Assembly (NCBI GenBank): GCA_003202005.1
Contig: QJJF01000001.1
Coordinates: forward strand, 279,099-343,098
Direction: 5' to 3'
Origin: Williamsia faeni
GTDB taxonomy: Bacteria; Actinomycetota; Actinomycetes; Mycobacteriales; Mycobacteriaceae
DNA length: 64,000 nt
The number at the start of each line of letters is the position of its first letter. Position 1 is the stretch's first letter. Positions 1 to 64,000 of the stretch are shown here, one piece after another. A model generated the notes under the pieces. The model had not been told where the DNA came from and made no database searches. It saw only the letters and a program-made list of their open reading frames with translations. The translations under genes were made by a program, and so were the position numbers.

Positions 1-489
1 GGCCCGATCTTCTATCGTGCCGAACGTATCGGCTTGAACAACAGTCCATTTCTCATGTGGAAATTCCGAAGCATGGTCGACGGGGCCGACCGACAAAAGG
101 CCACCTTGATCGACAGGTCCGACGGAAACGGAGTCCTGTTCAAGATGCGTGATGATCCGCGCGTAACTCGCGTCGGCGCCTTTCTTCGCCGATGCAGCCT
201 CGATGAGCTCCCCCAATTGGTCAATGTCCTGACCGGCGACATGAGCCTGGTCGGGCCACGACCACCACTTCGCGAAGAGGTCGCGCAATATCAAGGCCCC
301 GTGGTCCGGAGATTGCTCGTCCGCCCGGGAATGACCGGATTGTGGCAGGTCTCCGGACGATCCGAATTGTCATGGGACGAATCGGTACGACTCGATCTCC
401 TGTACGTCGAGAACTGGTCGATCATGCAAGACCTCGTAATCCTCTGGCGCACATTACGTGCCGTCATCAGAGGGCGCGGTGCCTACTGA
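1..489 (+). CDS. Sugar transferase (undecaprenyl-phosphate glycosyl-1-phosphate transferase), 3' part
   Basis: The gene enters from outside the window; the reading frame is open from base 1, so only the C-terminal 162 residues are seen. They match the catalytic part of the bacterial sugar transferase family (WcaJ/PglC type), which loads a sugar 1-phosphate onto a polyprenyl phosphate at the cytoplasmic face of the membrane to start exopolysaccharide or glycan synthesis. Visible family blocks are GPIFYRAERIG at the start, KFRSM, the LRRCSLDELPQ block with the conserved Asp-Glu pair, LVGPRPPL, and RPGMTGLWQVSGR. The C-terminus ends normally after the usual amphipathic segment. The missing N-terminal part would hold the membrane anchor. 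The sugar specificity cannot be told. Confidence 0.9.
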   Translation, partial: GPIFYRAERIGLNNSPFLMWKFRSMVDGADRQKATLIDRSDGNGVLFKMRDDPRVTRVGAFLRRCSLDELPQLVNVLTGDMSLVGPRPPLREEVAQYQGPVVRRLLVRPGMTGLWQVSGRSELSWDESVRLDLLYVENWSIMQDLVILWRTLRAVIRGRGAY

Positions 490-868
490 TGCTCCTGCAT
501 GCTGACTGCCCCATGCCGATCACGCGCACTTAGCAGGAGAGCAAGGGCGCCATGTTGACGTCCGCGCCGACTGGGTGTGGCTCGCCAATGGTCACCTCTC
601 CACAACGATCCGCGATCCCGGTGAGCACTCCCTGAACCGTCCCCGGACCAGCGATGTCCCGGCACGACACGATCCGGTGTCGGCCTGATTCTCGCGCGCG
701 AACCCTGCGGCCTGGGTCGGTGATCAGCTAAGATAACCTTTGACCTTGCTCAAGAAATGGGCCTGAGTCTGTCTGAAATCGGTAAAAGTACAACATGTTC
801 TTTAACTACCACAATGACTCAGTAGGTCTCACCAATGGAGGCTTCCGCCATCTCGCCCCGTACCGACC
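490..868. other. Intergenic region, 379 nt, no gene seen
   Basis: No open frame here has a ribosome binding site or family resemblance. The right half is poorer in GC (around 730-840) and contains TTGACC at 740-745, a possible -35 for the response regulator gene, but no good -10 at 17 nt follows. The regulator may therefore be driven by an alternative promoter. I see no RNA gene. Confidence 0.4.
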
Positions 869-1531
869 ATGGATGAGTCTTGGGCCGTTGCTCGAATTGG
901 AGTTGTCGAAGACTTCGCGACCACACGCCGAGGTCTGGTCACGATCATCAATCAGGCCGACGGGCTGTCGGTGGTGGCCGACGCTCCGACAGTGCCCAAG
1001 CTGGTTGATCAGGGCCAAACCATCGACCTTGCTCTCCTCGACCTGCGACTGTCGGACGACTCAACACCCCGCGGCAATATCGAGTTGCTGCACACCCTCA
1101 CCAAGAATATTCTCGTGTTCACCTCGGCATCGGAGCCCTACCTGATCCGCGAGGCGCTCACATCCGGGGTTCTCGGCATTCTGCGGAAATCGATCGACGT
1201 AGAGGAGCTCATCTGCTCGATCCGGTCAGCGATCGACGGCCAGGTGGTACCCACGATGGAGTGGGCGACCGCCATCGATTCCGATCCCAATCTCGCCGCC
1301 GTCAACCTCAGTCCTCGGCAGCGTCAGATTCTCGAGTTGTACGCCGCGGGAGAACCGGCATCACGGGTGGCTTCGATCACCGGATTGTCGGCTGAAACGG
1401 TCAATTCCTATGTGAGTCGGATCAAACAGAAGTATTCGGAGGCAGGTCGGCCGGCACAAACAAAGACCGACCTATACAAACGGGCTCTGGAGGACGGGTG
1501 GCTACCAATGCCGCGGCGTTTTCGTCACTGA
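869..1531 (+). CDS. LuxR/NarL-type response regulator
   Basis: 220-residue response regulator, likely the DNA-binding partner of the kinase that follows. The receiver keeps the canonical residues: acidic pair E14-D15, phosphoacceptor D58 in ALLDLRL, a Thr/Ser switch residue in the VFTSA strand and the Lys of LRKS. The C-terminal LuxR-type HTH spans about residues 148-205 (LSPRQRQILELY ... SAETVNSYVSRIKQKY). It ends in a tail, AGRPAQTKTDLYKRALEDGW, that recurs in the regulators at 3808 and 16070 and marks all three as one family. The gene overlaps the kinase start by 34 nt, so the two are translationally coupled. Confidence 0.85.
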   Translation: MDESWAVARIGVVEDFATTRRGLVTIINQADGLSVVADAPTVPKLVDQGQTIDLALLDLRLSDDSTPRGNIELLHTLTKNILVFTSASEPYLIREALTSGVLGILRKSIDVEELICSIRSAIDGQVVPTMEWATAIDSDPNLAAVNLSPRQRQILELYAAGEPASRVASITGLSAETVNSYVSRIKQKYSEAGRPAQTKTDLYKRALEDGWLPMPRRFRH

Positions 1532-2703
1532 GATCTCCATCGACCTCGGCCGCCGATCTCACAGCCCGACAGGTCAGCCGGTTCGGGTCGATCGCCCTGT
1601 GCCTGTACCCCCTGCTACTCATATCCTCGATCGACGCCCTGGCGGATGTTGTTCCGATGTGGTGGACCATTGCCGCTTTGGCAGCGATCGTGGTGCCCGG
1701 GCTGGCGCTGCTCGTGTCGACATTCGCCACCGACAGCCAGTGGACGGTCCGTACGGCCTGGGGTGTGTCGATCTCCTACGCCGCAGTCATCACGTCATTC
1801 GCTTTCGTCTGGACGGGACTACCGACCGATGATGGCTCTGGAGCATGGTTGACCGCAATCGCCGGTGTGGTGAGTGTCGCGGCCGTGGTTGCCATGCCGA
1901 TTCCGGCCGCGATCGCTTATCTCCTGGCATCTGTGACGGCAACCCGCCTGATCGGCGCCTCCGTGTCAGAACGAACCAGCCCATCGGAGTTCGTCACCGA
2001 TCTCGCCTGGGGCCTGTTCGTGGCGGCGGTGCCGTTTGTCATCGCAATCTTCGCCATCGAGACCGGCCGCCTTCGGGATAGGGCCCAGGAACGCGCAAGT
2101 CGCCGGGCGGAAGCCGCCGCTGCCGAACAGAGCCGCAGGCGTGAACGCTCGAAATTGGATGCAATCACCCATGACCGCATCATGTCGATCATGTGGGCCG
2201 CGTCCCACGAGGGCACGAGCGCCGAAATGCAGACCCAAGCACTCGCAACACTCGCGCAACTCGACGCACTCCAGGCCGACGACGAACTCCAGCGCGCGGT
2301 GTCACCGGAGGAGCTGATCTCGGAAGCCGAGTCTGCCGCTGCAATCGTGGCCCCAGGTGTGCAGGTGCACAACACGGCGACTATCGAACCGTCGACAACC
2401 TATCCGCTGGACGCCGTACACGCAATCGTCTCGGCCATGTCCGAGGCACTGCACAACAGTGTTCGGCACGCCGGATCCGACGCCACCCGTTCGGTTCTGT
2501 TCACGATGGAAACTGACTCCCTCACCGCCGAGATCCGCGACGACGGAGTCGGTTTCGACCAAGATCACGTCCCCCCGGACAGGTTGGGAATCGCGCTGTC
2601 GGTTCGTGGCCGGATGGAACAGATCCCAGGATGCTCCGCGATGATCACCTCTGCGCCCGGCGACGGTACGCGCGTGATTCTCACCTGGCGGCGGCAGCCA
2701 TGA
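1498..2703 (+). CDS. Membrane sensor histidine kinase, actinobacterial atypical type
   Basis: 401 residues, GTG start inside the end of the response regulator gene; no better start is in frame. The first ~190 residues hold about five membrane segments. A basic/coiled linker rich in R, E and A follows (about 195-220), then the phosphoacceptor region LDAITHDRIMSIM with the His-Asp pair near residue 225. This resembles the LDALVHD-type box of actinobacterial kinases rather than the classical H-box. The C-terminal HATPase has an N-box (SEALHNSVRHAG, about 314-325) and G1 box DDGVGFD, with a second Gly-rich stretch near the end. It probably phosphorylates the regulator at 869. The signal is unknown. 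Confidence 0.82.
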   Translation: MATNAAAFSSLRSPSTSAADLTARQVSRFGSIALCLYPLLLISSIDALADVVPMWWTIAALAAIVVPGLALLVSTFATDSQWTVRTAWGVSISYAAVITSFAFVWTGLPTDDGSGAWLTAIAGVVSVAAVVAMPIPAAIAYLLASVTATRLIGASVSERTSPSEFVTDLAWGLFVAAVPFVIAIFAIETGRLRDRAQERASRRAEAAAAEQSRRRERSKLDAITHDRIMSIMWAASHEGTSAEMQTQALATLAQLDALQADDELQRAVSPEELISEAESAAAIVAPGVQVHNTATIEPSTTYPLDAVHAIVSAMSEALHNSVRHAGSDATRSVLFTMETDSLTAEIRDDGVGFDQDHVPPDRLGIALSVRGRMEQIPGCSAMITSAPGDGTRVILTWRRQP

Positions 2704-3695
2704 CGCCCCGAATAATCACCGGACTGGCGTTTGTCAGTTTTGCTGCGATCACCGGATTTGTAGCCCTTTGGAGCCTGCCCCCCGGTACATCTGTCTGGCC
2801 TATCATCGTGACGCTGGGATTGCTGTTCATCGCCGCTGCCCCGATCACCTTCGGGCGCGGAGACCCGCTCTCGCCTCGGTCTACCGCAATCGCATGCGTT
2901 GCGCTCCCGGTCGCCGTGCTCACGATGCTGATCGCCGAACCAGGAGTCGTCGAAAGCAATCGGCCACCTTGGCTTTTGAGCGCGGTCGTCATCTCGGGCA
3001 TCGTCCTGTGCCTACGCGGACGAATCGTGTTCGCCTGGTTGAGTTTGATGTCCTGCTACGTGTTGATCATCGCCTGGGAAGCGGTGTTCGCCGGAGGGCT
3101 TCCTGACCTCTTGCTGTTGTTGTTCCTTCCGGCCCGGCTATTCATCGGAACCGCATTTGCTCTGGTCCTGCGTCGGTCGATTCTCGCCATCGAGGACTTC
3201 AATCGCGCCGAGGCAGATGCAGCTGTGCGAGCTGCCGCTGCCCGGGCCGCCCGCGAGGAACGAATCTCCCGGCTCGCCGATCTCGAATCGATGGTTCGGC
3301 CCATGCTCATCCGGATCGCCGAGGGGCAGCAGCTGTCGACTGCAGACATGAAGGCCTGCGCATTGCTCGAAGGTCAGCTTCGCGATCAGATACAGGCTGC
3401 TGCACTCGCCAACGCTGCGGTCGCGGGCAATGCTCGCGCGGCTCGGCGCCGAGGGGTCGACGTGGTGATGATCGACGACGGCGGGCTGATCGATACGTCA
3501 CCTGAGGTCCACCGCCGCGTCACACAGCACGTGAACGAGGCTCTCCACACCTCGGACGGTGGGCGTCTGCGAATCCGTGTTCTACCGCCGGGACGATCAA
3601 GTTTAATTTCGATCTACCGAAGCGACGACAAGTCTGGCACTATGAGAATTGATCTTGACGTGCACGGCGATCCGGCCTCCGACCTCGCTAGCTAG
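2700..3695 (+). CDS. Membrane protein with a degenerate kinase-like C-terminus
   Basis: 331 residues. The ATG overlaps the kinase stop (ATGA), so it belongs to the same operon. The N-terminal ~165 residues contain about five to six hydrophobic segments laid out like the upstream kinase. A charged Ala/Arg/Glu-rich helical linker follows (about 170-215). The C-terminal third has a remnant N-box (HVNEALHTSDGGRLRI) but no recognisable G boxes and no His-Asp phosphoacceptor box. It looks like a duplicated kinase that lost catalysis and may act as a sensor partner or inhibitor of the kinase at 1498. That role is inference; the membrane segments and the missing motifs are directly visible. Confidence 0.7.
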   Translation: MTPRIITGLAFVSFAAITGFVALWSLPPGTSVWPIIVTLGLLFIAAAPITFGRGDPLSPRSTAIACVALPVAVLTMLIAEPGVVESNRPPWLLSAVVISGIVLCLRGRIVFAWLSLMSCYVLIIAWEAVFAGGLPDLLLLLFLPARLFIGTAFALVLRRSILAIEDFNRAEADAAVRAAAARAAREERISRLADLESMVRPMLIRIAEGQQLSTADMKACALLEGQLRDQIQAAALANAAVAGNARAARRRGVDVVMIDDGGLIDTSPEVHRRVTQHVNEALHTSDGGRLRIRVLPPGRSSLISIYRSDDKSGTMRIDLDVHGDPASDLAS

Positions 3696-3715
3696 CAGAG
3701 GTAACGGTGAGGCAT

Positions 3716-3732
3716 TTTTGGTGTAACCAAAA
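3716..3732. promoter_or_regulatory. Inverted repeat upstream of the LuxR HTH gene
   Basis: TTTTGGT-GTA-ACCAAAA is a perfect 7-bp inverted repeat with a 3-nt spacer, 76 nt before the HTH gene at 3808. The surrounding string GGCATTT...GGTGTAACC recurs at 31244-31260 upstream of the bldC-like gene. It may be an operator or part of a promoter. Confidence 0.45.
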
Positions 3733-3807
3733 GAGGTGGCTACCCGAACTCTGCGCGACGTAAGAGGATGAACCTGGGCCGGGAACCCAAGACCAGGAGA
3801 TTCCACA

Positions 3808-4074
3808 ATGACGCTGTCACTTGCGCCTCTCAGCATCAGAGCGCTCGCCATGCCACGACTCACTGCACGAGAGATCGAAGTACTGCGGAGTTGGGTGAAG
3901 CACGACTCCAAATCCAGCGCTGCCAATGAGCTGTTCATCACAGCGGCTACGGTCAACACCCACGTCAATCGCATCCGTGGCAAATACGCCGCCAGCGGCC
4001 GTCCCGCGCACACCAAAGCCGCGCTGCTTGCCCGTGCCCTCCAAGACGGCTACGTCACACTCGACGAGTTCTGA
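3808..4074 (+). CDS. Stand-alone LuxR-type HTH protein
   Basis: 88 residues, preceded by AGGAGA at a good distance. The whole protein is one LuxR/NarL-type HTH domain (LTAREIEVLRSWVKHDSKSSAANEL ... TVNTHVNRIRGKY) with no receiver. It ends in the same tail pattern as the regulators at 869 and 16070 (GRPAHTKAALLARALQDG). The 'ELFITAATVNTHVNRIR' stretch is the recognition-helix part. It probably binds DNA constitutively or by heterodimerising with the neighbouring response regulator. It is separated from the kinase operon by 112 nt containing an inverted repeat, so it may have its own promoter. Confidence 0.8.
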   Translation: MTLSLAPLSIRALAMPRLTAREIEVLRSWVKHDSKSSAANELFITAATVNTHVNRIRGKYAASGRPAHTKAALLARALQDGYVTLDEF

Positions 4075-4140
4075 ATCGACCCATCACCTGCATCGGCACC
4101 ACCGGAGCCGGAGTCTCGCGGTCGATCGGCTCCCATAAAC

Positions 4141-4156
4141 GGGTAGTCGTTATCCC
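4141..4156. promoter_or_regulatory. Possible LuxR-regulator operator (degenerate copy of the 15519 palindrome)
   Basis: GGGTAGTCGTTATCCC matches 12 of 16 bases of the centre of the perfect palindrome at 15519-15538, including nine in a row (GGGTAGTCG) and the closing CCC. It lies in the 278-nt gap (4075-4352) between the HTH gene and the P450 gene, which otherwise holds nothing recognisable. Both sites sit next to genes of the same LuxR-type family. Function is inferred from this placement only. Confidence 0.35.
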
Positions 4157-4352
4157 ACCAACCGCCATTCAAGCCGGATGATGTTGGGGTGGCGGGTGAC
4201 GGGACAGGCCACTAATTCTCGATGACGGCCACGTCTGCCGTCGTGAGGCTGCCGATTGAGGTAGCGAACTACTCTCGACAGCCCTGACCTGCGGGTCAAT
4301 ACTCGGACTCAGGCATATCCGAGGAACACAATCCCTGGCAGGTCGTTGCATC

Positions 4353-5723
4353 ATGGTCGAATCAGTCATCCCGGAAGACGTGGCCACACTCCCACTCCCA
4401 CCGCGCAGCCCACTGCCTTACCGTCGGCGGTACAAAGCCACCCGACGACTTCACGTCGGTAGTGAGACACTGCGCAATGCGGGTGGACCGGTCACCCGGT
4501 ACAGACTCGCTCCGTCCTGGCTTCTGCCCGAGATCGTCGTGGCCACCTCGCCCCAAGGCATGCACGACATCCTCGACCGGCCTCATACGTTTGTCGAAAA
4601 GAAACTCCCCTTCTACAGCGAACAGCGAGCGCTGATCGGCGGCAACCTGTTCAATCTCGAGCATGACGAATGGCTCCCCCACCGGCGGGCCACCCAGGCA
4701 GTGTTCACCAAGAATCGCGTAGGCAAGTTCGCCGACGACATGGCAGCGGCCGCTGTGACAGCCGTCGACGCCTACGGGGCCGGCGAGACCACCGACCTCG
4801 ACGCGATGTGTCATTCACTGACGTTGCGAGCACTCGGGCGTTCTGTGTTCGGACTCGATCTCGACGACCACATCGCGGAACTTGCCGAATCCCTGACCAT
4901 TGCGATGGGGTATGTGACCAGACGATCCACACTCCCCTTCAAGGCCCCGGTATGGTTGCCGACCCCGGCACGCCAGAAGGCACGGGCGGCGGCGGCGAGA
5001 TTGCACACTCTGGCCGGAACCATTCTGCGTGAGTGCCGCGATGACCCCGAACGCGACGCACCGCTGGTTCGCGCACTGATCGACGCCAGGGATCCGGCCA
5101 CAGGTAAACCGCTCTCCGACATACAGATCCGCAACGAGATGATCATCTTCATGTTCGCCGGGCACGACACCACGTCGACAACACTGACGTATTCACTCTG
5201 GGCACTCGGACACCACACTGACCTCCAGGATCGGGTCGCAGGCGAGGTCGCCGCGTTCGGCGGGCGAACGTTGACTCCGTCCGACGTTCCGAACCTGAGC
5301 TATACCGTGCAGGTTCTGCATGAAGCGCTACGGCTGTGCCCGCCGGCGGCGATGTTGTCCCGGCAAACAGTCACCGACATCGACGTGGACGGCTATCGGG
5401 TTGCGGCGGGCACCGCGGCGGTCGTGGGTATCTACGCGATGCACCGCGACCCGACGTTGTGGGACAACCCGCTGGAGTTCGACCCCGACAGGTTCAGCCC
5501 GGAGAACTTCGCAGAACTCGACCGTTGGCAGTATTTGCCATTCGGCGGTGGGGCGCGGGGCTGCATCGGATCTCACTTCGCAATGCTCGAAGCCACTTTG
5601 GCCCTGGCAACCATCATCGGCCGGCGCCGCATCGAGTCACTCGACAGCAATTTCCCGGTAGCTCTTCCGTTCACGCTGGTTCCCAAAGGCCCTATCCCGG
5701 CCCGGGTCGAGGTCCGGACATAG
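4353..5723 (+). CDS. Cytochrome P450
   Basis: 456-residue haem monooxygenase. The I-helix oxygen-activation motif AGHDTTS is near residue 269, the K-helix ExxR (EALR) near 324, and the haem-binding loop FGGGARGCIG near 397-406, with the Cys as thiolate ligand. Length and the N-terminal HDEWLPHRRATQAVF block (C-helix, Trp/Arg haem propionate contacts) are those of a complete class I bacterial enzyme closer to CYP102/CYP4-like branches than to the short camphor type. No ferredoxin or reductase gene is adjacent, so electrons must come from elsewhere. The substrate cannot be predicted. A possible regulator site lies 200 nt upstream. The next genes are on the other strand and unrelated. Confidence 0.92.
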   Translation: MVESVIPEDVATLPLPPRSPLPYRRRYKATRRLHVGSETLRNAGGPVTRYRLAPSWLLPEIVVATSPQGMHDILDRPHTFVEKKLPFYSEQRALIGGNLFNLEHDEWLPHRRATQAVFTKNRVGKFADDMAAAAVTAVDAYGAGETTDLDAMCHSLTLRALGRSVFGLDLDDHIAELAESLTIAMGYVTRRSTLPFKAPVWLPTPARQKARAAAARLHTLAGTILRECRDDPERDAPLVRALIDARDPATGKPLSDIQIRNEMIIFMFAGHDTTSTTLTYSLWALGHHTDLQDRVAGEVAAFGGRTLTPSDVPNLSYTVQVLHEALRLCPPAAMLSRQTVTDIDVDGYRVAAGTAAVVGIYAMHRDPTLWDNPLEFDPDRFSPENFAELDRWQYLPFGGGARGCIGSHFAMLEATLALATIIGRRRIESLDSNFPVALPFTLVPKGPIPARVEVRT

Positions 5724-5745
5724 ACCGCCCGGGCCGGATGAGCGT

Positions 5746-6522
5746 TCAGCGGTGGTTGAACTTTGCCTCGCGCTTTTCGACGAACGCGGCCATGCCCTCG
5801 GACTGATCCTCGGTCGCAAAGGTGGAGTGGAAGACCCTGCGCTCGAACAGAACTCCCTCGGTGAGGCCGATCTCCTGCGACCGGTTCACCGCCTGCTTTG
5901 CCAGGATCGTGATCGGCAGTGACAGTTCGGCGATCGTGGTGGCGACCTCGAGTGCGTCGTCGAGGTACGACTCGGTGGGAACCACGCGAGAGACCAGTCC
6001 GGCACGTTCGGCCTCGTCGACCTTCATCCGGCGACCGGTCAGCACCATGTCCATGGCCTTGGCCTTACCGATCGCACGCGTGAGACGTTGCGAGCCACCG
6101 ATTCCCGGGATCACCCCCAGGTTGATCTCCGGCTGCCCGAACACGGCGTTCTCCGCGGCAATGATGATGTCGCACATCATCGCCAGCTCGCATCCACCAC
6201 CGAGCGCGAACCCGGCGACAGCCGCGACCACCGGCGTCCGAACATTGACCAGACCATCCCATGCGCTGAAGAAGTCGACCGCCAGCATGTCCACGTAGGA
6301 CTTGTCGGCCATTTCCTTTATGTCGGCGCCCGCCGCGAATGCACGTTCGGAACCGGTGATCAGGATGGCACCGACGGACTGATCGGCATCGTACGCCTGC
6401 GCTGCCGTCACGACCTCGGTCATCAGCTGAGAATTCAAGGCGTTCAACGCCTTCGGACGGTTGAGGGTGATGATACCCACCCGGCCACGCTGTTCCGTGA
6501 GAATCGTTTCGTAGTTGCTCAT
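5746..6522 (-). CDS. echA8: Enoyl-CoA hydratase
   Basis: 258-residue crotonase hydrating trans-2-enoyl-CoA in fatty acid beta-oxidation. The ATG overlaps the stop of the upstream hydrolase gene by four bases (ATGA). Family marks: the oxyanion-hole segments [11 protein letters not shown] and [15 protein letters not shown], and the catalytic Glu region [13 protein letters not shown]. The C-terminus ([17 protein letters not shown]) matches the EchA8 type of mycobacteria, where it also follows echA9. It ends 23 nt from the end of the convergent P450 gene. Confidence 0.9.
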
Positions 6523-7592
6523 GCCTGGACTCCGTTCGTCAGTACGAGTGCTTTGGGTACCGGCGCGAAGAACGCATCGACGTCGGCCTTCACCACGGCG
6601 GTGAGACTCGGCGGCGACCACTTGGGTGACCGGTCCTTGTCGATGACCTGCGCGCGAATGCCTTCGGCGAGATCGTGGTGGACGAGGAAGTGGATCGACA
6701 CCCGGTACTCGGTTTCCAGCACCGTCTCCAACGTTGTCTCCGAGGTGATTTCACGCAGTGACCGCACAGTCACCTCCACCGAGGTGGGCGACTTGGAGGC
6801 CACCACGTTGGCAGTGTCGTGGGCATCGGACTCGTCGTGGCCGCGCAACCGCTCAACGATTTCGACTGCCGTGTCGGCGGCAAAGGCATCGTCGATCCAG
6901 CGCTGCTTGGCCAGCAACCCAGACGCCGGCGGTTCGATGCAGAATTCGGCGATCACCTCGGCGACCGGCCGGGTGATGAGCGCCGAGGTGAAGTCGTCGA
7001 TCTTCTCGGCGGGCAGGTAGTGATCGGCGAATCCGATCGCGACGGCGTCGGCGCCGTTGATCTGCGCCGCGGTCAGCGCCAGATACGTGCCGATTTCTCC
7101 CGGCGCCTCGGCCAGCAGGTAGGTGCCGCCCACATCGGGAGCGAAGCCGATTCCGACCTCGGGCATGGCCATCTTGGTGCGGTCGGTGACGATCCGGGTG
7201 TTGCCGTGTGCCGAGACACCGACTCCACCGCCCATCACGATGCCGTCCATCAGCGCGATATAGGGCTTCGGGTAGTGCGAGATGTAGGCGTTCAGGATGT
7301 ACTCGTCATACCAGAACTTGCCCGTAGGAGAGGCGATCGCGTCGTCGAGAGTGGCCGACAGCGTTGCGTCGCGATGGATGGCGATGATATCCCCGCCCGC
7401 ACACAGACCGCGCTCACCGGTTCCGTCGAGTAGCACTGCTTCAACGGCATCGTCGTCAGCCCATTTACGCAGCGCAGCATCTATTTCGAGCACCATTTCA
7501 TGGGTGATGGCATTGATGGCCTTGGGGCGGTTCAACGTGATCCGGCCGATGCGGCCTTCCGTCCGGACCAGGACGGTGCTCTCGTCTGACAT
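6519..7592 (-). CDS. echA9: 3-hydroxyisobutyryl-CoA hydrolase (EchA9-like)
   Basis: 357-residue crotonase-superfamily thioester hydrolase; in valine catabolism it releases 3-hydroxyisobutyrate from its CoA ester. The length (100 residues beyond a hydratase) and the blocks [32 protein letters not shown] and [20 protein letters not shown] are those of the HIBYL-CoA hydrolase branch. The C-terminal [24 protein letters not shown] block is also diagnostic. It is the first gene of a two-gene operon with echA8, as in mycobacteria. Confidence 0.88.
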
Positions 7593-7730
7593 GACTCTCC
7601 AATGATCGACTGCGACGGCCGCTCACAATACTTGCATATCCTAGTAACGCCAGTCCAGAGACCGGGTCAGGTGTCGCGAATCACCGCGCCGAATCAGCAT
7701 TCGCTCAGGTGCCCTTGGAATACTGCACAG

Positions 7731-7991
7731 ATGCCCGTAGCAACCAGTTTCTTTCACGGCCTCGTGCTGCTGAATCTGTTGTTCGTCTGCGGAGCGTGGG
7801 CGCTGGCCAGGCCCAGTCGTCACGCGGCGTTTGTTCTCATCGGCGTGTCAGTGCTGTGGGTGCTGTTGAACGGCCCGATCGAAGGAGCGATAATTTACTC
7901 CTTCACTTCGACAAACGGCCTGACCGAGTCAGATCTACTCGGTGTTGCCGGACTGGGAATCGCCATCTATACGTTGCGCCGAAGGGCCTGA
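7731..7991 (+). CDS. Small membrane protein
   Basis: 86 residues from the ATG at 7731. Two or three hydrophobic segments (about 6-22, 28-48 and 62-80) separated by short polar turns indicate a small integral membrane protein, ending in RRRA. No family is recognised and no function can be given. It is a single gene between two divergent or convergent units and starts 138 nt from the divergent echA9. Confidence 0.55.
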   Translation: MPVATSFFHGLVLLNLLFVCGAWALARPSRHAAFVLIGVSVLWVLLNGPIEGAIIYSFTSTNGLTESDLLGVAGLGIAIYTLRRRA

Positions 7992-8020
7992 CCTACCTTC
8001 GCCGCGTTCGGATTCGACCG

Positions 8021-8692
8021 CTACGGCTGGCCGGGCTTCAGTTTGATGAACAACCCGTCGGCCTCTGCGCACAGTGTGTCTCCGTCGTGCAGGCTGCCCT
8101 TCAGGAACACCTTGCGGCCTTCGATGCGGTCGACCCATGACCTGAAGATGAGTTCTTTGTCGAGCGGGGTGATGGCGCGATAGGTGACCGTCAGATAGGC
8201 GGTGCGGGTGATCCCACCGGATCCGAGCGCACCGGACATCCCCAGCAAATCGTCGAACGCCACTGCGATCTGTCCGCCGTGGGCCGCCTTGTTGCCGCCC
8301 AGGTGATAACGCCGGAACGTGATCCGCGCCTTCACCATCTCGGCCGTCGCCTCGTCGACCTCATACGGCGGAAGCGTGATGTTGCCGCGCGCCGGCAGGT
8401 CGATTCGCCCACCCGAGGGAGCACGCCATTCGTCGATGGCCACTGCGTCGAGCCGGTCGTTCATCACCTTCAGCTCATCGATCAGCTCGTCGACAAGATC
8501 TTCCGGTGGGCAGGCCGCCTTGACGCGGTCCATGAACGTCCGCACCTGCTCGATGAACTCCCCATATCGCGGGCCACCGCGCGTCAGATCCAAGTCGAAA
8601 GTGGGACGAAATCCACCCTCGTGACGCTCGTCGAGATGTTCGTCGGCACCGAAGGTCGCGGCGGTCGCTTCGAACGGGGTTCCCTCAGTCAT
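8021..8692 (-). CDS. Hotdog-fold thioesterase (PaaI-like)
   Basis: 223 residues from the ATG at 8692; an in-frame start six codons upstream is also possible. The C-terminal ~110 residues carry a hotdog thioesterase pattern: the GGNKAAHGGQIAVAFDDLLGM helix, in which the HGG segment and the Asp are typical active-site elements, followed by strands ITRTAYLTVTYRAITPLDKEL. The N-terminal ~110 residues are a helical extension seen in actinobacterial members beside menB. It may hydrolyse an acyl-CoA such as 1,4-dihydroxy-2-naphthoyl-CoA, given the divergent menB 88 nt away; the substrate is an inference. Confidence 0.75.
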   Translation of the reverse strand: MTEGTPFEATAATFGADEHLDERHEGGFRPTFDLDLTRGGPRYGEFIEQVRTFMDRVKAACPPEDLVDELIDELKVMNDRLDAVAIDEWRAPSGGRIDLPARGNITLPPYEVDEATAEMVKARITFRRYHLGGNKAAHGGQIAVAFDDLLGMSGALGSGGITRTAYLTVTYRAITPLDKELIFRSWVDRIEGRKVFLKGSLHDGDTLCAEADGLFIKLKPGQP

Positions 8693-8779
8693 GGTCACGA
8701 CAGTATCCACCGGCGTCGACCTGGCGCGACCCGACCTCCGGACCAGCGTCCGGGATTTGCCCTACTACGCTCAGAATCC

Positions 8780-9715
8780 ATGAGCGCCTCACCAGATCAG
8801 CCCTTTGATCCAACGCAGTGGAAATCGGTCGAAGGTTTCGACAACCTCACCGACATCACCTATCACCGCCACGCGGGCGAGGGTCGCGCACACGGCATCG
8901 TGCGGATCGCATTCGACCGCCCTGAGGTGCGCAACGCCTTCCGGCCCCACACCGTCGACGAGTTGTATCGCGTTTTCGACCACGCGCGCCGCAGCCCTGA
9001 CGTGGGCGTGGTGCTGCTGACCGGCAACGGACCGAGCGAGAAAGACGGCGGCTGGGCCTTCTGCAGCGGTGGCGATCAACGCATCCGCGGCCGGTCGGGC
9101 TACCAGTACGCGGGCGGCGACACTTCGGACACCGTCGACACCGCACGAGTCAAAACCGAAGGTGGCCGCCTGCACATCCTCGAGGTCCAGCGGCTGATCC
9201 GGACGATGCCCAAAGTAGTGATCGCCGTGGTCAACGGCTGGGCCGCCGGCGGCGGACACTCCTTGCACGTGATCTGCGACCTCACGCTGGCCTCACGCCA
9301 GCACGCCCGGTTCAAGCAGACCGATGCCGACGTGGGGTCATTCGACGCCGGATACGGCAGCGCGTACCTGGCCAAACAGGTCGGACAAAAGAACGCCCGC
9401 GAGATCTTCTTCCTCGGGCGGGCGTACGACGCCGAATCCATGCAGCGAATGGGCGCCGTCAACGAAGTGGTCGACCACGCCGACCTCGAGGCGACCGCCA
9501 TCGAATGGGGCAAGACCATCAACGGCAAGTCCCCCACCGCCCAGCGCATGCTGAAGTTCGCATTCAACCTCACCGACGACGGCCTCATGGGACAACAAGT
9601 CTTCGCCGGCGAAGCCACCCGCCTGGCCTACATGACCGACGAAGCCGTCGAAGGCCGCGATGCATTCCTGGAAAAACGCGCACCCGACTGGGACGACTAC
9701 CCGTTCTACTACTGA
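8780..9715 (+). CDS. menB: 1,4-dihydroxy-2-naphthoyl-CoA synthase
   Basis: 311-residue crotonase-family enzyme of menaquinone synthesis, which closes the second aromatic ring of o-succinylbenzoyl-CoA. The diagnostic stretches are FCSGGDQRIRG, VVNGWAAGGGHSLHVICDLTLAS, the SFDAGYGSAYLAKQVGQKNA block (Asp and Tyr used by MenB) and the C-terminal KRAPDW...PFYY. Start chosen at ATG 8780; the frame is open further upstream but the protein family begins here. menE and menA lie elsewhere in the window, so much of the pathway clusters within 16 kb. A strong hairpin follows. Confidence 0.95.
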   Translation: MSASPDQPFDPTQWKSVEGFDNLTDITYHRHAGEGRAHGIVRIAFDRPEVRNAFRPHTVDELYRVFDHARRSPDVGVVLLTGNGPSEKDGGWAFCSGGDQRIRGRSGYQYAGGDTSDTVDTARVKTEGGRLHILEVQRLIRTMPKVVIAVVNGWAAGGGHSLHVICDLTLASRQHARFKQTDADVGSFDAGYGSAYLAKQVGQKNAREIFFLGRAYDAESMQRMGAVNEVVDHADLEATAIEWGKTINGKSPTAQRMLKFAFNLTDDGLMGQQVFAGEATRLAYMTDEAVEGRDAFLEKRAPDWDDYPFYY

Positions 9716-9740
9716 GTCCACGTGAACAACAGGTCCAAAT

Positions 9741-9774
9741 AGATCAGCCCCCACCAACTGGCGGGGGCTGATCT
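9741..9774. terminator. Bidirectional hairpin between menB and esterase gene
   Basis: AGATCAGCCCCC / GGGGGCTGATCT form a perfect 12-bp stem with a 10-nt loop, between the converging menB stop (9715) and esterase stop (9796). No long U-run follows. Placement suggests a shared transcription terminator. Confidence 0.75.
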
Positions 9775-9795
9775 ATGTGGTCGGCGCCTATCGGG

Positions 9796-10836
9796 TCATG
9801 CTCCGATGGGGGCGGCCAGAGTGGGCCACGATTTGTGCAACTGATCTTCCCAGTAGCCCCACGAGTGTGTGCCCGCAGGCGGGAAGTCGTAGGTCGCCGG
9901 TATTTTCAGCGTGTTCAGTCGGTCGTACAGCAATGCGGTGCAGATACCTGTCGCGGCTTCGATGCCACCGCCCAGGATGACCTGATCGGCCAACTGGGCC
10001 ACGTCACCGTCGGCGCGATCCAGCGTCTCGTACTGGCCGGGCAGGCCCGTGGCGTTCGAGATGTAGAGCGTGAGGCCACGCAACTTCTCGGCGTTGATGA
10101 TCGGGTCGTTGGCCGCCCAGCCCGGGCCGTTCACCGGTCCCCACATGTTTTCCACGTCACCGCGGCCGCGTGCACCGACCGTGATCTGGATGTAGAACTG
10201 GCCGAGCTTGCTGGACGTTGATGCGCAGCCGCTGTAGGAACCAACCGACTTGTAGAGTCCCGGATGCTCGATCGCCAGGTTCAACACAGACGTCGCCGAC
10301 GACGAGATGCCGGCGATCGAGTTGAGCCCCGAGGTGCCGAGTGCCTGGTTGATGATCGGGGGCAGTTCGTTGCCGAGGAAGGTCGACCACTTGTTGCGGC
10401 CCAACTCCGGGTCGTCTTTCTGCCAATCGGTGTAGTAGCTGAACGCACCCGAGTTCGGTGTCACCACATTCACGTTCTTGGTGGCGAAGAAACCATCGAC
10501 GTCGGTCCTGGCCTCCCAGTTTGCCGCGTCCTCGCCACCACCTGCGCCGTTGAGTAGATAAAGCGTGGGCCGCGGGGCCGACCGGTCCTTCGGCAGGAGC
10601 ACCGAAAGCGGGATGTTTTTGTTCATCGACGCCGAGTACACGAGCAGATCGAGTTTCTGAGATCCCGTTTCGGTCACTGCCACCAGCTTGGATCCGCCGG
10701 GAGATTCGATACCGATCTGCGGAAGCGCATCGGCTGTGGCGGGCGACGACACCAGGAGGGTCGTCGCGGCCAGCACGGAGGAAACGGTCGCCGCCAGCGC
10801 AATACGCACAAACCGCAGGGGCTTACCTGTACTCAT
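9796..10836 (-). CDS. Secreted antigen-85-like esterase / mycolyltransferase homologue
   Basis: 346 residues from the ATG at 10836 (a GTG nine bases upstream is possible). An N-terminal signal peptide (basic RFVR, hydrophobic run, cleavage near ATADA) sends it out of the cell. The alpha/beta hydrolase fold follows the antigen 85 / trehalose mycolyltransferase plan: YLLNGAGGGEDAANWE, DGFFATKNVNVVTP, nucleophile elbow GISSSATSV and a C-terminal GTHSWGYWEDQL with the catalytic His. The elbow departs from the canonical GLSMAG of Ag85, so acyl transfer to trehalose is likely but not certain. Its presence supports a mycolate-containing organism. Confidence 0.85.
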   Translation of the reverse strand: MSTGKPLRFVRIALAATVSSVLAATTLLVSSPATADALPQIGIESPGGSKLVAVTETGSQKLDLLVYSASMNKNIPLSVLLPKDRSAPRPTLYLLNGAGGGEDAANWEARTDVDGFFATKNVNVVTPNSGAFSYYTDWQKDDPELGRNKWSTFLGNELPPIINQALGTSGLNSIAGISSSATSVLNLAIEHPGLYKSVGSYSGCASTSSKLGQFYIQITVGARGRGDVENMWGPVNGPGWAANDPIINAEKLRGLTLYISNATGLPGQYETLDRADGDVAQLADQVILGGGIEAATGICTALLYDRLNTLKIPATYDFPPAGTHSWGYWEDQLHKSWPTLAAPIGA

Positions 10837-10931
10837 TCGGGTCACCAGGCGACACTATCGGGTAATCACCCTCGTAGAAAATGATCCGGTCGTCACGACC
10901 CGGTACCGAAATTCAATCGGAGCCGCACGGT

Positions 10932-10975
10932 GTTCTCACGCTCGCTCGGTCTGCAGACTGCACGAGCGTGAGAAC
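10932..10975. terminator. Large perfect inverted repeat downstream of the LLM gene
   Basis: GTTCTCACGCTCG and CGAGCGTGAGAAC are perfect 13-bp arms around an 18-nt centre that itself contains the palindrome GTCTGCAGAC. It lies 17 nt past the LLM oxidoreductase stop and before the esterase gene, so termination is the simplest role. Its size is reminiscent of the other intergenic palindromes in the window, but only one copy is present. Confidence 0.6.
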
Positions 10976-10992
10976 TGCGAGCCAAAATCAGA

Positions 10993-12045
10993 TCAGCTGA
11001 CGAGTTCTTTGAGTTGACGGATCTGGTCGACGCGCGCTTCGTGGGTCGGAGCCGGTGAGCTGATGAGCAGCATGCTGAGGCCGACTTCGTCGAATGCGGC
11101 GAGACGCTCTTTGACGTAGCCCGCCGAACCGATCAGGGACATGCCCGATGCGAGGTCGTCCGGAATCGCCGCTGCCGCTTCGGCTTTCTTTCCATCGAGG
11201 TAGAGGTCCTGGACCGTCTTGGCGGCGTCGGCGTAGCCGTAGCGAACTGCGAGGTCGTTGTAGAAGTTCTTGCCACGTGCACCCATGCCGCCGATGTACA
11301 GCGCGGAGTGATGCTTCACCAGTTCGAGCGCCCTCTTCTGCTCGTCCTTGTCGTCGGTGATCAGCGCGGTGACGGTGGCGGAAATCCCCAGCTGGCCGAG
11401 AGCGGGATCACGCTTGGCGTTGCCCTTTGCGAGCGATTCACCGAAGACCGAAGTCAAATGCTCGGGATGCAGGAAGATGGGCTGCCATTCCTCGAACAGC
11501 TCAGCTGCGAGCTCGACGTTCTTGGGGCCGATTGCGGCGAGCAGCATCGGGATCCGGTCGCGCACCGGGTGGTTGATGATCTTGAGCGGCTTGCCCAGAC
11601 CGGTGCCGCCGTCTTCCTTGGAGAACGGCAGCTTGTAGTACTTGCCGTTGTATTCGGTCCGCTCACGACGCCAGACCATCCGGCAGATCTCGGCGGTTTC
11701 GCGGGCTCGACCAACCGGAGCGTCGTACTTCACCCCGTGGAAGCCCTCGATGACCTGCGGGCCGGATGCGCCGATGCCCATGACAAAGCGGCCATTGGAA
11801 ATGTAATCGAGGCCGGCGGCGGTCATCGCGAGGTTGGTGGGCGTCCGCGAGAACATCGGCAGGATGCCGGTGGCGAGTTCCAATGTCGTGGTCTTCGCCG
11901 CGATGAAACCCAGCTGACTGACAGCGTCGAAGCTGTAGGCCTCAGGGACCGTGATCCGGTCAAGCCCAACCTTTTCGAAGTCGACCAGGTTGTTGATCGT
12001 CTCGGCAAAATCTCCCGAGTAGTTGATACCCATGCCGATCTTCAT
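10993..12045 (-). CDS. LLM-class F420-dependent oxidoreductase
   Basis: 350 residues, luciferase-like TIM-barrel fold. Start chosen at ATG 12043-12045 because GGAGGA lies four bases upstream. Typical blocks are MKIGMGINY at the N-terminus, FEKVGLDRITVPEAY, LELATGILPMFSRTPTNLAMTAAGLD, GRFVMGIGASGPQVIEGFHG and the RARETAEICRMVW helix. This subgroup in mycolate actinobacteria uses deazaflavin F420; the substrate is unknown. The mycobacterial counterpart also lies near pitA. It is monocistronic, divergent from pitA, and followed by a strong inverted repeat. Confidence 0.85.
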   Translation of the reverse strand: MKIGMGINYSGDFAETINNLVDFEKVGLDRITVPEAYSFDAVSQLGFIAAKTTTLELATGILPMFSRTPTNLAMTAAGLDYISNGRFVMGIGASGPQVIEGFHGVKYDAPVGRARETAEICRMVWRRERTEYNGKYYKLPFSKEDGGTGLGKPLKIINHPVRDRIPMLLAAIGPKNVELAAELFEEWQPIFLHPEHLTSVFGESLAKGNAKRDPALGQLGISATVTALITDDKDEQKRALELVKHHSALYIGGMGARGKNFYNDLAVRYGYADAAKTVQDLYLDGKKAEAAAAIPDDLASGMSLIGSAGYVKERLAAFDEVGLSMLLISSPAPTHEARVDQIRQLKELVS

Positions 12046-12145
12046 ATGTCCTCCCAAGGACCGAACAGCCTACGAGACAAGGTGGTCGCAGTGTGCCACA
12101 GCACCCCGATTCGGCATCGACCCGACTACTCCTAAACCTTCTCAA

Positions 12146-12229
12146 AGTGAACAGTGGATGAACACTTTCGCCGCGCGAAGGAAACCGCTGGTCAGCTCGG
12201 ATGTCAAACCGGTGAACGTTTAGGTGATT
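12146..12229 (+). promoter_or_regulatory. PHO-box-like direct repeats upstream of pitA
   Basis: AGTGAAC (12146) and GATGAAC (12157) are repeated at an 11-nt period, and GGTGAAC (12211) and GGTGATT (12223) form a second pair at 12 nt. The reverse complement, GTTCACC, is the unit of actinobacterial PhoP boxes, which repeat every 11 nt. Position before a phosphate transporter fits control by a PhoP/RegX3-type regulator. The units are imperfect, so this is inference. Confidence 0.5.
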
Positions 12230-12257
12230 TCGCCATACCACACGCAGAATATTGACC

Positions 12258-13610
12258 ATGAGTGCAGAAATGTTGATCCTCGTGCTCCTCGTCATCACTG
12301 CACTTGGATTCGACTTCACCAACGGCTTTCATGACACCGGGAATGCGATGGCAACGTCCATCGCGACAGGCGCACTCAAGCCGAAGACCGCGGTCACGAT
12401 CGCGGCCCTCCTGAACCTGGTCGGAGCCTTCCTCTCGGTGGAGGTCGCTGCCACGATCACCAAGGGCGTGCTGAACATTCAGCAGACCAGCGGTGACGAC
12501 TCCGGCAGCCTGGTCGGCGGCCTCGACGTCCAGAAGGCACTCCTTATCATCTTCTCCGGCCTGGTCGGCGGCATCCTGTGGAACGTCTTCACCTGGCTCT
12601 TCGGACTTCCCTCCAGCTCATCGCATGCACTGTTCGGCGGCCTGATCGGCGCCGGTATCGCCGCACTCGGCACGTCCGGGGTCAACTGGGAAGGTCTCAC
12701 CAAGAAGATCATCATCCCGGGTCTGCTGGCCCCGGTCATCGCGTGCATCGTGGCCGCCAGCGGCACGTACCTCATCTACAAACTCACCAAGTCGATCGCC
12801 GAAAGCAAGAAGGCACAGGGCTTCCGGGTCGGCCAGGTCGCGAGCGCCTCCCTCGTCGCACTCGCCCACGGCACCGGCGACGCGCAGAAGACCATGGGTG
12901 TGATCGCCATGGCGATGATCGCCAGTGGACACCTCGAAGCCTCGAGCGTGGAACACGGTCTGCCGTTCTGGATCGTTCTCAGTTGCGCCTCGGCCATCGC
13001 ACTGGGCACCTACCTGGGTGGCTGGCGGATCATCCGCACCCTCGGCAAGGGGCTCGTCGAGATCGAATCCCCGCAGGGTATGGCCGCAGAGGCTTCGTCG
13101 GCGGCCATCATCCTGACGTCGAGTGCAGCCGGAATGGCGCTGTCGACCACGCAGGTCGCGACCGGATCGATCCTCGGCTCCGGCATCGGCAAGAAAGGCG
13201 CCACAGTGCGCTGGGCGGTCGCCGGCCGCATGGCCACGGCCTGGGTCTTCACCCTGCCCTCTGCCGCATTGATGGGTGCGGCGTCGTTCGCGGTCGCCAA
13301 TCTGACAGGTGGCGCCGCCGGCGCGGTGGTCATTTTCGTAATCCTCATCGCCGCCTGCGGTTACATGTACTGGCGCGCACAACTACAGAAGGTCGACAGC
13401 CACAACGTCAACGCCGATTGGGACGAAACCACCGACAGTGTCATCCCGGCGGACGTGGCGGCTGCGTACCACCACGAGCACGATCACCACCACCACGAGG
13501 ACGCCTCGGTCGTTGCGGTCGAGAAGAAGTCCGACATCCCCGTCACCCCGATTCAGACGGCGATCGACACCGACACCGGGCTGGGCCAAAAGAAAGCGTC
13601 TGATCGATGA
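12258..13610 (+). CDS. pitA: Low-affinity inorganic phosphate transporter, PiT family
   Basis: 450-residue integral membrane proton/phosphate symporter. The two inverted PiT signature repeats are visible: GFDFTNGFHDTGNAMATSIATG near the N-terminus and ALAHGTGDAQKTMGVIAMAM near residue 205, both carrying the Asn/Asp pattern that binds phosphate. About ten to twelve membrane segments. The cytoplasmic C-tail contains a His-rich run (YHHEHDHHHHED), which could bind metal. ATG 12258 was preferred over a TTG two codons earlier. It overlaps the next gene by four bases and heads the cluster pitA, small membrane protein, DUF3349, menE. That order is the mycobacterial one. Confidence 0.95.
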   Translation: MSAEMLILVLLVITALGFDFTNGFHDTGNAMATSIATGALKPKTAVTIAALLNLVGAFLSVEVAATITKGVLNIQQTSGDDSGSLVGGLDVQKALLIIFSGLVGGILWNVFTWLFGLPSSSSHALFGGLIGAGIAALGTSGVNWEGLTKKIIIPGLLAPVIACIVAASGTYLIYKLTKSIAESKKAQGFRVGQVASASLVALAHGTGDAQKTMGVIAMAMIASGHLEASSVEHGLPFWIVLSCASAIALGTYLGGWRIIRTLGKGLVEIESPQGMAAEASSAAIILTSSAAGMALSTTQVATGSILGSGIGKKGATVRWAVAGRMATAWVFTLPSAALMGAASFAVANLTGGAAGAVVIFVILIAACGYMYWRAQLQKVDSHNVNADWDETTDSVIPADVAAAYHHEHDHHHHEDASVVAVEKKSDIPVTPIQTAIDTDTGLGQKKASDR

Positions 13611-13888
13611 GCACGTTCGAAGCGATCCTCAGAGTTCTTGTTGTCGGACTCATCCTCGGCGCCGGGTTGCCGGCGATTTTTGCGATCGGGATCCGCCTCC
13701 ACGCAACCGGATCGGGCGACGCGCAGGCCGACGGGACGGTGGCACCACCGAGTCCGCTGATGAAGGGCCTCGCCTACGTGCTTTTCGCGATCATCAGCGC
13801 GGTGATCCTGATCAGTATCCTGTGGATTACGCGCGGAACCATCGAGTACTACTTCGGCGTCGATCTGTTTCCGTTCGTAGAGGGCTGA
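13607..13888 (+). CDS. Small membrane protein coupled to pitA
   Basis: 93 residues, start overlapping the pitA stop (ATGA). Two hydrophobic segments (about 7-27 and 52-74) flank a short Gly/Asp-rich loop; the C-terminal tail is FGVDLFPFVEG. Its position equals that of Rv0544c in M. tuberculosis. Possibly an accessory subunit of the phosphate transporter; there is no direct evidence. Confidence 0.75.
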   Translation: MSTFEAILRVLVVGLILGAGLPAIFAIGIRLHATGSGDAQADGTVAPPSPLMKGLAYVLFAIISAVILISILWITRGTIEYYFGVDLFPFVEG

Positions 13889-13988
13889 TCGGGACAGATC
13901 TACGTGGACAGAATCAACAAAATCGGGTGAACCCGGCGGTCAGGAAGCGGCCACCGACGGAGCGCCTCGAGCGACGAAAGGAGCCGAC

Positions 13989-14339
13989 ATGGATCGACCG
14001 CAGTTCCTCACCAAGGTTGTCAGCTGGCTCCGCGAGGGATATCCCAATGGGGTCCCGTCGAGCGATTACCAGCCTCTGTTCGCGCTCCTTCGCCGCCAAC
14101 TGTCAGAAGAAGAAGTCACCTCTGTCTCTCATGAGCTGATCAAGAGTGGCCAGATGACCGACAACCGGCCCGAACCGATCACTTCGATCGACGCCGGGGT
14201 CCTGATCACCAAGATCACCGACGAGCTTCCCCTCGAAGCCGACGTGGAACGGATCCGTAAGCACCTCGAATCCATGGGCTGGCCATTCGATCCCGCTCCC
14301 CTGACCGACCCCGACGACAATTCCGAAACCGGTGACTGA
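13989..14339 (+). CDS. DUF3349 family protein
   Basis: 116 residues, preceded by AAAGGAG. A small helical protein of the DUF3349 family (Rv0543c type): PQFLTKVVSWLREGYPNGVPSSDYQPLFALLRRQL, then the helix LSEEEVTSVSHEL and the ADVERIRKHLESMGWPF signature at the end. The family is confined to mycolate actinobacteria and its function is not established. It overlaps menE by eight bases, so it is in the same operon. Confidence 0.85.
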   Translation: MDRPQFLTKVVSWLREGYPNGVPSSDYQPLFALLRRQLSEEEVTSVSHELIKSGQMTDNRPEPITSIDAGVLITKITDELPLEADVERIRKHLESMGWPFDPAPLTDPDDNSETGD

Positions 14340-15480
14340 CCGGCGGGTTCTGCAACCCCTGCCGTTGTCGGCGACTGCCGATGTCGGCGCGCTCACCGAT
14401 CTGTTGGCAGGATCTGCGAGCTACCTCCCGGTCCCGGCCGCCGATCCCACCGAGACCGCCCGACTGTGCACTGCGCTGGGCGCCGGGGAGCCCATCGACC
14501 CCGACATCGCACTGGTCGTCGCCACCTCCGGTACCACCGGAACACCCAAGGGCGCAATGCATTCGGTGGATTCGCTGACCGCGTCCATCGATGCCACCCA
14601 TGAATACCTCGGTGGGCCCGGTGGCTGGCTGCTCGCCCTTCCCGCTCATCACATCGCCGGCCTGCAGGTGCTTCTGCGCAGCATCCGAGCCGGATTCGTC
14701 CCGATCACGCTGGACGTATCCACCGGCTTCGACCCCGCCGTATTGGTCAGCGCCATCGATCAGATGACGTCGAGGCGCCGGTACACCTCGCTCGTGCCGA
14801 CCCAACTGGTCAAAGTCCTGGGACACCCGGCCGCGACCGCCGCCCTGAGTGCGGTCGACGCGGTGCTCGTCGGGGGTGCGGCAACCCCGCAGGCTCTGCG
14901 TCGTCGGGCGATCGAGGCCGGGATCCCCATCGTCGGCACCTACGGGATGAGCGAGACCTGCGGCGGGTGCGTCTACGACGGAAATCCCCTGCGCGGGATC
15001 AAGATCCGCATCGAGGGTGAGGCGCCCGGACGGGTCATCCTCGGTGGTCCGATGGTCGCGGCTGGCTACCGCGGGCTGCCCGACCATCCCGCGTTCACCG
15101 ACACCGGATGGTTCCGGACCGACGATCTCGGCACGGTCGACACCCATGGCCTGCTCACCATCATCGGCCGCGCCGACGAGGCCATCACCACCGGCGGTTT
15201 GACGATCGTGCCGCAAGTGGTCGAGGCCGTACTGCTGTCAGACCCGACGATCAGCGACTGCGCCGTACTCGGATTGCCCGATGATCGCCTGGGTGAGAAG
15301 GTGGTCGCCGTCGTGGTCGCCGCACGCGGAGCACAGGTGAGCGTCGAATCAGTGAAAACCTTTGCCGCCCAACACCTTGACCGGACTGCCGTACCGCGCG
15401 ACGTGCACTTCGTCGACGACCTCCCCCGACGGGGTCCCGGCAAGGTCGATCGTGCCGCGTTGCGCGCGACACTCATCTGA
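14332..15480 (+). CDS. menE: o-succinylbenzoate-CoA ligase
   Basis: 382 residues, GTG start within the end of the DUF3349 gene. This acyl-adenylating enzyme activates o-succinylbenzoate to its CoA ester, the step before MenB. Motifs: the AMP-binding P-loop TSGTTGTPKGA (about 64-74), the GTYGMSETCGG motif near 203, the TGWFRTDDLG motif near 260 and the C-terminal Lys in RRGPGKVDR. It is shorter than the E. coli enzyme, as usual for the actinobacterial short form. The pairing with menB in this region supports the assignment. Confidence 0.93.
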   Translation: MTDRRVLQPLPLSATADVGALTDLLAGSASYLPVPAADPTETARLCTALGAGEPIDPDIALVVATSGTTGTPKGAMHSVDSLTASIDATHEYLGGPGGWLLALPAHHIAGLQVLLRSIRAGFVPITLDVSTGFDPAVLVSAIDQMTSRRRYTSLVPTQLVKVLGHPAATAALSAVDAVLVGGAATPQALRRRAIEAGIPIVGTYGMSETCGGCVYDGNPLRGIKIRIEGEAPGRVILGGPMVAAGYRGLPDHPAFTDTGWFRTDDLGTVDTHGLLTIIGRADEAITTGGLTIVPQVVEAVLLSDPTISDCAVLGLPDDRLGEKVVAVVVAARGAQVSVESVKTFAAQHLDRTAVPRDVHFVDDLPRRGPGKVDRAALRATLI

Positions 15481-15518
15481 TCCGCACCCGGGAAATACGC
15501 GTAGGGGTGGGTCGAATA

Positions 15519-15538
15519 TCGGGTAGTCGACTACCCGA
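15519..15538. promoter_or_regulatory. Perfect 20-bp palindrome, likely operator
   Basis: TCGGGTAGTCGACTACCCGA is its own reverse complement. It lies 64 nt before the small gene at 15603 and 38 nt after menE. With no loop it is a protein-binding site rather than a terminator. A degenerate copy at 4141 lies beside the related LuxR-type regulator block, so a dimeric LuxR-family protein is the best guess for the binder. Confidence 0.6.
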
Positions 15539-15602
15539 GACCCCGCTATGCCATCCCCAGCATGCTGTCTACAGGCACTAGTCGCACTGAAAGGTCGTTG
15601 AC

Positions 15603-15926
15603 ATGACTTCCATCAACCTCACCCCCAGAGCAGTCGCGCCGTCGAAGGTGTACTGCAAGGTCGATGACAGCAGTGGACCGATCGCACCCGGAGATCGGCT
15701 CGTGCCGTCCACCACCACGTTCGGCCATGCCATGAGAGCCGTAGGCGCAAGCGAGGATTCGACCGTCATCGGTGAAGCTCTTGCCCCATTCGACGGCGGA
15801 TGCGGCCTGATTCCCATCGCGGTGACCGACGAACAGCTCGCGTTGGTGCGCAAGCATCTGGCCAATCGACACCGCCCGAGCAAGTTGTTTTACAAACTCC
15901 TCAACCACCGCTGCAAGATCAGCTGA
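15603..15926 (+). CDS. Small protein resembling the end of a tail-spike/peptidase-G2-type domain
   Basis: 107 residues, ATG preceded by AAAGG at 11 nt. The middle region reads KVDDSSGPIAPGDRLVPSTTTFGHAM, then DSTVIGEALAPFDGGCGLIPIAV. This resembles the GxIxPGDxLxxS...GxAMR...xGxALxxxxxGxGxIxVLV pattern that closes large secreted or phage tail-spike beta proteins with an autoproteolytic (peptidase G2/IMC-like) domain. Here it stands alone, with no signal peptide, and a basic tail follows (KLLNHRCKIS). It is preceded by a 20-bp palindrome and followed by a LuxR-type regulator. The family link is by pattern memory, not by a search; function is unknown. Confidence 0.55.
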   Translation: MTSINLTPRAVAPSKVYCKVDDSSGPIAPGDRLVPSTTTFGHAMRAVGASEDSTVIGEALAPFDGGCGLIPIAVTDEQLALVRKHLANRHRPSKLFYKLLNHRCKIS

Positions 15927-16069
15927 TGTTTCGGAGGATCCTGTACTGGGTAAACGACTCCACATCAACTCAGAAAGTCGGCTGAGCAGCAGCGCAAGCT
16001 GTACAGCAGCAGTCTTCGCCGACGGCGGGGAACGGAAGTAGGTACCGCATACGAGATTGATGTGCGGGC

Positions 16070-16759
16070 ATGAGAGACCGGGGGGTTTCGTTGAATACCA
16101 GCAGTTTTGAACCTGCGTACAGAGTGGGTGTCGTCGAGCATTTCGAGTCGCTGCTCACAGGCCTGCAGACAGTCATCGAAGAATCAGATGGGATGGTTTT
16201 TGCCGCGGGCGCGGCCACAGTTGACGACTTGCTCGCCGAAACCAGCGATCTCGATGTTGCCTTGCTCAACCTGCGCCTCGACGACAAATCCTGCCCTGCC
16301 CACAATGCCCAGAAACTGCACGCGCACAACATCAGTGTCCTGGCCTTCACCACCGGGGACCATCCCGACCTGGTCCGGTCGGCGATCGCTGCCGGAGTGG
16401 CCGGGGTCTTGCGCAAATCTGCCCGCAACTCAGAGGTGGTGGAAGCCATCCGACTTGCCGCTGAAGGGCGAACCGTGGCAACCATGGATTGGGCGGCCGC
16501 GATAGACGCAGACCTGAACCTCGCGGCCGTCGAACTGAGCCCCCGCCAACGCGAGGTTCTCGTGCTCTACGCCTCCGGCGAGCCCGCGGGGCGAGTCGCG
16601 TCGATCACCGGACTCTCGATCGAAACCGTGAACGCATATCTCACCCGCATCCGGCGCAAGTATGCCGACGCCGGCCGGCCCGCCCCCACCAAGACCGACC
16701 TCTACAAGCGGGCATTGGAGGACGGGTGGCTGCCGATTCCCCCGTTGTACCAGCGCTGA
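16070..16759 (+). CDS. LuxR-type regulator with a phosphoacceptor-less receiver
   Basis: 229 residues and a clear paralogue of the regulator at 869, similar over the whole length. The receiver has lost key residues: the position of D58 is Asn (N67 in ALLNLRL) and the acidic pair is E23-H24 instead of Glu-Asp. The Lys of LRKS remains. It therefore cannot be phosphorylated in the usual way. The HTH (LSPRQREVLVLYASGEPAGRVASI ... TVNAYLTRIRRKYADAGRP) is intact. The start is uncertain: ATG 16070, or TTG 16091 just after a G-run. There is no kinase next to it; the palindrome at 15519 may be its operator. Confidence 0.82.
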   Translation: MRDRGVSLNTSSFEPAYRVGVVEHFESLLTGLQTVIEESDGMVFAAGAATVDDLLAETSDLDVALLNLRLDDKSCPAHNAQKLHAHNISVLAFTTGDHPDLVRSAIAAGVAGVLRKSARNSEVVEAIRLAAEGRTVATMDWAAAIDADLNLAAVELSPRQREVLVLYASGEPAGRVASITGLSIETVNAYLTRIRRKYADAGRPAPTKTDLYKRALEDGWLPIPPLYQR

Positions 16760-16788
16760 CAGCTCGACGCTGCGGCCTGCGGCCTGCT

Positions 16789-16846
16789 CCACCCGTTTTT
16801 GCATCGTCCACCAACAATTTCCGGTGGACGATGCAAATTCGGGTGG
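16789..16846. repeat. Palindromic repeat family B, copy 1 (58 nt)
   Basis: Arms of 24 nt (CCACCCGTTTTTGCATCGTC... and its partner) pair with two mismatches around a 10-nt centre. The right 26 nt are identical to the second copy at 17880-17937, and both copies are exactly 58 nt in the same orientation. The two copies flank the DUF559-type gene. Confidence 0.85.
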
Positions 16847-16863
16847 CGGGGGACCGTCTGGGG

Positions 16864-17778
16864 TCACAGCACCCCGCCCAACTGCAGGCCTCGGTCGAGC
16901 AGTGCCCGAAAGCGCTGTGGATTCATCAGGTCACTCCACGTCCAACGCATGACGTGAATACCCAACGCGCGCAGGCGGTCTTCCCGATACTTTTCGCGGA
17001 TGACGGCATCTTCGACCGACTCGCCCGGCCGTAGATGCTTCCGGTATTTGTACCGCCCGTCGAACTCACCCACCACGCGGCCGTCCCAGTCGAAATCGGT
17101 GAACCCGATGAGGCCGTCGTCGTCGACAAAAGGGTGTTGCAGTCGTGGCGCAGGCACCTCCGGAAAGCCGAGCATCAGCCCGCGGCTGAGTGATTCTCCC
17201 GGATTCGCGGCCTGCCCGTCGGCCGCCTGAGCCGCGTCACGCAGCGTCGATCCCCCGACGAATCCGTGGAACCGCTGAGCCATCGCCTCGACATCTGCGC
17301 GCTGCACACCGGCGCGTAGACCGGAGTCGAGTATCGCCAACGCGTCGATAAAGTCGCCCTCGCGAGCGACATCGACGACCGTTCGCACCACGGATGTCAC
17401 CCGATGCCCGTTCACCATCACCACGTCGCCGCGATCGACCTCCGCCTCGTGGAGGTGAATCCCCGCGGCCACGCGTCCACCCCAGCGGACGATGAAGTGC
17501 ACTTTGGTGTCGTCCGGCCTGAGCAACGGCAAGTCGTGGACAGCCGCGGCCGATCGATGGCTGATGACCCGCACCTTCGACTTGCCGGCCCGGGCATACA
17601 CGCGTTCGAGGTACTCCGCAGTCGCCGACAGGTCTGGATCGGGTGGCACGTAGACGCCGGCACAACGGCGGATCAGCGCGCCGGACCGAAGCCCGGTACG
17701 GACGGCCTGATCGTTGAGCGCACCGGCCGGCACGAGTTCGGCGCGTCGGAGCAGATGGCGTGGTTCCTGAGGTGTCAT
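16864..17778 (-). CDS. AbiEi-like / DUF559 (Vsr-fold) endonuclease-domain protein
   Basis: 304 residues from the ATG at 17778; the frame is open further up, through the repeat, but that part has no coding character. The N-terminal ~90 residues resemble the winged-helix plus SHRSAAAVHDLPLL region of AbiEi-type proteins. The C-terminal ~100 residues carry a DUF559/Vsr-like PD-(D/E)xK pattern: Glu of GESLSRG, Asp of FTDFDWDG, Glu of VVGEFDGRYKY, then a REKYREDRLRALGIHVMRWTW helix-strand. It is not known whether it cuts DNA. Many actinobacterial genomes carry orphan members. Both ends of the gene face copies of palindrome family B. Confidence 0.75.
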   Translation of the reverse strand: MTPQEPRHLLRRAELVPAGALNDQAVRTGLRSGALIRRCAGVYVPPDPDLSATAEYLERVYARAGKSKVRVISHRSAAAVHDLPLLRPDDTKVHFIVRWGGRVAAGIHLHEAEVDRGDVVMVNGHRVTSVVRTVVDVAREGDFIDALAILDSGLRAGVQRADVEAMAQRFHGFVGGSTLRDAAQAADGQAANPGESLSRGLMLGFPEVPAPRLQHPFVDDDGLIGFTDFDWDGRVVGEFDGRYKYRKHLRPGESVEDAVIREKYREDRLRALGIHVMRWTWSDLMNPQRFRALLDRGLQLGGVL

Positions 17779-17879
17779 GGATCCACCGTGAAAACAGGGT
17801 CGGACAGAACCGGTCGTGCCGCGGGTCATCTGTGGATACTCGCGGAAAGTGTGGATAACCTGCGTAGACGCCGCCCCAC

Positions 17880-17937
17880 CCACCCGTTTTCGCACCGCCC
17901 AGAGACAACTGCCGGTGGACGATGCAAATTCGGGTGG
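17880..17937. repeat. Palindromic repeat family B, copy 2 (58 nt)
   Basis: Same length and orientation as copy 1. The right 26 nt are identical (CCGGTGGACGATGCAAATTC plus six more) while the left arm has diverged (CGCACCGCCC), so the hairpin is weaker. It lies between the divergent DUF559 gene start (17778) and the exporter ATPase start (18006). Confidence 0.82.
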
Positions 17938-18005
17938 GCGGGGCCTCGCAGCTCACGACAGCAGCTGTAAGCCCGACGACAGCGGGCCGGCGCATTGTGT
18001 GCTCC

Positions 18006-19004
18006 ATGAACACACCACTGCATACCGGTGCCCCGGCCATCGAGGCCCACGGACTGGTAAAACACTTCGGTTCCACCAAGGCCGTCGATGGCGTCGACCT
18101 GGTTGTTCCCACAGGATCGGTCTACGGCGTGCTCGGCCCCAACGGGGCCGGAAAGACAACAACCGTCCGAATGCTCGCCACGCTCCTCAAGCCCGACGCC
18201 GGCCAGGCGAAGGTCTTCGGCTACGACGTCGCCACCGATTCGGTCGCCGTGCGATCGATGGTCGGGGTCACCGGCCAGTACGCATCGGTCGACGAGGATC
18301 TGTCGGCAACCGAGAACCTGATCGTCTTCTCCCGGCTGCTCGGTAAGTCCCGCCGCGAATCCCGGATCCGATCCACCGAACTGCTCGAAGAGTTCGGTCT
18401 GACCGAGGCGTCCAAACGCCCTCTCAAGGAGTTCTCCGGCGGTATGCGCCGCCGGCTCGATCTCGCGGCCAGCCTGATCGCCACTCCCCCGCTGCTCTTC
18501 CTCGATGAACCGACCACCGGACTCGATCCGCGGACGCGTTCGCAGATGTGGGACACCATCCGGCAACTGGTCGCCGGCGGCAGCACCGTGCTGCTGACCA
18601 CCCAGTACCTCGATGAGGCCGACCAATTGGCCGACCGCATCGCGGTCATCGACCACGGCCGGGTCATCGCCGACGGCACCGCCGACGAACTCAAGAACTC
18701 CGTCGGATCATCCACCCTGCAGCTCACGCCCGCCGACCGCTCCCTGGCTCCGGCCGCCGCCGCGATCGTCGAACGTGTGCTGTCCGAGCCGGCCACGCTG
18801 AGCCCGGAAGCAGGCCGCATCACCGCACCGATGCTGCGCCCCGACCTTCTCCCCGACGTTCTCATCGCCCTGCGTGAACACGGCATAGCCATCGAGGCGA
18901 TGAACGTTCAAAAGCCAAGTCTCGACGAGGTTTTCCTCACCATCACCGGCAAACCCGCCGACGCCAACGCCCAAGATCCCAGCGCCCAGGAGCATGCAGC
19001 ATGA
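18006..19004 (+). CDS. ABC exporter ATP-binding protein, DrrA type
   Basis: 332 residues, start at ATG 18006. Walker A GPNGAGKTT, signature SGGMRRRLDLAAS, Walker B LLFLDEPTTGLDP and the switch region LLTTQYLDEADQLADRIAVID are all present. The C-terminal ~100 residues form the DrrA-type extension ending in PSLDEVFLTITGK. With the permease that follows (4-nt overlap) it should form an ABC-2 exporter for a hydrophobic drug or lipid. The daunorubicin-resistance subfamily also includes glycolipid exporters of mycobacteria, so the substrate is open. Confidence 0.92.
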   Translation: MNTPLHTGAPAIEAHGLVKHFGSTKAVDGVDLVVPTGSVYGVLGPNGAGKTTTVRMLATLLKPDAGQAKVFGYDVATDSVAVRSMVGVTGQYASVDEDLSATENLIVFSRLLGKSRRESRIRSTELLEEFGLTEASKRPLKEFSGGMRRRLDLAASLIATPPLLFLDEPTTGLDPRTRSQMWDTIRQLVAGGSTVLLTTQYLDEADQLADRIAVIDHGRVIADGTADELKNSVGSSTLQLTPADRSLAPAAAAIVERVLSEPATLSPEAGRITAPMLRPDLLPDVLIALREHGIAIEAMNVQKPSLDEVFLTITGKPADANAQDPSAQEHAA

Positions 19005-19825
19005 CCACAGTCATCGACAAACCGATCACCACCGCCCCGATCAGCACCATGCATCCGGCGACGAGCGTCAGCGTGACCACTGCGATCAAGCAGTCGTTCA
19101 CGATGGGCTACCGCGGGCTCCTCAAGATCCGCCACAACCCGGAACAGCTGTTCGACGTTGTGCTGCAACCGATCATCTTCACGCTGATGTTCACCTACAT
19201 CTTCGGCGGCGCGCTGGCCGGCAGCATTCAGGACTACCTTCCGATCATCATCCCCGGCATCCTGGTTCAGACGGTCATCGTCACCAGCATCGTCACCGGG
19301 ACACAGCTTCGTGAAGACATGGACAAAGGTGTCTTCGACCGGTTCCGGTCGCTGCCCATCGCCCGGATCAGTCCGCTGGCCGGGGCATTGCTCGCCGACG
19401 TGATCCGGTATCTGATCGCCACGACCATCACCTTTGTCGTCGGCATCGCGATGGGCTGGCGACCTGACGCCCTCGGTGTCATCGGGGCGACCTTGCTGGT
19501 CATCGTCTGCAGCTTCGCGGTCTCCTGGATCTTCGCTTTCATGGGAACCGTCATGAAGAAAGCTTCGGCAGTACAGGGTGTTTCGATGCTCATCCTGTTT
19601 CCGCTGACGTTCATGTCGAATGCGTTTGTCGAGCCGGCGACGATGCCCGGCTGGATGCAGACGTTCGTCAAGTTCAACCCCATCTCGCACCTGGTGACGG
19701 CGGTTCGCGAACTGACAAACAACGGACATGTGGGCATTCACGTCCTGTGGTCACTGGTCGGCGCCGCGCTCATCATTGCGATCATGGCCCCGATCACCGT
19801 GAAGTCCTACATGCGCAACGCCTGA
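19001..19825 (+). CDS. ABC-2 exporter permease, DrrB type
   Basis: 274 residues, six membrane segments, start overlapping the ATPase gene by four bases. Family features are the NPEQLFDVVLQPIIFTLMFTYIFGG first helix, the GTQLREDMDKGVFDRFRSLPIAR coupling helix and FNPISHLVTAVRELT before the last helix. Partner of the ATPase at 18006. The stop lies one base from the stop of the convergent giant regulator gene. Confidence 0.92.
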   Translation: MTTVIDKPITTAPISTMHPATSVSVTTAIKQSFTMGYRGLLKIRHNPEQLFDVVLQPIIFTLMFTYIFGGALAGSIQDYLPIIIPGILVQTVIVTSIVTGTQLREDMDKGVFDRFRSLPIARISPLAGALLADVIRYLIATTITFVVGIAMGWRPDALGVIGATLLVIVCSFAVSWIFAFMGTVMKKASAVQGVSMLILFPLTFMSNAFVEPATMPGWMQTFVKFNPISHLVTAVRELTNNGHVGIHVLWSLVGAALIIAIMAPITVKSYMRNA

Positions 19826-19826
19826 A

Positions 19827-22800
19827 TCAGGCTGCGGCCACGCTGTTTTCCATGATCGACAAGATGTCCTGTACGGCTTGCCGGCGGGACATCTTGTCGA
19901 TCCCGGCGCTCAGCTCCTGCCACTGCGCGTCCGGCACAGCGGCAATCTCCTGACTCCGCTCGCGCACGACCACCAGGGTGGTGTAGTCGAGCCGGGATCC
20001 GACCCGCTCGGCCAGCAGCAACAGCCGGGCTCCCGACATTGATCCGGGATCTCGGCCACTGAGCGCAACTCCGAAAGCCATGGCCATCGCACCCAATTGC
20101 GGGAGGTCCGCGAGCCCGCCGCGACTGAACATGGATGCCGCGATCGATCCTAGGTTCGACAGATAACGCCCTGATCCCACGGTGCGTCCCGCCAATGCCA
20201 TCCCACAGACCCCGGTGCTGATCACCATGCCAACAAAGGGATCCTGCGCCGGCGAAGGATGCTCAGACAGCAACAACCGCACCGACCTCTCGAAGAGGTC
20301 GGCGGCCTCGTCGGCGTTGTCTTCCTGCCATTCCAACTCGGCGGCGCCGACCAGGATCGCCGCGGCGATCTCGGGATGGGCGCGGGGGTCGGGATCGGCC
20401 GGCACCCACCCCTCGGCAAAGACGGCAAACTCCTTGCGCGCCTCCTCGATACGCCCCATGCCGACGAGCGCGGCGACGATGTAGCCACGGGTCTGCCGGA
20501 CATCCTGCTCCGATCCGATCATCTCGAGGAGACCCATCGCGCGACGATAGCTCTCGATCGCCATCTCGTACTGAGCCGTCTGGCCATGAAAGCTACCGAT
20601 CTGCATCAGCACACTGGCAGCGATCCACGAGTCATTGTGGGACTCCGCAATACCCAGAGCGATGTCCGCCGCCTGCACCGCACCGCGCCGGTCAGCCATG
20701 TTTTCCCGAGTGTTTGCGGTGAGCAACGCCGCGATCATCCGCACCCGGGAATCAGTACATCTGCCACCGATCACCATCCGGCGCAGTGCACCGAACTTGT
20801 GATGCGCCAACATGATCGACGAGATGAAGTCGAACTGGCATTGATCGGCGAGATCGGCGCGGAAGAGCCGGCGCAACTGCCATCGGGCGATCGCCACGAG
20901 ACGATGGCTGCGGGCCATCAACAGGTGACCACCGGCGATCAGGTACACGGCCTGTCGGTATTCACGCTCGGTGTCGGTCAGCGCGTCCGCGGCCGCCTGA
21001 TCCAGATACGGCAGGACCGCGACAACTCTCGGGGCCCAGGCCATCACCTCGCCGTGCAACCCACGGACTGCCCAGAACCCCGCGATCACCGGGAAACAAG
21101 CGACGATCGTCTGTTCCCAATCCGCCGGGCGCGCAGCCACATCGGGTTCCATGCAGCGGCGCAACACCCAGACCAGATTGTCCACCTCCGCCGATACCGC
21201 CGCCAGCACCGCCGGCTGCTCACCGTTCTCGAAGGGTTCGCGGGCATCGCCGGCAAACGTTCGTGCCCACCGCGCGATGGACGAATTCACCTGCGGCCCT
21301 TCACCCGATGCGATCAGCTGCTCTTCACCGAACTCTCGAACGGTCTCGAGCATGCGGTACCGGACACCGCCGTGTTCAAAAACCTGGAGGAGCGACTGGT
21401 CCACGAGGGCGTCGAGGTCGTCGTCGAGTTCGAGGTCGGTGACTCCCACGACGTCGCGGGCCGCGGCACGCGAGAACCCGCCGGGGAAGCGGCACAATCT
21501 GCGCAACGCGATCCGGGCGGGTTCGTCGAGGAGTTCCCAGCTCCATTCGATGACAGCGTGCAGAGTCCGGTGGCGGACCGGTGACGAACGATCCCCCGTG
21601 CGCAGCAACGCAAATCGTTGCGACAAGCGCTGCGAGATCTCGGCAACGCCCATCGTCCGGACCCGCGCCGCAGCCAACTCTATGGCCAGCGGCAACCCGT
21701 CGAGCGCTCGGCACAGATCAGCGACTTCAGTGTTGTCGATGGCCACGTCCGGCCGGATCGCCCGGGCCCGCGCGGTGAACAAATCCGTTGCGGCCGAACC
21801 ATACTCGTCGATGGACAGCGGTGGAAGCTGATGGATCACCTCGGCGTTGACACGCAGCGGTGATCGACTGGTGGTCAGGATCCGAACATTCTCGGACATT
21901 CCGATGAGTTCGGACGCCACCCGGGCACAGGCGTCGACCACATGTTCACAGTTGTCGAAGATGACCAACGTCTCCGACGTCAGCGCGTCGGCGAGGCGGG
22001 TCTGCAGATCCGAAAAGGCCAGGCGCGGACGACCTCCGAGCCCGACATCGGATTCGCCGACACCGAGCGTTCCCGCCACGGCCGCGACGACGTCGTCCTC
22101 ACCCCGCACAGAAGCGAGCTCGACGAAGAACACCCGCACACCGTCGTCGGCGATCAGATGCCCGATCAGGTTGGCGACGCGCGTCTTACCGGCACCTCCG
22201 GGTCCCTGGATCGTCACCACTCTCGATGTGCGGAGCAGCGAACAGATGCGGCTGATGTCGGCTTCGCGACCCAGGAGTTCATTCGGCTCGGCGGACAACC
22301 CGACCGACATCACGCGGCCGACCTCACGTGGCCGCTCGACCGGCGTCGGCTGCAACAACTGTTCGTGAAGGGCCACAACCTCCGGCCCCGGGTCGGCGCC
22401 GAGTTCGGTGGACAATGTCCGGCGCAGACGCGCGAACACCGCCAGCGCCTCGGCACTTCGCCCCAGCGCCGCCAACGCCCGCATCAGGGTGGCGTGCGCC
22501 GACTCGTCCAGCGGGTCGGCATCGGCTCTCCGCTGGGCCAAGGCCCGTGCGGTCTCGAAATCTCCGTCGTCCAGTGCCTTCTGCGACCGGCGTTCGTCGA
22601 GTTCGACCTGCACACGGTCGGCGGCCTGCCGAACATCACGGGCGAGGTCGTCGTCGCCGAGATCGTCACCGGGTGCCCCGCGCCAGAGTCGGGCGGCCGC
22701 CTCGAGCGACTGCGCCGAACCATCGGCGAGCAACGACTGAGCAGTGAATACGTCGACGGCGACCGCCGGTAGCGTCAGCCGATAACCGGCCGGGCCGGCC

Positions 22801-23060
22801 TCGATGGCGCCCTCGGGCAGCAGTGGACGAAGTCGGGATATCTGGGTGTGCAGGGCCGACTGAGGCGATCGCGGAAGGTCGTCGCCCCAGACACCGTCGA
22901 TGAGGGCAGACTGCGACCGCTGACTGCCCGGAGTCAGCGCAAGGACCGCCAGCAGACGCCGAGCCCGGATTCCGGGTACCGGTCGCATTCGTCCGTTTTC
23001 GTCGGCTATCGAAACCGGTCCGAGTAGTCCGACGATCGGATCTCCTGCGGCAGGCGGCAC
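19827..23060 (-). CDS. AfsR/SARP-family regulator with NB-ARC ATPase (BTAD-STAND protein)
   Basis: 1,077 residues from GTG 23060, chosen because GAGGAAA sits just upstream. Domain order: winged-helix DNA-binding region (about 5-95, [14 protein letters not shown]...[24 protein letters not shown]); bacterial activation domain BTAD (about 95-240, [33 protein letters not shown]). Next an NB-ARC-type STAND ATPase with Walker [10 protein letters not shown] (~285), Walker [11 protein letters not shown] (~360) and [12 protein letters not shown] (~455). A long helical TPR-like C-terminus follows. Such proteins activate secondary-metabolite or lipid genes on nucleotide and ligand binding. The convergent DrrAB exporter and divergent menA are its neighbours; its targets are unknown. 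Confidence 0.88.
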
Positions 23061-23209
23061 ATTTTCCTCGCAACTCGTGGGCAGATTCGATGCAAAACTG
23101 CAGGTCAGTATTACTCGCAACAGCCTATCTCTCATGCGACACGGAGCGGAGCCAGACCAAGTGCAGGGGCCTGGGCACGGGCGAGAGCCGGTGCGCAAGG
23201 ATGACTCTC

Positions 23210-24079
23210 ATGGCTTCCGCAGCGCAGTGGTTCGAAGGTTCCCGGCCCCGCACGTATCCCAACGCGATCGCGCCGGTCATCGCCGGCACCGGTGCGGCCG
23301 GCTGGGTCGGTGACATCGTGTGGTGGAAAGCCGCGCTGGCCCTGGTGGTGGCGCTGGCGTTGATCATCGGCGTGAACTTCGCCAACGACTACTCCGACGG
23401 CATCCGCGGGACCGACGATGTACGGGTCGGCCCGATGCGGCTCGTCGGCTCCAAGGTGGCCACCCCGAAATCGGTGAAGACCGCGGCGATGACAGCCCTG
23501 GCCGTGGCCGGGATCGCCGGGTTGGTGCTTGCGTTGACAAGCGCCTGGTGGCTGATCCTGGTGGGCCTGGCCTGCATCGTCGCGGCCTGGTATTACACCG
23601 GTGGCCGAAACCCTTACGGGTACAGCGGTTTCGGTGAGATTTCTGTGTTTGTGTTCTTCGGCCTGGTGGCTGTTCTCGGCACGCAGTTCGTCCAGGCCGA
23701 GAAGGTCGATTGGGTCGGCTTGCTCGCCGCGGTCGCCGTGGGTTGTTACTCCAGTGGAGTTCTGGTGGCCAACAACCTCCGCGACATCCCCACCGACACC
23801 GAGTCGGGGAAGGTGACACTTGCGGTTCGGTTGGGCGACAAGCGAACTCGAGTGCTTCACACTGCGCTCGTGGTGATTCCGTCACTGGTCAGCCTCGCGC
23901 TTGTCGCGGCCACCCCGTGGGCATTGCTCGGCTTGATCTCGGCCCCGTTGGCGTACAAGGCCAACGCACCGGTTCGTGCCGGTGCCGGCGGACCAGCGTT
24001 GATACCCGCACTCGCCCTCACCGGCCTCGCGATGCTTCTCTGGTCAATCGGCACCGCCATCGGCCTGCAGCTCGCCTAG
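23210..24079 (+). CDS. menA: 1,4-dihydroxy-2-naphthoate polyprenyltransferase
   Basis: 289-residue UbiA-family membrane enzyme that prenylates dihydroxynaphthoate to demethylmenaquinone. ATG 23210 is preferred to ATG 23201 because AAGGA lies eight bases before it. The two Asp-rich prenyl-diphosphate sites are seen: [15 protein letters not shown] near residue 50 and [14 protein letters not shown] near 185. Eight to nine membrane helices. Its place near menB and menE matches the mycobacterial map. Its stop is 14 nt from palindrome A1. Confidence 0.94.
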
Positions 24080-24093
24080 CCCTGACCCCGCAC

Positions 24094-24160
24094 CCCGATG
24101 ATGTGCCCTTATGGCGGAGCCCACCTGGGCTTTTGTTCGCCATAAGGGCACATTTTCGGG
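24094..24160. repeat. Palindromic repeat family A, copy 1 (67 nt)
   Basis: Starts CCCGATGATGTGCC; the right end (GGCACATTTTCGGG) has two changes from consensus. Built as 19-nt arm, 29-nt asymmetric core, 19-nt arm. The core (24113-24141) is exactly the reverse complement of the core of copy 3 (26310-26338). It fills the gap between menA and the convergent Clp_N gene, whose stop codon starts at the next base. Confidence 0.9.
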
Positions 24161-24961
24161 TTAGCTGGTGGCTGCCTGCTGGACGGCGTCGCGGAGCGCG
24201 TCGGGGGTGGTGGCCGATTCGATGAGCGCCTTGGAGGCGGCATCGCCGGTGGTCAGGATTCCCAGGAGGACGTCCTCTGCGATCAGGTCGCGGTCTGCGG
24301 CCCGGGCGATGATTGCCGCCTGGGTGATCGCCGACTTGGCGTCCAGGGAGAACCGGGGCCGGCGCATGCCACCCCGCGGTCCCCGGCGGCCTCGGCCACC
24401 TTCCCACGGTCCGCGGTCATCGCCTTCGCGCTCCCAAGGAGGCGGGCCCTCACCTTCGGGACCTTCCCAGGGACCTGACCAGAGTCCGTTCGGTCCCCCG
24501 CGTCCGAATGGTCCGCCGCGTCCGCGTGGTCCGCCATGTTCGTGTGGACCGCCATGTTCGTGTGGTCCGCGGCGTCCGTGTGGTCCGCCGCGTCCGCGTC
24601 CGTCCCGACCGCCGCGGCGTTTGCCCCAGTTGTCGGTGATGTCGTCGCCGAATGCGGATTTGACCGCCGCGCGAACCTTGTCGAGATCGATTCCGATGGC
24701 CGCGAGGGCGTCCCGGTCTTCATCGACGCGATCTTTGTCCGCGTCGGTCTTGTTGGCCTCGTGGTACTCACGTACCACTTCGCGGGCCTGAGTCAGGGTC
24801 AAACCCTGCTCACCGAGGATGTTGAACACCGAACTCCGGGCGTTGCAGAGCATGCCGAGGATGAGGTGGTCGTTGCCGAGTGTGGTGTGACCGAGGTCGG
24901 CTGCCTCCTGATAAGCGAAAACCAGGGTCATCCTGTTTTCGCGAGTGAACTGGTGAAACAT
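24161..24961 (-). CDS. Clp N-terminal domain protein with a long Gly/Pro/His/Arg linker
   Basis: 266 residues. Residues 1-75 are a first Clp_N repeat (MFHQFTRENRMTLVFAYQEAADLGHTTLGNDHLILGML); residues ~205-266 are the second (AKSAITQAAIIARAADRDLIAEDVLLGIL). In ClpC/ClpA these form one domain that binds substrates or adaptors. Here they are split by ~90 residues of GGP/GRG-type low complexity, including HEHGGP units. There is no AAA+ ATPase domain, so it cannot be an unfoldase by itself; an adaptor or decoy for Clp is an inference. It is in an operon with the HTH gene 32 nt upstream. The linker DNA is an in-frame minisatellite. Confidence 0.8.
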   Translation of the reverse strand: MFHQFTRENRMTLVFAYQEAADLGHTTLGNDHLILGMLCNARSSVFNILGEQGLTLTQAREVVREYHEANKTDADKDRVDEDRDALAAIGIDLDKVRAAVKSAFGDDITDNWGKRRGGRDGRGRGGPHGRRGPHEHGGPHEHGGPRGRGGPFGRGGPNGLWSGPWEGPEGEGPPPWEREGDDRGPWEGGRGRRGPRGGMRRPRFSLDAKSAITQAAIIARAADRDLIAEDVLLGILTTGDAASKALIESATTPDALRDAVQQAATS

Positions 24962-24993
24962 GTTGTCTCGCTTCCTGATGTGGAACGCGGCGG

Positions 24994-25209
24994 CTATTCG
25001 CCGCGTGAATGCTTTTGGTGCACGGCTTGACGGCTCACCTGCAGTACGTCGGCGATTGCCTGCCAGCTCCAGCCTTGTTGCCGGGCATTGGCGACCTGTA
25101 CGTCTTCGAGCCGATCGGCCAACGTTCGCAGTGCCCTGACCGCTGCCAGCCCTTTGGCCGGATCACGATCTGCAACTGCTGCGGTGATGTCTTCTTTGTT
25201 GTCTTGCAC
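24994..25209 (-). CDS. Small HTH transcriptional regulator, probably leaderless
   Basis: 71 residues from GTG 25209 (an ATG 13 codons upstream lies inside the promoter). The C-terminal half is an HTH: RQQGWSWQAIADVLQVSRQAVHQKHSRGE. The preceding AAVRALRTLADRLEDVQVANA helix may dimerise. A canonical -35/-10 pair at 25217-25245 predicts a transcript starting within a few bases of the GTG, so the mRNA would have no leader, common in actinobacteria. The palindrome in the promoter spacer suggests autorepression. First gene of the HTH-Clp_N operon. Confidence 0.7.
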   Translation of the reverse strand: MQDNKEDITAAVADRDPAKGLAAVRALRTLADRLEDVQVANARQQGWSWQAIADVLQVSRQAVHQKHSRGE

Positions 25210-25216
25210 GATTGTC

Positions 25217-25245
25217 AAGTTACCCTGACACGCTGCGCGTGTCAA
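25217..25245 (-). promoter_or_regulatory. Sigma-70-type promoter with palindromic operator in the spacer
   Basis: On the minus strand TTGACA (25245-25240) and TAACTT (25222-25217) are 17 nt apart. Across the -35 and spacer lies TGACACGC-GCA-GCGTGTCA (25244-25226), a perfect 8-bp inverted repeat. A repressor bound there would block RNA polymerase; the HTH protein encoded just downstream is the obvious candidate. Confidence 0.75.
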
Positions 25246-25273
25246 CATTTATTGACAACAGAATCCGAGGCAC

Positions 25274-25340
25274 CCCGATGATGTGCCCATTTGGCGAGCA
25301 AAAGGCCAGGTCAGCACCGCCAGAAGGGCACATCATCGGG
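25274..25340. repeat. Palindromic repeat family A, copy 2 (67 nt)
   Basis: Perfect outer 14-bp arms (CCCGATGATGTGCC / GGCACATCATCGGG) around a 29-nt core at 25293-25321. Its orientation is the same as copy 3 and opposite to copies 1 and 4. It ends one base before the stop codon of the DUF559 gene. Confidence 0.9.
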
Positions 25341-25364
25341 TTTAGGCGGCATCGGGTTTAGGCG
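25334..25364. repeat. 16-nt-period tandem duplication at the repeat/DUF559 junction
   Basis: CATCGGGTTTAGGCG occurs at 25334-25348 and again at 25350-25364. The first copy is the end of palindrome A2, the second encodes the last residues of the DUF559 protein. The stop codon lies in the first copy. It may be a slippage product or a target-site-type duplication. Confidence 0.8.
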
Positions 25365-26223
25365 TCCAGCCGCGGAGGGTGAGCTCGCGACGGAGCTGCT
25401 CGACGAACTCGTCGCGGCCGCTTCTGATGTTCTGAGCGGTGACCGTGATGACCACCCAGCCGGCAGCCCGCAGCCGGTTCCACCGTTCGAGATCTCGGGC
25501 GTGCTGTTCGCTGCTGCGATGATGTTCGCCGTCGTACTCGACAGCGACCAACAGATGTGGCCAGGCGGCATCGAGTCGGTATCGACCGCCCATGACCTCG
25601 TGTTGCAGAACGAACCCGTGGAAGCCTTCGTCGACGAGAATGAGTCGCACCCGGGTCTCCCACGGCGACTCCGACAGCGGATCGACCAGCTTGAACGCAG
25701 TGATCGCCTTGCCGATTCCCCAGTGTCGTTCCCACCACTTCAACGCGCGTCTGACGTCCTCCAACAGGCCTGGATGGCGGCGGGCCAACGAGTCCAGGGC
25801 GGAAACAGCATCGTCGCGAGAGTTGAACCGCCCCAAGTCAATTGCCGTTCGAGCCAGGGTGGTCACCAACGATCCGTTGATCCCGGTGTATTCGTTCTCG
25901 TCGATCTGTAGGCGACGCACCTTGATGCCACGGAACTGGCGACCATTGATCGGCACGATGACCTCGGGCAGCGCGCCTTCGGGACGATAAGCGTTGCCCC
26001 ACAGGTCGGCCGCCGACCACCCGCACAGGATGCCCGGCAGATCCTTGTCGCCTCCCGGATACGCCAGACCGGCGGCAAAGCTCAACATCGTGAAGTCGAC
26101 GACCTGGTCAGCTCGAACCCAGACACCACGAAACAGAATCCGGTAGTTCTCGCGCAGTTGATAGCGCGACATCACAGCAAGCAGTTCTTCGGCCCGCATC
26201 GGGCCTGTTGGCAATTCCCCCAT
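25342..26223 (-). CDS. AbiEi-like / DUF559 (Vsr-fold) endonuclease-domain protein
   Basis: 293 residues from ATG 26223. The N-terminal region has the AbiEi-like layout (a helix-turn segment, FRGVWVRADQVVDF, then a GWSAADLWG helix). The C-terminal ~100 residues are a clear DUF559/PD-(D/E)xK nuclease pattern: Glu in PWETRVRLIL, Asp in YRLDAAWPH, Glu and Asp in VAVEYDGEHHR, and the RDLERWNRLRAAGWVVITVT helix-strand. It is only distantly like the protein at 16864 but has the same two-part plan. The gene lies between family A palindromes 2 and 3, which are in direct orientation, and its last codons lie within a duplicated repeat end. Enzyme activity is unproven. Confidence 0.78.
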   Translation of the reverse strand: MGELPTGPMRAEELLAVMSRYQLRENYRILFRGVWVRADQVVDFTMLSFAAGLAYPGGDKDLPGILCGWSAADLWGNAYRPEGALPEVIVPINGRQFRGIKVRRLQIDENEYTGINGSLVTTLARTAIDLGRFNSRDDAVSALDSLARRHPGLLEDVRRALKWWERHWGIGKAITAFKLVDPLSESPWETRVRLILVDEGFHGFVLQHEVMGGRYRLDAAWPHLLVAVEYDGEHHRSSEQHARDLERWNRLRAAGWVVITVTAQNIRSGRDEFVEQLRRELTLRGWTPKPDAA

Positions 26224-26290
26224 ACCGACACCGAACACATCCACACCGACCGAAGCCGCGCCACAACCCCAGGTTATCCACAGCCCAGAA

Positions 26291-26357
26291 CCCGATGATG
26301 TGCCGTTCTGGCGAACAAAAGCCCAGGTGGGCTCCGCCAAAACAGCACATCATCGGG
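26291..26357. repeat. Palindromic repeat family A, copy 3 (67 nt)
   Basis: Arms as in copy 2; core at 26310-26338 identical over all 29 positions to the inverted core of copy 1. It lies 67 nt upstream of the DUF559 start and 17 nt from the stop of the ABC permease gene. Confidence 0.9.
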
Positions 26358-26374
26358 TCTAGGGGGCTAGGGGG

Positions 26375-28915
26375 TTACTCGGTGAGGAGGGACTCGCTGA
26401 TGTTCATCCGGCCGGCGCGGGCGGCGGGGAAGAAGGCTCCGGCGAAACACAGGGCGAACGCGATGACCACATAGACACCGATGAGAGCCTGCGGCGAATA
26501 CACCACCTCCACGGCTGTCGACTGCGTCAGGATCTTGTTGCCGACGAGGTGTAGGGCGGTACCCATCACCACACCGAGCAGCGACCCGATCGCCGCAACG
26601 GCTGCGGCCTCCGCGAGAACCATCCGCTGAACGAATTTGCGGGAGGCACCCATCGCCCGCAACACCCCGAGTTCGCGTTTACGCTCGATCACCGAGAGCA
26701 GCAGGGTGTTCAGCAACGCGACCGCCGCGACCACCGCGACGATCCACTGGATGGCGACCGCAAACGCACCCGACTGCTCGACGGAGGCCTTGGTGGCATC
26801 GAGGCCTTCCTGGCCCGTGTAGACGTGGGTCGGCATCGTCGTGGCTTCGTCGGCGGCGGCGACGAGCAAGGGCCGGATCTGCTCCTGGTCGACACCCGGG
26901 TCGGTCGTGACCTGTAGGTAGGTGTCGCCGGGCCGATTGAACCAGTCCGCCAGCAGTGCATGGGAGATCGCCGCGGTGCCCGAGTTGACGCTCACGTAGT
27001 CGACGAGTTGCAGGACGGGCAGCGAGTGAAATCCGGTTGGCGACGCGAACTCCACCGAATCACCGGCCTCGACGTCCAGATTGCCTGCCATCGTCCGCGA
27101 CATGATGATGCCGCGGCCGGCGAGGACCTCGTCGATCACCTCGGGAGATCCCTTGGAGACAAACGGCGCACTCATGCCGGGAGCGAGACCCTGCAGCATC
27201 ACCAGCGACTCACCGACGTTGACCGACGCCCACTGGCCACCGACCACACTCTCGACCCCGGGCACATCGGCAATCGCCGCCGACACCGCCGGATCCAGAA
27301 TCGGCCCATCCGGAACCGTCGAACCGTCCCGCGACGACACGTAGAAATCCGTGTCGCCCAGGCCATCCAGCGAATCGGTGATCGACGACACCAGGTTGTT
27401 CATCACACCGGACGTACACAGTCCGACCGTGATCGCCACCGCCACCGTCATCAACGTCGCCCACGCCCGCCGCGGAGCCCGTTCGGTGTTGACCGCGCTC
27501 AGCGTGCCCGGTCCGCCGAACCGGGCCGCGAGCGCGCTGACGGCCGCCACCAAAGGCCTTGTGATGGCGTAACACACCAGCAGCATGCCGATGCAGAACA
27601 CGATGCCGGCGGTCGCGACCGCAGCACTCTGGATGCGGTTGGCCATGATCCAGCCGACGACGATGAGGACCACACCCAACACCCCGGACACCTTGGCCGC
27701 CACCCCGCGTCCGGCGCGCTGCTCGGCGGCAACGCCGCCGGACATCGCCTCGATCGGCGACACCGTGAACACCGACCGGGCGGCCAGCGCGCTGGCCCCG
27801 GTACAGGCGAGGACACAGGCGATCACCGCGGCCGGAGCGGCATACCCGGGCAATCCGAACTCGATTGTGGCGCCGAAGGATCCGAGTACCTCGGGCAACT
27901 GCCCGATCGCCCAGCGACCCGCCAGGATTCCGACGGGCACCCCGATCAGGCCACCCACCAGACCGAACAGCGCCGCTTCCCCGATGAGGTCGGCGACCAG
28001 CGGTCCACGTTTGCCACCCAGGGCCCGGATCATCGCGATCGACGACCGCCGCGATGCGACGGCCATGTTCATCGTGTTGAACACCAGGAATCCGGCGATC
28101 ACCAACGAGATCAGCGACACCAGCAAGGTCGAGTTACGTGTTGTCGCGCTTGCCGTTTGCACCTGTTTCGCACGGAAGTCCGGGCTCACCACCGCTGCCC
28201 GGCCGTCGACCACCGAGTCCACCTGCTCGCGCAACTCATCGGTCGACGTTCCCGGTTCCTTGGTCACCAGGATCGAATCGACCCGGCCGTCGTGATCGGT
28301 GAGTTGCTGAGCCAATCCGAGGTAGGCGAAAATGAACTTCCCGCCGTTGATGGCGTCTGCCTCCGGGGCATCGATCACCATAGAGACCGTGGTGTCGACG
28401 CCGTTGATCGAAACCTGTTGGCCCTTCTGCAATCCGGTGGCCTTGCCGACACTGATCCCCGACATCAGTTCGTTGACATCGGTGCCGCCGGCGGTCGCCG
28501 CCTCTTCGACGGCGTCCCGAAGTCCACCGCTCAGCGCGGTGATGTTGTTGTCGCTGCCGAGGACCGTGATGCGCTCACCCTCGATGTAGACCGGGCTGTT
28601 GATCAGGGGCACAACACTTCTCGCGGCCGGAGCCTCGCGACGGATCTCACCCATCAACTCGTCGTCCACCCCGGAGTCGACGATGCCGGCGACCTCGAGG
28701 TCAGCGGTCCCCGAGATGGTGTCACTGAGTTTCTGGACCGACGACGTCAGCGACCCGTACGTGCCGAGAACCGCGACCAGCAGCGCCGAGGCGACAACAA
28801 CCACCATCAGTGACGTGGTCACCCGCAGCCGATGGCTGAGCAGTTCCCGAAGATTGACAAGCCTGATCCGCGTCAGACCGGCGAGCACCGGCCCGAACAT
28901 TGCCGACGGCTTCAC
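26375..28915 (-). CDS. ABC transporter permease, FtsX/MacB type
   Basis: 846 residues, GTG start overlapping the stop of the ATPase gene (an ATG five codons later is an alternative). Two FtsX modules: one membrane segment near 35-50, a large extracytoplasmic domain (~60-260) and three segments around 265-400; then a second set with its own extracytoplasmic domain (~520-710) and final segments (~715-845). Signature pieces are ASRRSSIAMIRALGGKRG and ERKRELGVLRAMGASRKFVQRMVLAEA. With the LolD-like ATPase it forms a mechanotransmission-type exporter or peptidoglycan/lipoprotein-related machine; the substrate is unknown. Confidence 0.9.
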   Translation of the reverse strand: MKPSAMFGPVLAGLTRIRLVNLRELLSHRLRVTTSLMVVVVASALLVAVLGTYGSLTSSVQKLSDTISGTADLEVAGIVDSGVDDELMGEIRREAPAARSVVPLINSPVYIEGERITVLGSDNNITALSGGLRDAVEEAATAGGTDVNELMSGISVGKATGLQKGQQVSINGVDTTVSMVIDAPEADAINGGKFIFAYLGLAQQLTDHDGRVDSILVTKEPGTSTDELREQVDSVVDGRAAVVSPDFRAKQVQTASATTRNSTLLVSLISLVIAGFLVFNTMNMAVASRRSSIAMIRALGGKRGPLVADLIGEAALFGLVGGLIGVPVGILAGRWAIGQLPEVLGSFGATIEFGLPGYAAPAAVIACVLACTGASALAARSVFTVSPIEAMSGGVAAEQRAGRGVAAKVSGVLGVVLIVVGWIMANRIQSAAVATAGIVFCIGMLLVCYAITRPLVAAVSALAARFGGPGTLSAVNTERAPRRAWATLMTVAVAITVGLCTSGVMNNLVSSITDSLDGLGDTDFYVSSRDGSTVPDGPILDPAVSAAIADVPGVESVVGGQWASVNVGESLVMLQGLAPGMSAPFVSKGSPEVIDEVLAGRGIIMSRTMAGNLDVEAGDSVEFASPTGFHSLPVLQLVDYVSVNSGTAAISHALLADWFNRPGDTYLQVTTDPGVDQEQIRPLLVAAADEATTMPTHVYTGQEGLDATKASVEQSGAFAVAIQWIVAVVAAVALLNTLLLSVIERKRELGVLRAMGASRKFVQRMVLAEAAAVAAIGSLLGVVMGTALHLVGNKILTQSTAVEVVYSPQALIGVYVVIAFALCFAGAFFPAARAGRMNISESLLTE

Positions 28916-29634
28916 TCCTGAATCTTTCCGTCCCGCACGGTGATCGTCCGATCGGCGTGCGCAGCGGCCTTGTTGTCGTGGGTGACCATGACGACCAGCC
29001 GGCCATCACCTTCGTGGGCAACCTCGGTGAGCAGTTCCAGGATCGATTCGCCCGTGTGCGAATCCAGGTTGCCGGTCGGCTCGTCGGCGAGGACGATCCG
29101 CGGGCTCATGATCAGCGACCGCGCGATCGCCACCCGCTGCATCTGTCCGCCCGACAACTCGGAGGGGCGATGCTTCGATCGATCACCGAGTCCCACCCGG
29201 TCGAGCAGGGCAATGGCCTCCGACTTGGCCGACCGCAACGACTTCCCGTCGAGCAGTCGCGGCAATGCCACGTTCTCCCACGCCGACATCGTCGGGATGA
29301 GATTGAAGAACTGGAAGATGAAGCCAACCCGTGTGCGCCGGAACTCGGATTGCTGTTCCTCGGAGAGTTTCGCGAGGTCGAGACCGTCGACGATGATCGA
29401 TCCGGAGTCCGGAACATCCAGTGCCCCAAGGACATGCAGCAGGGTGCTCTTACCGGCACCGGACGGCCCGACGATGGATACGAATTGGCGCGCTTCCAAT
29501 GTCAGGTTGAGACCGTCGAGCGCGCGGACCTTCTCCTGCCCCATCTGGTACTCCCGCACCAGATCGATCGCCTCGACGATCGGTTGTCCGCTCGCCTCCC
29601 GAATGTCACTCAAACCCGAACTCGGCTCACTCAA
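28912..29634 (-). CDS. ABC transporter ATP-binding protein, MacB/LolD type
   Basis: 240 residues from TTG 29634, chosen because GGGGG lies six bases upstream and it overlaps the preceding stop; a TTG six codons earlier also exists. Walker [11 protein letters not shown]-loop [16 protein letters not shown], signature [13 protein letters not shown], Walker [13 protein letters not shown] and switch VMVTHD are present. The motif [10 protein letters not shown] is typical of the LolD/MacB branch. Partner of the FtsX-type permease downstream. Confidence 0.92.
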
Positions 29635-30784
29635 TCCATTCCCCCGTCGCAAAGAATTTCTCCAATGTCTCTTCGGCGCGGGTCAGGTCGAGACCGGCAC
29701 CTGTCACCCAGTCGTCGTCGAAATAGGTCCCCGAGTACCGATCCCCGCCATCGCACAGAAGAGTCACCACACTGCCGGGTGTGCCTTCCCTACGCATTTC
29801 GGCAACCAGCCGCAGCGCGCCCCACAGGTTGGTCCCGGTCGATCCACCGACCCGCCGGCCCAGGACGTCACTGGCGCGGCGTGCGGTGGCGATACTCGCG
29901 TCGTCTGGAACAGACACCATCCGATCGATCACCTGCGAGATGAACGACGGCTCGACCCGCGGGCGTCCGATGCCCTCGATGCGCGAACCCGGTACCGGCC
30001 CCGACGGCTCGGCCGGGTCACCGTCGCGATAGGCCGGGAAGAAGGCGGAGTTCTCCGGATCGACGACGCAGAGCCACGTGTGGTGCCGGCGGTACCGGAT
30101 GAACCTGCCGATCGTCGCCGAGGTCCCGCCGGTCCCTGCACCCACCACCACCCAGGTCGGCACCGAGAACTCTTCCTGCGACAGCTGGCTGAAGATCGAT
30201 TCGGCAATGTTGTTGTTGCCGCGCCAGTCCGTGGCCCGTTCGGCCATCGTGAACTGGTCGATGAAGTGTCCGTTGGTCTGATCGGCCAATTGCTGCGCGG
30301 CGTCGTACACCTCATAGGATCGCTCGACGAAGTGGCAGCGCCCGCCCTGCCGCTCGATGAGACCGACCTTGGCCGGCGATGTCGTCGCCGGCATCACCGC
30401 GATGAACGGAACACCGATCAGCTGAGCGAAGTAGGCCTCGGACACCGCCGTCGACCCCGACGACGCCTCGATGACGGTGGTCCCCTCGGTGATCCAGCCG
30501 TTGCACAGCGCATAGAGGAACAGCGACCGCGCCAGACGGTGCTTGAGCGAACCCGTGATGTGGGTGCTCTCGTCTTTCAGATACAGCGAGATCCCGGTAC
30601 TGCCCGAGCCCGTGTCCCACCGGGACCAGGCCGGGAGCGGAAATCTCAGCAGGTGTGTGTCGGCACTACGCGTGGCATCGGCATCGATGAGCCGGATCGC
30701 GTTGTCCACCCAACTGCGATCCGCCCGCCGGTCGACTTCCCGGGTCCGGACCGTATCGGACTCCCCACGCCCACCACCGGCCAT
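29627..30784 (-). CDS. PLP-dependent cysteine synthase-family enzyme (Cds1-like)
   Basis: 385 residues, fold type II PLP enzyme. The Lys of [17 protein letters not shown] is the PLP-binding residue, [16 protein letters not shown] is the substrate loop and [17 protein letters not shown] binds the phosphate. Length and the [13 protein letters not shown]-terminus match the mycobacterial Cds1/Rv3684 type, which releases H2S from cysteine, rather than CysK/CysM. It leads into the ABC genes (8-nt overlap with the TTG start) and is two bases after the DUF4229 stop, so four genes run as one operon. Confidence 0.82.
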
Positions 30785-30786
30785 GA

Positions 30787-31158
30787 CTACTTGTCGGATC
30801 CGTCTTCACCACGAAGCCGCGACGAGAGGTTCTCGCGCTGCGCCTTGCGACCGGCGTCGACCGTTGCGATCCCGACGTTCACGCGTTGGCGCAACCCCTT
30901 GAACAGCAGCATGCCCGCCGGAAGCGCGATGATCACCGCAAAGACGGCGGCAACCAGGACCGGCACGTCGATCCCAACGGCCCGGCCGACCAGGTAGATC
31001 CCGGCGGCCAGCGCGATCACCAGCGCGATCCGGGCACCGGTGTAGAGCACCAGGTCGATGGCAAGTCGACGCCCCGCTCCTGGCGTTGGCTCGACGGTTG
31101 GTGCGGGGTCTTTTTTCCCAGATGACCGTTTATTTGCGGCCGGCTCGTTCGTGCTCAC
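30787..31158 (-). CDS. DUF4229 membrane protein
   Basis: 123 residues. A charged N-terminal tail (~40 residues), two membrane segments (about 42-60 and 68-88, rich in A/V/L), and a basic cytoplasmic end with the [15 protein letters not shown] turn and NLSSRLRG. This is the DUF4229 pattern, common in actinobacteria near ccs genes (Rv0531 position); function unknown. Confidence 0.75.
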
Positions 31159-31243
31159 GTACTAGACCTTACTGCGCACCGACCAGGCCGGAAAAGTCCG
31201 CCTTTGCCATCCCTTTACCAACACCTAACTATTCGAATACTTG

Positions 31244-31265
31244 GGCATTTCGGTGTAACCATGAG
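31244..31265 (+). promoter_or_regulatory. Motif shared with the 3711-3733 site, upstream of bldC-like gene
   Basis: GGCATTTCGGTGTAACCATGAG corresponds to GGCATTTTTGGTGTAACC at 3711, with one base less between the two halves. GGTGTAACC is intact in both. It lies 104 nt before the bldC-like start, a sensible distance for a promoter or operator; the intergenic stretch 31159-31368 otherwise shows no gene. Confidence 0.4.
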
Positions 31266-31368
31266 TCGTGGGCTCTTCCCTTCTGGGGAGATCCCGCGCA
31301 AAACCTCGCGCCAATCGTCCGGACGGATGTAGGACACGCGGTTGACGCCCCACTCGATAGGAGCAGCG

Positions 31369-31635
31369 ATGACGTTTGCAGGCCCCCTCGGACAACACAC
31401 CCCCAGCCCTGGCTTGAGCAATCCCGCACCGATCCTCTCGCCCCAGGCAGCAAGTCAGCACACGCTGACCCCCGGGCAGGTCGCGGCCATGTTCAACGTC
31501 AATCCCAAGACCGTCGCGCGGTGGGCCAGTTCAGGACTGCTCGGTGCCATTCGCACCCCCGGTGGGCATCGCCGATTCCGGGAAGAGGACGTTGTCGAGC
31601 TCCTCAATCGCCGCACACCCGCCACCGGTAGCTGA
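31369..31635 (+). CDS. bldC: BldC-like MerR-type DNA-binding protein
   Basis: 88 residues from ATG 31369, preceded by AGGAG. After a disordered N-terminus (~30 residues rich in P, S, Q), the core TPGQVAAMFNVNPKTVARWASSGLLGAIRTPGGHRRF is the MerR-type winged HTH of BldC. BldC is a developmental regulator that binds direct repeats as a head-to-tail oligomer. In non-sporulating Mycobacteriales its target genes are less known. It is a single gene, transcribed away from the DUF4229 operon. Confidence 0.88.
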   Translation: MTFAGPLGQHTPSPGLSNPAPILSPQAASQHTLTPGQVAAMFNVNPKTVARWASSGLLGAIRTPGGHRRFREEDVVELLNRRTPATGS

Positions 31636-31768
31636 TCGGAAGTCCGTCTCAGACGAACCCCAGCCGACCTCGCGCACCTGCTGTAGTCACGCGATCCGCG
31701 CGGGCGGCACCACGGGTTGATGCCTCCAGTAGCCTGGATTCAACGGCTTTGATTCTGGAGGTGCCGAA

Positions 31769-32014
31769 ATGATCTACCTACTCGCCATCATCGGCTTGTT
31801 GGCACTGACATATCTCGCGTGGCGCGCATTCGGGCCCGATGCCGAGGACGAACAGACCCCCCGCGGACCGGCTGCCCCACGGCGCCAGATCAAGCGCGGA
31901 CCGGTGGGCCCGGATGACGATCTCGAATTCCTGAAGGACCTGGATCGGAAAGCCCGCGACAAGAATCCCAAATTCAACTCGGACGGCGACGACCGCCCCA
32001 CTTCTACGGACTGA
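31769..32014 (+). CDS. Small membrane-anchored protein
   Basis: 81 residues, TGGAGG eight bases before the ATG. One membrane helix at 1-20 (MIYLLAIIGLLALTYLAW), then a charged, disordered cytoplasmic tail ending in DLDRKARDKNPKFNSDGDD. The family is not recognised, but the ribosome binding site, codon pattern and a hairpin downstream (32024) support a real gene. Confidence 0.7.
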   Translation: MIYLLAIIGLLALTYLAWRAFGPDAEDEQTPRGPAAPRRQIKRGPVGPDDDLEFLKDLDRKARDKNPKFNSDGDDRPTSTD

Positions 32015-32023
32015 CCTGCACAG

Positions 32024-32045
32024 TTGCCCAATTATTCTTGGGCAA
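32024..32045. terminator. Perfect 8-bp inverted repeat after the small gene
   Basis: TTGCCCAA-TTATTC-TTGGGCAA starts ten bases past the stop of the gene at 31769. As a hairpin it could end that transcript; its AT-rich loop and symmetric form also fit an operator for the EspR-like gene. Confidence 0.5.
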
Positions 32046-32152
32046 TTGTCAAGAAATAGTGTGTCGATTCTGCAGCAATATTTCCCAACCTAAGTCCGAC
32101 ATCAACTAAACTGAATTGCCGGAAGGTGCCCGATCCCGGCACCCCACTTTGC

Positions 32153-32206
32153 GAACTTTAACGGTAGAGTCACGCTCTAGTTCGACCGCTCCACACTGCT
32201 GCGGTC
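32153..32206 (+). promoter_or_regulatory. Two stem-loops in the leader of the EspR-like gene
   Basis: TAGAG-TCACG-CTCTA (32165-32179), with outer GAACT/AGTTC pairing, and GACCGC (32184-32189)/GCGGTC (32201-32206). They lie between an AT-rich upstream region (32046-32152) and the start at 32232, where a 5' untranslated leader would be. Confidence 0.35.
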
Positions 32207-32231
32207 AAATTACAGGTCTGGGAGTTAGATA

Positions 32232-32654
32232 GTGGCTGCTGTACACGACGGTAAAACATTTGCCGATCATCTCAACGAACTATTCAGCACAGTGCGCGAC
32301 GAGAACGGAATCCCGTACACGGGCAAGAAAATTGCCCTGAAGGCGAACCAACTCGGCTACACACTGAGCGATGCCTATATCTCCCAGCTCCGGACCGGCA
32401 AAGCCAAAACTCCGTCATTTCGAACCGTCGAAGCAATTTCCCGGGCTTTCGAAATCAGCGTGACGTACTTCCTCACCGACCCGGACGAAGATCTCAAACG
32501 CGTCGAGCAACAGCGTGAATATGTGCAGATGGCAGCCGAGACCGGCGCACACCTGGCGGCATTCCGGCATGAGGCCATCTCCACCGACACCCTCGATGTC
32601 GTAATCGAACTCCTGAAGGTCGTCAAAAAGCAGCAAAACGATCGCGCAATCTGA
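32232..32654 (+). CDS. EspR-like helix-turn-helix nucleoid/transcription regulator
   Basis: 140 residues, GTG start. The N-terminal domain (TFADHLNELFSTVRDENGIPYTGKKIALKANQ ... SDAYISQLRTGKAKTPSFRTVEAISRAFEI) is an XRE-type HTH in the form found in EspR of M. tuberculosis, with an N-terminal helix before it. The C-terminal half (EQQREYVQMAAETGAHLAAFRHEAI ... LDVVIELLKVV) matches the EspR dimerisation region. EspR binds and bridges distant sites and regulates ESX-1 and lipid genes. AT-rich upstream DNA with leader hairpins suggests complex control. An intrinsic terminator follows. Confidence 0.85.
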   Translation: MAAVHDGKTFADHLNELFSTVRDENGIPYTGKKIALKANQLGYTLSDAYISQLRTGKAKTPSFRTVEAISRAFEISVTYFLTDPDEDLKRVEQQREYVQMAAETGAHLAAFRHEAISTDTLDVVIELLKVVKKQQNDRAI

Positions 32655-32668
32655 CACTTTTCAACAGC

Positions 32669-32703
32669 AAAGGCGCCCTGAACCACTCGGTCAGGGCGCC
32701 TTT
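32669..32703. terminator. Strong bidirectional terminator
   Basis: AAAGGCGCCCTGA / TCAGGGCGCCTTT: perfect 13-bp stem, 9-nt loop, with A and T runs at both ends. It lies between the EspR-like stop (32654) and the convergent ccsA stop (32714). Confidence 0.9.
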
Positions 32704-32713
32704 GACGTTGTGG

Positions 32714-33685
32714 TCAGAGTCCGGCGTACGAGTGCAGGCCGGATACCACGATGTTGATGATGAAGAGGTTGAACAGCATCGCGGTGAATCCGGCGATGTT
32801 GATCCACGCCGCTGCCGTGTTGCGCCAACCGGCAGTGGCCCGCGCGTGCAGGTATGCCGCGTAGATCACCCAGGCGATGAACGACACGGTCTCTTTGGGG
32901 TCCCATCCCCAGAACCGGCCCCACGCCGATTCAGCCCAGATGGCACCGCAGATGACACCGAGACCGAACAGCGGGAACGCGAATACAACGGTCGTGTAGG
33001 CGATCCGGTCCAGCGTCTGGGCCGGCGGCACGCGCTGCAGGATGCGGCCCCAGAATCGGTCACCGGGCTCAGGGAACTTCAGTTTCAGCAGGTAGAGAAT
33101 GCTCGCAACACCGGAGACCAGGAAGACGCCGGAACCCAGGGCGACGATCGAGACGTGAATGGCCAGCCAGTACGACTTCAGCGCCGGGACCACCGGTGCG
33201 GCGTTGGTGTAGAGGTAGGTGCCGGCGATGAACAGCAGGATGACAATCGGCAGCAGAACAAATCCGAGCAGCGGACGGTACTCACGCTTGCGCAACACCA
33301 CCAACGCCGCGACCATGCCGGCGGCGCAGGCGATGGAGACGAACTCGTACATGTTGCCCCACGGTGCGCGGCCAGTTGCAAAGCCGCGCAACACAATCGA
33401 GGTGATATGCAGCGTCGTCGCCAGGATGACCACACCGTAGGCCATCTTTGCCAACCGGTCCCCCAGCGGCGCTTTCTCCGCGGTCTGGACCTTGCCGGGC
33501 GTGCGCACGTCATCGGCGCCGGCCACCGGCGCGCCGCCCGCGGCGACGAGTTGGCCGGACTTCTCGACGGTCTTGCTCTTGGTGGCCAACGACATGAGGA
33601 ACATGATCATCGCCAGGACGTAGACGGTCAGTGCCGTGCCGAAGGTCAGGTCGGAAAACCGGGAGAGTGTCTCATCGACGTCCAT
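32714..33685 (-). CDS. ccsA: Cytochrome c biogenesis protein CcsA/ResC (haem handling)
   Basis: 323 residues, about eight membrane segments. The haem-binding Trp-rich WWD motif is clear (WGRFWGWDPKETVSFIAWVIYAAYLHARAT), with the usual His residues in periplasmic loops and the EFVSIACAAG helix. With ResB it forms the system II synthetase that attaches haem to apocytochrome c outside the membrane. Last gene of a unit running hemL, phosphatase, tlpA, ccdA, resB, ccsA, three bases after resB. Confidence 0.93.
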   Translation of the reverse strand: MDVDETLSRFSDLTFGTALTVYVLAMIMFLMSLATKSKTVEKSGQLVAAGGAPVAGADDVRTPGKVQTAEKAPLGDRLAKMAYGVVILATTLHITSIVLRGFATGRAPWGNMYEFVSIACAAGMVAALVVLRKREYRPLLGFVLLPIVILLFIAGTYLYTNAAPVVPALKSYWLAIHVSIVALGSGVFLVSGVASILYLLKLKFPEPGDRFWGRILQRVPPAQTLDRIAYTTVVFAFPLFGLGVICGAIWAESAWGRFWGWDPKETVSFIAWVIYAAYLHARATAGWRNTAAAWINIAGFTAMLFNLFIINIVVSGLHSYAGL

Positions 33686-33688
33686 CAG

Positions 33689-35416
33689 TCACCTTTTTCC
33701 CAACGTCCATTTTTTGCGTCCACCTTGCTCTTTGCCACCAGGCTTTTTCTTGTCCGCACCAGGGGCGAGGCCCAACAAATCGGCGACCATGTCGCCGAAG
33801 CCTTCGCCCCAACCAGCCTGATCTGTGCGTGCCAGACCTGCCATTTCTACTACAGAGCGTCGCACATCCGCCGTAACGGTGCCATCACCCGGCGATCCGG
33901 TCATGGGTGTGATCCGGGCCCAGACCCGGCGACGCTTGATCAGCAGCGACACCAGAAGTCCACTGAGCATCGCGATCGCAGAGACCAGCACCCACTTCTG
34001 GGCGGGATCGTGCGAGACCTGCAACGACACCCAACGCTGGTATCCGTCGAACGAGACGGTCGTTCCGTCCTCGAGTGTGGTCGATTCGCCCTGGTTCAGG
34101 TTGACGCGGTCCTGCTTGAGCAGACGTCCCTGGTTGACCAGGTTCACGTCGAGCGCGAACGCGTTCTGCGGTCGACCGGTGTCGAGACCGGTGTCGCCTT
34201 TGTAGATGTCGATCGCCACTGCCGGGGCTTGCGGGAGCGGGAAACTCGAGGTCATCAGGCCGCCATGGAACGTGGCCGTCGGAGCGAACAGTCCTTCGAT
34301 GGCGATCTGGTTCTTCCGACGCTCGTCCTCGTTGGGATACATCCCAGCAGGCGTGTCAAAACGGGCCACCCCGCTCGACATCATCGTCTGCAGCTCATCC
34401 GGCCGGAACGGGACCGTCTGGGTACGGGTTTCGCCATCCGGGAACTTGACGGTGAACGTGGGAGCAAAACCATTGCCCAGCAGATAGATTCGGTCGCCAA
34501 CGATCCGCAGCGGATGGTTGACCTTCACTTCACTCGATTTCCACTGCTCGCCGTCGATCTCGCTGCCGACCTGATATTTCACGTCGGCGCTGTACATCTC
34601 GGGTTGTCCGGTCGGCAGGAATTTCGCGTCGAACGACTCCACCTGCAGGCAGAACTCGCTGAGGTTCGTGCCATCGACCATGTTGCCCGCACGGAAGGAG
34701 TCGTATACCGCGGTCGAGGTGTTGCAGAAGCCTTCCTCGCCGTCGGCGACCAGGATTCGGGTGCCTTCGTAGCCGAACATCTTGCCCGCCGCGATCGCGA
34801 CCAGCAGGGCCAGCAATGCGAAGTGGAAGAGGAGGTTGCCGCCCTCGCGGAGGTAGCCCTTCTCGGCAGAGACCTCCACGACGGTCGCCACCGAGCCGTC
34901 GGCTTCCGTGCGCTCGACGGTGCGGGTGGTCTTGCGCCATCCCCGCAGGCCGGAGTTGATCTTCGACGCGATCTCGTCGGGAGTGCCGTCGACCTCGTGG
35001 CTCTCGTGCCGGGGCAGTCGGCCGAGGTTGCGCGGTGCGGCGACCGGGCGGGCCCGCAACGCCTTCGCATGTTCGATCATGCGGGGTGTCAGACATCCGA
35101 CCAGCGAGATGAACAGCAGCACGTAGATGGCGGTGAACCAGATGCTCGAGAAAACTTCGTACATCTGGATCTTGTCGAAGAACCGGCCGACGAAGCCGTG
35201 GTCGGCGATGTACTGCTCGGTCTTGAACTCGTTCAGCGCCCGCTGCGGCAACAGCGCTCCCGGCACTGCGGCCAGGGCCAGCAGGAACAGCAGCGCCAGC
35301 GCGGTCCGCATCGAGGTCAGCGAACGCCAGGTGTTCCGGACGGGCCACAGCAGGTAGCGCTTGAGCGGGCCGGCCTTCGGGATGGGTGGCGGAGTTCTTG
35401 TCTCGGTGGCGGTCAT
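33689..35416 (-). CDS. resB: Cytochrome c biogenesis protein ResB
   Basis: 575 residues from ATG 35416, overlapping the ccdA stop by four bases (ATGA). Three membrane segments lie in the first ~215 residues ([60 protein letters not shown]). A large extracytoplasmic domain follows (~220-480), then a last segment ([17 protein letters not shown]) and a basic, Lys-rich tail. Partner of CcsA in haem delivery and ligation; the fold and length fit actinobacterial ResB. Confidence 0.92.
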
Positions 35417-36231
35417 ATCGGCAGCACCGTGTCCGAGACGAACATGTCCCGAACCCAAACGATGAATTGATCCCACAAACCGGTCACCAGCGCCCCACCC
35501 ACGACAACCAGTAGTACACCTCCGAAAATCTGGATGGCCCGAGCATTTCTGCGCATCCAGCCCACCGCGCGCAAAGCCCAGGCGGATCCGAAGGCCAGGA
35601 GGATGAACGGCAGCCCCAGACCGAGGCAGTAGAAGATGATGAGTGTCACACCGCGGGCCGCGGTCGAGCCTTCCGTCCCGCTGGCGGTGGTGATGACCGC
35701 AGCCAGCGTCGGTCCGAGGCACGGCGTCCAGCCCAATGCAAAGACCGCACCGAGCAATGGGGCCCCGACCAGGTTCGATACGAGTCGCGGATGGAACCGC
35801 GCGTCGCGCTGCAGCATCGGGATCAGGCCGATGAACACCAGGCCCATGATGATGGTGATGACGCCGCCCACGCGTTGCAGCATTTCTCGATTGACCACGA
35901 AGGCACTCGTGATCCCGAACACCGACGCGGTGGCGAGCACGAACACCACTGTGAATCCGAGCACAAACAGCAAAGCGGCCCCGGTGACCCGGAGGCGCCC
36001 GGCCTTCTTCGACTCCACGTCAGACATCGCAGGCGCCTCGGCACCCACCAGTCCGGCGAGGTAGGACAGGTAGCCCGGAACCAACGGCACCACGCAGGGC
36101 GAGGCGAACGAGACCAGCCCCGCGAGCATGCACGCCCCGAGCGCCAGCAACAGCGGACCGGTGGAAACGGTGTCCGCGAAGCTGTCACCGACTCCGGCGA
36201 CGTGGCTTGAACTCTGGGCTACAAAAGTCAT
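35413..36231 (-). CDS. ccdA: Thiol-disulfide transport protein CcdA
   Basis: 272 residues, six membrane segments plus an N-terminal one. Conserved Cys pair in [19 protein letters not shown] and [13 protein letters not shown]. It carries electrons across the membrane to keep the CXXCH thiols of apocytochrome c reduced, passing them to the thioredoxin-like lipoprotein encoded just before it. Start overlaps the tlpA stop; stop overlaps the resB start. Confidence 0.94.
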
Positions 36232-36884
36232 GGGATATCAGGTGTTTCAGGTGTTTCAGCGGCAATTCGCTCGACGACCGGCTGCAGCTCGTCGGCGGTG
36301 ACGGCCTTGAGGAACACCGCAGCGGCACGATGCTGACGATCGAGGACGAGAGTTGTCGGGACCACCGAGGTCGGGGTGGTCAGCTTCGACAGGGTGCGGC
36401 CGTCGTAGTCGTAGATCGACGGATAGGTCACCGCGCGGTCGGTGACGAAGTCCCGGGCCGAATCCTTGCGGTCCCGAAAGTCGATGCCCAGGAATGCAAC
36501 ACCCGAATCCTTGGTGTTGGCGTAGACCTCTTCGAGCGCGGCCGCCTCGCCGCGGCACGGACCACACCACGAGCCCCAGACATTGATGACCACAACTTCG
36601 CCTTCGAAGTCGGTGAGGTTGATGGTCTTGCCGTCGGACAGCAGATCGGGTCCGGTCAGGTCGGAGACCTTGCCACGCTCGGACGGCGGATCATAGAAGA
36701 TTTCGGTTTTACCACCGGGAGAAACGAATTCGAAGTTCTCACCTTGCGCCACCGCATCGTCGCCGGTTCCACAACCGGCGATCACCAACAGTGTCGCGAT
36801 CCCGAGGAACAGCAGCGACAACATCCGCCAACCAAGAGGTGCCAACGCGCGGGTCATTCCACGTTCAGGGCCGAGCTCATTCAC
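36228..36884 (-). CDS. TlpA/ResA-type thioredoxin, probable lipoprotein
   Basis: 218 residues from GTG 36884 (ATG 36857 is an alternative giving the same signal). The N-terminus has a hydrophobic run ending [10 protein letters not shown], a lipobox with Cys. The thioredoxin fold follows with active site [11 protein letters not shown] and the cis-Pro region near [12 protein letters not shown]. It reduces the haem-binding cysteines of apocytochrome c outside the membrane using electrons from CcdA. Four-base overlap with ccdA. Confidence 0.9.
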
Positions 36885-36896
36885 TACGTCGCTACC

Positions 36897-37523
36897 TCAG
36901 GCTCCCGTGGCAAGCGGGTCAGAGGCACCGGCAGGTTCCGAATAGACGATGTCCACCAATGCATCCCCGTCGTACAACAGGCTGGTCAGCGACGCCAGGG
37001 AGCACTGCCGCTTGCGCGGATCGTGCCAAAGACGTTGCCCTTCAAGGAATCTCCGCAGCGTGTACACCGGAAGCTGATGGCTGACACACACCGCCTCGTG
37101 ACCCTTGGCCTCTTCGCGGGCCTTGTTCGCGACCGCGAGCATGCGGTGCGCGAGCTGGATGTACGGCTCGCCCCAACTCGGGGTGAACGGGTCGCGCAGT
37201 TTGACCCAGTGCCGGGGGCGCCGCAGAGCACCGTCGCCCACCGAGACCTTCAGACCTTCGAAGGTGTTGTCGGCCTCGATGAGGCCTTCGTCGGTGGTGA
37301 TCTTCAGGCCGTGCGCGGCTGCGATCGGGGTCCCGGTCTCCTGCGCGCGCTGCAGCGGGGAGGCGAAGACGTGGGTGATGTCGTGGTCGGCCAGAGTGTG
37401 CGCAACCGTCTGCGCCTGGGTCACACCGAGCTCGGACAGGTGAAAGCCAGGCAGTCGGCCATAGAGGATGCCGTCGGGGTTGTGGACTTCCCCGTGCCGC
37501 ATCATGTGCACGATTGTGCGCAT
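36897..37523 (-). CDS. Histidine phosphatase (phosphoglycerate mutase-like) family protein
   Basis: 208 residues from ATG 37523; the frame continues upstream antisense to hemL but that part is not coding. Catalytic RHG motif at the N-terminus (MRHGEVHNP), second His in VCVSHQLPV, and Arg in SPLQRAQET. Equivalent of Rv0525, next to hemL and tlpA as in mycobacteria. The substrate is not known; the HemL stop and this start share one base. Confidence 0.88.
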   Translation of the reverse strand: MRTIVHMMRHGEVHNPDGILYGRLPGFHLSELGVTQAQTVAHTLADHDITHVFASPLQRAQETGTPIAAAHGLKITTDEGLIEADNTFEGLKVSVGDGALRRPRHWVKLRDPFTPSWGEPYIQLAHRMLAVANKAREEAKGHEAVCVSHQLPVYTLRRFLEGQRLWHDPRKRQCSLASLTSLLYDGDALVDIVYSEPAGASDPLATGA

Positions 37524-38839
37524 CAGTTCTCCTTTTGGGCCCGCGCAGCGGCGGTCGCAGCAGCCGGGAGTGCTCCGGCTATAACACCGAAAGCATCCCC
37601 GTCCAAGGCCGCGGACACAAACCAGGCTTCGAAGGCACTCGGCGGCGGGTAGACGCCGGCATCGAGCAAAGCGTGGAAAAACGGCGCAAAACGCCAGGTC
37701 TCGGTCTTTTTCACCGCTGCGTAGTCGGTGATGGGCGTTTCGGTCTCTGCGGTGAAGAACACGCTGACCAGGTTGCCCGCGTACTGCACACGATGGCCGA
37801 CACCCTCGGCGGTCAGGGCTTCCCCGATCAGGGATCCCAACTGCTTGGAGTTGGCGTCGAGGGCTGTGTAGACGGCGTCGTCGGCGTGGCGCAGAGTCGC
37901 CAGTCCGGCAGCGACCGCCACCGGATTCCCGGACAGGGTGCCGGCCTGGTAGACGGGACCGGCCGGAGCCAGGTATGCCATGACATCGGCGCGACCACCG
38001 AATGCCGCGGCCGGAAGTCCGCCGCTCATGACCTTGCCGAAGGTGTAGAGGTCGCCGGCGACACCCTCGAGACCGAACCAGCCGGCCTTGCTCACGCGGA
38101 AGCCGGTCATGACCTCGTCGATGATGAGGAGTGCACCGTCGGCACTGGTGACGTCTTTGAGGCCCTGATTGAATCCCTCGACCGGGGCAACGGCACCCAT
38201 GTTGCCGGCGGCGGCCTCGGTGATGATCGCGGCGATCTGCCCCGGGTACGTGGCAAAGGTCTCCCGGACCGCAGCGAGGTCGTTGTACGGCAGGACGATG
38301 GTGTCCTGGGCCTGGGCGCCGGTGACGCCGGGTGAGGTCGGCAGTCCCAGCGTCGCCACACCTGAGCCGGCGTCGGCGAGCAGTGCGTCGACGTGACCGT
38401 GGTAGCAGCCCGAGAACTTGATGATCTTGGTGCGGCCGGTGAATCCACGAGCCAGACGCACCGCCGACATCGTCGCCTCGGTACCCGAGTTGACCAACCG
38501 AACCTGCTCGACCGGGGCGACCCGCTTGATGATCTCCTCGGCCAGCTCGATCTCGGCCTCGGTGGGAGCACCGAACGACAAACCGGTCGTCGCCGCCGTC
38601 TGGACCGCCTCGACGACAGCCGGATGGGCGTGGCCCAGGATCATCGGACCCCAGCTGGAGACCAGGTCGACGTAGCTGTTGCCGTCGGCATCGGTCATCC
38701 GATAACCGGAGGCACTGGAGATGAACCGGGGCGTTCCGCCGACGGAGTTGAAGGCCCGAACCGGCGAATTCACGCCACCCGGAATGACAAGGGATGCGCG
38801 CTTGAAGAGCTGCGCTGACTGATCGGTGGCATGCGACAC
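37523..38839 (-). CDS. hemL: Glutamate-1-semialdehyde 2,1-aminomutase
   Basis: 438 residues from GTG 38839, chosen because GGAGG sits directly upstream. PLP-dependent class III aminotransferase that makes 5-aminolevulinate in the C5 haem pathway. Landmarks: [11 protein letters not shown] near the N-terminus, [17 protein letters not shown] (PLP phosphate loop), the [10 protein letters not shown] Asp, and the Schiff-base Lys in [18 protein letters not shown]. It uses the product of HemA at the right end of the window. Neighbours match the mycobacterial Rv0524-Rv0529 order. Confidence 0.95.
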
Positions 38840-38948
38840 GACCTCCAGTGTGGCAAACACCGACCCGTGAACCGAAAATGGTCGGTTTTGGTAACCACGA
38901 CCTGGGGTTTTGCTGGCTTCCTCCGGTCGCGAGCGGGAGGATGAAAGC

Positions 38949-39911
38949 ATGCGGTGGACGTGGCGTTCGATGTTGGTGGCGACCGTCCTGGCGCTTGGGG
39001 TGGCGCTCGGTGTGGCGGGCGCCGCGCCACGTTCGGCGCCGCTGCCCGTGACCTACAACTTCTTCGCGGGTATCTCGGCCGAACTCTCCGATCACGGTGG
39101 ATCGCTGCCCGGATCGAACGACTACACCTGCAGACCCTCCAGGAGCCATCCGAATCCGGTGGTCCTGGTCCACGGAACCGGCGGTAGTCAACAGACCAAC
39201 TGGGTCTCGATGGTCCCGACACTGAAGAACGAGGGTTACTGCGTCTTTGCGCTGACCTACGGTGAGCTCTCGTCGGTGTGGCCGGTGTCCCGGATCGGCG
39301 GGCTCGGCCCGATGGATGTCAGTGCCTGGCAGCTCAAGCTGTTCGTCGACAATGTGCTGGCGGAAACCGGCGCGGAAAAGGTCGACATCGTGGGTCATTC
39401 GCAGGGCACGCAGATCCCGACGTACTGGGCCAAGTATTACGGCGGTGCTCCCCAGATCGACAAGTACGTGTCGCTGGCGCCGTACTGGCAGGGCCAGGAC
39501 GACGGCTCGGACGAATCAAATGTCACGTCGGCGTTTGTCGAGGGCTTGGGCCTGTCACCGGACGTGGTCCCGGATACCACCTGCCCCGGCTGTGTCGACG
39601 CGCCCGCTGACCAGAGTTTCAAAGAGGCGATCAATGCCGGCGGTGGACCGTATGTCGAGGGCATCACCTACACCAACATCGTCACCCGCAACGACCAGGT
39701 GATCAGCCCGTACACCAGCGGGATCCTGGCGGGACCGGCCGGCATAGACGTCACGAACATCGTTGTTCAGGACACCTGTCCGGTCGATCGATCCGATCAT
39801 CTGTCGATCGTCGCCAACCAGCGTTCGGCCGCGATGGTCCTCAATGCGCTCGATCCGGAACATCCACGCGCGGTGCCGTGCCTGGCCGTACCGCCTTACA
39901 CCGGGGCCTGA
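38949..39911 (+). CDS. Secreted lipase (alpha/beta hydrolase, lipase class 2)
   Basis: 320 residues from ATG 38949, preceded by GGGAGGA. Signal peptide ([20 protein letters not shown], cleavage near AGAAP). The core has [15 protein letters not shown] (oxyanion loop), the nucleophile elbow GHSQGTQI, and a C-terminal SDHLSIV with the His. Cys pairs ([21 protein letters not shown]) may form disulfides, as in secreted actinobacterial triacylglycerol lipases. Single gene between hemL and the PucR regulator. Confidence 0.87.
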
Positions 39912-39932
39912 CCGCGGTCGGTTTCGGCCCGG

Positions 39933-41483
39933 TCAGCGGGGGCCGGAGAGCAGGATCAACAGGAGTTCGGCCCTGGTCCGGGCATCGGTGAGATCGACAC
40001 GAAGCAGGCGTTCGATGCGGTCGATCCGGTTGCGAAGTGTGTGCCGGTGGACGCCGATCGCCAGTGCCGCCGGTTCCCATTGGCCATTGGCCTGTAAGTA
40101 GGCCTGCAGGGTCGCAACGAGGTCGCTCCCCTGGTCTCGATCGTGGTCGGCCAGCGGCCCCAGACGCGATACGCGGGCCCCGCTCAGCGCTTTTCGCACC
40201 GGGTCGAGCGCCAGCAGCGACCGCTGGGCCAGCAAGTCCACCACTTCACCCTCTGCCGCGACGTCTGCAGCCAACCTGGCGTGCCGGGTCGATTCGGCTA
40301 TTTCATCCACTGCCACAATCGAACCGAGGCCGCCGCGACAACCCCTGACCCCGACAACACCGAGGACGGATTCGGCGAAACGCCGCTGATCCTCACCACG
40401 CACCAGGACCACGATCTCCTGACCCACGTGGTGCACGAACACCGGCCGCCACCGCGACTGCAGTTCGACGGCAACCGCCATCGACGCCTGCTTCGCCGCC
40501 GCGACACTGTCGAATGTGGCAGTCGCAACGCGCACCCGCCCGTCCCGGTCAGCCGCGCGCAGCACGATGTTGCGGGCCGCGGCCGGCGGTGGCCCCGCCA
40601 TCGCCATCATCAGGGCGTCGGCGTGCAGAGAATGTTGATCACGCTGCACCTGAAGCGGTTTGGCATGCTCAAGGCTCAACAGAGAGGTCGCGTGCCCGAG
40701 CAGCACCCGTTCGAGGTCGCCGAGCGATTTCTCGCTCAGGACCGCCAGGTGACCGAACACGCTGCCGCCGACACTGATTCGCTGGATCGTGATCGTCTGT
40801 TCGCCGGTCATCGTGACACCGCTGGCGGCATTCGGATCACGCGCGATCTCGCCCTGCACCAATGCGAGACGTTGGGGATCGAGGGCGGCGGGCCGGGAAC
40901 TCACCAGTGCCAGTTCATGATCGAGCAACACTACGGTGGCGTCGATCGCGTCGGCCAGCTCCCGGACCACGGCGGGCATACCGCCGGAGATGATGGCCCT
41001 CGTGATCCGCGGCTGCGTGTGGGACGCTCGGACGAACTGGTCGAATCGCTGCTCCGCGATCCGATCGAGAACCGCCCGCGCGATCGCCGAGAACGGCACC
41101 GGCAGCGGAACCCGGAGCAACGCGATCCCGTGCTCGTCGGCCGCATCGATCAGATCGCCAGGCACGGCATCGAACCCGAACCCCACCCCGAAGCCGACGC
41201 CGGCAACGCCGATCTCACGCAGGCCGCGCAGATAGTCGAAACGGTCGGCCCGCGTCGCCGGCAGTCGAAGACCCGTCGTGAGGAGCAGTTCCCCGCCGGC
41301 CAGCCACTCCTGCGGCGCCGGCAGCTCGGACGTCAGGGCGCAGTCGATGTCGCGGTCGATCTCGGCGTGACCCCCGACGAGCGTCAGATCGAGTTCACGC
41401 TGGGCCAGCAGCCATCGGACTGTTGTGCTCACTCCGCGCACCCCTGATTTCTGTCCCGCGGCTTTGCCCTCGACCTGTGACAA
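39933..41483 (-). CDS. PucR-family transcriptional regulator of the polyamine/GABA cluster
   Basis: 516 residues from TTG 41483; GTG 17 codons later is a possible alternative. N-terminal PucR ligand domain (~20-140, LTSELPAPQEWLAGGELLLTTGLRL), a central GGDEF-like CdaR region, and the C-terminal PucR HTH (VATLQAYLQANGQWEPAALAIGVHRHTLRNRIDRIERLL). Divergent from the aldehyde dehydrogenase, with an inverted repeat between them. PucR/CdaR members sense nitrogenous metabolites, so control of the adjacent amine-degradation genes is likely. Confidence 0.88.
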   Translation of the reverse strand: MSQVEGKAAGQKSGVRGVSTTVRWLLAQRELDLTLVGGHAEIDRDIDCALTSELPAPQEWLAGGELLLTTGLRLPATRADRFDYLRGLREIGVAGVGFGVGFGFDAVPGDLIDAADEHGIALLRVPLPVPFSAIARAVLDRIAEQRFDQFVRASHTQPRITRAIISGGMPAVVRELADAIDATVVLLDHELALVSSRPAALDPQRLALVQGEIARDPNAASGVTMTGEQTITIQRISVGGSVFGHLAVLSEKSLGDLERVLLGHATSLLSLEHAKPLQVQRDQHSLHADALMMAMAGPPPAAARNIVLRAADRDGRVRVATATFDSVAAAKQASMAVAVELQSRWRPVFVHHVGQEIVVLVRGEDQRRFAESVLGVVGVRGCRGGLGSIVAVDEIAESTRHARLAADVAAEGEVVDLLAQRSLLALDPVRKALSGARVSRLGPLADHDRDQGSDLVATLQAYLQANGQWEPAALAIGVHRHTLRNRIDRIERLLRVDLTDARTRAELLLILLSGPR

Positions 41484-41503
41484 CCGTGGCCCGATTGTAC
41501 AGA

Positions 41504-41533
41504 TTGTCCATCAATGGCTACCAGGTTGGACAA
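41504..41533. promoter_or_regulatory. Probable PucR operator in the divergent promoter region
   Basis: TTGTCCA (41504-41510) and TGGACAA (41527-41533) form a perfect inverted repeat with a 16-nt spacer, flanked by related words (ATTGTACAG, ACTTGTCAG). It lies between the regulator start (41483) and the first catabolic gene (41622). Confidence 0.55.
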
Positions 41534-41621
41534 CTTGTCAGGATCACACTGCCAACCCGGCAGCGAAGACTGGAGAGCGTAGGAGTTTCCATCCACCCGC
41601 AACCGAGAGTGACCTGGTGAA

Positions 41622-43022
41622 ATGGCATACGAGCCCCTGAAGAACTACATCAACGGCGAGTTTGTCGCCTCGGATTCGACCGAAACCATCAACCTCGTCA
41701 ACCCCACCGATGAGTCAGTGGTCGGAGTCTCACCGATCTCGACCCAATCCGACATCGATGCAGCGATGGCGGCCGCCGCCGGGGCGTTCGAAACCTGGGG
41801 CAAGACGACTCCCAAGGTCCGGCAGAAGGCACTCCTCGACCTCGCGGACGCCATCGAGGCCAACTCCGACGCACTCGTCGCCGCGCAAGCCCGCAACACC
41901 GGACAGTCCGACGATCAGATCGCCGACGAGGAGGTCACTGTCGGCGCCGACCAGATCCGCTTCTTCGCCGGTGCCGCACGCCTACTCGAAGGCAAGTCCG
42001 CCGGCGAATACATGGACGGCTATACCTCCTACGTCCGGCGCGAACCGGTGGGTGTCGTCGCACAGGTCACGCCATGGAACTACCCGCTGATGATGGCGCT
42101 GTGGAAGGTCGGTCCGGCGATCGCGGCCGGCAACACCGTGGTCATCAAACCGTCGGACACCACACCCGAATCGACTCTGGAGCTGGCCCGGATCTCGAAG
42201 GGCATCCTGCCCGACGGAGTCCTGAACGTGGTTCTCGGCAACGGGGCCACCGGAGCCGGGATCGTCGGGCACAAGACGCCGAGCATGGTCTCGATCACCG
42301 GATCGGTGCGGGCGGGCATCGCGGTGGCGGTCTCGGCGGCACAGAACCTCAAACGCGCGCACCTCGAATTGGGCGGCAAGGCCCCGGCCGTGGTCTTCGC
42401 CGATGCGGACCTGGACAAGGCCGTCGACGGTATCGGCGACGCGTCGTTCTTCAATGCGGGCCAGGACTGCACCGCCGTCACCCGGATCCTGGTGCACTCG
42501 TCGATCCACGACAAGTTCGTCGACGCCCTGATCGAAAAGGCCAAGGGCACAACCGTTCCCCCGCTCAACAACATCAATCACTTCACCAAGGTGACATCGA
42601 TCCTCGACGCGGTGCCACCACATGCCACCGTGGTCACGGGCGGAAAGCGGAAGGGCGACAAAGGCTTCTACGTCGAACCCACCGTCATCACCGGTGTGCA
42701 CCAGAGCGACTCACTCGTCCAGGAAGAGACCTTCGGGCCGGTGGTGACCGTGCAGGCCTTCGACACCGAAGCGCAGGCACTCGAACTGTCCAACGACGTC
42801 AGCTACGGTCTGGCCTCCAGCGTCTGGACCACCGACAACGGGACGGTGGGACGGATGAGTGCGGGCCTCGACTTCGGTTGCGTCTGGGTCAACTGCCACA
42901 TCCCACTGGTCGCGGAGATGCCGCACGGTGGTTTCAAGAATTCCGGCTACGGCAAGGACCTCTCGGGCTACGGCGTCGAGGACTACACCCGGATCAAGCA
43001 CGTCATGAGTTCGGTGGAATGA
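41622..43022 (+). CDS. Gamma-aminobutyraldehyde dehydrogenase
   Basis: 466-residue NAD(P)-dependent aldehyde dehydrogenase. Key residues: VTPWNYPLMMALWK (Asn for the oxyanion), general base Glu in HLELGGKAPAVV (~250), catalytic Cys in FFNAGQDCTAVTR (~285) and EETFGPVV. The FNAGQDCTA form is that of the YdcW/PatD aminobutyraldehyde branch, which turns 4-aminobutanal from putrescine into GABA. Neighbouring amine oxidase and GABA transaminase genes support this. Followed by gabT with overlap. Confidence 0.88.
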   Translation: MAYEPLKNYINGEFVASDSTETINLVNPTDESVVGVSPISTQSDIDAAMAAAAGAFETWGKTTPKVRQKALLDLADAIEANSDALVAAQARNTGQSDDQIADEEVTVGADQIRFFAGAARLLEGKSAGEYMDGYTSYVRREPVGVVAQVTPWNYPLMMALWKVGPAIAAGNTVVIKPSDTTPESTLELARISKGILPDGVLNVVLGNGATGAGIVGHKTPSMVSITGSVRAGIAVAVSAAQNLKRAHLELGGKAPAVVFADADLDKAVDGIGDASFFNAGQDCTAVTRILVHSSIHDKFVDALIEKAKGTTVPPLNNINHFTKVTSILDAVPPHATVVTGGKRKGDKGFYVEPTVITGVHQSDSLVQEETFGPVVTVQAFDTEAQALELSNDVSYGLASSVWTTDNGTVGRMSAGLDFGCVWVNCHIPLVAEMPHGGFKNSGYGKDLSGYGVEDYTRIKHVMSSVE

Positions 43023-44398
43023 GGATGACAAACGTGAATCCACAAGACAGTTCGCCACAGTACCGATTGCCCCAAAAGCGGGACATCGTCACCGCCATCC
43101 CCGGTCCGAAATCGATTGAACTGCAGGGACGCCGGGCCATGGCCGTGGCAGGTGGAGTCGGTTCGACGTTGCCGGTGTATGCCGCGGACGCCGATGGCGG
43201 GGTGATCGTCGACATCGACGGAAACTCGTTCATCGACTTCGGTTCCGGTATCGCCGTGACCACCGTCGGGGCCAGCAATGCCGCGGTCGGCGATGCCGTT
43301 GCCGAGCAGGCCCGGCATTTCATACACACCTGTTTCATGATCACCCCGTATGAGGCGTATGTCGAAGTGGCAGAACGCCTCAACCACCTGACCCCCGGGG
43401 ACCACCAGAAGCGCACCGTGCTCTTCAATTCGGGCGCCGAGGCCGTCGAGAACGCGATCAAGGTGGCCCGCCTGGCAACGGGCCGTGACGCGGTGGTGGC
43501 GTTCGACCACGCCTACCATGGCCGCACCAACCTGACGATGGGGTTGACCGCCAAAACCATGCCGTACAAGTACGGTTTCGGACCGTTCGCACCGGAGCTC
43601 TACCGGGTGCCGACGTCATATCCTTACCGCGACGGACTCAGCGGACCCGCCGCGGCTGCTCTGGCGATCTCCCAGATGGACAAGCAGATCGGGGCGGACC
43701 AGATCGCCGCCATCATCATCGAGCCAGTGATGGGCGAAGGCGGATTCATCGTTCCGGCACCGGGTTTCCTGCCCGCGATCGCGAAGTGGGCCCGGTCCAA
43801 CGAGATCGTGTTCATCGCTGACGAAGTCCAGAGCGGTTTCGCCCGCACCGGCGCGTGGTTCGCCAGCGAACACGAAGACCTCATCCCCGACCTGGTCACG
43901 ATGGCCAAAGGCATCGCCGGCGGTATGCCCTTGTCCGCGTTGACCGGTCGCGCCGACCTGCTCGATGCCGTCCACGCCGGCGGACTGGGTGGAACGTTCG
44001 GTGGCAACCCGGTGGCCTGCGCGGCGGCACTGGCGACATTCAAGGTGATGGAAGAACTCGATCTGCCCGGACGGGCCCGCGACATCGAAGTCAAGGCCGG
44101 TGGACGATTGCATGCGATGGCCGCGGTGACCGAGGAAATCGGCGAAGTACGCGGGCGCGGTGCGATGCTGGCCATCGAACTCGTCCACCGTGACAGTAAG
44201 GAACCCAACCCCGAGCTCACCAAAGCCCTGGTGGCCGCGTGCCTGGCCAAGGGCGTGGTGCTGATCTCCTGCGGCACCTACGGCAATGTGATCCGGCTCC
44301 TCCCACCCCTGGTCATCAACGACGAACTCCTGCACGACGGTCTCGATGTCCTCGAGGACGCCCTGAACGAGCTCACAGCCGTCAGGGGAGGCTTGTGA
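43019..44398 (+). CDS. gabT: 4-aminobutyrate (GABA) aminotransferase
   Basis: 459 residues if ATG 43019 (overlapping the preceding stop) is used; ATG 43025, or GTG 43034 with GAGGA seven bases before it, are equally plausible. Class III PLP aminotransferase: VLFNSGAEAVENAIKVAR, the DHAYHGRTNLTMGLT loop, the FIADEVQSGFARTG Asp, and the Schiff-base Lys in TMAKGIAGGMPLSA. The TFGGNPVACAAAL segment follows. Converts GABA and 2-oxoglutarate to succinate semialdehyde and glutamate. Overlaps the amine oxidase gene by four bases. Confidence 0.92.
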   Translation: MRMTNVNPQDSSPQYRLPQKRDIVTAIPGPKSIELQGRRAMAVAGGVGSTLPVYAADADGGVIVDIDGNSFIDFGSGIAVTTVGASNAAVGDAVAEQARHFIHTCFMITPYEAYVEVAERLNHLTPGDHQKRTVLFNSGAEAVENAIKVARLATGRDAVVAFDHAYHGRTNLTMGLTAKTMPYKYGFGPFAPELYRVPTSYPYRDGLSGPAAAALAISQMDKQIGADQIAAIIIEPVMGEGGFIVPAPGFLPAIAKWARSNEIVFIADEVQSGFARTGAWFASEHEDLIPDLVTMAKGIAGGMPLSALTGRADLLDAVHAGGLGGTFGGNPVACAAALATFKVMEELDLPGRARDIEVKAGGRLHAMAAVTEEIGEVRGRGAMLAIELVHRDSKEPNPELTKALVAACLAKGVVLISCGTYGNVIRLLPPLVINDELLHDGLDVLEDALNELTAVRGGL

Positions 44399-46344
44399 CC
44401 AGTTACTCGCCGTGCCATCCCCTTGATCCGTTGCGCGAAGACGAGTTCCGGGCCACTGTTGCTCTGTTGCAACGTGATCAGGGGGTCGGCGAGGGCTGGC
44501 GGTTCGCGTCGATCGAATTGCTCGAACCCAGCAAGGCTGCGCTCGCCGGTGTTGCCGCGCCCGCGCGGAAGGCCATCGTCACGTGCCTGGACAGCAGTCG
44601 CAACGCCACCTACAAGGCGGTTGTCTCCCTGACCGACGACACCGTCGAGTCGTTCACCCACATCCCGGGTGTCCAGCCCAACTTCACCGTCGACGAGTTC
44701 GAGGAATGTGATGAGGTTCTGCGCAAACACCCCGATGTGATTGCGGCACTGGCGAGTCGCGGTATCACCGACCTCGACCTGGTGTTCATGGACACCTGGA
44801 CGTACGGCGATGCGGTGGCTCCGGAAAAGTACCGGGACCGCCGGATCGGGTGGTCCGACACCTGGGTCAAGAGCGAAGCCGGCGCCAACCCCTATGCGCA
44901 TCCGGTCAGCGGACTTCATTGCGTCATCGATCTGAACACGATGGAACTCCTCGAGATCGAGGACACCGGCGGCGTCGAGCCACCGGAGGTGATGGGTGAA
45001 TACGTTCCGGCCCGCATCCCGGAACGCTTGCGCGCCAAGTCAACACGCGAACCGCTCAAGCCACTCGAGATCACCCAGCCCGAAGGCCCGTCGTTCACCC
45101 TCGAGGGCAACCTGATCAGGTGGCAGAACTGGTCGCTGCGGGTCGGATTCAACCACCGCGAAGGCATGACACTGCACACCGTCGGCTACGACGACGGTGG
45201 TCGGTTGCGGTCGGTGGCGCATCGGCTCTCCTTCGCAGAGATGATGGTCCCCTACCGGGACCCATCCGAAGACCACTACCGCAGAACAGCATTCGACATC
45301 GGCGAGTGGGGTCTGGGTTTCATGACCACGTCACTCGAACTCGGTTGCGACTGCCTCGGCGAGATCCGGTACCTCGACGCCGTCCTGCACAACAGCAAGG
45401 GCGAGCCCTACACCATCAAGAACGCCATCTGCATCCATGAAGAAGACAATGCCGTGCTCTGGAAGCACGTCGACCATGACGCGGGCGCCGAGGTCCGGCG
45501 GATGCGCCGGCTCACGGTCTCGTTCCATGTCACCGTGGCGAACTACGAATACCTGATCTATTGGCGGTTTTACCAGGACGGCAACATCGAATGCGAGGTC
45601 CGCGCCACCGGAATCATGGTGACCACACCGATCGCGGCCGGCGCAGCCCACCCCAACGGCACCCTCGTCGACGAGCGGACATACGCGCCGTACCACCAGC
45701 ACTTCCTCACCGCCCGACTCGACCTCGACGTGGACGGGACCGAAAACACGGTCTACGCCAGCGAAACCGAGGTCGAGCCGATGGGCCCGGGCAACGCCTA
45801 CGGCCTCTCGCTGGTCCAGCGCAACACGCCACTGCGCACGGAAGAAGAAGGCAAGCAGGACATGAACTGGGCGACGCAGCGCGCCTGGAAGGTGGTGAAC
45901 ACCAACACGACCAACGGGTTGGGAACCCATCCGTCGTACAAACTCGTTCCCGGCGGCGCCATCCCGGCGATGTTCGATCCGGCGTCCCCGATCTTCCAGC
46001 GCGCGCAGGTGATCGGGCATACCGTGTGGGTGACGCCCAACCATCCCGACGAGCGCTGGCCGGCAGGCGAGTTCGTGAACCAGTCGGCCACGGACACCGG
46101 GCTCGGCGAATGGACCAAGGCCAACCGCAGCATCGACAACACCGACGTTGTGCTCTGGTACACCTTCGGTGTCCACCACATCACCCGGCCGGAGGACTGG
46201 CCGATCATGCCGGCCGATACGGTGTCGTTCTGGCTCAAACCTTTTGGCTTCTTCGACCGCAATCCGTCGCTGGACGTCGAACCCAGCCCGAACTCGCACT
46301 GCTCAACCGAATCCGCAGGAGGACCTTGCAATGACCACCCCTGA
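44395..46344 (+). CDS. Copper/topaquinone amine oxidase
   Basis: 649 residues from GTG 44395 with GGGGAGG upstream. The cofactor Tyr lies in VTVANYEYLIYW (consensus T-x-x-N-Y-D/E-Y), where the first Tyr becomes topaquinone. The copper-binding HxH is in YHQHFLTARLDLDVDG and the third His in the VHHITRPEDWPIMP segment. The base Asp is in the VFMDTWTYGDA/YLDAVLHN region. It oxidises primary amines, here most likely putrescine, to aldehyde, ammonia and H2O2. No signal peptide, so it is cytoplasmic as in other actinobacteria. Overlaps the next start by 14 nt. Confidence 0.93.
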   Translation: MTSYSPCHPLDPLREDEFRATVALLQRDQGVGEGWRFASIELLEPSKAALAGVAAPARKAIVTCLDSSRNATYKAVVSLTDDTVESFTHIPGVQPNFTVDEFEECDEVLRKHPDVIAALASRGITDLDLVFMDTWTYGDAVAPEKYRDRRIGWSDTWVKSEAGANPYAHPVSGLHCVIDLNTMELLEIEDTGGVEPPEVMGEYVPARIPERLRAKSTREPLKPLEITQPEGPSFTLEGNLIRWQNWSLRVGFNHREGMTLHTVGYDDGGRLRSVAHRLSFAEMMVPYRDPSEDHYRRTAFDIGEWGLGFMTTSLELGCDCLGEIRYLDAVLHNSKGEPYTIKNAICIHEEDNAVLWKHVDHDAGAEVRRMRRLTVSFHVTVANYEYLIYWRFYQDGNIECEVRATGIMVTTPIAAGAAHPNGTLVDERTYAPYHQHFLTARLDLDVDGTENTVYASETEVEPMGPGNAYGLSLVQRNTPLRTEEEGKQDMNWATQRAWKVVNTNTTNGLGTHPSYKLVPGGAIPAMFDPASPIFQRAQVIGHTVWVTPNHPDERWPAGEFVNQSATDTGLGEWTKANRSIDNTDVVLWYTFGVHHITRPEDWPIMPADTVSFWLKPFGFFDRNPSLDVEPSPNSHCSTESAGGPCNDHP

Positions 46345-47803
46345 TCCCATCGCCGAGTACCGCGACCTGTTGGGCACAGTTCCGAATGGGCTGTGGATCA
46401 ACGGCAAGTCCGTCAACTCGTCGAACAACGACACCTTCTCCGTCGACGACCCGGCCACCGGCACCTCGCTGCTGCAGATCGCAGACGCGACGCCACAGGA
46501 CGCGAAAACCGCGTTGGAGAGCGCACTCTCGGTTGCCGACGAGTGGGCCCAGACCGCGCCGCGGGTCCGCTCTGAGATCCTGCGATCGACCTTCGAGTTG
46601 ATCCGCGAGAACGCCGATGACATGGCGATGATCATGACGCTGGAAATGGGTAAGGCCCTGCCCGACTCGAAGGCCGAGATCAATTACGGCGGTGAGTTCC
46701 TACGCTGGTTCGCCGAAGAGGCGGTCCGGATCGCCGGACGGTTCACCCAGTCCCCGGCCGGCACCGGCAACATCCTCGTCAAGCACGCCCCCGTCGGTGT
46801 CGCCCTGGCGATCACACCGTGGAACTTCCCGCTGGCCATGGGAACCCGCAAGATCGGCCCGGCGCTCGCGGCCGGGTGCACGATGCTGGTCAAGCCCGCG
46901 AAAGAAACACCGCTCACGATGCTGTACCTCGCGAAGCTGCTCAGCGAGGCCGGGTTGCCCGACGGGGTCCTCGCGGTGTTGCCGACCAGCAAGGCCACGG
47001 ACGTCACCGAACCACTGATTGCCGACCCACGGGTCCGCAAGATCAGCTTCACCGGTTCGACCCCGGTCGGGCGCACCCTGCTCGGTGATGCCGCCGAAAA
47101 CGTCCAGCGGACCTCCATGGAACTCGGCGGCAACGCTCCGTTCCTGGTCTTCGCCGACGCCAACATCGACCTTGCGGTCGAAGGCGCGTTTGCCGCCAAG
47201 ACCCGCAACGGCGGCGAGGCCTGCACCGCCGCCAATCGCTTTCTCGTACACGAGGATATCGCCGAGGACTTCACCGTCGCATTGACGGAGAAGATGAAGG
47301 CCATGGTGCTCGGCCCGGGCTACGACCCGAAGACGACACTTGGTCCGATGGTCAACAGCAAACAGCAGCAGTCGATCGCCACTGCGGTCGCCGATGCGGT
47401 CGCGGGCGGTGCCAGGGTTAGGCTGGGCGCCGATCCATCTGACGATGCCGGCTGCTACTACCCGGCCACCGTGCTCGACCGGGTTGCCGCCGATGCCGAA
47501 ATCGCCAAGAACGAGATCTTCGGACCCGTCGCCGTGATCAGCACCTTCACCACCGAGGCCGAGGCCATCGACGCCGCCAATGCCACCGAATTCGGTTTGG
47601 CTGCTTACCTTTACACCACGGACCTCGACCGCGCGCTGCGGGTGGCCGACAAGATCGAGTCCGGCATGGTCGGTATCAATCGGGGTGTCATCTCCGATGT
47701 CGCCGCGCCGTTCGGTGGCGTCAAACAGTCCGGGATCGGACGCGAGGGCGGTTCCGAAGGTATATACGAGTACCTGACCACCAAGTACATAGCGCTGACC
47801 TAG
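46331..47803 (+). CDS. gabD: Succinate-semialdehyde dehydrogenase
   Basis: 490 residues, GGAGGA before ATG 46331, which lies within the end of the amine oxidase gene. Aldehyde dehydrogenase with ITPWNFPLAMGTRKIGPALAAG, base Glu in MELGGNAPFLVF and catalytic Cys in RNGGEACTAANRF, the form of NAD-dependent GabD. It finishes the route by making succinate. Palindrome A4 starts two bases after the stop and separates it from the deiminase gene. Confidence 0.93.
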   Translation: MTTPDPIAEYRDLLGTVPNGLWINGKSVNSSNNDTFSVDDPATGTSLLQIADATPQDAKTALESALSVADEWAQTAPRVRSEILRSTFELIRENADDMAMIMTLEMGKALPDSKAEINYGGEFLRWFAEEAVRIAGRFTQSPAGTGNILVKHAPVGVALAITPWNFPLAMGTRKIGPALAAGCTMLVKPAKETPLTMLYLAKLLSEAGLPDGVLAVLPTSKATDVTEPLIADPRVRKISFTGSTPVGRTLLGDAAENVQRTSMELGGNAPFLVFADANIDLAVEGAFAAKTRNGGEACTAANRFLVHEDIAEDFTVALTEKMKAMVLGPGYDPKTTLGPMVNSKQQQSIATAVADAVAGGARVRLGADPSDDAGCYYPATVLDRVAADAEIAKNEIFGPVAVISTFTTEAEAIDAANATEFGLAAYLYTTDLDRALRVADKIESGMVGINRGVISDVAAPFGGVKQSGIGREGGSEGIYEYLTTKYIALT

Positions 47804-47804
47804 A

Positions 47805-47871
47805 CCCGATGGTGTGCCCTTCTGGCGGTGCCCACCTGCGCAAATGGTCGCCACAACGGCACATCATCGGG
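47805..47871. repeat. Palindromic repeat family A, copy 4 (67 nt)
   Basis: Same 19-29-19 layout; orientation as copy 1. One substitution in the left arm (CCCGATGGTGTGCC). It lies two bases after the gabD stop and 14 nt before the deiminase start, far from any DUF559 gene. Confidence 0.9.
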
Positions 47872-47885
47872 GGCGAGGAGCACCT

Positions 47886-48899
47886 ATGAGCAGCTGGCGG
47901 ATGCCCGCGGAAAGCGCTGCGCAGGAAAAGGTCTGGATGGCGTTCCCTGTCGACGGTTACTCGCTGGGCGACACTGCGGCGGAACGGGACGAGGCCCGCA
48001 GCACCTGGGCCGCCGTTGCCCATGCCATCGCGGAGTTCGAACCGGTCACGATGATCGTCGATCCCGGTGAGATCGGTCCCGCCCGGGAGTACCTCTCGTC
48101 CAGGATCGCGATCGTCGAGGCGCCACTGAACGACGCCTGGGCCCGCGACATCGGGCCGACGTTCGTCCTGGACGGCGACGGCAATCTCGGAGCGGTCGAC
48201 TGGGTGTTCAACGGCTGGGGTGCGGCGCAGTGGGCCCGCTGGGACAAAGACCAGCACATCGGAAAGCTCATCGCGGAGTTGTCGGGCGCCGAACTCATCG
48301 ATTCGCCGATGATCAATGAGGGTGGCGGCATCCAGGTCGACGGGGCCGGGTCGGTCCTGGTGACCGAATCCGTGCAACTCGGCGACGGCCGCAACAGCAC
48401 CTGGACCAAAGCGGATGTCGAGGCCGAGCTCGCCCGGACCATCGGGGCCGACCGGTCGATCTGGTTGCCCTACGGCCTGACTCGCGACAACGAGAAGTTC
48501 GGCACCCGCGGTCACGTCGACATCGTGGCCGCGATGCCGTCGCCGGGCGTGGTGCTGGTGCACGATCAGCGGAACCCGGACCACCCCGACTTCGACGTCA
48601 GCAAGCAGATCAAAGCCACCATCGCCGCCGCCGAACCCGACTGGGAGATCATCGGCGTGCCGGCGCCCACCGTGCTGACCGACGACGAGGGACCCGTCGA
48701 CTACAGCTACATCAACCACCTGGTCGTCAACGGCGGCATCATCGCCTGCAGCTTCGGAGATCCCCACGATCAGCAGGCAGCCGCCATCCTCGCCGAGGTC
48801 TACCCCGGCCGGACCGTGGTCACCATCGATGCCCGCCCGCTCTTCGAACGCGGCGGCGGAATCCACTGCATCACCCAGAATCAACCCGCCTCCCGATAG
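47886..48899 (+). CDS. aguA: Agmatine deiminase family protein
   Basis: 337 residues from ATG 47886 (GAGGAG upstream). Porphyromonas-type peptidyl-arginine deiminase fold: substrate Asp/Arg in NDAWARDIGPTFV, His in GTRGHVDIVAAMPS and catalytic Cys in GGGIHCITQNQP near the C-terminus. It hydrolyses agmatine to N-carbamoylputrescine. This would feed the putrescine route encoded just upstream, but no N-carbamoylputrescine amidohydrolase is in the window. Palindrome C1 starts at the base after the stop. Confidence 0.9.
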   Translation: MSSWRMPAESAAQEKVWMAFPVDGYSLGDTAAERDEARSTWAAVAHAIAEFEPVTMIVDPGEIGPAREYLSSRIAIVEAPLNDAWARDIGPTFVLDGDGNLGAVDWVFNGWGAAQWARWDKDQHIGKLIAELSGAELIDSPMINEGGGIQVDGAGSVLVTESVQLGDGRNSTWTKADVEAELARTIGADRSIWLPYGLTRDNEKFGTRGHVDIVAAMPSPGVVLVHDQRNPDHPDFDVSKQIKATIAAAEPDWEIIGVPAPTVLTDDEGPVDYSYINHLVVNGGIIACSFGDPHDQQAAAILAEVYPGRTVVTIDARPLFERGGGIHCITQNQPASR

Positions 48900-48950
48900 T
48901 GGTGGGTTCGGGTGAGGCCGACCTGGGAGTTTGCTCACCAAGACCCACCA
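48900..48950. repeat. Palindromic repeat family C, copy 1 (51 nt)
   Basis: 11-nt arms (TGGTGGGTTCG / AAGACCCACCA) around a 29-nt core at 48911-48939, sharing GACCTGG and TTTGCTC with family A cores. It begins directly after the deiminase stop; 88 nt remain before the permease. Confidence 0.85.
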
Positions 48951-49038
48951 CCTTCCGACAGATCGAACGTTGACGTCCCCAAGTCAGCGGACGGAATGTC
49001 AGTTGCAGCATGGCAACGGCACAGGAGACTGTTACGCA

Positions 49039-50454
49039 ATGACATCCACGACTCCCCGCACTACTCCGGAACCGGAGACTGCATCGGGCACCTACGGCGA
49101 CAAGGTTCTCGCAGTGGAACCGGGCGGCAACGAGTTCATCCCACTCGATGCCCGCCACGGAAAACCCCGAGGCCTGTTCTGGACCTGGACCGCCCCCAAC
49201 CTCGAATTCGCGACCATCTTCCTGGGGATCCTGGCGGTGCTCTACTTCGGTCTGAGCTTCTGGCAGGCCATCGCCGCGATGGCCCTGGGAAACCTGCTCG
49301 GCGCCGCGGCCCACTTCGTGTTGTCGGCGCGGGGTCCGCTGCACGGTGTTCCGCAAATGGTGCTCGGCCGGCTGGGTTTCGGGTACCGCGGCAACATCGT
49401 GCCGGCCACGTTCATGGCGGTGATGTGCGGTGTCGGCTGGTTTGCCACCAACAGTGTCAGCGGTGCTCTGGCGCTGAACACCCTGATCGGTGTGCCGTCG
49501 GTGATCGCGCTGCTCATCATCGTTCTCCTCCAGACAGGCTTCGCGTTCTTCGGCCACAACCTGGTCCAGAGTTTCGAGCGGGCCGTGGCACCGGTCCTCG
49601 CGGTCATCTTCGTGGTCGGCGGCATCTTCATCTTCAGCAAGGCTGATCTCGGGATGGCCTCGCTGGACGAGGGCGGGGGTTCCGTCGGCGGGTTCTTGCT
49701 GACGGTTGGTGCGGCCTTCGGATACACCGCGGGCTGGACGCCGTACGCCGCCGACTTCACGCGCTATCTCCCCGCGAACGTCTCGAAGTTCCAGACCGGA
49801 CTGTTCGCCTCCGGTGGGTTGTTCATCTCCACCACCGCCCTGATGGCCATCGGTGCGGCATCGGTCACCATCGGGTTCGACGCCGATCTCAACTACACCG
49901 ACGCGTTCACCTCGTCGATGCCCTCGGTCGTGGCCGACCTGACGTTGCTGGCGATCGCTGTCGGTGCCGTGGCCGCCAACGCGATCAACCTCTATTCGGG
50001 CGCCATGGCCTTTGTGACCATGGGATTCAAGTTCTCGGTCGGCCTCCAGCGGGCTCTGGTCACCGCAGTGTTCGGTGTGGTCGGATTCCTGGTGGCGTGG
50101 TGGGCGCTGGCTGATGCAGCCACGAACTACGAGACGTTCCTGCTGATCGTGGCCTACTGGATCGGTCCGTGGTTGGGCATCATGTTCGCCGACCAGCTGT
50201 TGCGCCGCGACCGACCGATCGCCGGATTCCTCTACAACACCGGCTATTCCAACTGGGGCGGGCTCGTGACCTTCCTGGTCGCGCTGGTCACGTCGGTGCT
50301 GCTGTTCGGCAACCAGGAACGATGGGTCGGCTACGTTGCCGAATCTGTGCCCCAGTTGGGTGACATCGCTTTCTTCGTGGGCTTCGTGATCGCTTTCGTC
50401 GGCTATATCCTGTTGTGCAGCAAGAAGATCAGCAAGGACTACCAGAGCGTCTGA
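49039..50454 (+). CDS. codB: NCS1-family nucleobase (cytosine/purine) permease
   Basis: 471 residues from ATG 49039. Twelve membrane segments. NCS1 marks: the cytoplasmic N-terminus PLDARHGKPRGLFWTWTAPNLEFATIFLG, the GVPQMVLGRLGFGYRGN loop, GWTPYAADFTRYLP in helix 6 and AANAINLYSGAMAF in helix 8. The neighbouring cytosine deaminase points to cytosine or a related pyrimidine as substrate. The stop touches the stop of the convergent PucR gene with no bases between. Confidence 0.87.
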   Translation: MTSTTPRTTPEPETASGTYGDKVLAVEPGGNEFIPLDARHGKPRGLFWTWTAPNLEFATIFLGILAVLYFGLSFWQAIAAMALGNLLGAAAHFVLSARGPLHGVPQMVLGRLGFGYRGNIVPATFMAVMCGVGWFATNSVSGALALNTLIGVPSVIALLIIVLLQTGFAFFGHNLVQSFERAVAPVLAVIFVVGGIFIFSKADLGMASLDEGGGSVGGFLLTVGAAFGYTAGWTPYAADFTRYLPANVSKFQTGLFASGGLFISTTALMAIGAASVTIGFDADLNYTDAFTSSMPSVVADLTLLAIAVGAVAANAINLYSGAMAFVTMGFKFSVGLQRALVTAVFGVVGFLVAWWALADAATNYETFLLIVAYWIGPWLGIMFADQLLRRDRPIAGFLYNTGYSNWGGLVTFLVALVTSVLLFGNQERWVGYVAESVPQLGDIAFFVGFVIAFVGYILLCSKKISKDYQSV

Positions 50455-51984
50455 TCAACCAGCGCTACGACGGCCCTGTGCGCGATGTGCGCACAGGGCC
50501 ATCAGCAATCCCGGATAGGTCTGTGGCGCGGTGAAGTCGAATCCGATCAGCCCGCGGATACGGTCGAGGCGCTGATACAGACTCTGCCGCCCCAGATTCA
50601 AAGCCGCCGCTGAACGGGTTGCACTGCAACCATTTCGAAGGTGAACTTCCAGCGTGTGCGTCAACTCGGAGCCGTGCTCGTTGTCCCAGGCGATCACCGG
50701 GCCGATCGCGGCGGCGGCCAACTCCGACCGCACCGCGTCCGGCAGGGTCTCCACCGCCAGATCGGCAGCCAGTGCCCGTACCGAGGTCACCGCATCCGCA
50801 TGATTACCAGATCGCCGATCGGCCACTGCCAACGACAATGCGTGACGGACCCGAACCAGCCCCGCAGAGAGCTCGTGCGCATCGAGGCGACACGGATCCC
50901 CCACCACCACAGTCGCTTCCCCGGATCCGCTGGCATAGGCGGCCACGATCTCGGTGACAGCATCAACATCGGGCCTCGACGGAGCGATGAGTGCGTACGA
51001 GGTCGCGTGAACCTGGGCATGCATCGATTGTGCCGAAATACGTTTGGCCGCAGATGCACTGAGCTGTGACGCCATCCGCGGTATCGGTACGTCCACCGCG
51101 ACCGGCACGAGCAGCGCCGTCTTCGACGGCCGAAACCCGGCGGCCCCCAACCTCATCACCAGATCCGACCGGCGATCGATGCGGGCGTCGAGGAGATCCG
51201 AGACCAACGACGACGCGGCCCGATGCGGGAGACCACTGAGCTCCCGCGACAACGAGAGCGTCACCCCCAGCGGTCCGGCCCCGACCTCGAGCATGCCGAC
51301 CAGCGCCGCGGGGTCCAGCGGAGACCCCGGCCCGGCCACCAGCGTCGCGACGAGCTCACCCCGCATCCCCACCGGTACCGCGGCCACCTGCGCGTCCACT
51401 GCCTGCCACGCCGAATGGTCGTCGTCGACACCCTCGGCGGCCATCAATGCGTTGCCGCTCCCGAGGAGTACCAGCGGGCAATCAACCGCGGCGGCAAGGC
51501 GTTTCAGTATCGAAGGTGCACCATTGCCGGCGGCCATCTCCGCGTGCAGTGCCGCGCTCAGATCACTTCGTCGACGCAGCAGTTCCACTTCGCCCGACAC
51601 CAGATCGGTGTTGGCCGAGCGGCACAGGTCGATGAACGGGACCACCGTGCGCAGCGCGATGAGCGGAAAGTGCACCGCCGAGGCCTCTCGCACCATCTCG
51701 TCAGGCATCTCGTCAAAGGTCCGGCCCATCTCGATGGCCACCCCGGCGACGTTGCGCTGCGCGAGTTCGCGGATGTAATGCCGCCGCGTCCCGGCATCGA
51801 CCCCGGCCAGTCCGAGGCCGGTGGTCAACAACAGCTCACCACCGGACAACAGTGGGCCGATCTCGAAGATCTCACTCGAATGCACCCAGCGGACCTCGTT
51901 GTCGAGCCCGTCATAACCGCTCAGAACCTGCGGATCGGCCGACACGAGGTGTTGTTCGAGGACGTCGCGCAACGTCAGCACCAT
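50455..51984 (-). CDS. PucR-family transcriptional regulator of the cytosine cluster
   Basis: 509 residues from ATG 51984, chosen because AAGGGG lies six bases upstream. N-terminal PucR domain (about 5-125, VHSSEIFEIGPLLSGGELLLTTGLGL), a central region, and the C-terminal HTH (LEVHLRNGCSATRSAAALNLGRQSLYQRLDRIRGLIG). It lies between the permease and the divergent deaminase and probably responds to a pyrimidine or its breakdown product. It is distinct from the regulator at 39933. Confidence 0.88.
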   Translation of the reverse strand: MVLTLRDVLEQHLVSADPQVLSGYDGLDNEVRWVHSSEIFEIGPLLSGGELLLTTGLGLAGVDAGTRRHYIRELAQRNVAGVAIEMGRTFDEMPDEMVREASAVHFPLIALRTVVPFIDLCRSANTDLVSGEVELLRRRSDLSAALHAEMAAGNGAPSILKRLAAAVDCPLVLLGSGNALMAAEGVDDDHSAWQAVDAQVAAVPVGMRGELVATLVAGPGSPLDPAALVGMLEVGAGPLGVTLSLSRELSGLPHRAASSLVSDLLDARIDRRSDLVMRLGAAGFRPSKTALLVPVAVDVPIPRMASQLSASAAKRISAQSMHAQVHATSYALIAPSRPDVDAVTEIVAAYASGSGEATVVVGDPCRLDAHELSAGLVRVRHALSLAVADRRSGNHADAVTSVRALAADLAVETLPDAVRSELAAAAIGPVIAWDNEHGSELTHTLEVHLRNGCSATRSAAALNLGRQSLYQRLDRIRGLIGFDFTAPQTYPGLLMALCAHRAQGRRSAG

Positions 51985-52100
51985 CGTGTCCCCTTCCGGA
52001 ATCAACTGTCAGCGACCAGACGAAATGCACGTCGCTCAGCAATGCTGCTGCGACACTATGTCAGTTGCTGCGGCACCGCTTCCCAGGCACCGTTACTGGC

Positions 52101-52568
52101 ATGACGGCATCCATCGATGTTTCCCCGACCACCTTGCTCGAGATCGCATACGCCGAGGCCAGGGCCGGCCTGGCCGAGGGCGGGATTCCGATCGGCGCGG
52201 CGTTGTTCGCGGCCGACGGAACGCTGCTCGGACGCGGCCACAACCGGCGGGTCCAGAACGACGATCCCTGCGTCCACGGCGAGACCGACGCGTTTCGCAA
52301 CGCCGGACGGCAGACCGACTACCGGTCGACGATCATGGTCACCACCCTGTCACCCTGCTGGTACTGCTGCGGCCTGATCCGTCAGTTCAACATCGGTGCC
52401 GTCATCATCGGTGAGAACACCACCTTCCACGGCGGCGAGGACTGGCTCATCGAGAACGGCGTCTCGGTGACCGTTCTCGACGATCCACGATGTGTGTCCA
52501 TGATGACCGAGTTCATCGACCGCAATCCGCTGCTGTGGAATGAGGACATCGGGGTGGTGGAGTCGTGA
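52101..52568 (+). CDS. Cytosine deaminase, yeast (Fcy1) type
   Basis: 155 residues from ATG 52101. Zinc-dependent deaminase fold: His and catalytic Glu in CVHGETDAFRNAG and the two Cys ligands in TTLSPCWYCCGLI. The order of blocks (CVHGE, TTLSPC, IIGENTTF, a WL.ENG strand, VTVLDDPRCVSMMTEFIDRNPLLWNEDIG) follows yeast Fcy1 to its C-terminus. This type is unrelated to E. coli CodA. It converts cytosine to uracil; the permease nearby supplies cytosine. Overlaps the oxygenase gene by four bases. Confidence 0.9.
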   Translation: MTASIDVSPTTLLEIAYAEARAGLAEGGIPIGAALFAADGTLLGRGHNRRVQNDDPCVHGETDAFRNAGRQTDYRSTIMVTTLSPCWYCCGLIRQFNIGAVIIGENTTFHGGEDWLIENGVSVTVLDDPRCVSMMTEFIDRNPLLWNEDIGVVES

Positions 52569-53542
52569 GTGGTCCCATTCTGACGGTGGACATCTCGCAG
52601 TGGCGGACCGGCGGCGAGGCCGCGAGCGCACTCTGTGCGGCTGTGGACAAGAGCCTGCAGCAGGCCGGATTCCTCTTGGTCACCGGGCACGGCATCGACC
52701 CGGAACTCCCCGCGTCGCTGCGGGCGGTCGCACGCGAATTCTTCGCGCTGCCAACCGAAGTGAAGGAAAAGTATGCCGTGGCCGTCGGTGGCCGCGGGTG
52801 GATCGGTCCGGGCATGGAGGCCAACGGATACGCCGAAGGCACCGAGACGCCGCCTGACCTGAAGGAGACCTACAACTGTGGCGCGCAGACTCCGGTAGGT
52901 GACCGGGACGTCGACGCCCTATGGTTCCCGCCAGACGTTTGGCCCGCCGAAGTCCCGCGCCTGCATGAGTTGTTCGTCGAGTACTGCCGTCAGATGAAAG
53001 CCCTCTCGGATGACCTGCTGGATCTGATGGCCGCGTCACTGGGCCTGACCGGTGAGGCCAATCCTTTTCTCGGCCTGACCGATCGCGCGACGTGGACCTC
53101 GAACATCAACCACTATCCCGCGATCACCGAAACCGGTCCCATCGAGGATGGTCAGTACCGCATCGGACCACACACCGACTTCGGCACGGTGACCGTACTC
53201 GACCGTGAGCCGGGTGCCGGCGGCCTGCAGGTCTACAGCAGCCAGGGCGGATGGGCCGACGCTCCCTACGATCCGACCGCCCTGACGATCAACATCGGAG
53301 ATCTCCTGGAGTATTGGACCGGGGGTCGCTGGCCCGCCGGACGCCACCGCGTCCTGCCGCCACAGGTCGATGCCCCCGATGAGGATCTTGTCTCGCTGAT
53401 CTTCTTCTATGAGGCCAATCACGATGCCGTGGTGACACCCCTCGAACAACCGATCGGCACGGAATCCGGGCGATCGCCGGTGATCTCGGGCGATTTCATT
53501 CTCGAGCGCCTGGACGCCATCACGGTTGCACCCACTCCATGA
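52565..53542 (+). CDS. Isopenicillin-N-synthase-family Fe(II) oxygenase
   Basis: 325 residues, GTG start overlapping the deaminase stop. N-terminal DIOX_N-like part (LTVDISQWRTG ... GFLLVTGHGID). The double-stranded beta-helix has the iron ligands in IGPHTDFGTVTVL and the distal His in AGRHRVLPP. The Arg of the RxS motif that usually binds the 2-oxoglutarate or substrate carboxylate appears replaced: the segment reads DLVSLIFFYEAN. Translational coupling to a cytosine deaminase suggests a pyrimidine substrate, as in thymine-7-hydroxylase, which is in the same family; this is inference. Confidence 0.78.
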   Translation: MSGPILTVDISQWRTGGEAASALCAAVDKSLQQAGFLLVTGHGIDPELPASLRAVAREFFALPTEVKEKYAVAVGGRGWIGPGMEANGYAEGTETPPDLKETYNCGAQTPVGDRDVDALWFPPDVWPAEVPRLHELFVEYCRQMKALSDDLLDLMAASLGLTGEANPFLGLTDRATWTSNINHYPAITETGPIEDGQYRIGPHTDFGTVTVLDREPGAGGLQVYSSQGGWADAPYDPTALTINIGDLLEYWTGGRWPAGRHRVLPPQVDAPDEDLVSLIFFYEANHDAVVTPLEQPIGTESGRSPVISGDFILERLDAITVAPTP

Positions 53543-53593
53543 TGGTGGTTTCCGGTGAGGCCGCTCTGCCGGTTTCCTCACCGGAACCCACCA
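53543..53593. repeat. Palindromic repeat family C, copy 2 (51 nt)
   Basis: Same length, orientation and layout as copy 1: 11-nt arms (TGGTGGTTTCC / GGAACCCACCA), 29-nt core at 53554-53582 with GGTGAGGCCG and CTCACC kept. It starts at the base after the oxygenase stop. Confidence 0.85.
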
Positions 53594-53636
53594 AATTCGG
53601 TTTGGGTGATGGGGCTGCCTGGGTAGCCTCGAAATC

Positions 53637-55637
53637 ATGACTGCCATCGAAGCCAGTTCTGACGATGTCCCCGCCGATCTCCCGGGAACGGAGACTCCCG
53701 ACGAAGACGACGCGTTGCTCGTCGAAAATCTCCGGATCGCTCTCGACGGTCGATGGCGGGGTACGAGGGAGCATGTCCGGGAGCATCTGAACAACGCCGA
53801 TCTGCTCCCCGATCCGTCTCGCACACCGGCTCAGGCCCGGGCCCGGACGCTCGAGATCATGCGAGAGCTGACCGAGTTCGGCTTCGCCCGCGCCGGATTC
53901 CTGGAACAGCACGGCGGCGGCGGTGACGTCGGTGCGTCGATCACCGCCATCGAACTACTCGGCTACGCCGACCTGTCGCTGATGGTGAAGGCCGGTGTGC
54001 AATGGGGTCTGTTCGGCGGCGCCATCGAGAATCTGGGAACGCAGCGGCACCACGAGAAGTACGTCGAGGGTCTGATCAACCTCGACGTCCTCGGTTGTTT
54101 TGCCATGACCGAGACCGGCCACGGCTCCAACGTCCAGGCCCTGCAGACCACCGCCACCTACGACGCGGCCACCGACGAGTTCGTCATCCACTCGGAGACC
54201 CATCTGGCGCGCAAGGACTACATCGGCGGTGCTGCCGAACATGCCAGGGTCGCGGCGGTGTTCGCCCAGCTGATCACGGGTGGTCCCGGCGAAGATCCGA
54301 CCGGCCGCGGGGTGCACTGTCTGGTCGTTCCGATCCGCGATGCCAACGGGACAGACATGCCCGGCGTCACCACGAGCGATTGCGGCTACAAAGGCGGGCT
54401 CGCCGGAGTCGACAATGGTCGCATCACCTTCGACCATGTCCGGGTGCCGCGCGAGAACCTCCTCAACCGCTACGGCGATGTCGCGGAGGACGGCACCTAC
54501 ACCTCACCGATCGAGAATCAGAACCGCCGCTTCTTCACGATGCTCGGCACCCTCATCCGCGGGCGGGTCAGTGTCGCGGCCACCGCCGGCGCGGCCGGCC
54601 GCAAGGCACTGACCATCGCCACCCGATACGGTCTGGCGCGCAGGCAGTTCGAGTCACCCGACTCCACCGACGAGATCCTCGTCATGGACTACCTGGGGCA
54701 TCAGCGCAAGCTGCTCCCACTGATCGCGAAGTCCTACGCACTGGCGTTCGCCCAGAACGAGATCATCGAAGAACTCCACGAAGTGCAGTCGGCCGAGGCG
54801 GCCGACGAGAACCGGCAACGCGAACTGGAAACCGCGGCAGCCGGTTTGAAGGCGATGACCACCTGGCATGCATCGAACACCATCAATGTCTGCCGCGAGG
54901 CCTGCGGCGGCGCGGGATACCTCGACGAGAACCAGTTGTCGATCCTGCGCGGCGACATCGACGTGTTCACCACCTTCGAAGGTGACAACACCATCCTGAC
55001 CCAGTTGGTCGCCAAGGAATTGCTCTCGGCCTACGCCGAAGACGTGCGCGGCCTCAACGCGGTGGGCTGGGCCCGGTTCATCGCCGGGATGGCCCGCGAC
55101 GTCTTCCTCGAGAAGTCCGCCGCCCGACAGGTCGTGCAGTCATTGATGGACGGCAGCGACGAAGATCCCGAGCAATCCGACCTCACCAACCGCGGGACCC
55201 AGATCCGGCTCCTGCGTAACCGCGAAGATCACCTGCTGCGCACCTGCGCCAACCGGTTACGCCGCGCCACCGACGAGGACAACGACCCGTTCGAAGTGTT
55301 CAACAACGCGCAGGACCACCTGATCAAGGTCGGGTCCGCCCACACCGAACGGGTGGTGCTGGAGGCGTTCATCGAGGCGATCGATCGCTGCGACAGCAAG
55401 GCCGGCACCGAACTGCTCGGCAAGGTCTGCGACCTGTTCGTCTACTCGACCCTCGAGGCCGACCTCGACTGGTTCCTGATGCACCGTCACGTTTCCGTCG
55501 AACGCGCCAAGTCAATCCGGCGTGGTGTCAACGAGCTGTGTGCCGCGCTGCGTCCACATGCCCGCACCTTGGTCGATGGATTCGCGGTGCCCGAGGAACT
55601 GCTCCGGACCACCATGATCGACGACCAGAGCGCCTGA
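53637..55637 (+). CDS. Acyl-CoA dehydrogenase / acyl-CoA oxidase-like enzyme
   Basis: 666 residues, the long acyl-CoA oxidase-like form. FAD-enzyme landmarks: CFAMTETGHGSNVQALQTTATYD (substrate/FAD loop), GGLAGVDNGRITFDHVRVPRENLLNRY, GLARRQFE, REACGGAGYLDENQLS and FTTFEGDNTILTQLVAKELL. It introduces the 2,3-double bond into acyl-CoA in beta-oxidation. The long C-terminal helical domain is typical of ACOX-like FadE proteins of actinobacteria. Whether it reduces O2 or an electron-transfer protein cannot be told. Single gene; a minisatellite lies beyond its stop. Confidence 0.92.
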   Translation: MTAIEASSDDVPADLPGTETPDEDDALLVENLRIALDGRWRGTREHVREHLNNADLLPDPSRTPAQARARTLEIMRELTEFGFARAGFLEQHGGGGDVGASITAIELLGYADLSLMVKAGVQWGLFGGAIENLGTQRHHEKYVEGLINLDVLGCFAMTETGHGSNVQALQTTATYDAATDEFVIHSETHLARKDYIGGAAEHARVAAVFAQLITGGPGEDPTGRGVHCLVVPIRDANGTDMPGVTTSDCGYKGGLAGVDNGRITFDHVRVPRENLLNRYGDVAEDGTYTSPIENQNRRFFTMLGTLIRGRVSVAATAGAAGRKALTIATRYGLARRQFESPDSTDEILVMDYLGHQRKLLPLIAKSYALAFAQNEIIEELHEVQSAEAADENRQRELETAAAGLKAMTTWHASNTINVCREACGGAGYLDENQLSILRGDIDVFTTFEGDNTILTQLVAKELLSAYAEDVRGLNAVGWARFIAGMARDVFLEKSAARQVVQSLMDGSDEDPEQSDLTNRGTQIRLLRNREDHLLRTCANRLRRATDEDNDPFEVFNNAQDHLIKVGSAHTERVVLEAFIEAIDRCDSKAGTELLGKVCDLFVYSTLEADLDWFLMHRHVSVERAKSIRRGVNELCAALRPHARTLVDGFAVPEELLRTTMIDDQSA

Positions 55638-55650
55638 CCACGGCATTTAC

Positions 55651-55779
55651 GGCCCAGTCGACGGCCCGTTCGGCACGGTCGACGGACGGTTCGGCCCGGT
55701 CGGCGGACGGTTCGGCCCGGTCGGCGGTTCGTTGGGCACGGTCGGCGGTCGGCGGTTCGTTGGGCACGGTCGGCGGGGG
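55651..55779. repeat. Minisatellite, 21-bp unit, about six copies
   Basis: Units of 21 bp starting CGGCCCGGTCGGCGGACGGTT or close variants at 55651, 55672, 55693, 55714 and 55735, the last with a 7-nt insertion, then a partial unit to 55779. It fills the gap between the acyl-CoA enzyme stop (55637) and the DUF3093 stop (55780) exactly. Such arrays usually vary in copy number. Confidence 0.9.
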
Positions 55780-56307
55780 TTAGTCGGGGGTGTCGGTGTC
55801 GCGGCGTTTGGGGCCCAGGCCCATCTGGACGGCCTGATGGGCCTGCTGCAATTCCGACCGGAAGTGGTGCACGTCCCGGGCCCAGGCCTGTGCCAGACGG
55901 CCGCCGACAAGTTTGACGCCCACACCGCTGCGGCGCCGGGGTACCGCGGACAATTCACCGAGGGCCGGGGCACTCTCCCACTTCGCGTGCTCGGAGCCGT
56001 GGTTCTCCGGGAAGATCTCTTCGATCTCGTCGAGGCGGATGGTCTGGGCGCCCTGGCGCAGTGTTCCCTCGGTGAGCCGGACACTGACGTGCGCACGTGC
56101 GGCATAGACCTGCACCAGGGAGAATCCGCCGATGAGGAGCCCGAAGACCAGCAGCGCAGGCCAGTGCAGCTTGCCGCCGCCGAAGATTTCCATGACGAAC
56201 ACGGTCAGACACAGCACCGGACCGATGGCGACAACCCACCAGGCACCGCCGGACTCGTAGAAGAGCGTCTCGCCCTCCGCCGGATCCAACTCGTGGTCGT
56301 CGCTCAT
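55780..56307 (-). CDS. DUF3093 membrane protein
   Basis: 175 residues from ATG 56307. Two membrane segments (about 22-40 and 46-64), then a soluble domain: VQVYAARAHVSVRLTEGTLRQGAQTIRLDEIEEIF ... WESAPALGELSAVPRRRSGVGVKLVGGRLAQAWARD. This is the DUF3093 pattern of actinobacteria (a PH-like domain after two helices); function not established. Last gene of a three-gene unit, ending at the minisatellite. Confidence 0.8.
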   Translation of the reverse strand: MSDDHELDPAEGETLFYESGGAWWVVAIGPVLCLTVFVMEIFGGGKLHWPALLVFGLLIGGFSLVQVYAARAHVSVRLTEGTLRQGAQTIRLDEIEEIFPENHGSEHAKWESAPALGELSAVPRRRSGVGVKLVGGRLAQAWARDVHHFRSELQQAHQAVQMGLGPKRRDTDTPD

Positions 56308-56696
56308 TTGTCTTCGAACCAGGGATCCGATGTGGGGCGGTACGCCATCATCGACCCGATGAGCGCGATGAGACTGAACAAAAGTGGCAGCGCTGCGCCC
56401 TTGGTCAGGAACGACCCCAGTATCCCCAGGAACACGAGCATCAGGGTGAACACCGCCAGTGCCGAACGCCATCGCGAATCGCCGGAGACCACCCTGCGTG
56501 CCGCGGCGATGAGCGCGCCGCCGATGGCCACGTAGAAGACACCGAGGGCCACCGTTCCGCCGACACCCTCGATCAGGCTCACGATGACGAAGGCCACCCC
56601 GTAGACGGCCATCAATGCGCCACTGATTGTCCACAGCCAGTAGGCGCGGGTGACCAGCGCCGGTCGTGCGGCCGGCTCGACAGGCTTGCTGCTCAC
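56304..56696 (-). CDS. Hypothetical membrane protein
   Basis: 130 residues, four membrane segments (about 18-40, 46-66, 76-95 and 100-117), then YRPTSDPWFEDK. No family recognised. Four-base overlaps with genes on both sides place it firmly in one operon with the DUF3093 gene and the Pro/Tyr-rich membrane protein. Confidence 0.72.
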   Translation of the reverse strand: MSSKPVEPAARPALVTRAYWLWTISGALMAVYGVAFVIVSLIEGVGGTVALGVFYVAIGGALIAAARRVVSGDSRWRSALAVFTLMLVFLGILGSFLTKGAALPLLFSLIALIGSMMAYRPTSDPWFEDK

Positions 56697-57403
56697 GTTC
56701 GGTCTCCTGGTTCAGGTCTGTTGTGTTCTGGACTGTAGCCATCCGGGCCGGAAGGCGGTTGATATCCCGCCGGCGGGTACTGGCCGTACTGCGGTGGGCC
56801 GTACTGCCCGTAATAGGGCTGCTGGGGTGGATACGGGGTGGTGAAGTACGACGGCGGTTGCAGCTTCTTCTGTTTGCGCCACCGCGCCGTGTCTTTGCAG
56901 TATTTGTCCGAATCGCGGTGCATCAGCAGCACGCCGGCACCGAGTGCTGCAACACCGCCGATCACGTGCGGGACCATCACCCAGGTGTCGGACCCGTCGG
57001 TGAAGAACGCAGACACCATTTGCACTACGAGGTAGAAGCTGAAGAATCCCAGGACCAGGCGCGCCCAGTTGAACCCGATCCGGGTGAGCCAGGTGAGCGC
57101 CGCGAAAGCCACCGCCAACCCGATGCCGGTCACGACGATGACCGCCCAGACCACTCCGTCGGGCAGTTGAGCATCCGGATTGTCTTTGGCGACCTCGTCC
57201 GCAGTGTCGAAGAACTGCGTGTACTGCGACCCGAAGACAACGCACTGGGCGACGATCACCAGGATCCACAGCTCGGTGGCGATCGCCGTGGCATTCGGCA
57301 GCGCCGGTTTGGTGGACGAGAGCTCCGGCCCGGCGCCAGGACTCTGGCCGGCCGGGGGCCCGCTATACGGGTTCTGGCCATAGGGCGTAGGGGGCACGGA
57401 CAT
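56693..57403 (-). CDS. Hypothetical membrane protein with Pro/Gly/Tyr-rich ends
   Basis: 236 residues. A disordered N-terminus (PPTPYGQNPYSGPPAGQ), four membrane segments between about 43 and 162 with an extracytoplasmic loop (GSQYTQFFDTADEVAKDNPDAQLPDG), and a C-terminal tail of PYYGQYGPPQYGQYPP repeats. The family is not recognised with certainty. The PPY/GQY tails resemble those of actinobacterial membrane proteins that meet cell-division or secretion partners. First gene of the operon. Confidence 0.72.
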   Translation of the reverse strand: MSVPPTPYGQNPYSGPPAGQSPGAGPELSSTKPALPNATAIATELWILVIVAQCVVFGSQYTQFFDTADEVAKDNPDAQLPDGVVWAVIVVTGIGLAVAFAALTWLTRIGFNWARLVLGFFSFYLVVQMVSAFFTDGSDTWVMVPHVIGGVAALGAGVLLMHRDSDKYCKDTARWRKQKKLQPPSYFTTPYPPQQPYYGQYGPPQYGQYPPAGYQPPSGPDGYSPEHNRPEPGDRT

Positions 57404-57427
57404 GCCACCCAGCCTAGTTGGCGCGCC

Positions 57428-57982
57428 TCACGCCGGCCTTCCCGAGTCGCCGACGGAGCTGGAGATCTGGCGTCGGCCGTCCGTCGTCCAGGACCGGTAG
57501 GCATCGACATCGACGCCCAGGATCGCGGTACTGACGTCGACCGGGACCCCCTCGCCGGCCAGCAGCCGCACCAGCGGGAACCAGCCCTCGTCGTCACCGG
57601 GTGGTTCGGGCATCAGTTCGGCTGCCCGATTCCGGACCGGACCGTCAAAAGCCCGCCGCATCTGATCGCTCGGCGCAGGTTGCTGACCGTTCCGATTCGA
57701 TGCCGGACGCCGGGCCCGGCCCACGGAGGCCGCCGGCGCCGGAGCGTGTCGGGCACGGTCCGACGGACACCGCAACACGGTGTCGTCGGCCAGCCACCGA
57801 CGAAAATCCATCGGATTGAAGTCGAGGACGGCAGCGGACGCCTCCACCGGTATGCCGTCACCGCGAAGACGATTCACGAAGTGGTACAGGTCATCTCGGC
57901 TGCCGAAGGGACCGGCGGCCCGACGCCTGCGTTCTATGGATCTGGCAAAAGCCACTTCAAGACGATTCGGTTGGTCCGACAC
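57428..57982 (-). CDS. Hypothetical protein with two similar HTH-like repeats
   Basis: 184 residues; no known family recognised. The protein contains an internal repeat: LRGDGIPVEASAAVLDFNPMDFRRWLAD near residues 38-66 and LAGEGVPVDVSTAILGVDVDAYRSWTTD near 141-168, joined by an Arg/Pro/Ala-rich linker. Each repeat looks like helix-turn-helix (a-x-V-p-V-x-x-S-x-A-I-L). N-terminus (RLEVAFARSIERRRR) is basic. It may bind DNA. It lies 73 nt downstream of hemB and may be read with the haem operon. Confidence 0.6.
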   Translation of the reverse strand: MSDQPNRLEVAFARSIERRRRAAGPFGSRDDLYHFVNRLRGDGIPVEASAAVLDFNPMDFRRWLADDTVLRCPSDRARHAPAPAASVGRARRPASNRNGQQPAPSDQMRRAFDGPVRNRAAELMPEPPGDDEGWFPLVRLLAGEGVPVDVSTAILGVDVDAYRSWTTDGRRQISSSVGDSGRPA

Positions 57983-58055
57983 AGATGTTCCCCCAGAACC
58001 CCGGTCACGCCATCAGGCCCCACCCCGATGAACGCTCATCAATTGCTTGCGAAAG

Positions 58056-59036
58056 TCAATGTAGCGCAGTTGCAACTTCGTGTGCCCAATACGTGAGCAC
58101 GATGTCAGCTCCAGCCCGGCGGATGGCGAGCAGGGATTCCGCGATGGCGGCATCCCGGTCGATCCATCCCCGCTCGGCAGCAGCGGTGATCATCGAATAT
58201 TCGCCGGAGATCTGGTACGCGGCCACGGGGACGTCGGACTCGTCGGCGATCCGGCGGAGAACGTCGAGGTACAGCATCGCCGGTTTCACCATCACGATGT
58301 CGGCCCCCTCGGACAGATCCAGGTGCAGTTCGCGGGTGGCCTCACGCAGGTTGGCCGGATTCTGCTGGTAGGACTTACGGTCGCCCTGCAGCGACGACCC
58401 GACCGCCTCGCGGAACGGACCGTAGAACGCGGACGAGTATTTCGCGGTGTACGCCAGGATCCCGGTGTCGAGGAAACCGGCGTCGTCGAGCGCGCGGCGA
58501 ATCGCTGCGACCTGACCGTCCATCATTCCGCTGGGACCGACCATGTGCGCTCCCGAACGCGCCTGGACGACGGCCATCTCGTTGTAGCGCGCCAGGGTGG
58601 CGTCGTTGTCGACCGCGCCGTCAGGGCGCACGACACCGCAGTGACCGTGGTCGGTGAACTCGTCGAGACAGGTGTCGGCCATCAACACGGTCGAATCGCC
58701 GAGGTCGTCGCGCAACTGCCGCAGTGCGACGTTGAGGATGCCGTCGGGGTCGGTGCCGACGGTTCCGACGGCGTCCTTGTCCTCCGGCTTCGGAACACCG
58801 AACAGCATCAGGCCGCCCACACCGGCGGTGACAGCCGCTTCGGCCGCCGCCCGCAGCGAATCGACGGTGTGCTGGACAACGCCGGGCATCGAACTGATCG
58901 GACGCGGATCGTCGAGCCCGTCGGCCACGAACATCGGCAGCACCAGATGGCGTGCCTCGAGCGATGTCTCGGCAACAAGCCGGCGAATGGCCGGAGTGTT
59001 ACGCAACCGACGGGGTCGATCGAAAGGTGCGTTCAT
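58056..59036 (-). CDS. hemB: Porphobilinogen synthase (delta-aminolevulinate dehydratase)
   Basis: 326 residues from ATG 59036. Joins two 5-aminolevulinates to porphobilinogen. Active-site Lys residues are in [17 protein letters not shown] and [14 protein letters not shown]. The metal site reads [14 protein letters not shown], the form with Asp in place of the Zn-binding cysteines, suggesting a Mg-type enzyme. Last haem gene of rex-hemACDB, ten bases after hemD. Confidence 0.95.
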
Positions 59037-59046
59037 GAGCCCAAGC

Positions 59047-60738
59047 CTACGAGCGCGAGCGACGAGCCTTCTTACGCGGCGGGGGCAGTGCGCCCTCGGC
59101 CCGCAGGCGCGAAGCATGCTCGGCGAGCGCGTCCACGAGCTCCGGCACCGAGGCGTTCTCCGGACGCACGTCCACGCGCAGACCGAACTCGGCTGCGGTT
59201 TCCGCGGTCTTCGGGCCGATGCAGGCGACGATGGTGCGCGCATGCGGCTTGCCGGCGATACCGACCAGGTTGCGGACGGTGGAACTCGAGGTGAAGCAGA
59301 CCGCGTCGAAACCGCCGGTCTTGATCATCTCGCGGGTCTCGGCGGGGGGCGGCGCTGCCCGAACGGTGCGGTACGCGGTCACGTCGTCGATCTCCCAGCC
59401 GCGGCCACGCAGGCCCTCGGACAGGGTCTCGGTGGCGATGTCGGCACGCGGCAACAGGATGCGGTTCACCGGATCGAAGACGTCGTCGTACGGCGGGAAG
59501 TCTTCGAGCAACCCCAGCGACGACTGCTCGCCGGAGGGCAGCAGTTCGGGGTTGATGCCGAAACCACGAACCTTGTCGGCGGTTGCCTCACCCACACAGG
59601 CGATCTTCACGCCGCTGAAAGCTCTTGCGTCCAAACCGAATTCGGCGAACTTGTCCCATACTGCACGCACCGCGTTGGTGGAGGTGAACACCACCCACTG
59701 GTAGCGGCCGTCGACCAGACCCTTGACCGCACGTTCCATCTGAGCGGGGCTCCGGGGCGGCTCGACCGCGATCGTCGGGACCTCGATCGGGATGGCACCG
59801 TGTGTCACTAGCCGTTCCGACATGTCGCCGGCCTGATCCTTGGTACGCGGAACCAGCACGGTCCAGCCGTACAGCGACCGCGACTCCCACCAGTTCAGCT
59901 TGGCGCGCTGGGAGACAACCTTGCCGACGGTGACGATCAGCGACCCGGTCAGGGCGCTGCCGCTCTCGTTCAGGGTGGCCAGTGTGGCCTCGATGGTGCG
60001 CTGCTGGCAGGTGGTGCCGTTGACGGTGATCGCGGCCGGCGTCTGCGGGGCCAGTCCGTTCTCGGTCAGGGCGCTGGCGGTCTCGGCGAGGTGACCCGAC
60101 GTCGCGTGCAGCACCAGCGGACCGGGAGCAGCGGCCAGAGCCGCCCAGTCGACCACTCCGCGGACATCGGCCACGGCGTGGCCCGATCCCAGGGGCATAC
60201 CCGCATAGCTCGGCACAGCGGCCGTGGCGGGCAATCCCGGGATGACCTCGAACGTGACCTGCGTGCGGGCCACGGCGTTGACCTCGGCCAGGACCGAGTC
60301 GGTGGTCAGCGGATCACCGGCGACCAGGCGGACCACATCGTGACCCTCCCGCGCGGTGGCGACCAACGTCTTGGCGACCTCGTTGGGGTCACCCAGAGCC
60401 GGCCGAACGTTGTTGACCTGGGTGTTGTCGTCGTCGGCAGCATCGGCGTCAGGCTGTTGCCCACCCTGCTGATCCGCACCCTCGACCCCGGCGCTAATGT
60501 CTTGCTTGCTCGGTTTGGCGGCACCTGAACGCGACGATCCCGTCTTCGACGAAGTCGATGCACCGGATCCGGCACCGATCTGCTCGACGACCGCGGACGG
60601 CACGTCAGGATCGATGAACACCGTGACGGCGTTCTCGATCGCGGCGCGTGCGCGGACGGTCAGCAACCCGGGGTCTCCGGGTCCTGCCCCGACGAAGAGG
60701 ATTCGTCCGGGCGTGATGACCTTTTTGGTTCGGCTCAT
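59047..60738 (-). CDS. hemD: HemD-type fusion: SUMT-like domain plus uroporphyrinogen-III synthase
   Basis: 563 residues from ATG 60738, GGAGAGC upstream. The N-terminal ~250 residues follow the uroporphyrinogen C-methyltransferase fold ([48 protein letters not shown]). The second motif departs from the usual GGDPFxFGRGGEE, so methylation is doubtful. A ~60-residue acidic/Ser/Gln-rich insert (about 55-115) interrupts it. The C-terminal ~260 residues are HemD ([47 protein letters not shown]). It closes hydroxymethylbilane to uroporphyrinogen III. Same fusion as Rv0511. Confidence 0.9.
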
Positions 60739-60785
60739 GTTCAGCTCTCCTGCCCCGCTCGGGGCTGTAGCTCGGCCCGCCGGTC

Positions 60786-61724
60786 CTAGAGGAGCGTTTT
60801 CGCTCCCAGTTCCAGCAGTTCTGCGGCAAGTTCTCGGCCGAGTTCGGTCGCTCGCGAGACCGGGCCCACCACCGAGGCCCGGACGGAATCGGATCCGTCC
60901 TCGGCCACCACCGTCGCGCGGAGCGACAGCTCGGTGAAAATGCGCCCGCTTTCGTCGATCGACTCGACCACCTCGGCCATCGCACCGATCGGTGCCGTGC
61001 ATCCGGCCTCCAGGGCCGCAAGCACCGCACGTTCGGCGTCAATCGCCGCACGGGTGGACGGATCGTCCAACTCGGCGAGAATGCTCACCAGTTGGGCATC
61101 GTCTTCGCGACACTCCACGGCCAAGGCGCCCTGTGCAGGCGCCGGCAGCATCTGAACCGGATCCAACGCTTCGGTGACCTCATCGGTCCGTCCAATTCGT
61201 ACGAGTCCGGCCCGGGCTACTACCACCGCGTCGAGTTCACCGCTGGCGACTTTGCCCAACCGAGAATCTAGATTGCCTCGAAGGGGGCGGATTTCCAAAC
61301 CGAGACCCAATGCCCTAAGCTGCGCGGCCCGCCGCGGCGCCGAGGTACCGACGGTGGCACCGGGAAGAAGCTCTCCGAGCACCTTGCCACCCGCTGCGAC
61401 CAGCGCATCGCGGGGATCTTCACGGGGCGGGATCGCGGCGATGACCAAGCCCGGTTCGGGCGCGGTCGGGAGGTCTTTGTAGGAGTGGATCGCGACGTCC
61501 ACTTCGCGGGCCGACAACGACTGGCGGATCGCGGTGGTGAACACCCCGACCCCGATCTCCTGCACCGGCGCGGCCGACAGATCTCCGGCGGTCTTGATGA
61601 TGACCAGCTCGGCCGGATGCCCGGCGGCGATCAGCGCATCGCGAACTGTCCCCGCCTGGGTGGTGGCCAGCAGGGAACCACGGGTGCCGATCCGGATCGG
61701 ATCTCGGCGCGTGTCAGAACTCAA
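60786..61724 (-). CDS. hemC: Porphobilinogen deaminase (hydroxymethylbilane synthase)
   Basis: 312 residues. TTG 61724 is taken as start: the protein family begins a few residues later ([15 protein letters not shown]), no ATG or GTG is available, and it is four bases after the hemA stop. Landmarks: HSYKDLPT (Asp at the active site), [27 protein letters not shown] and the dipyrromethane cofactor Cys in [14 protein letters not shown]. It polymerises four porphobilinogens. Read with rex-hemA and coupled by close spacing. Confidence 0.94.
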
Positions 61725-61728
61725 TTTC

Positions 61729-63075
61729 TCAGTGACCCTTTCGGGGTGCGTCGGTCTCACCAAGACCAACTTCGGGGATGGAAACCGATTCTGCTGCACC
61801 AGGTTTGAGCTCGAACAGCTCACGCAGCGCCTCGGCGTACTGATCACCCTGCGGAGTGCTCGCAAGTTGCTTGACGCGCACTGTGGGCGCGTGCAGAAGT
61901 TTGTCGACAACGCGGCGGACCGTCTTCGCGACCTCGTCGCGCTGCGGATCGTCCAGGCCCGGCAACCGGCTTTCCAGCCGCAGGATCTCCGCTTCGACGA
62001 CCTCGGCCGCACGCTGGCGCAGCGCCGTCACCGTGGGCGTGACCTCGGCCTGACGCTGATTCGTCATGTAGTCGGCCAGCTCCGCCAGCACGATCTCGCG
62101 GGCAGCCGTTTCGTCGGCGTCGGCAGCCTTGGTCGCGTCGTCGCCGCGCAGACCCTCGATGTCGATGATGTGCACATTCGGCAGACGCCCGGCCGCCGGA
62201 TCGACGTTTCGGGGGAGACCAAGATCACAGATGACCAGCGGGCTCCGAGCGGTCCGCTTGGCCAGTGCCGAGTGCACCTGCCCGACCCCCACCACCGCGC
62301 CGATCGTGCCGGTACAGGTGACCAGGACATCGGCATCGGCGAGTGCGTCGGTCAGATCGTCCATCGGAACCGCACGCGCATCGACTCCGTGATTCTTGAT
62401 GACGTTGCCGGCCAGATGCTGGGCCTTTTCGTGCGTCCGGTTGACCAGCGCGAGGTCGGAAACACCCGCGCGGGCCAGGTGTGCGGCGGCCAGAGCGCCC
62501 ATCGCACCGGCACCGAGCACTACTGCCGACTCGATGTCGCGGCCGAGGACAGCACGCGCTCGATCCAGCGACACCGACACCACCGAGGCACCGGCCCGGT
62601 CGAGTCCGGTCTCGCTGTGGACCCGCTTGCCCACCCGTAGCGCCTGCTGGGCGAACTCGTGCAAGACGCGCCCCGCCGAACGGTTGGCGTCGGCGCTGGC
62701 ATACGACGAGCGGATCTGACCGAGGATCTGCTGTTCGCCGACCACCATCGAGTCGAGCCCGGCCGCCACCGAGAACAGGTGCTCGACCACGGCCTCGGAG
62801 TAGCGGACGTAGGCGTAGCGGGTCATCTCGTTCACCGACATGCCCGAATGCCGGCCCATCACCTCACCGACGGCTTCGAGAGCCGGGTGGAAGGCGTCGA
62901 CAACGGCGTAGATCTCGACCCGGTTGCAGGTCGAGACGATCATGGCCTCGCTGATCTGCGAACTCTCGAGGAGTTCGTCGATGAGCTTGGGCCGGTCGTA
63001 CTCGGTGACCGTCAGTTGCTCCAGGATCGATACCGGTGCACTGCGATGCGATACGCCGAACAGGAAGATACTCAC
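61729..63075 (-). CDS. hemA: Glutamyl-tRNA reductase
   Basis: 448 residues, first step of C5 haem synthesis. N-terminal catalytic domain with the nucleophilic Cys in [13 protein letters not shown] (~50), [16 protein letters not shown] (tRNA/substrate region), NADPH domain [21 protein letters not shown] (~180), and the C-terminal dimerisation helix [23 protein letters not shown] overlaps the rex stop by four bases. HemL for the next step is at 37523. Confidence 0.95.
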
Positions 63076-63824
63076 ACGCCCACCGACCTCTTGTTCGATC
63101 GCGTCCGGGGCCCCTGAGCCCGGCCGCGCTGCAACTCATTTGGTTGCGCCACTTCACTTTCGGCATTTTGCTGACGCGCCGCATTGAACGCCATCACCTG
63201 TAGTTCGAGGGCCAGATCAACCGGACGCACGAACACGTGCTCGGGAACCTGCGGGGTGACGGCGGTGAAGTTCAGGATCTGCTGCACCCCGGCAGCCACA
63301 AACGCGTCACAGGTGACCTGGGCGTCGGCATCCGCGGTGGCGAGCACCGCGATCTTGACGCCGTGTTCCACACAGATCTGGGCGATCTCTCCGAGGTCGC
63401 CGACCACCATCTCACTCTCGTTGCCCGCGACCTTGGTCCCGACCAGTTCGGGATCGGCGTCAACGAGCGCGACGATCTTGATACCGCGGCGGTCGAACCC
63501 GGCGCGGCTGACCAGCGCCCGGCCGAGATGTCCGGCGCCGGCGAGCACCACGTTGTGGTTGTGCTCGACGCCAAGGGTCAGTGCGATCCGCGCGATCAGG
63601 CGGCTCACGTCGTAACCCACACCGCGCACGCCGCTCGATCCCACGTGGGAGAGGTCTTTGCGAAGGATTGCGGGGTTCACGCCGGCCGCGGCCGCGAGCT
63701 GGTTCGACGAGACGACGAGGTCGCCGCTTTCGCTGATCGAGCGCAGGACGTGCAGATAGGTGGCCAGCCGGGCCACCGAGGCACCCGGAATGTCGGGCTG
63801 CCCCAACGTGGGACTTTTTGCCAT
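63072..63824 (-). CDS. rex: Redox-sensing transcriptional repressor Rex
   Basis: 250 residues from ATG 63824. N-terminal winged helix ([37 protein letters not shown]) and Rossmann domain with [19 protein letters not shown] binding releases the repressor from DNA. A perfect Rex operator lies 114 nt upstream, so the rex-hemACDB operon is autoregulated by the NADH/NAD+ ratio, as known in Streptomyces. An Arg-rich tail ([16 protein letters not shown]) extends the C-terminus. Confidence 0.95.
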
Positions 63825-63897
63825 GCCGACCGTCTTTCTGATCTGGGCTGCGTTGTTCGGGGCATCACGGACCGATGGCCGGCCCCCGAACACCTTC

Positions 63898-63915
63898 GGT
63901 TACGCGAACGTAACC
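63898..63915. promoter_or_regulatory. Inverted repeat between Rex operator and rex
   Basis: GGTTACG-CGAA-CGTAACC: perfect 7-bp arms with a 4-nt spacer, in the leader 74 nt before the rex start. It may be a small RNA hairpin or a second operator. Confidence 0.5.
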
Positions 63916-63937
63916 ACTCGACGGTCCACGGTACCGC

Positions 63938-63955
63938 TTGTGAATCGATTCACAA
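63938..63955. promoter_or_regulatory. Rex operator (ROP)
   Basis: TTGTGAATCGATTCACAA is an 18-bp perfect palindrome and an exact match to the actinobacterial Rex consensus TTGTGAANNNNTTCACAA. It lies upstream of rex-hemACDB on the minus strand, so Rex represses its own operon when NADH is low. Confidence 0.93.
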
Positions 63956-63984
63956 ACTTGGCTCCCGGAATTCTGTCCACAAGT

Positions 63985-64000
63985 CTGGACTACTGTCCAG
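63985..64000. promoter_or_regulatory. Inverted repeat at the window edge
   Basis: CTGGAC-TACT-GTCCAG, perfect 6-bp arms. It lies upstream of the Rex operator on the rex promoter side and continues to the window end, so its context is unknown. Together with TTCTGTCCAC at 63971 it may be a site for another regulator. Confidence 0.4.

Follow-up and report, generated by a model that had tools for sequence, protein, structure and literature searches.

Two nuclease-fold genes in a 64,000-nt stretch of the Williamsia faeni genome (contig QJJF01000001.1, positions 279,099 to 343,098; hereafter the window) each lie between two copies of a palindrome family of their own. The arrangement raises the question of whether protein and palindrome are partners, as a first-pass annotation of this DNA had proposed by analogy with REP elements and RAYT proteins. 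The coordinates given there for both genes and all six palindromes hold, each gene is bracketed by its own family, and the two solo family A copies are sited as claimed:

16789-16846, family B palindrome, 3' copy of gene B (58 nt; 17 nt from the stop codon; 24-nt arms, 92% complementary)
16864-17778, minus strand, gene B (304 aa; AbiEi-like module plus Vsr/I-Bth0305I-like nuclease domain by predicted fold)
17880-17937, family B palindrome, 5' copy of gene B (58 nt; 101 nt from the start codon; imperfect)
24094-24160, family A palindrome (abuts the stop codon of a Clp_N gene; the Clp_N and HTH genes lie between it and the copy at 25274)
25274-25340, family A palindrome, 3' copy of gene A (67 nt; 1 nt from the stop codon)
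25342-26223, minus strand, gene A (293 aa; AbiEi-like module plus DUF559/Vsr-fold nuclease by predicted fold)
26291-26357, family A palindrome, 5' copy of gene A (67 nt; 67 nt from the start codon)
47805-47871, family A palindrome, dispersed copy (distant from the nuclease gene)

Long hairpins were called in the window at a span of at least 46 nt and a score of at least 14. Eight hairpins reached this cut, five of them from families A and B, and 20 dinucleotide shuffles yielded one in total. The right-hand B copy (17880) fell below the cut and has a 26-nt arm identical to the other B copy.

Protein A scored above the Pfam cut-off of DUF559 (PF04480) and close to that of REase_MTES_1575 (PF18741). 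Protein B had no meaningful Pfam match and was grouped with the Vsr/DUF559 kind through its predicted fold, so the DUF559/Vsr-fold label first given to both proteins stands for A by Pfam and for B through the fold only. PADLOC AbiEi models matched the N-terminal part, and the predicted fold comprised an AbiEi-type N-terminus and a Vsr-like nuclease with conserved acidic residues, with restriction enzymes among the fold relatives. By these models the N-terminal half has the AbiEi fold and is a putative DNA-binding module, and the C-terminal domain is a Vsr-like nuclease predicted to cleave. Pfam scans of the proteins found no transposase family, and the predicted fold is not that of an IS200/IS605 transposase with its HUH motif and catalytic tyrosine. 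No DUF1814 nucleotidyltransferase toxin was detected among six window neighbours scanned with Pfam. A neighbouring ABC ATPase matched AAA_21, with "AbiEii" appearing solely in the title of that model.

Bracketing was scored as a repeat common to the 260 nt upstream of a gene and the 210 nt around its stop codon, with the cut placed at the 99th percentile of 364 mismatched pairs. Eighty loci were taken from GTDB genomes, of which 15 were dropped as lying in or near the nine-genome Williamsia set and two of the remaining 65 as having no flank; several of the others share a species. A matching pair was found at 47 of these 63 outside relatives vs 2 of 61 neighbour genes; the 16 relatives with no bracketing signal were counted against the partnership. 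Strict hairpins (score ≥13) stood on both sides of 16 of the 63 relatives and of none of the 61 neighbour genes. Bracketed hosts include Gordonia, Rhodococcus, Tomitella, Skermania, Pseudonocardia, Nakamurella, Geodermatophilus, Modestobacter and Microlunatus. In a class-wide sample the profile matched 101 of 148 genomes (E 1e-25). Forty genomes were chosen from the upper part of this list with one best gene each (one had no flank), and 37 of 39 genes were bracketed at the same cut, vs 0 of 10 controls, a small set, and 8 of 307 mismatched pairs; a stricter cut kept 35 of 39 genes and 4 of 307 mismatched pairs. The survey of flanks that the first-pass annotation had called for thus placed bracketing of relatives far above controls. 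Within the nine Williamsia genomes (G000 to G008) a profile search gave 72 matches, 5-12 per genome; seven were shorter than 230 aa and were excluded from the protein-repeat comparison, and 50 of the 65 genes of at least 230 aa had a matching flank pair.

The window genome itself carries several relatives of the two genes. Ten of its loci were scanned, and palindromes were found at A, B, L042, L047, L048 and L049, with no long hairpin at three more distant DUF559 matches (L043, L044 and L045). Among DUF559 (PF04480) genes at large, 13 of 30 were bracketed by a lenient test. The first-pass annotation had staked its idea on DUF559 homologues being flanked as a rule; neither DUF559 at large nor L043-L045 bears this out, the AbiEi-fused subfamily does, and the link between palindromes and nuclease belongs to that subfamily. 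Direct orientation, likewise claimed, is true of both window pairs and fails as a rule, with 53 of 139 bracketed genes favouring direct and 57 inverted pairs. In the class-wide sample the two copies are in many cases clearly in inverted orientation and their palindromic character is weaker. What is general, then, is that a repeat of about 55-95 nt brackets the gene; the near-perfect palindrome is the form it takes in many of the window's relatives.

The claimed matching of protein clades to repeat families was borne out, in that repeat similarity tracks protein identity: among protein pairs at least 80% identical, 38 of 39 had similar flanking repeats, and this fell to 33 of 105 at 60-80% identity and to 2 of 3957 below 60%, the upper bins being inflated by shared ancestry. 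Gene A lies at one and the same locus in all nine Williamsia genomes, flanked on both sides by palindromes of either the A-like or a second, A-prime type, and the proteins of the two types differ most in the N-terminal half. Aligned in 30-column blocks, G005 (A) and G003 (A-prime) were 56, 44, 59 and 37% alike over the first 120 columns, then 80, 70, 76, 80, 80 and 62%. The corresponding values were 76, 76, 93 and 55%, then 86, 83, 83, 86, 76 and 75% for G005 and G000 (both A), and 66, 55, 74 and 76%, then 80, 76, 80, 80, 83 and 56% for G003 and G001 (both A-prime). This pattern points at the AbiEi-like half as the probable reader of the repeat, but this half also evolves faster within a type, to judge by G003 and G001, which share only 55-76% per block over those 120 columns. 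Copies of A-like and A-prime repeats are present also in genomes with the other gene A type, which was counted against the partnership.

Family A is dispersed. Its one-arm pattern had 132 matches in the window genome vs 13 for the reversed control, and a covariance model (E 0.01, with no more than 150 scored candidates in any genome) matched in all nine Williamsia genomes, with 95, 128, 53, 61, 131, 52, 139, 130 and 46 matches in G000 to G008 in order. A single place may match on both strands, so distinct copies are fewer than matches; at least 32 distinct places were counted in G000 among the matches listed. An A-prime model matched in all nine genomes as well (47-137 each); the two models overlap in their targets, and copies of both kinds were read in G000 to G008. 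The A-like copies read in G004 belong to a GGG variant. Pairing within family A was hardly above that of shuffles and covariation was weak, so there is no sign of selection for the hairpin as such. Genomic context was counted at 60 loci, seven of which flank gene A and were excluded; of the other 53, some of them the same site in different genomes, 36 lay between convergent genes; by simple gene calls, convergent pairs make up 128 of 637 adjacent gene pairs overall. Of these 36, 22 were within 5 nt of the left stop codon and 20 of the right. Beyond family A, 28 gene-flanking repeats were searched in 23 genomes, with 127 rows tabulated (the omitted rows being mostly opposite-strand duplicates). 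At least 14 had more than two sites among the matches listed, some of which may flank other nuclease genes, with a maximum of at least 16 in Nakamurella silvestris; the remaining 14 had at most two sites among the matches listed and were counted against the partnership. None of the 127 tabulated rows placed a flanking repeat in a foreign genome.

Turnover was followed over 111-240 kb of four close genomes (G002, G003, G005 and G008). At a site 3' of a gene that we tentatively take to encode an acyltransferase, G002 has one A copy, G008 has one A-prime copy, and G003 and G005 have two A copies separated by about 577 nt with a frame of about 180 codons; the flanks are 94-98% alike. Next to the Clp_N gene (flanks 87-94% alike) and at either end of gene A, the palindromes are of type A in G005 and of type A-prime in the other three genomes. 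Site and flanks are thus conserved, and the palindrome changes in type. For two other copies (G003 in L269; G005 in L284 at 11546) the counterparts inspected contain no full palindrome. The remaining copies in the comparison were conserved or lacked a two-sided counterpart, and in no case was a lone palindrome seen to have inserted cleanly where another genome has an empty site. Gene B is present in three of the nine Williamsia genomes; in the six others no B palindrome was found at the site, over 469 nt in G001 and 1300 nt in the rest, an absence counted against the partnership.

The main rival explanation is that the repeats only regulate: upstream of the gene as an operator of AbiEi type, downstream as a terminator, and at dispersed places as bidirectional terminators or regulon sites, with the nuclease otherwise employed. 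The promoters of AbiEi and Rv2827c contain 23-bp inverted repeats to which these proteins themselves bind (PMC7319586, as excerpted), and the spacing is apt: in the middle half of 47 bracketed genes the upstream copy ends 70-121 nt before the start codon and the downstream copy begins -2 to 19 nt from the stop codon. Solo copies also lie mostly between convergent stops, where terminators belong. However, neither role requires that the downstream copy match the upstream copy gene by gene or that types be swapped wholesale at fixed sites with conserved flanks, and the pairing lacks the covariation expected of an RNA terminator stem; we consider this reading unlikely.

A defence nuclease, for which the palindromes would be self-marks or sites that hold it inactive and whose specificity alleles diversify as in restriction systems, is quite improbable. 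It would accommodate the PADLOC matches, the restriction enzymes among the fold relatives and the two specificity alleles (A and A-prime) at one locus, but there is no partner toxin or modification gene among the six scanned neighbours, relatives of B were absent from 50,697 phage records at the limits used, and gene A keeps to one locus in nine of nine genomes. That constancy of locus also tells against an ordinary mobile element with the gene as transposase and the palindromes as its ends, of which the solo copies would be short non-autonomous forms. Such an element is the least probable of the readings considered: empty B sites have no palindrome, and relatives of B were on 3 of 72,556 plasmid records at the limits used, besides none on phages. 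Target-site duplications over 139 genes showed no clear excess at 4-8 nt (observed vs expected 9 vs 8.4 at 4 nt, 4 vs 2.4 at 5 nt, 2 vs 0.7 at 6 nt, and none at 7 or 8 nt), the ends being set by alignment and old duplications possibly decayed. The best paralogue pairs within the nine Williamsia genomes are 43-82% alike, so there are no recent copies among them. These results, with the weak covariation and the mismatched allele copies, tell against a transposon that moves freely and agree with a resident gene whose repeats turn over slowly.

Known systems resemble parts of this one. RAYTs are always flanked by two inverted REPs (PMC2817692, as excerpted) and are single-copy, and at species level their phylogeny mostly agrees with the species tree (PMC3116915, likewise in excerpt). 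The RAYT/REP system shares with ours a gene between two repeat copies, a repeat of its own for each gene, dispersal of the repeat in some families, a gene fixed at one locus (gene A here) and co-divergence of repeat and protein. The differences are that the enzyme here is an AbiEi-Vsr-fold fusion whereas RAYTs are HUH tyrosine transposases, that the repeats here are about 55-95 nt, and that their orientation is not fixed whereas the RAYT pair is inverted. Lacking two defining RAYT features, the HUH enzyme and a consistently inverted pair, the system is not a RAYT. The N-terminal half has the same fold as the AbiEi antitoxin of type IV AbiE (6y8q) and Rv2827c (1zel), and the 23-24-nt arms of family A would suit AbiEi-type reading, given the 23-bp inverted repeats reported for AbiEi proteins. 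Unlike those proteins, ours carry a nuclease domain after this half, lack a DUF1814 toxin next to them in the window, and have repeats also 3' of the gene and elsewhere. In contrast to Vsr endonuclease and the homing endonuclease I-Bth0305I (3r3p), the gene is not within its supposed target and has repeat copies on both sides. Many genes of Pfam DUF559 (PF04480) showed no bracket. Among the matches listed in a search of open-access papers other than preprints, judged partly by title, none tied DUF559, MTES_1575 or AbiEi-nuclease genes to palindromes. The link between AbiEi-Vsr-fold nucleases and private bracketing repeats is real and widespread, and is undescribed in the literature searched.

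The best explanation, which we hold to be modestly probable, is a RAYT/REP-like partnership built from an unrelated nuclease, with the enzyme acting on its own repeats. The parallel drawn in the first-pass annotation, with each nuclease-fold protein having its own palindrome family, is strongly supported by the bracketing, the co-divergence, the dispersal of family A, the 14 of 28 repeats with more than two sites and the N-terminal divergence. From these comparisons, the generality of the bracket, the type swaps at fixed sites and the predicted folds with their conserved acidic residues, all read from sequence, we infer that the proteins bind and cut the repeats and that repair spreads them. 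The AbiEi-type module would read the arms of its own 58-80-nt repeat, where the Vsr-like domain, by prediction, would make a nick or a cut. Repair of this damage from another repeat copy would keep the two bracketing copies alike, spread or replace copies at other sites, chiefly in convergent-gene gaps, and allow genes between two copies to be gained or lost; the bracket would tie the nuclease gene to its own target sites. A wider proposal, plausible yet tentative and somewhat short of probable, is that these form an actinobacteria-wide class of selfish or domesticated repeat systems, not described before, in which AbiEi-Vsr nucleases drive private palindromes through the genome by break-induced copying, recognition alleles and palindromes swap together, and genes are gained and lost at convergent gene ends, which act as docking sites. 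If the partnership is true, dispersed bacterial palindromes would have a second, independently evolved way to get their own enzyme, from a nuclease fold previously unlinked to them in the literature searched, and a gene family present in 101 of 148 sampled class genomes would gain a role; the numerous natural protein-target pairs would make recognition codes directly testable.

In two of the Williamsia genomes (G004 and G007), a third B palindrome lies beside gene B, and so does a repeat, about 20 nt long, of sequence from the promoter region of the neighbouring gene.

At two loci carrying gene B, the nuclease gene bracketed by family B palindromes (L204 and L207), an extra, third B palindrome is present and approximately 20 nt of the promoter region of the ABC gene are repeated, which together point to a local duplication at the arrival of B.

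Family A palindromes also flank genes other than the nuclease gene A. Two A palindromes (window 24094-25340) likewise enclose the Clp_N gene together with a small HTH gene; counting the bracket of the nuclease gene, this makes three successive A copies. Genome comparison identified a further reading frame between two A palindromes in G003 and G005, whereas a single palindrome occupies the corresponding place in G002 and G008.

Frames of ~180 codons between A palindromes:
G003, contig C2, 490463-491173 (L271)
G005, contig C4, 15680-16390 (L284)

The G003 protein had no match in NCBIfam. G005 (NZ_JNYV01000004.1) is labelled Kitasatospora arboriphila, probably wrongly, as it was placed in Williamsia, the genus of the window, and was 92–98% alike to W. 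muralis genomes across most compared stretches.

Some copies of the nuclease genes are split in two frames or contain a stop, indicating decay of these genes.

Split or stop-bearing gene copies:
G008, contig C5, 4602051-4602952
G006, contig C54, 54464-55287
G004, contig C19, 545507

In a single protein clade (L110, L112 and L115), the palindrome is absent 5' of the gene and units of ~21 nt are found there in tandem arrays. A search of plasmid records found relatives of B solely on three Tsukamurella tyrosinosolvens plasmids, and one of these relatives coincides with an annotated AbiEi-family antitoxin gene.
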